Below, piece by piece: positions 1-10,168 of a stretch of DNA of 10,168 nt. The stretch comes from Muribaculaceae bacterium (lineage in GTDB: Bacteria; Bacteroidota; Bacteroidia; Bacteroidales; Muribaculaceae): contig JAIDUY010000208.1 in the NCBI GenBank assembly GCA_029059965.1, positions 1 to 10,168 of the forward strand, in the 5' to 3' direction. The position numbers and the translations under genes were made by a program. The notes under the pieces are model-generated. The model had not been told where the DNA came from. It ran no database searches and saw only the letters and a program-made list of their open reading frames with translations. The first letter of the stretch is position 1. The number at the start of each line of letters is the position of its first letter.

Positions 1-3000
1 CGTCGTACTCTTCGCGGGCGCTCCGGTAACGTATCGAACTTTTCTTCGGCTTTATACTTGGATTCTCGAACGAATTTACTACCTTTGCCAAAGCTTCCAA
101 GTCGAGATATTCCACCTCAGCGAGATTCGTTCGCTGTTGGTCTATCAAGGCTTGGATTTTTTCTTTATCCAGCCACTCCGACTTGCCCTGAATTATCCAG
201 TTCAGCCACTCGGCATTGTCTTTCGGGAACAAACCGCGAATGTCCGATACTACAGTTCCTCGTCTCGACTGGTTGAAATGAACACCGACGACAAATTGTT
301 TGCCATCTTTCATCAAGCCTACGATGACGTTTTCCGCCTTGCTCCGTTCGCCGTACCTGAATACAGCAATCGGAGTCTGTATTTCTCTCGGCAAATCACG
401 AACATCTGAAATGTCGAATTCGTGATTGCGCTTCTCTGCTTTAAGGGCGAGCTGTTTTGCCGACAGTTCAATGACTGCATCAGGGAAGCCGGCCGCAAGT
501 AACGTGTCTCCCGGCATGCCCATATCATACACATGTCCGGCCGGAAGCGTGCCGTCAATCTGTCGTTGTAGCTGTTCGTTGAACCGCGCATTGACAGCCT
601 CGACATCGTCGCCGAAGTTTTCGCCGCTGAGCTCCTCGTCGCGGTAACGGCCAACGCTGAGGCGCTCCTGCATCACAACGTTTTCAGCCTCGCCTACTAT
701 GCCGCGGTTCTGCCGCTGCTGATAGGCGCGCCACAGCATGTAGCGAATCTCATTCTGACCGATATTCACCCCCGACGGCACACCGGCGCCGCCGATGACG
801 GCATCCAGCACGCGCCGCACAGCGTCGCACACGCGCTGCCAAAAGCCGCGCTCAACCTCGTTCATATCCTCGAAGCCGCGCTCCGCGAGCGAAGCAATAT
901 ACTCCTCTGTGGCCAGGCGCACGTCCCAGCCGTTGCGCGCCATCAGTGCGTGAATCTCGGCGCGAACCTCCGAATCGGCATGCTCGTACACCTCGTCGAG
1001 GAATGCATCAAAGCGCTCCTCCCCGACAAGCTCGCGCAATCCCTTGTGCCCGACAACCTCGTGGAGCACCGTAGCCTCCACGTCGGCAACGTTGGCATTG
1101 TTGGGAACCACCACCACAACCTCGCCCGTGGCGATGTCGTACCAGCCCTTGGCCGCACGTTTGTCCGCAGCATCATCCGCATTGTCATCCACGATGTCGT
1201 TGACATTCTCGACAACGCGCACACGCACGCCCAGCTTTGCGCCAAGTTCCGATGCGCGCTCGGCCATCGCCCGCACATCCGTATTCGCGCGGTCATTTAC
1301 GGGCCGCTCCGTCTCCTCCGAAGTGCGATAACGAACATCTCCGTCCGCCGCGCCTTCGTCTTCGCGCAACTCCAAACTTGCCCGTTCAAAAAATTGTTGT
1401 AACTTTGCGTCAACAATCCCATCGTAGTCGGTAGTCCCCCGTGATGTAATCGGAATGGTTCGGCTTTCGGTGGGATTTTCGTATACATCCACATTGCTGA
1501 CAAAGAACGAGTGTGTCCCTGCCCGCCCGATTTCATGCTGAACAGTTGTCCGCACAAAGTAGAGCCTGCCGTCAATCGTTACTTTCCCTACATAGTTCTC
1601 AAAACGTAGTACATTTTTGTGCTCTTTGTGCTCAGTGCCATCGGGTCTGACTGTTCCTCCGAGATTGTCTGCTTCTGTATACGCAAGTATGGATTTGTCA
1701 AGCACTTTGCTTAATACAGGTACCACCTGCTCGAACAGGCCGCCTTCCTTGTGTATCTTCTTGAACGCACTGCGGTAGAACGCTATCTCTGCGCCGTCTT
1801 TCTTAACCGAGGGCAGATTATTGTAAATCTCGCGCAGTTCTGCCCGGCTCAGGTTATTTTTTTCTACCTCAACCGGTTCGAGCGCGCGTATCGCAAGCAG
1901 CCTCTCTCCGTCCGTCATACTTTCGCCTTTGCCGAATGCTTCCTCGCCGCTTGTCGGAGCTTCAGCGCCGCTGTCCTCGACGCGAGGCACATAGTCCTCG
2001 CCGCTCTCGCGCATCAGCCCCGTGTCCACAGCGCTCGCGACAAGCGCGCAGTCTACTGTCATAGCGTCGAGCATCGTTACGCCGGACGCACTGAGTCGTG
2101 TCACATCGCGACCCAGCGACGACGCGCCTTGGATAGACACGTTGCCATACACAACTACTCGCGTGCCGCCATACTTGATGGCCACGCTCACCATCTCCTC
2201 GGCAAGTCCGGGAGCATCGAGCGCAGCGTATTCCGTATGGAAGTTGCCAACCACAGTGTTGTTGGTCGACAGCACAAGGTAGCTCACCTTCTTGCCGCCG
2301 CCCAAGCGCCGATGAGTCACAAAATCGGCTGCATCCTGCGACATCCTGATAACCACGGGCTCCTTATTTTCGCCCAGTCGCTCGGCATGCTGCAGGCGCA
2401 GTACGTCGGCTTGCGTTTCGCCGCCATTCTGTCCGCGGTCGTATTGTTCTGTTTCGCCACGACCCGTGAATACGGCATAGCGTCCCGAAGTGGTGTCGAT
2501 GATGATGCCTTCGACTTCGGCCTCGCCCTCGAAAGCTGCCTCTAGCGCACGGACGAGCTTCTGGTCTTGGACGCTCGCGGTAAGCGAACCCGACGGATGA
2601 TTGTGTACAAGGTAGATTTTGTCGGCGCCGAACGCATCCATACCGGCGCGGACAGCTCCGAGGTCGGCGAAGCTTGCCGCGGGGCCACCCATACCTATAT
2701 GCTGCACCTTGGCGCGCCCGTCTTTGACGAACACGGCGAAAACATTCTCTATCGAATAGTCCTCCAAGGCTCGGAACAGGTATGCGACATCGCCGCGGTC
2801 TCTGATGACTTCGTTGCCCGTGAATCCGAACTCGCCCGTGCGGCTGAACTGACGTTCGACGTAGGCGAACTCACCGGCCTCGGCGTCGGGCAGATGGCCT
2901 TGAGCATCATAGCTTATGTAGCCGCCCGCAGTTCTGACGCTTACGTCCTCCGATGCGGTCGGTGCGCCGTCTGCCTCCCTGCTTGCTCTGTTGTCAGGCA

Positions 3001-6000
3001 GGATGTCAGTAAGCAGGCGCTCTCTGTTGCGGCGTATGTCGACCTCGGCCTGTATGCGGGCGGCCATATCCCTTGCAATGCGCGACGCATCCGCAGGAGT
3101 GGTGTCGGCTCCGTAGTAGTCGCGCAGCGATTCGACGAGGCGCTCTCGGGCTTCGACGGCAGCATTCTCCTCAAGCTCGATTACATCACGCAGCGCAAGC
3201 GTCTCGGCGCTGTTTTCGTCGGCTTCGGCAAGCTGCCTTTCCAGTTCGGCCACGCGGTCGAGATAGCCGGCATAAGCCTCGGAGTACTCGTCACAGGCCG
3301 TATTGGCACCTTGCGCGGCCAGCGCTTTCTCGTCGGCCGCCTCGCTCTGACGCTGACGCTGCTCTTCCTCGTCAGCCCAATCGAACAGACTCTTGCCAAC
3401 TACGGTCGACCCGCGGCGCCTGTATCGGCCGCCACGTTCGTTAACCATGCTCCCGCTCTCACTTTCGCGCGATGCCATAGCGTCGAAAAGCGTTTGCATA
3501 TGAGTGCCGAACGCCTTGATTTCCTCAGGCGTAGGGTAGGGGTAGCCCCGCAGCGATTCGGGCAACTTGAAAAATTCTTCTTTCGACATGATTTCCGGAA
3601 CGCGCTTTTCATGCTCGGCAAGCGCACGCTGCTTATCGACGTAGGCAGAATAATTGCCGTTTTGGTACATCTCCATTGCCCATCTGTCAAGTAAGGACGA
3701 CAGGAATGGATTAGCCTCGCCGCGCTCTTTCAGCCCGGTCGAAACCCACGACTCGAACAGTCGGGCGCAAAACTCCGTCGGTCGACCCCAGTACTCCCCT
3801 TTGTCCCTGCTGCGCTTGGCATATGCCGAGTTGCCGACAGCGTCCATCAGGCCTGCCATTGCCCTTCTGATTTCGGGGTGCATGTTGTCAATTCCGTTAA
3901 ACTCGGAGGCATGGCCCAACGGGACGCCGGCATTGCGCGACATGAAATTATCCACCGCGTGCCACCACTCATGCGCCAGCGCGCCGGCACCATTGGTTTT
4001 GGTGAGGTTTATCACAACCTGCATGGGTTCGTAGTGCGCTGCGAACCGACCCGAGCCTCGCGCTCCAAAAGCAAGGCCGAGCTGCCCGTCAAGGGATAAG
4101 GCTCTCGAGCTGACGCCCAGGAAATCCGCCAAGTCCATCAAGGCGTCATAAGCCTGATTCAGTGCTGCATGGCGGTCGGCGCTGTTAGTCCAGTTGCCGA
4201 ACTGCACACCTCTGAACCCGAACGCCTCGTCGAACATCTGTGGCGTGGCATCCTTGCCGCCTCGGCGGTCGATGCCATGTCGCTCTTCATCTGTGTTGAA
4301 GTATACGACCTTGTTCTCCTTCTCGCGGCGTGCCTTGCGCTCTGCCTCGAGGCGGTTGACGTTGGCCGCGTACCACGTGTCTGCCTCTTCGCGGGTGTTG
4401 AAGTATTTCACGAATGCCCACGGATTATTCTTCGAGTCCTCTACTACGCGATATGCTCGCTTGCCGTGCCGATAAGCGGTCTCGACGCGGAAATGACTAC
4501 GGGACGGGCCGTCTACTTTCATTTCCCGATAGAGCGCATCGAGGGCAAGGTTGTTGGCTTCGTCGTGCGATTCGTCAAGCCACGCCGCAGCTTCATCACG
4601 ACTCCCGAAGTCCGCCCTGATTGTATAGCTCTCACCGGTCAGCGGGTTGACAACCTTGATTCCATACGAGTCGTACTCGTCGGTGCTCCTGGTCTGCTCG
4701 AATACGCGCGCATGTCCGCTGCGCTTCTCCGCAAAGGCGTCGGCCTCTTCCTTCGTGTTGAATACTCGGGTCTTTACATCCCAGACATTGGTGCCGAAAT
4801 ACATCACCTCGTATTTGCCGGTCGGCCTACAGTGTCGCGCACCCATGCCGGCAACAACAAATTGACGGACCGGCAGCTCGACATCGCGGTCGCCGCGCGC
4901 CAGCTTGGCGGCAAGCACCATTGTATCTATGGCTTCATTGAGAGTGTTATGGCTTCTCCGGAACCACAAAGCTCCCTGCTTGCCGGCGCTCCCGACGACA
5001 TACGATTGCCCTGTAGTGTTTAACTCCACATTAGTCAGGGGCAACTTGACAGACTCGCCGGTACGATAACCGATGCCTTCAAGTACTCGACGGGTAACCT
5101 CCAGCGGATCCGGCATCTCGCTCACGTCTTTGAACTCTTTACCGGGATTCCACTCGCGCAGATTTATGATATGAGTATTGATGGCTTCACGCTCGGCATC
5201 GAGGCGTCTTCGGTGCTCCGCTAAAGCCGCATCGCGTCGCGTGGGGTCTCCGCTCAGCACCTCTCCAAGCAGCACGATACCTCTGCGCACATTCTTAGCC
5301 CATTCGGCCACTGCGCGCTTGCTGCTGGCGCGTCTCGTTACCACCGGCTTCCTGTGTGCATAGACCATGCTCTGCAGGATGGCCTCACCCCAAAGAGCGT
5401 CACTGTCCGTTATCGCGCCGCTCTCAACCATCTTTTTGAGATTTGGCCGCGTGAACGACTTTGACAACGGCAATTCGATAAGCGACTGCTCCGTTGCGTT
5501 TTCCACCGACTTCGCCAGCGTATTGAGCATATCCTTGCGCGCACCCTCAATCTTCTCGCCGAAGTCCTCGACGCGCCCGTTTTGCCCGCCGGGCGTCTTG
5601 GATTTTTGTCCCTGCCGCGCAGCTTTAGCCGCGCCACGCCCTTGCGCATCCGAAGAAGATTCACTACCCTTGCCGTCAGAAAGCGCAGCACCCGCCGCTC
5701 CGGCCTCCTTGCTGCCCGTCATTTTAAGCAGCCCCTCGATGTCGCCGGGAATATCTATTGGCGCGGTATGGCGGCCAAGTTCCTTGCCCATGTCTGCAAT
5801 GGCAGACTCAACATCAACACCCCTCTCTTCAAGAATACGTCGTGCATCTTTCTGCATCGGCGAGCCGGGATATTCGTTATAGTAGAGCAGGTAGACAAGT
5901 TCATCATCGTCATAGCCCGACATGCGCTCATATAAACTTTTTGTCCTGCGCTTCACTCCCGCATGAAGCCTCGTACCACCCGCGGTCATATCCTGACGCC

Positions 6001-9000
6001 CTTGCGCACTCTCGAAGTTTCCGCCATTCAGCATTTCCAGTAGTGGAATATATACGTCGCGGTAGTAGGCCTCCGCCTTTAAGGCGTCTTTGGCTTGGCG
6101 AACCCACCCTTCGATGTCGTAGCCGGCCACGCCGCGCTCGGGATTTGCCTCTCCGATGCTCTTGAGGTATTCCCAGAAGTCTGACGCACTCGTCACTTTC
6201 GACAACCTCACGTTTCGCTCGTGATTTTTTTCGTATTCGACAAGCTGCTTACGACAAAATGCAAGGTCCTGCCTGCCCAATTCACCCGTAAGCTGGTCCT
6301 CCCAATATATTGTCGTTTCCGTCCTGTTCCCTATGCGAAGCCCTTTGAGCTTGCCGTCGCTGCTCTCGACCTCCTCGAATACAGTAACGCCATTGCCTCT
6401 CTTGGCGAGGGTCTTCTCACGCAGTTTCAATAATTCCTCGTCTGCCGATTTACCCCAGCCGGCAAACCCGCCTGCAGAACTTTCCGCCCCCGCCTCTTGT
6501 CTATCCGCCAAAGAGTCGCTATCTTTGCGCTCGGAAGAAGAAGGATTTGGTTCGACAGCTCGTGAACCTTCGTCAGGCTGACCAGCGGTGCCTGTGGTGG
6601 CAGCGTCCTTCTCTTCCTTTTTTTGTTTCTTCTCCTTTGCGGATTTACTCTTGTCAAATGCAGTAAGAACCCAGTTGCCTGCATCATCTTTTGCAATGAC
6701 TACTCGATAGTCGCCTTTCTCAACGGCAACAGTATTCCCTTTTTCTTCCTCAACGATTTCACCATTCTTGATTACATCGCCAATGACATCAACGGCTTCT
6801 TCAATGCTCCTGAAGTCACCGAGTGTCCGGACGTGCTTGCGGTCAATATGGGCAAGGCCTTTGCCGGAGTATGGTGTAGGCGCATCGCCCCACACAAGGT
6901 CAATGTCACCTATCTCATCTCGATGGAACACACCTTTGGCTTGGCCGGATTTCAATGCCGATAGAAAATCGAGTGCCGCGCGTGCCTTCCCTTTGAAAGC
7001 ATCGTATATCTCGCCGAATTTACCTCGGCCTATTGGACGAGGTCGGTCGGCTTGCTGCGCCGCGGTCGGCTCAGACTGCGCGTCCCTTACAGCTTCCGTT
7101 CCGCCGGCTTCCGCTTGTGCAGTCTGCACATGGCCAGTGCCCGTGCGGCCAGTCGAAGCGGGTCCTGCGCCCTCAGCGCCTTCGCCTCCTGCAGCGTCAT
7201 CAGCTTCTTCTCCAGGCAGTATTTCAGAGCCTCTTTCAGTTCGGCGGCTCTCGCGTTGTTCTGTTCCATCTTGTCTATGATTTTCGTTGATAGTGTTTTG
7301 GTCTCCATATGACGCTACGCCGAACTGCTCGACGACGTCGCGGTATTCCTCCGGCAACATGTCGAACTGCCCGTCCGCATCCTGCTCCGTCTCGGCAAAG
7401 GCGGCTTCCAAGGCGGCGACATCTCCCTCGGTGAGGTCGCCGAGCTGTGCGCGCAGCTGCTCTTCGTACGCCTCTTCTTCCTCAGCAATAATCCTGCCAA
7501 TTTCCGAATCGACGTGCTCCAAGTACGCCTCGCGCTCATCGATTGCCCTGCCGAGCTCCGAGCTGACATACGCCTCATAATCTTCCGACCCCGCGGCGCG
7601 CTCGCTTAACTCCGCATACAGCTGCTCTTCGTAAGCCTCGAACTCCGCAGGCGTCATGTTGAACTCCTCGAGGTACCAATACTCGCGCGCCTCGGCGGAG
7701 TTATAGACGCCCTCCTCAGCCTCACGCTCCATCCTTTCGCGGCGGCGCTGAGCTTCGAGGGCCACCTCGTACATCTGACGCGAAGTCGGAGCGGTGCGGA
7801 ACATCTCCAGCACCGCGTCGCGTACATCGGCGTCGGTAGTCTCCGAATTGTTGAAGCTGACGTCGGGCGCCTCCATGAGACGTTCCCATAGAAGATGAAC
7901 GAACTCATCGAAACTCAAGCCGTTGGCCTCCGAAGTCGTCCAGCGCAAATCCTTGCGCTCCGACATATCCTCGCGGCCATACAACTGTCTGCCCAGTCCC
8001 TTGGGACCGCCCCACTTGATGCGCTCCTTCGTTGTCGACATCTCGCGGGCAAGCCACTCTTCGAGGCTGTCGGCCTGTCCCCAGCGGGAATACATCTCGG
8101 CGTACTGCTTAGCGCCTTGCGCCCTATCCTCACGCTCATGGCGGAGGCGCGTAGCCTCGTCGACTTCGCCGTCCTGCCCGTCGCCAAACCACGCCTCGAA
8201 CGCAGCATCGGCCGCGCGCACCGCAACTCGCTCCGGCCTTGCCTCCTCAGCCTCGCGTAGGGTGGCCTCGCGTAGGGCAGCCTCGCGCTCCTCGATGCGT
8301 CGGCGCTCGCGCTCCTGCGCCTCAAGGCGTGCCGCCTCAAGGGCGGCCGCCATCGCAGCCTCCCCGCGCTCATTCTGACGCCTGCGTTCCTCTTCGATAC
8401 GCTCGCGCTCCACAGCCTTGCGCAGATTATGCACAGCCTTAATCCTGCGCCACGCCTGAACCTTGGCCTCCGCCTCGGCCAGCTTGCGCTGATACTCGAC
8501 CATAGCCTGCTTGTTAGCCTGCTCCGCGCGGCGCCGCTCCTCCAGCATAGCCTCGGGACTTCCCTTGCCCGCAAGCCTCGGCTTGGCAGGTGTCGGCGGC
8601 TTCTTCCGAAGCTTCTCCAGCTCATTTGCAGCATCGTCAATCATCTGCTGCACGATAGGCAGCGCACCGTCTACGCCGCCCATAGCCTCGACAAGACCAT
8701 CCCACGCAGTCTCAGGCTCGACAGCAGTCCACTGCCGCCGCTGCGTCGCCTCATCAACGGGAATGAGCGACAGCGCCGACCCTCCCGACGCGTCAGAACT
8801 TTCTTCGCCGGACGCTTGTTTATCTGATGTGGAGTTAGTAACTTTGCCAACGGAAGAACTTCGAGACAAGGCGCTCACGCCGTCACTTTCGGGCATATCT
8901 TGTGCCGGCGGAAAGTCTTGCGATTCACCCGAAGTCGTAGAATGTTCGGTGCCGGCATTCCAGAGTTCTTTTCTCTTACTGATGTAAGAGTTTTTGAATA

Positions 9001-9565
9001 CGCCCCCGGAGTTGATGACATAGACATCGCCTTCGGGGACGAATTCGATATACAGAACCCCACCTTTCTTGTTTTGCTCCGTTGTAAGAGGTTTCACCAA
9101 AAGATAGGTTTCCTTTGTCTCTCCGGTCTCAGGGTCAGTATAAAGGTTGCCCTGTCGGATTTCTATATAATTACGGCAAACATCTTCCGCGAACTCCTCT
9201 ACGCTATTGTAGCCGTTAGCCTGGAGTTCGGACAGTCGCTTCTCCATGTGTTTGCGCCCAAAGCCATCCGTGCCGAACTGGAGCTTAATCGGAGCTTCCC
9301 TGCCTATTCCGATGGCATCTGCTTTGACTGCATCTATATAGCCAAATTCTTCAGAGCCATCAGAACTTAGCACATAACCGCGTTCTCCCTGCTCCGCAAC
9401 TTCTGTCGTCGTCCGCACATCCTCCCGCCCCTCCGCAGCTCCGTCTCCACGCTCCACTGCGGCGCCGCTCCTCCAGCATAGCCTCGGGACTTCCCTTGCC
9501 CGCAAGCCTCGGCTTGGCAGGTGTCGGCGGCTTCTTCCGAAGCTTCTCCAGCTCATTTGCAGCAT
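1..9565 (-). CDS. Giant multidomain polyvalent protein of a phage or conjugative element (3' end beyond the window)
   Basis: One minus-strand frame stays open from the codon after TGA 9574-9572 to base 1, about 3,188 codons from ATG 9565; I checked every in-register triplet for stops. Domain order: BECR nuclease (residues 72-202), repeat-encoded linker, coiled coil (340-480), acidic lysine-free stretch (539-848), second BECR nuclease (846-976), unknown domain (1033-1284), LPD5-like modules (about 1573-1746), LPD1 with HEWWH (1865-1869), coiled coil, RadC/JAB with HNHPSG (2321-2326), LPD3-like, HEVVGH peptidase (2835-2840), MuF C-terminal type. Polyvalent proteins are thought to be delivered with element DNA and to counter host defences; that role is inferred here. 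The true start is uncertain: residues 1 to about 36 are the 297-bp repeat read out of frame, so coding sense begins near 9460 and GTG 9457 or an upstream frame joined by a shift are alternatives. No downstream gene is visible. Confidence 0.85.
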   Translation of the reverse strand, partial: MLQMSWRSFGRSRRHLPSRGLRAREVPRLCWRSGAAVERGDGAAEGREDVRTTTEVAEQGERGYVLSSDGSEEFGYIDAVKADAIGIGREAPIKLQFGTDGFGRKHMEKRLSELQANGYNSVEEFAEDVCRNYIEIRQGNLYTDPETGETKETYLLVKPLTTEQNKKGGVLYIEFVPEGDVYVINSGGVFKNSYISKRKELWNAGTEHSTTSGESQDFPPAQDMPESDGVSALSRSSSVGKVTNSTSDKQASGEESSDASGGSALSLIPVDEATQRRQWTAVEPETAWDGLVEAMGGVDGALPIVQQMIDDAANELEKLRKKPPTPAKPRLAGKGSPEAMLEERRRAEQANKQAMVEYQRKLAEAEAKVQAWRRIKAVHNLRKAVERERIEEERRRQNERGEAAMAAALEAARLEAQERERRRIEEREAALREATLREAEEARPERVAVRAADAAFEAWFGDGQDGEVDEATRLRHEREDRAQGAKQYAEMYSRWGQADSLEEWLAREMSTTKERIKWGGPKGLGRQLYGREDMSERKDLRWTTSEANGLSFDEFVHLLWERLMEAPDVSFNNSETTDADVRDAVLEMFRTAPTSRQMYEVALEAQRRRERMEREAEEGVYNSAEAREYWYLEEFNMTPAEFEAYEEQLYAELSERAAGSEDYEAYVSSELGRAIDEREAYLEHVDSEIGRIIAEEEEAYEEQLRAQLGDLTEGDVAALEAAFAETEQDADGQFDMLPEEYRDVVEQFGVASYGDQNTINENHRQDGTEQRESRRTERGSEILPGEEADDAAGGEGAEGAGPASTGRTGTGHVQTAQAEAGGTEAVRDAQSEPTAAQQADRPRPIGRGKFGEIYDAFKGKARAALDFLSALKSGQAKGVFHRDEIGDIDLVWGDAPTPYSGKGLAHIDRKHVRTLGDFRSIEEAVDVIGDVIKNGEIVEEEKGNTVAVEKGDYRVVIAKDDAGNWVLTAFDKSKSAKEKKQKKEEKDAATTGTAGQPDEGSRAVEPNPSSSERKDSDSLADRQEAGAESSAGGFAGWGKSADEELLKLREKTLAKRGNGVTVFEEVESSDGKLKGLRIGNRTETTIYWEDQLTGELGRQDLAFCRKQLVEYEKNHERNVRLSKVTSASDFWEYLKSIGEANPERGVAGYDIEGWVRQAKDALKAEAYYRDVYIPLLEMLNGGNFESAQGRQDMTAGGTRLHAGVKRRTKSLYERMSGYDDDELVYLLYYNEYPGSPMQKDARRILEERGVDVESAIADMGKELGRHTAPIDIPGDIEGLLKMTGSKEAGAAGAALSDGKGSESSSDAQGRGAAKAARQGQKSKTPGGQNGRVEDFGEKIEGARKDMLNTLAKSVENATEQSLIELPLSKSFTRPNLKKMVESGAITDSDALWGEAILQSMVYAHRKPVVTRRASSKRAVAEWAKNVRRGIVLLGEVLSGDPTRRDAALAEHRRRLDAEREAINTHIINLREWNPGKEFKDVSEMPDPLEVTRRVLEGIGYRTGESVKLPLTNVELNTTGQSYVVGSAGKQGALWFRRSHNTLNEAIDTMVLAAKLARGDRDVELPVRQFVVAGMGARHCRPTGKYEVMYFGTNVWDVKTRVFNTKEEADAFAEKRSGHARVFEQTRSTDEYDSYGIKVVNPLTGESYTIRADFGSRDEAAAWLDESHDEANNLALDALYREMKVDGPSRSHFRVETAYRHGKRAYRVVEDSKNNPWAFVKYFNTREEADTWYAANVNRLEAERKARREKENKVVYFNTDEERHGIDRRGGKDATPQMFDEAFGFRGVQFGNWTNSADRHAALNQAYDALMDLADFLGVSSRALSLDGQLGLAFGARGSGRFAAHYEPMQVVINLTKTNGAGALAHEWWHAVDNFMSRNAGVPLGHASEFNGIDNMHPEIRRAMAGLMDAVGNSAYAKRSRDKGEYWGRPTEFCARLFESWVSTGLKERGEANPFLSSLLDRWAMEMYQNGNYSAYVDKQRALAEHEKRVPEIMSKEEFFKLPESLRGYPYPTPEEIKAFGTHMQTLFDAMASRESESGSMVNERGGRYRRRGSTVVGKSLFDWADEEEQRQRQSEAADEKALAAQGANTACDEYSEAYAGYLDRVAELERQLAEADENSAETLALRDVIELEENAAVEARERLVESLRDYYGADTTPADASRIARDMAARIQAEVDIRRNRERLLTDILPDNRASREADGAPTASEDVSVRTAGGYISYDAQGHLPDAEAGEFAYVERQFSRTGEFGFTGNEVIRDRGDVAYLFRALEDYSIENVFAVFVKDGRAKVQHIGMGGPAASFADLGAVRAGMDAFGADKIYLVHNHPSGSLTASVQDQKLVRALEAAFEGEAEVEGIIIDTTSGRYAVFTGRGETEQYDRGQNGGETQADVLRLQHAERLGENKEPVVIRMSQDAADFVTHRRLGGGKKVSYLVLSTNNTVVGNFHTEYAALDAPGLAEEMVSVAIKYGGTRVVVYGNVSIQGASSLGRDVTRLSASGVTMLDAMTVDCALVASAVDTGLMRESGEDYVPRVEDSGAEAPTSGEEAFGKGESMTDGERLLAIRALEPVEVEKNNLSRAELREIYNNLPSVKKDGAEIAFYRSAFKKIHKEGGLFEQVVPVLSKVLDKSILAYTEADNLGGTVRPDGTEHKEHKNVLRFENYVGKVTIDGRLYFVRTTVQHEIGRAGTHSFFVSNVDVYENPTESRTIPITSRGTTDYDGIVDAKLQQFFERASLELREDEGAADGDVRYRTSEETERPVNDRANTDVRAMAERASELGAKLGVRVRVVENVNDIVDDNADDAADKRAAKGWYDIATGEVVVVVPNNANVADVEATVLHEVVGHKGLRELVGEERFDAFLDEVYEHADSEVRAEIHALMARNGWDVRLATEEYIASLAERGFEDMNEVERGFWQRVCDAVRRVLDAVIGGAGVPSGVNIGQNEIRYMLWRAYQQRQNRGIVGEAENVVMQERLSVGRYRDEELSGENFGDDVEAVNARFNEQLQRQIDGTLPAGHVYDMGMPGDTLLAAGFPDAVIELSAKQLALKAEKRNHEFDISDVRDLPREIQTPIAVFRYGERSKAENVIVGLMKDGKQFVVGVHFNQSRRGTVVSDIRGLFPKDNAEWLNWIIQGKSEWLDKEKIQALIDQQRTNLAEVEYLDLEALAKVVNSFENPSIKPKKSSIRYRSAREEYD
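90..545 (-). other. Domain: MuF C-terminal type
   Basis: Residues about 3008-3159: GHVYDMGMPGDTLLAAGFPD, AVIELSAKQLALKAEKRNHE, FDISDVRDLPREIQTPIAVF, then KAENVIVGLMKDGKQFVVGV and a WLDKEKIQALIDQQRTN helix. The 'H.y.mG.P...L..aG....I.l....L..K...H.fd...l..LP..i..PiavF' pattern matches the domain found at the C-terminus of Mu gpF-type proteins and in many polyvalent proteins. Its presence ties the protein to a phage head or DNA-delivery context. The chain continues beyond it with SSIRYRSAREEYD at the window edge. Confidence 0.75.
860..1275 (-). other. Domain: HEVVGH metallopeptidase (polyvalent type)
   Basis: Residues about 2764-2902. The core is KGWYDIATGEVVVVVPN, ANVADVEATVLHEVVGHKGL, RELVGEERF, with His 2835, Glu 2836 and His 2840 in an HExxxH arrangement. 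ATEEYIASLAERG (Glu 2887 or 2888) is a candidate third ligand. 'HE.VGH.GLR.L' followed about 45 residues later by 'E.(I/L)A.LAE' is the signature of the metallopeptidase found in phage polyvalent proteins. It is likely a zinc protease acting on the polyprotein itself or on host proteins; which one is unknown. Confidence 0.7.
1385..1925 (-). other. Domain: LPD3-like
   Basis: Residues about 2548-2728, starting near MTDGERLLAIRALEPVEV. Visible features: NLSRAELREIYNNLPSVKKD, GAEIAFYRSAFKKIHKEGGL, FEQVVPVLSKVLDKSILAYT, then the strand pair ENYVGKVTIDGRLYFVRTTV and THSFFVSNVDVYE. The helix-then-'v..dG..y.vr..v' layout fits large polyvalent protein-associated domain 3. The DNA here is visibly richer in A and T than its neighbours, suggesting separate acquisition. 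LPD3 has no assigned activity. Confidence 0.6.
1985..2370 (-). other. Domain: JAB-like partner lacking the JAMM motif
   Basis: Residues about 2399-2527: EPVVIRMSQDAADFVTHRRL, KVSYLVLSTNNTVVGNFHTE, ELVS-like helix EEMVSVAIKYGGTRVVVYGN, then DVTRLSASGVTMLDAMTVDC. The pattern (strand with 'YLVLSTNN.V', helix, 'G.RVVVYGN' strand, helix, 'GV.MLDAM') parallels the RadC JAB core with the HxHP turn replaced by a glycine-asparagine turn. It is probably an inactive duplicate or a scaffold for the active domain. The assignment rests on pattern resemblance only. Confidence 0.45.
2440..2890 (-). other. Domain: RadC-like JAB/MPN metalloprotein
   Basis: Residues about 2226-2376. An intact JAMM motif is visible: Glu 2273 in the IENVFAVFV strand, then HNHPSGSLTASVQD with His 2321, His 2323, Ser 2331 and Asp 2334 (H-x-H-x7-S-x-x-D). 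Flanking strands IYLV and VEGIIIDTTSGRYAVFTG fit the RadC JAB fold. RadC-type JAB domains are common in mobile elements and antirestriction loci; their substrate is unproven. With zinc ligands intact this domain should be catalytically competent. It is followed by a second JAB-like partner. Confidence 0.8.
2950..3365 (-). other. Domain: second coiled coil
   Basis: Residues about 2068-2206. Heptad-like Glu/Ala/Leu/Arg sequence: GYLDRVAELERQLAEADENS, TLALRDVIELEENAAVEARE, then ADASRIARDMAARIQAEVDI and a basic RRNRERLL. It separates the LPD1 half from the RadC/JAB half and follows the RYRRR motif at 3427-3419. It is probably a structural spacer. Confidence 0.65.
3715..4225 (-). other. Domain: LPD1-type with HEWWH zinc-peptidase-like motif
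   Basis: Residues about 1781-1950. The order GVQFGNWTN, NQAYDALMDLADFLG, LSLDGQLGLAFGARGSGRF, AHYEPMQVVINLTKTNGAGA, LAHEWWHAVDNFMS is that of large polyvalent protein-associated domain 1. His 1865, Glu 1866 and His 1869 form an HExxH motif; a candidate third ligand is Glu 1931 in EYWGRPTEFCARLFESW, which has the spacing and helix character expected. So an active gluzincin-like protease is possible, although the family is usually described only as an associated domain. It follows the LPD5-like modules, a common pairing. Confidence 0.75.
4330..5600 (-). other. Domain: DFGEKIEGARKDM helical region and LPD5-like modules
   Basis: The N-terminal part has VEDFGEKIEGARKDM, then KSFTRPNLKKMVESGAITD and ALWGEAILQSMVYAHRKP, a sequence style I associate with the segment preceding LPD modules in phage methylase/helicase polyvalent proteins. 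After a helical spacer (AALAEHRRRLDAEREAINTH) come three short alpha/beta modules with a common ending: VFNTKEEADAFAEKR, FGSRDEAAAWLDESHDEANN and YFNTREEADTWYAANVNRLE. Each resembles the others and suggests triplication of a roughly 50-residue binding unit. LPD5 is my best family guess; no catalytic residues are expected. Confidence 0.5.
5715..6470 (-). other. Domain: unrecognised, about 250 residues
   Basis: Residues about 1033-1284, between the SERKDSDSLADRQ linker and the low-complexity GSESSSDAQGRGAAKAAR linker. It begins with a small beta-rich part (VTVFEEVESSDGKLKGLRIG, TTIYWEDQLTG) and continues helical (SDFWEYLKSIGEANPERG, YDIEGWVRQAKDALKAEAYY, DDDELVYLLYYNEYPGSPMQ, LEERGVDVESAIADMGKELG). 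Sequence complexity and conserved-looking aromatic residues suggest a folded domain. I recognise no catalytic motif or family name; its position beside nuclease 2 may mean an accessory or immunity-like role, but that is a guess. Confidence 0.5.
6502..6538 (-). repeat. Linker repeat SERKDSDSLADRQ, copy in the middle of the giant gene
   Basis: Thirty-seven bases match 9752-9788 with one difference (C at 6519, T at 9769). The encoded linker is SERKDSDSLADRQ here and SERKDNDSLADKQ there. In both places it follows the C-terminus of a BECR-type nuclease domain and precedes a G.ESS-type tail, so the same linker marks two effector-to-body junctions more than 3 kb apart. Confidence 0.85.
6640..7030 (-). 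other. Domain: BECR-fold nuclease 2 (PBECR type)
   Basis: Residues about 846-976. The diagnostic stretch is EIGDIDLVWGDAPTPYSGKG followed by LAHIDRKHV (His 906 and His 911), then SIEEAVDVIGDVIKNGEIVE, YRVVIAKD, NWVLTAFDKSK. The GDIDLVWG...GKGLAHIxxKH pattern is that of phage BECR-type nuclease domains (including the DUF3519-like group); the histidine helix and the K/D near the C-terminal strand are the presumed active site. A lysine-rich tail (KEKKQKKEEK) follows. It is preceded by the acidic linker and followed by the SERKDSDSLADRQ linker, as expected for a separable effector module. It is different from nuclease 1. Confidence 0.7.
7022..7951 (-). other. Segment: lysine-free acidic stretch
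   Basis: Residues 539-848 contain no lysine codon at all, between Lys at 7954-7952 and Lys at 7021-7019. Within it the 105 residues read from 7633 to 7319 hold, by my count, 25 Glu and 9 Asp against 6 Arg. Motifs repeat (YEEQLYAEL and YEEQLRAQL; SSELGRAID and DSEIGRIIAE). The first part (DADVRDAVLEMF, EFNMTPAEFEAYEEQ) looks helical and globular; the last part (7306-7030) is a Gly/Glu/Ala/Thr linker. No known family is recognised. A DNA- or RNA-mimic surface is possible but speculative. Confidence 0.7.
7087..7308 (-). CDS. Embedded 73-codon ORF in an alternative frame (overprinted or absorbed small gene)
   Basis: ATG 7308 to TAA 7087, lying wholly inside the giant gene in a different minus frame. 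It encodes a lysine-rich, helical protein (METKTLSTKIIDKMEQNNAR, ALKYCLEKKLMTLQEAKALR) ending LHKRKPAERKL. Counting third positions, about 55 of 73 codons here end in G or C, against about 28 of 72 in the giant frame over the same bases, where the product is a low-complexity Gly/Glu/Ala linker. So this frame looks more like the native coding frame locally. I see no strong ribosome-binding site upstream, which is common in Bacteroidota. I do not recognise the family. It may be an internally translated protein, or a former small gene read through in the wrong frame after a fusion. Confidence 0.4.
   Translation of the reverse strand: METKTLSTKIIDKMEQNNARAAELKEALKYCLEKKLMTLQEAKALRAQDPLRLAARALAMCRLHKRKPAERKL
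8130..8548 (-). other. Domain: charged coiled coil
   Basis: Residues about 340-480. The segment starts at MLEERRRAEQANKQAM and is dominated by Arg, Glu, Ala and Lys with heptad-like spacing (KLAEAEAKVQAWRR, ERERIEEERRQNERGEAA, ALREATLREAEEA), then gives way to a more globular stretch with AFEAWFGDGQDGEVDEATR. It is probably a long helical spacer or oligomerisation segment between the 5' effector module and the rest. Part of it is built from a 15-nt tandem repeat. No enzymatic motif is visible. Confidence 0.7.
8251..8295 (-). repeat. 15-nt tandem repeat, three units, in the coiled coil
   Basis: Plus-strand units start at 8251, 8266 and 8281. The first two differ at two adjacent positions (CCTCGCGTAGGG then TGG or CAG); the third keeps only CCTCGCG. 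They encode a five-residue step of the LREA(A/T) kind. Such in-frame repeats can change coiled-coil length by slippage without breaking the frame. Confidence 0.8.
8528..8824 (-). repeat. 297-bp direct repeat, copy B (inside the giant gene)
   Basis: Same orientation as 9459-9755; I count 6 mismatches in 297 bases. In the giant frame it encodes SDKQASGEESSDASGG, IPVDEATQRRQW, a segment with MGGVDGALPIVQQMIDDAA and MLEERRR. The boundaries are sharp: beyond GCGGCGCC at the 8528 end and beyond TTTATC at the 8824 end the two copies diverge. The spacing is 931 bp, which is 1 mod 3, so the same protein is read in different absolute frames in the two copies. Confidence 0.95.
8960..9352 (-). other. Domain: BECR-fold (barnase/EndoU/colicin E5/RelE-like) nuclease 1
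   Basis: Residues about 72-202 of the giant protein. Visible features are APIKLQFG, GRKHMEKRLSELQ (a basic/histidine helix), GYNSVEEFAEDVCRNYIEIR, YLLVKPL, LYIEF and VYVINSGGVFKNSY. The order 'APIxL, G.KH, sv.eF...v...y..i, yllv, lfiEl, w.vnSgGifr' is that of the phage BECR-type putative endoribonucleases (PBECR, often named putative barnase/colicin E5 family). H in RKHMEKR is the likeliest catalytic or substrate-binding residue. As the first domain after a variable linker it occupies an effector-like position. Family assignment is from remembered motifs and was not searched. Confidence 0.6.
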
Positions 9566-10016
9566 CGTCAATCATCTGCTGCACGATAGGCAACGCACCG
9601 TCTACGCCGCCCATAGCCTCGACAAGACCATCCCATGCAGTCTCAGGCTCGACAGCAGTCCACTGCCGCCGCTGCGTCGCCTCATCAACGGGAATGCGCG
9701 AGAGCGCCGACCCTCCCGACGCGTCCGAACTTTCATCGCCGGACGCTTGTTTATCCGCCAAAGAGTCGTTATCTTTGCGCTCGGAAGATTCCGATAACGA
9801 AGAATTCCCGCTCAAAAGATTGCCACCCTCAGCAGCGTCTTGAACTTTTCCATCAACCGTGGCAGGAGATGTCTCAATTGCGGGTAGAGAGTTATCGGAA
9901 TCTTCTGCTCTTTCCACAAGCTCCTTGTTCTTGGTGTAACTTGCGCGAAACACTCCGCCACTGTTGACAGTCCAATATTCCTCACCGGCAGAAAGTTCAA
10001 TGTATAGAGAATGCAC
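9360..10016 (-). CDS. Truncated BECR nuclease-linker-repeat fragment, frameshifted before the giant gene
   Basis: This 218-codon ORF begins at GTG 10016, directly after an in-frame TGA (10019-10017) and below a TAG at 10052-10050. Its first residues, with LYIELSAGEEYWTVNSGGVF, match the last part of the nuclease domain at 9352-8960 (LYIEF then VINSGGVF), so the catalytic N-terminal half is missing. Next come a Ser/Asp/Glu-rich linker with SERKDNDSLADKQASG, and a block (IPVDEATQRRQW to MLEERRR) about 98% identical in DNA to 8528-8824. After MLEERRR the homology stops; the frame runs as Arg/Cys/Gly-rich nonsense to a stop at 9362-9360, while the sensible frame continues in the giant ORF one base over. 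It looks like a remnant of an earlier 5' end rather than a working gene. It could still be expressed as a small protein or joined to the giant gene by recombination or a sequencing correction. Confidence 0.55.
   Translation of the reverse strand: MHSLYIELSAGEEYWTVNSGGVFRASYTKNKELVERAEDSDNSLPAIETSPATVDGKVQDAAEGGNLLSGNSSLSESSERKDNDSLADKQASGDESSDASGGSALSRIPVDEATQRRQWTAVEPETAWDGLVEAMGGVDGALPIVQQMIDDAANELEKLRKKPPTPAKPRLAGKGSPEAMLEERRRSGAWRRSCGGAGGCADDDRSCGAGRTRLCAKF
9459..9755 (-). repeat. 297-bp direct repeat, copy A (upstream fragment)
   Basis: Partner of 8528-8824. In copy A the sensible protein frame is that of the 10016-9360 ORF; the giant ORF opens within this copy in the wrong frame. The copies differ at a few silent or conservative positions, so the duplication is recent or kept alike by gene conversion. 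The flanking nuclease sequences of the two units are only moderately alike, so the repeat is more conserved than its surroundings. Confidence 0.95.
9752..9788 (-). repeat. Linker repeat SERKDNDSLADKQ, copy in the upstream fragment
   Basis: Partner of 6502-6538 (36 of 37 bases). It overlaps the first bases of the 297-bp repeat copy A. The corresponding place in copy B (8825 onward) lacks the full motif and keeps only SDKQASG, so copy B has lost or exchanged the linker upstream of DKQ. Confidence 0.85.
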
Positions 10017-10058
10017 TCATTCCAGCCAACCTACAAGCCTCCGCAGTAGCTAATAACG

Positions 10059-10071
10059 CAGTAACTTACTG
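10059..10071. promoter_or_regulatory. 13-bp palindrome CAGTAACTTACTG, candidate operator
   Basis: A perfect inverted repeat of six bases either side of a central C lies between the terminator and the 10016 ORF. It overlaps the only weak leftward -7-like sequence (TAAGTTAC) in this gap, with a TTTG about 22 nt upstream at the end of the terminator T run. A repressor site is plausible, but chance is not excluded. Confidence 0.3.
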
Positions 10072-10091
10072 ACAAGCGCCCACATAGGCAC

Positions 10092-10122
10092 AAAAAAAAT
10101 TGATTGTCTCCCGACAACCAAT
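10092..10122 (-). terminator. Intrinsic terminator on the minus strand
   Basis: On the minus strand a 10-bp stem (ATTGGTTGTC with GACAATCAAT, one G-U pair) closes a GGGA loop and is followed at once by a run of T (the A run at 10092-10099 on the plus strand). This is a textbook Rho-independent terminator for transcription moving leftward. It lies upstream of the 10016 ORF, so it either ends an upstream gene outside the window or acts as an attenuator in the leader of the giant gene. Confidence 0.85.
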
Positions 10123-10159
10123 CCAGTTAACCTTAAATCTATACCATGAAAAACACGAT

Positions 10160-10168
10160 GCAAAGTTA
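10160..10168 (-). promoter_or_regulatory. Possible Bacteroidota -7 box (TAACTTTGC)
   Basis: The first nine minus-strand bases of the window read TAACTTTGC, a full match to the Bacteroidota -7 element TAnnTTTG. The -33 TTTG element would fall outside the window. If used, a transcript would start near 10153 and meet the terminator at 10122-10092 after roughly 60 nt. Confidence 0.35.

Follow-up and report, generated by a model that had tools for sequence, protein, structure and literature searches.

We propose that small antisense RNA genes, placed in the protein linkers of a giant phage-type gene, travel with exchangeable RNase modules, and give this reading as a whole a probability of roughly 0.7. 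The window (the whole stretch of DNA analysed, which is an entire contig of 10,168 bp) would be part of a giant polyvalent virion-protein gene in a Bacteroidales prophage-type element with exchangeable RNase modules of the BECR fold. Behind three of its RNase modules (PBECR1, module A and the remnant of module B) the opposite strand carries a Bacteroidales-type promoter, ACTTTC-N12-TTGTTTWTC-N14-TAWCTTTGC. The features discussed below are the following.

58..88, plus strand: weaker promoter-like site after MuF_C
1378..1408, plus strand: weaker promoter-like site after LPD3 (itself below the Pfam cut-off)
6479..6528, plus strand: antisense promoter behind PBECR1, 1 mismatch
6533..6624, plus strand: putative antisense RNA of PBECR1, bulged closing stem then T7, fails the strict stem test
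6641..6928, minus strand: PBECR1 domain, Pfam match above cut-off
8528..8827, minus strand: inner repeat copy (linker end and start of the H body)
8798..8847, plus strand: antisense promoter behind module A, 0 mismatches
8852..8995, plus strand: putative antisense RNA of module A, hairpin 8973-8990 then T5, fails the strict stem test
About 8942..9388, minus strand: nuclease module A, BECR/PBECR3-like core, from homologues and conserved residues
9459..9758, minus strand: outer repeat copy (H'), 8/300 mismatches
9729..9778, plus strand: antisense promoter behind remnant B, 0 mismatches
9780..10016, minus strand: remnant of nuclease module B (C-terminal part and tail), start-less, with a stop just upstream
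9783..9912, plus strand: putative antisense RNA of module B, 16-nt arm 9783-9798 pairing with 9891-9905 and beyond, T-rich end
10090..10156, minus strand: FopS sRNA (RF04319), 68.8 bits, gathering score 56

Pfam domains above cut-off in the window are PBECR1, MuF_C, LPD1 and RadC, with LPD5 and LPD3 below it; one polypeptide carries several disparate domains of the polyvalent type, the feature by which polyvalent proteins are recognised. The window itself has no neighbouring genes. In its relatives the giant genes have virion genes of a phage or mobile element as neighbours, and the first-pass annotation's view of the gene as phage-type is borne out by the relative loci examined, which carry integrases, a P22-like portal and a T7 gp14-like protein that falls just short of the cut-off (Pfam scan of all but L058 and L062). 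Its placement of the repeats at the 5' end of the giant gene is not supported: what is seen there is the end of the contig, 410 bp beyond the outer repeat copy, and of the 14 relative frames that match H, the repeat-encoded part, 12 have it at residue 1,050-1,522, the exceptions being L051 (residue 322) and L056 (residue 15, at a contig start). The genome is fragmented (545 contigs, 6.3% contamination); with the queries used, a second giant gene in it gave no match outside contig C122. On contig C89 of the same genome, a promoter with two mismatches lies antisense to a 183-codon frame.

The linker promoter has a TTG at -33, TAnnTTTG at -7 and a conserved ACTTTC box farther upstream. TAnnTTTG at -7 with TTTG or TTG near -33 is the form of a sigma-ABfr promoter, and the linker boxes agree with the published consensus (PMC7366714), from which the ACTTTC box is absent. 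In 20 long frames selected by homology (L066 omitted as a near-duplicate), the relaxed promoter was found 28 times antisense and never in sense, where codon shuffles give 1.29 and 0.09; 141 control genes, a set replacing an earlier one contaminated with pieces of giant genes, gave 3 antisense and 3 sense (expected 0.77 and 0.85). The -7 box alone is mildly enriched (antisense 78 against 57.8, sense 46 against 31.0). At the protein level, the linker motif was counted 27 times across 41 giant proteins (10 of 50 names removed as redundant and the window's outer frame added). Twenty-one of these occurrences lie at most 110 residues after a BECR domain (four types), in zones that make up 4.1% of residues, against 1.8 in protein shuffles, the near-duplicates L053 and L066 both being counted; six lie away from any recognised BECR domain, two of them probably by chance. 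Codon choice agrees with the promoter in 218 of 219 cases, and also in 15 instances from loci found by protein homology; 22 of the 37 instances come from loci retrieved by the DNA pattern and the sequences are related, so that codon probabilities are overstated. Of 51 promoter matches outside giant genes, 29 stand ahead of an ORF start, compared with 7 when the matches are mirrored. Class A of the promoter matches (44) includes L110, probably an ordinary promoter.

A terminator-like stem with a T-run follows the promoter in 23 of 41 RNAs, against 8.3 by resampling; 18 of the 41 fail the strict terminator test, including two of the window's three, and a generic terminator scan of the window was not above chance (13 against 9.8). 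Folding energies differ weakly from synonymous resampling (mean z -0.63; 6/41 below -2). The sets of 41 used for folding and terminators omit two L139 elements and L140_2269, which have sense-frame stops, and the set of 44 RNAs leaves out L110, L115, L132, L149 and L175. Two RNA types, one of which includes the window, have compensatory pairs, with two-sided changes in 12/44 and 11/23 pairs, in alignments (A3 and A4) of five sequences each that were picked from a larger number of same-type candidates before folding and that also supplied the structures on which the pairs were scored. G-U pairs favour the antisense strand, by 23 to 1 and 10 to 4, and in 20 of 35 pairs the RNA blocks are alike while the neighbouring enzyme cores are at an unrelated level. 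No linker RNA matched Rfam at gathering score in the window (FopS only) or in five relative loci, and DNA searches of phage and plasmid collections with one RNA type returned no match. The idea of a conserved antisense protein was given up, as just 10 of 44 antisense-class matches have an ORF of at least 80 aa starting within 120 nt and no common product was apparent; so was that of a tRNA-like RNA, of which ARAGORN found none across six sources.

The promoter boxes, their strand, the codon constraint, the covariation and the exchange of modules emerge from comparison of sequences, and the RNAs are presumably made. At the 3' ends of RNase modules, the linker-coding DNA would double as a small RNA gene on its other strand, with a host-type promoter, a product of roughly 85-140 nt and, in many cases, an intrinsic terminator. 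These linker RNAs probably guard the RNase modules, which they would keep silent in the dormant phage either by antisense control of the giant mRNA or by inhibiting the enzyme as RNA. Alternatively, genuine RNAs of this kind may have host genes as their targets, acting in trans as FopS or GibS do, and simply reside in the giant gene: the RNA blocks outlast replacement of the adjacent nuclease core, and FopS sRNAs are described as acting in trans in Bacteroides (PMC11697453). However, most of the RNAs lie behind RNase-type modules and every one is fully complementary to its own mRNA, and we consider this alternative unlikely. It is somewhat more doubtful still that the linker element is a DNA site with a role other than transcription, for instance in recombination or as a target of a phage regulator, or that only its peptide is conserved. 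That it marks module borders, that RNA blocks are kept while cores change and that its ACTTTC box falls outside the published promoter consensus would suit such a role; the constraint at codon level, however, speaks against peptide alone, the boxes and their spacing match the host promoter, similar sites precede host genes, and covariation in the downstream RNA would be unexpected for a plain site.

Module A is complete and sits between the two repeat copies, as the first-pass annotation had stated; its homologues conserve a His in the N-terminal helix and an NSGGVF motif, H61 and S141 of A2 being nearly invariant (motif assignment after section 19 of PMC5512222). Module A itself reached no Pfam model, and its BECR fold is deduced from homologues, one of which (P0003) matches PBECR3 across the equivalent domain just below cut-off (E 1.5e-6). 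The related BECR tail reported upstream of the outer copy is likewise present, as the C-terminal part of module B, which lies in a single 218-codon frame; it is without the half bearing the conserved His and is preceded by a stop codon and a terminator-bearing sRNA. Another protein, P0061, shares this remnant, begins at the same codon and diverges just before H'. Nothing useful came from querying viral and genome collections with the nuclease or repeat region, from tblastn searches with it against phages and plasmids, or from the outer frame as a protein query.

The near-identical direct repeats are confirmed at a start-to-start distance of 931 bp, with differences at 8 of 300 positions (six within the 297 first delimited); their identity and length exclude chance, and the genome holds two copies only. 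The earlier argument that 931 is 1 mod 3 carries no independent weight, since both copies encode the same peptide and in-register recombination therefore preserves the frame. What had been overlooked is that the repeat edge falls within one of the recurrent antisense promoters found behind RNase modules: the repeat is constant as far as the -33 box, past which RNA and nuclease diverge. Judged by eye, a module-A-type nuclease is followed by an H-like body in P0001, P0002, P0004 and P0005, by another BECR module in P0003 and by other sequence in P0007 and P0009. Identity between P0002 and the window is 76% in the nuclease, 82% in the linker and about 35% in H, which supports the view that a nuclease travels together with its tail.

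The suggestion of a recombination-driven effector exchange thus divides. Exchange of modules is supported, different nucleases being found upstream of the same body and in varied nuclease/body combinations across homologous loci. A ready cassette switch, in which recombination between the 300-bp repeats swaps the active nuclease of the giant protein, is by comparison highly improbable. Near-identical direct repeats do enclose one module, the same peptide is read in frame from both copies, and Rhs toxins are known to undergo swaps mediated by repeats (PMC3967940); but what lies upstream is a truncated module B with neither a start nor the half bearing the conserved His, so that no alternative intact module is available to the repeats and recombination between them would lose the sole intact nuclease there. 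The arrangement does not recur either, direct repeats of at least 200 bp being found in 0 of 18 relative loci (17 genomes), and the genome has no third copy. We instead propose that the repeat is the trace of an earlier replacement of nuclease and RNA gene upstream of the same body, which would have left a truncated remnant of the other module. A weightier concern, which we judge a real possibility short of an even chance, is that the outer 710 bp (9459-10168) are partly misassembled, pieces of another variant or locus having been joined at the contig end. The position at a contig end of a fragmented and partly contaminated genome, the two abrupt junctions near 9458 and near 10016, no more than about 560 bp apart, the multicopy FopS at the extreme end and the different continuation of P0061 just before H' all point this way. 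Against it, remnant and H' form one coherent frame, the shared first codon of P0061 indicates that the break of the remnant recurs in another record, and the last 169 bp have no exact overlap with any other contig of the genome. The antisense promoters and RNAs elsewhere are unaffected. FopS was dropped as an explanation of the locus because it exists in multiple copies, with matches in 36 of 49 genomes, and because stretches of 79 bp and 78 bp are identical at differently flanked loci in G027 and G028; the DNA between FopS and the remnant gave just two weak matches (19-25 bp) across 396 other genomes.

More tentatively, and with rather less than even confidence, the giant protein may be injected as a train of RNase toxins, each enzyme accompanied by a backward-written RNA gene in its linker that silences or inhibits that RNase in the lysogen. 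The shared promoter and linker would serve as the exchange site, weapon and matching guard being swapped in one recombination step. To the question of how dormant phages put up with several potentially toxic RNases in one late polyvalent gene, and how they reshuffle these enzymes, linkers coding for protein on one strand and for a promoter-driven structured RNA on the other would, if true, be a specific answer. We found no description of such phage RNA genes in Rfam or the open-licence PMC literature. The linker element could also be used as a sequence tag for RNase modules and their borders in metagenomic phages.

Among known systems, the PBECR polyvalent proteins, including the mosaic jhp1044 of H. 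pylori (Iyer et al. 2017, PMC5512222), are likewise giant multidomain phage proteins with several BECR RNases and with module duplications and rearrangements; the part of that source considered here does not mention antisense promoters or RNAs in linkers. FopS sRNAs (PMC11697453), one copy of which lies at this contig end, resemble the putative linker RNAs in their host-type promoter and would do so as terminated small RNAs, but neither FopS nor any other Rfam family matched the linker RNAs at gathering scores. Bacteroides cis-antisense RNAs such as DonS (PMC7366714) share the sigma-ABfr-type promoter and the antisense orientation, and the 78-128 nt reported for the DonS family is a size range like that predicted for the linker RNAs; DonS, however, is divergent to susC genes, whereas the putative linker RNA genes are nested within a long coding region, where modules end. 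As in type I toxin-antitoxin systems (PMC6563280, PMC3543317), an RNA gene would be antisense to a toxin-coding region, but the putative toxin here is a domain of a giant virion protein with several units per gene. In the type III system ToxIN (PMC5772629) an RNase adjoins a structured RNA, as would be the case here; ToxI is co-transcribed, whereas the putative linker RNA is antisense. Finally, as with the orphan toxin modules of Rhs and CDI systems (PMC3967940, PMC4927057), recombination in shared sequence would exchange modules, but those orphans lie 3' of the main gene, whereas the remnant here lies 5' of the intact module.

The contig (C122), which the window covers in full, comes from a genome of 545 contigs, 83% complete and 6.3% contaminated, and carries its giant gene on the minus strand. 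The body of this gene encodes PBECR1, MuF_C, LPD1 and RadC domains, together with LPD5 and LPD3 domains scoring below the cut-off, which identifies the product as a polyvalent protein. The nuclease-linker-repeat protein, used as query, finds matches in 31 of 397 same-family genomes, its own genome counted, where open frames reach 7,363 codons; one family protein (P0010), which has the protein length and H position of L051 from one of those genomes, is listed at NCBI under a Bacteroidales bacterium and so places the family in this order. Judging from neighboring genes, among them integrases (L054, L062), a P22-like portal (L055) and a T7 gp14-like protein whose match falls just below the cut-off (L053), the surroundings of the giant gene in the tested relatives are laid out as in a podovirus-like prophage.

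Starting from the D2 repeat family of the window, a linker motif approximating S-x-G-K-[VD]-N-x-L-S-x-[DE]-K-Q turned up in 27 instances across 41 giant proteins. Twenty-one of these lie no more than 110 residues behind a BECR domain belonging to one of four types, in zones that make up 4.1% of the residues and receive 1.8 motifs in protein shuffles. The codons used are fixed: AAA for the first lysine, CAA, GAA and AGT each occur in 37 of 37 instances, and 218 of 219 scored choices fit overall (log10 P of -114 under gene-wide usage, a value too extreme because the sequences are related). While 22 of the 37 instances came from loci fetched by DNA pattern, the 15 from the window and protein-homology loci show the same choices, bar one AGA and one GGT, both residue-changing. 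Read on the opposite strand, these codons spell ACTTTC-N12-TTGTTTWTC-N14-TAWCTTTGC, which fits the published sigma-ABfr promoter (TAnnTTTG at -7, TTTG near -33; PMC7366714). Separately, gene-specific linker peptides, of which QFRAQGVQVPEIPSPE in L064 is an example, recur in several positions within the giant genes of L064, L061 and L059 with 84-100% DNA identity.

Putative antisense promoter elements and related features of the window
58-88 (+), weaker antisense promoter-like site, after MuF_C
1378-1408 (+), weaker antisense promoter-like site, after LPD3
6479-6528 (+), antisense promoter element, one mismatch
8798-8847 (+), antisense promoter element, pattern match antisense to the gene
9729-9778 (+), antisense promoter element, pattern match antisense to the gene
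10090-10156 (-), FopS sRNA (RF04319), at the contig end

None of 200 window shuffles yields the element, even with up to three mismatches. In 20 long frames (the window and loci selected by homology), TTG-N20-TAnnTTTG occurs 28 times antisense and never sense, against 1.29 (maximum 5) and 0.09 when synonymous codons are shuffled; taken by itself, the -7 box says less (antisense 78 vs 57.8, sense 46 vs 31.0). The same pattern occurs in 141 control genes three times antisense, two of them in one giant-gene fragment, and three times sense, all at gene starts (expected 0.77 and 0.85). With up to two mismatches the element has matches in 76 of the 397 scanned genomes, and the reversed pattern has none among the matches listed. 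When 97 distinct matches were classified, six of which lie on viral contigs, the 31 without a mismatch all proved to be antisense in open frames of at least 218 codons, partly by construction since the pattern was derived from such genes; eight viral contigs with the exact element likewise carry it antisense, in frames of at least 605 codons. Outside giant genes the matches behave like promoters: an ORF starts within 120 nt downstream in 29 of 51, compared with 7 of 51 when the direction is mirrored. At MuF_C ends, the -7 box is present in six of six instances and both boxes in four.

In 23 of 41 cases, the sequence downstream of the -7 box contains a stem and, after it, a T-run (mean of 8.3 and maximum of 13 on resampling). 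The putative module-B RNA of the window passes a strict stem rule; the module-A and PBECR1 RNAs fail it, having respectively a 7-bp hairpin followed by T5 and a bulged stem followed by T7. Folding energy is unconvincing by itself (mean z -0.63; -1.97, -1.03 and -3.33 for the three RNAs of the window against dinucleotide shuffles). In five PBECR2-type RNA sequences, 12 of 44 pairs have two-sided changes and 97.3% of cells are paired, a signal destroyed by sliding; none of 500 shuffles reaches four of five measures, and 43 reach the fifth. The B-type RNA, window included, has two-sided changes in 11 of 23 pairs, with 0 of 500 shuffles matching it on all five measures. G-U pairs favor the antisense strand in the two types, by 23 to 1 and 10 to 4. 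A PBECR2-type covariance model, run on 43 sources, gave 13 matches with E of 5e-9 or lower, among them the five model sequences plus three near-copies of one such sequence; the distance from the promoter pattern to the start of the match is 1 nt for 11, 9 nt for one and 129 nt for one.

The RNA blocks are retained while neighboring enzyme cores are replaced: among 35 pairs in which the first 110 nt of the RNA are more than 80% identical, the adjacent core DNA is at most 0.62 identical in 20, the level of unrelated cores (median 0.60, 95th percentile 0.63). The RNA is therefore not always tied to one enzyme core. Some linkers seemingly stack two tails (L139, L103, L101), and conservation is higher in the tail of nuclease A than in its core (invariant columns, 16 of 28 vs 52 of 140 in a six-sequence alignment). 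Protein P0002 shares 76% identity with the window over nuclease A and 82% over its linker, but only 35% over the body. On visual inspection, what comes after nuclease A is an H-like body in four proteins (P0001, P0002, P0004, P0005), another BECR module in P0003 and different sequence in P0007 and P0009; in P0027 the tail is all that remains of nuclease A. Truncated copies of this nuclease also occur close to contig ends, with chromosomal genes alongside (L093:112-600; L094:120-280, the latter with a tRNA-Arg gene at a distance of about 175 bp).

The first-pass annotation had proposed a cassette switch, in which recombination between 297-bp direct repeats would delete the inner nuclease and join the tail of the upstream one to the coiled-coil body. 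The repeats are there (8528-8827 and 9459-9758, 931 apart, with 6 differences in 297 and 8 in 300), and nuclease A does have differing followers. Of 14 displayed H-containing proteins, that of the window carries a nuclease immediately upstream of H; none was recognized in 12 others, L056 being without upstream sequence, and several relatives carry a similar nuclease downstream of H instead. A direct repeat of at least 200 bp was found in 0 of 18 relative loci from 17 genomes. The predicted fusion does keep the frame, but automatically so, since both copies encode the same peptide, each in its own frame. Differences between the copies leave four codons synonymous and three non-synonymous (random expectation 25% synonymous), which is a hint only. 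The frame of the outer copy stops shortly beyond the repeat (9360), and the sensible frame of the body starts at the junction of H' and module A (9456-9470), adjoining a 10-bp palindrome, GCGGCGCCGC. The edge of the 300-bp repeat falls within the antisense promoter.

Only a remnant of the outer module is present, starting at a GTG with an in-frame stop just upstream and without the His-bearing half. In the region 9700-10016 (minus strand), P0061 (114 residues, 510-bp contig) is identical to this remnant for 105 residues, beginning at the same codon, then departs from the window two residues ahead of IPVDEATQ, so that the remnant is probably real and its joining to H' and module A uncertain. 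Upstream lie about 73 bp of unmatched DNA, then FopS with its terminator at the contig end. The 79-bp FopS stretch recurs unchanged in a second species of the genus, where other sequence flanks it, and Bacteroides phage BX-TP2 (L098) has a FopS-like stretch (78% identity across 79 bp) next to the gene for a DNA methyltransferase.

Sequence comparison shows the host-type promoter boxes, their strand, the codon constraint, the structure of two RNA types and the exchange. BECR enzymes of the colicin type cleave tRNA or mRNA in such a manner that silencing would be of use. The host polymerase would probably make the antisense RNA while phage late genes are silent, and this RNA, lying opposite the end of the RNase module, could act on stray sense transcripts by blocking, cleaving or terminating them; alternatively, the RNase could be what it binds. 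The ACTTTC box is suggestive of regulation. Some elements follow domains other than recognized BECR ones which, with the weaker LPD3 and MuF_C sites, indicates that the association may be less strict or may extend beyond RNases.

Searches of the open-licence literature turned up no description of antisense RNA genes within polyvalent-gene linkers. The components have precedents: mosaicism of PBECR (PMC5512222), recombination between toxin fragments sharing a stretch (PMC3967940, PMC4927057) and, in Bacteroides, cis-antisense RNAs (PMC7366714) are already known.
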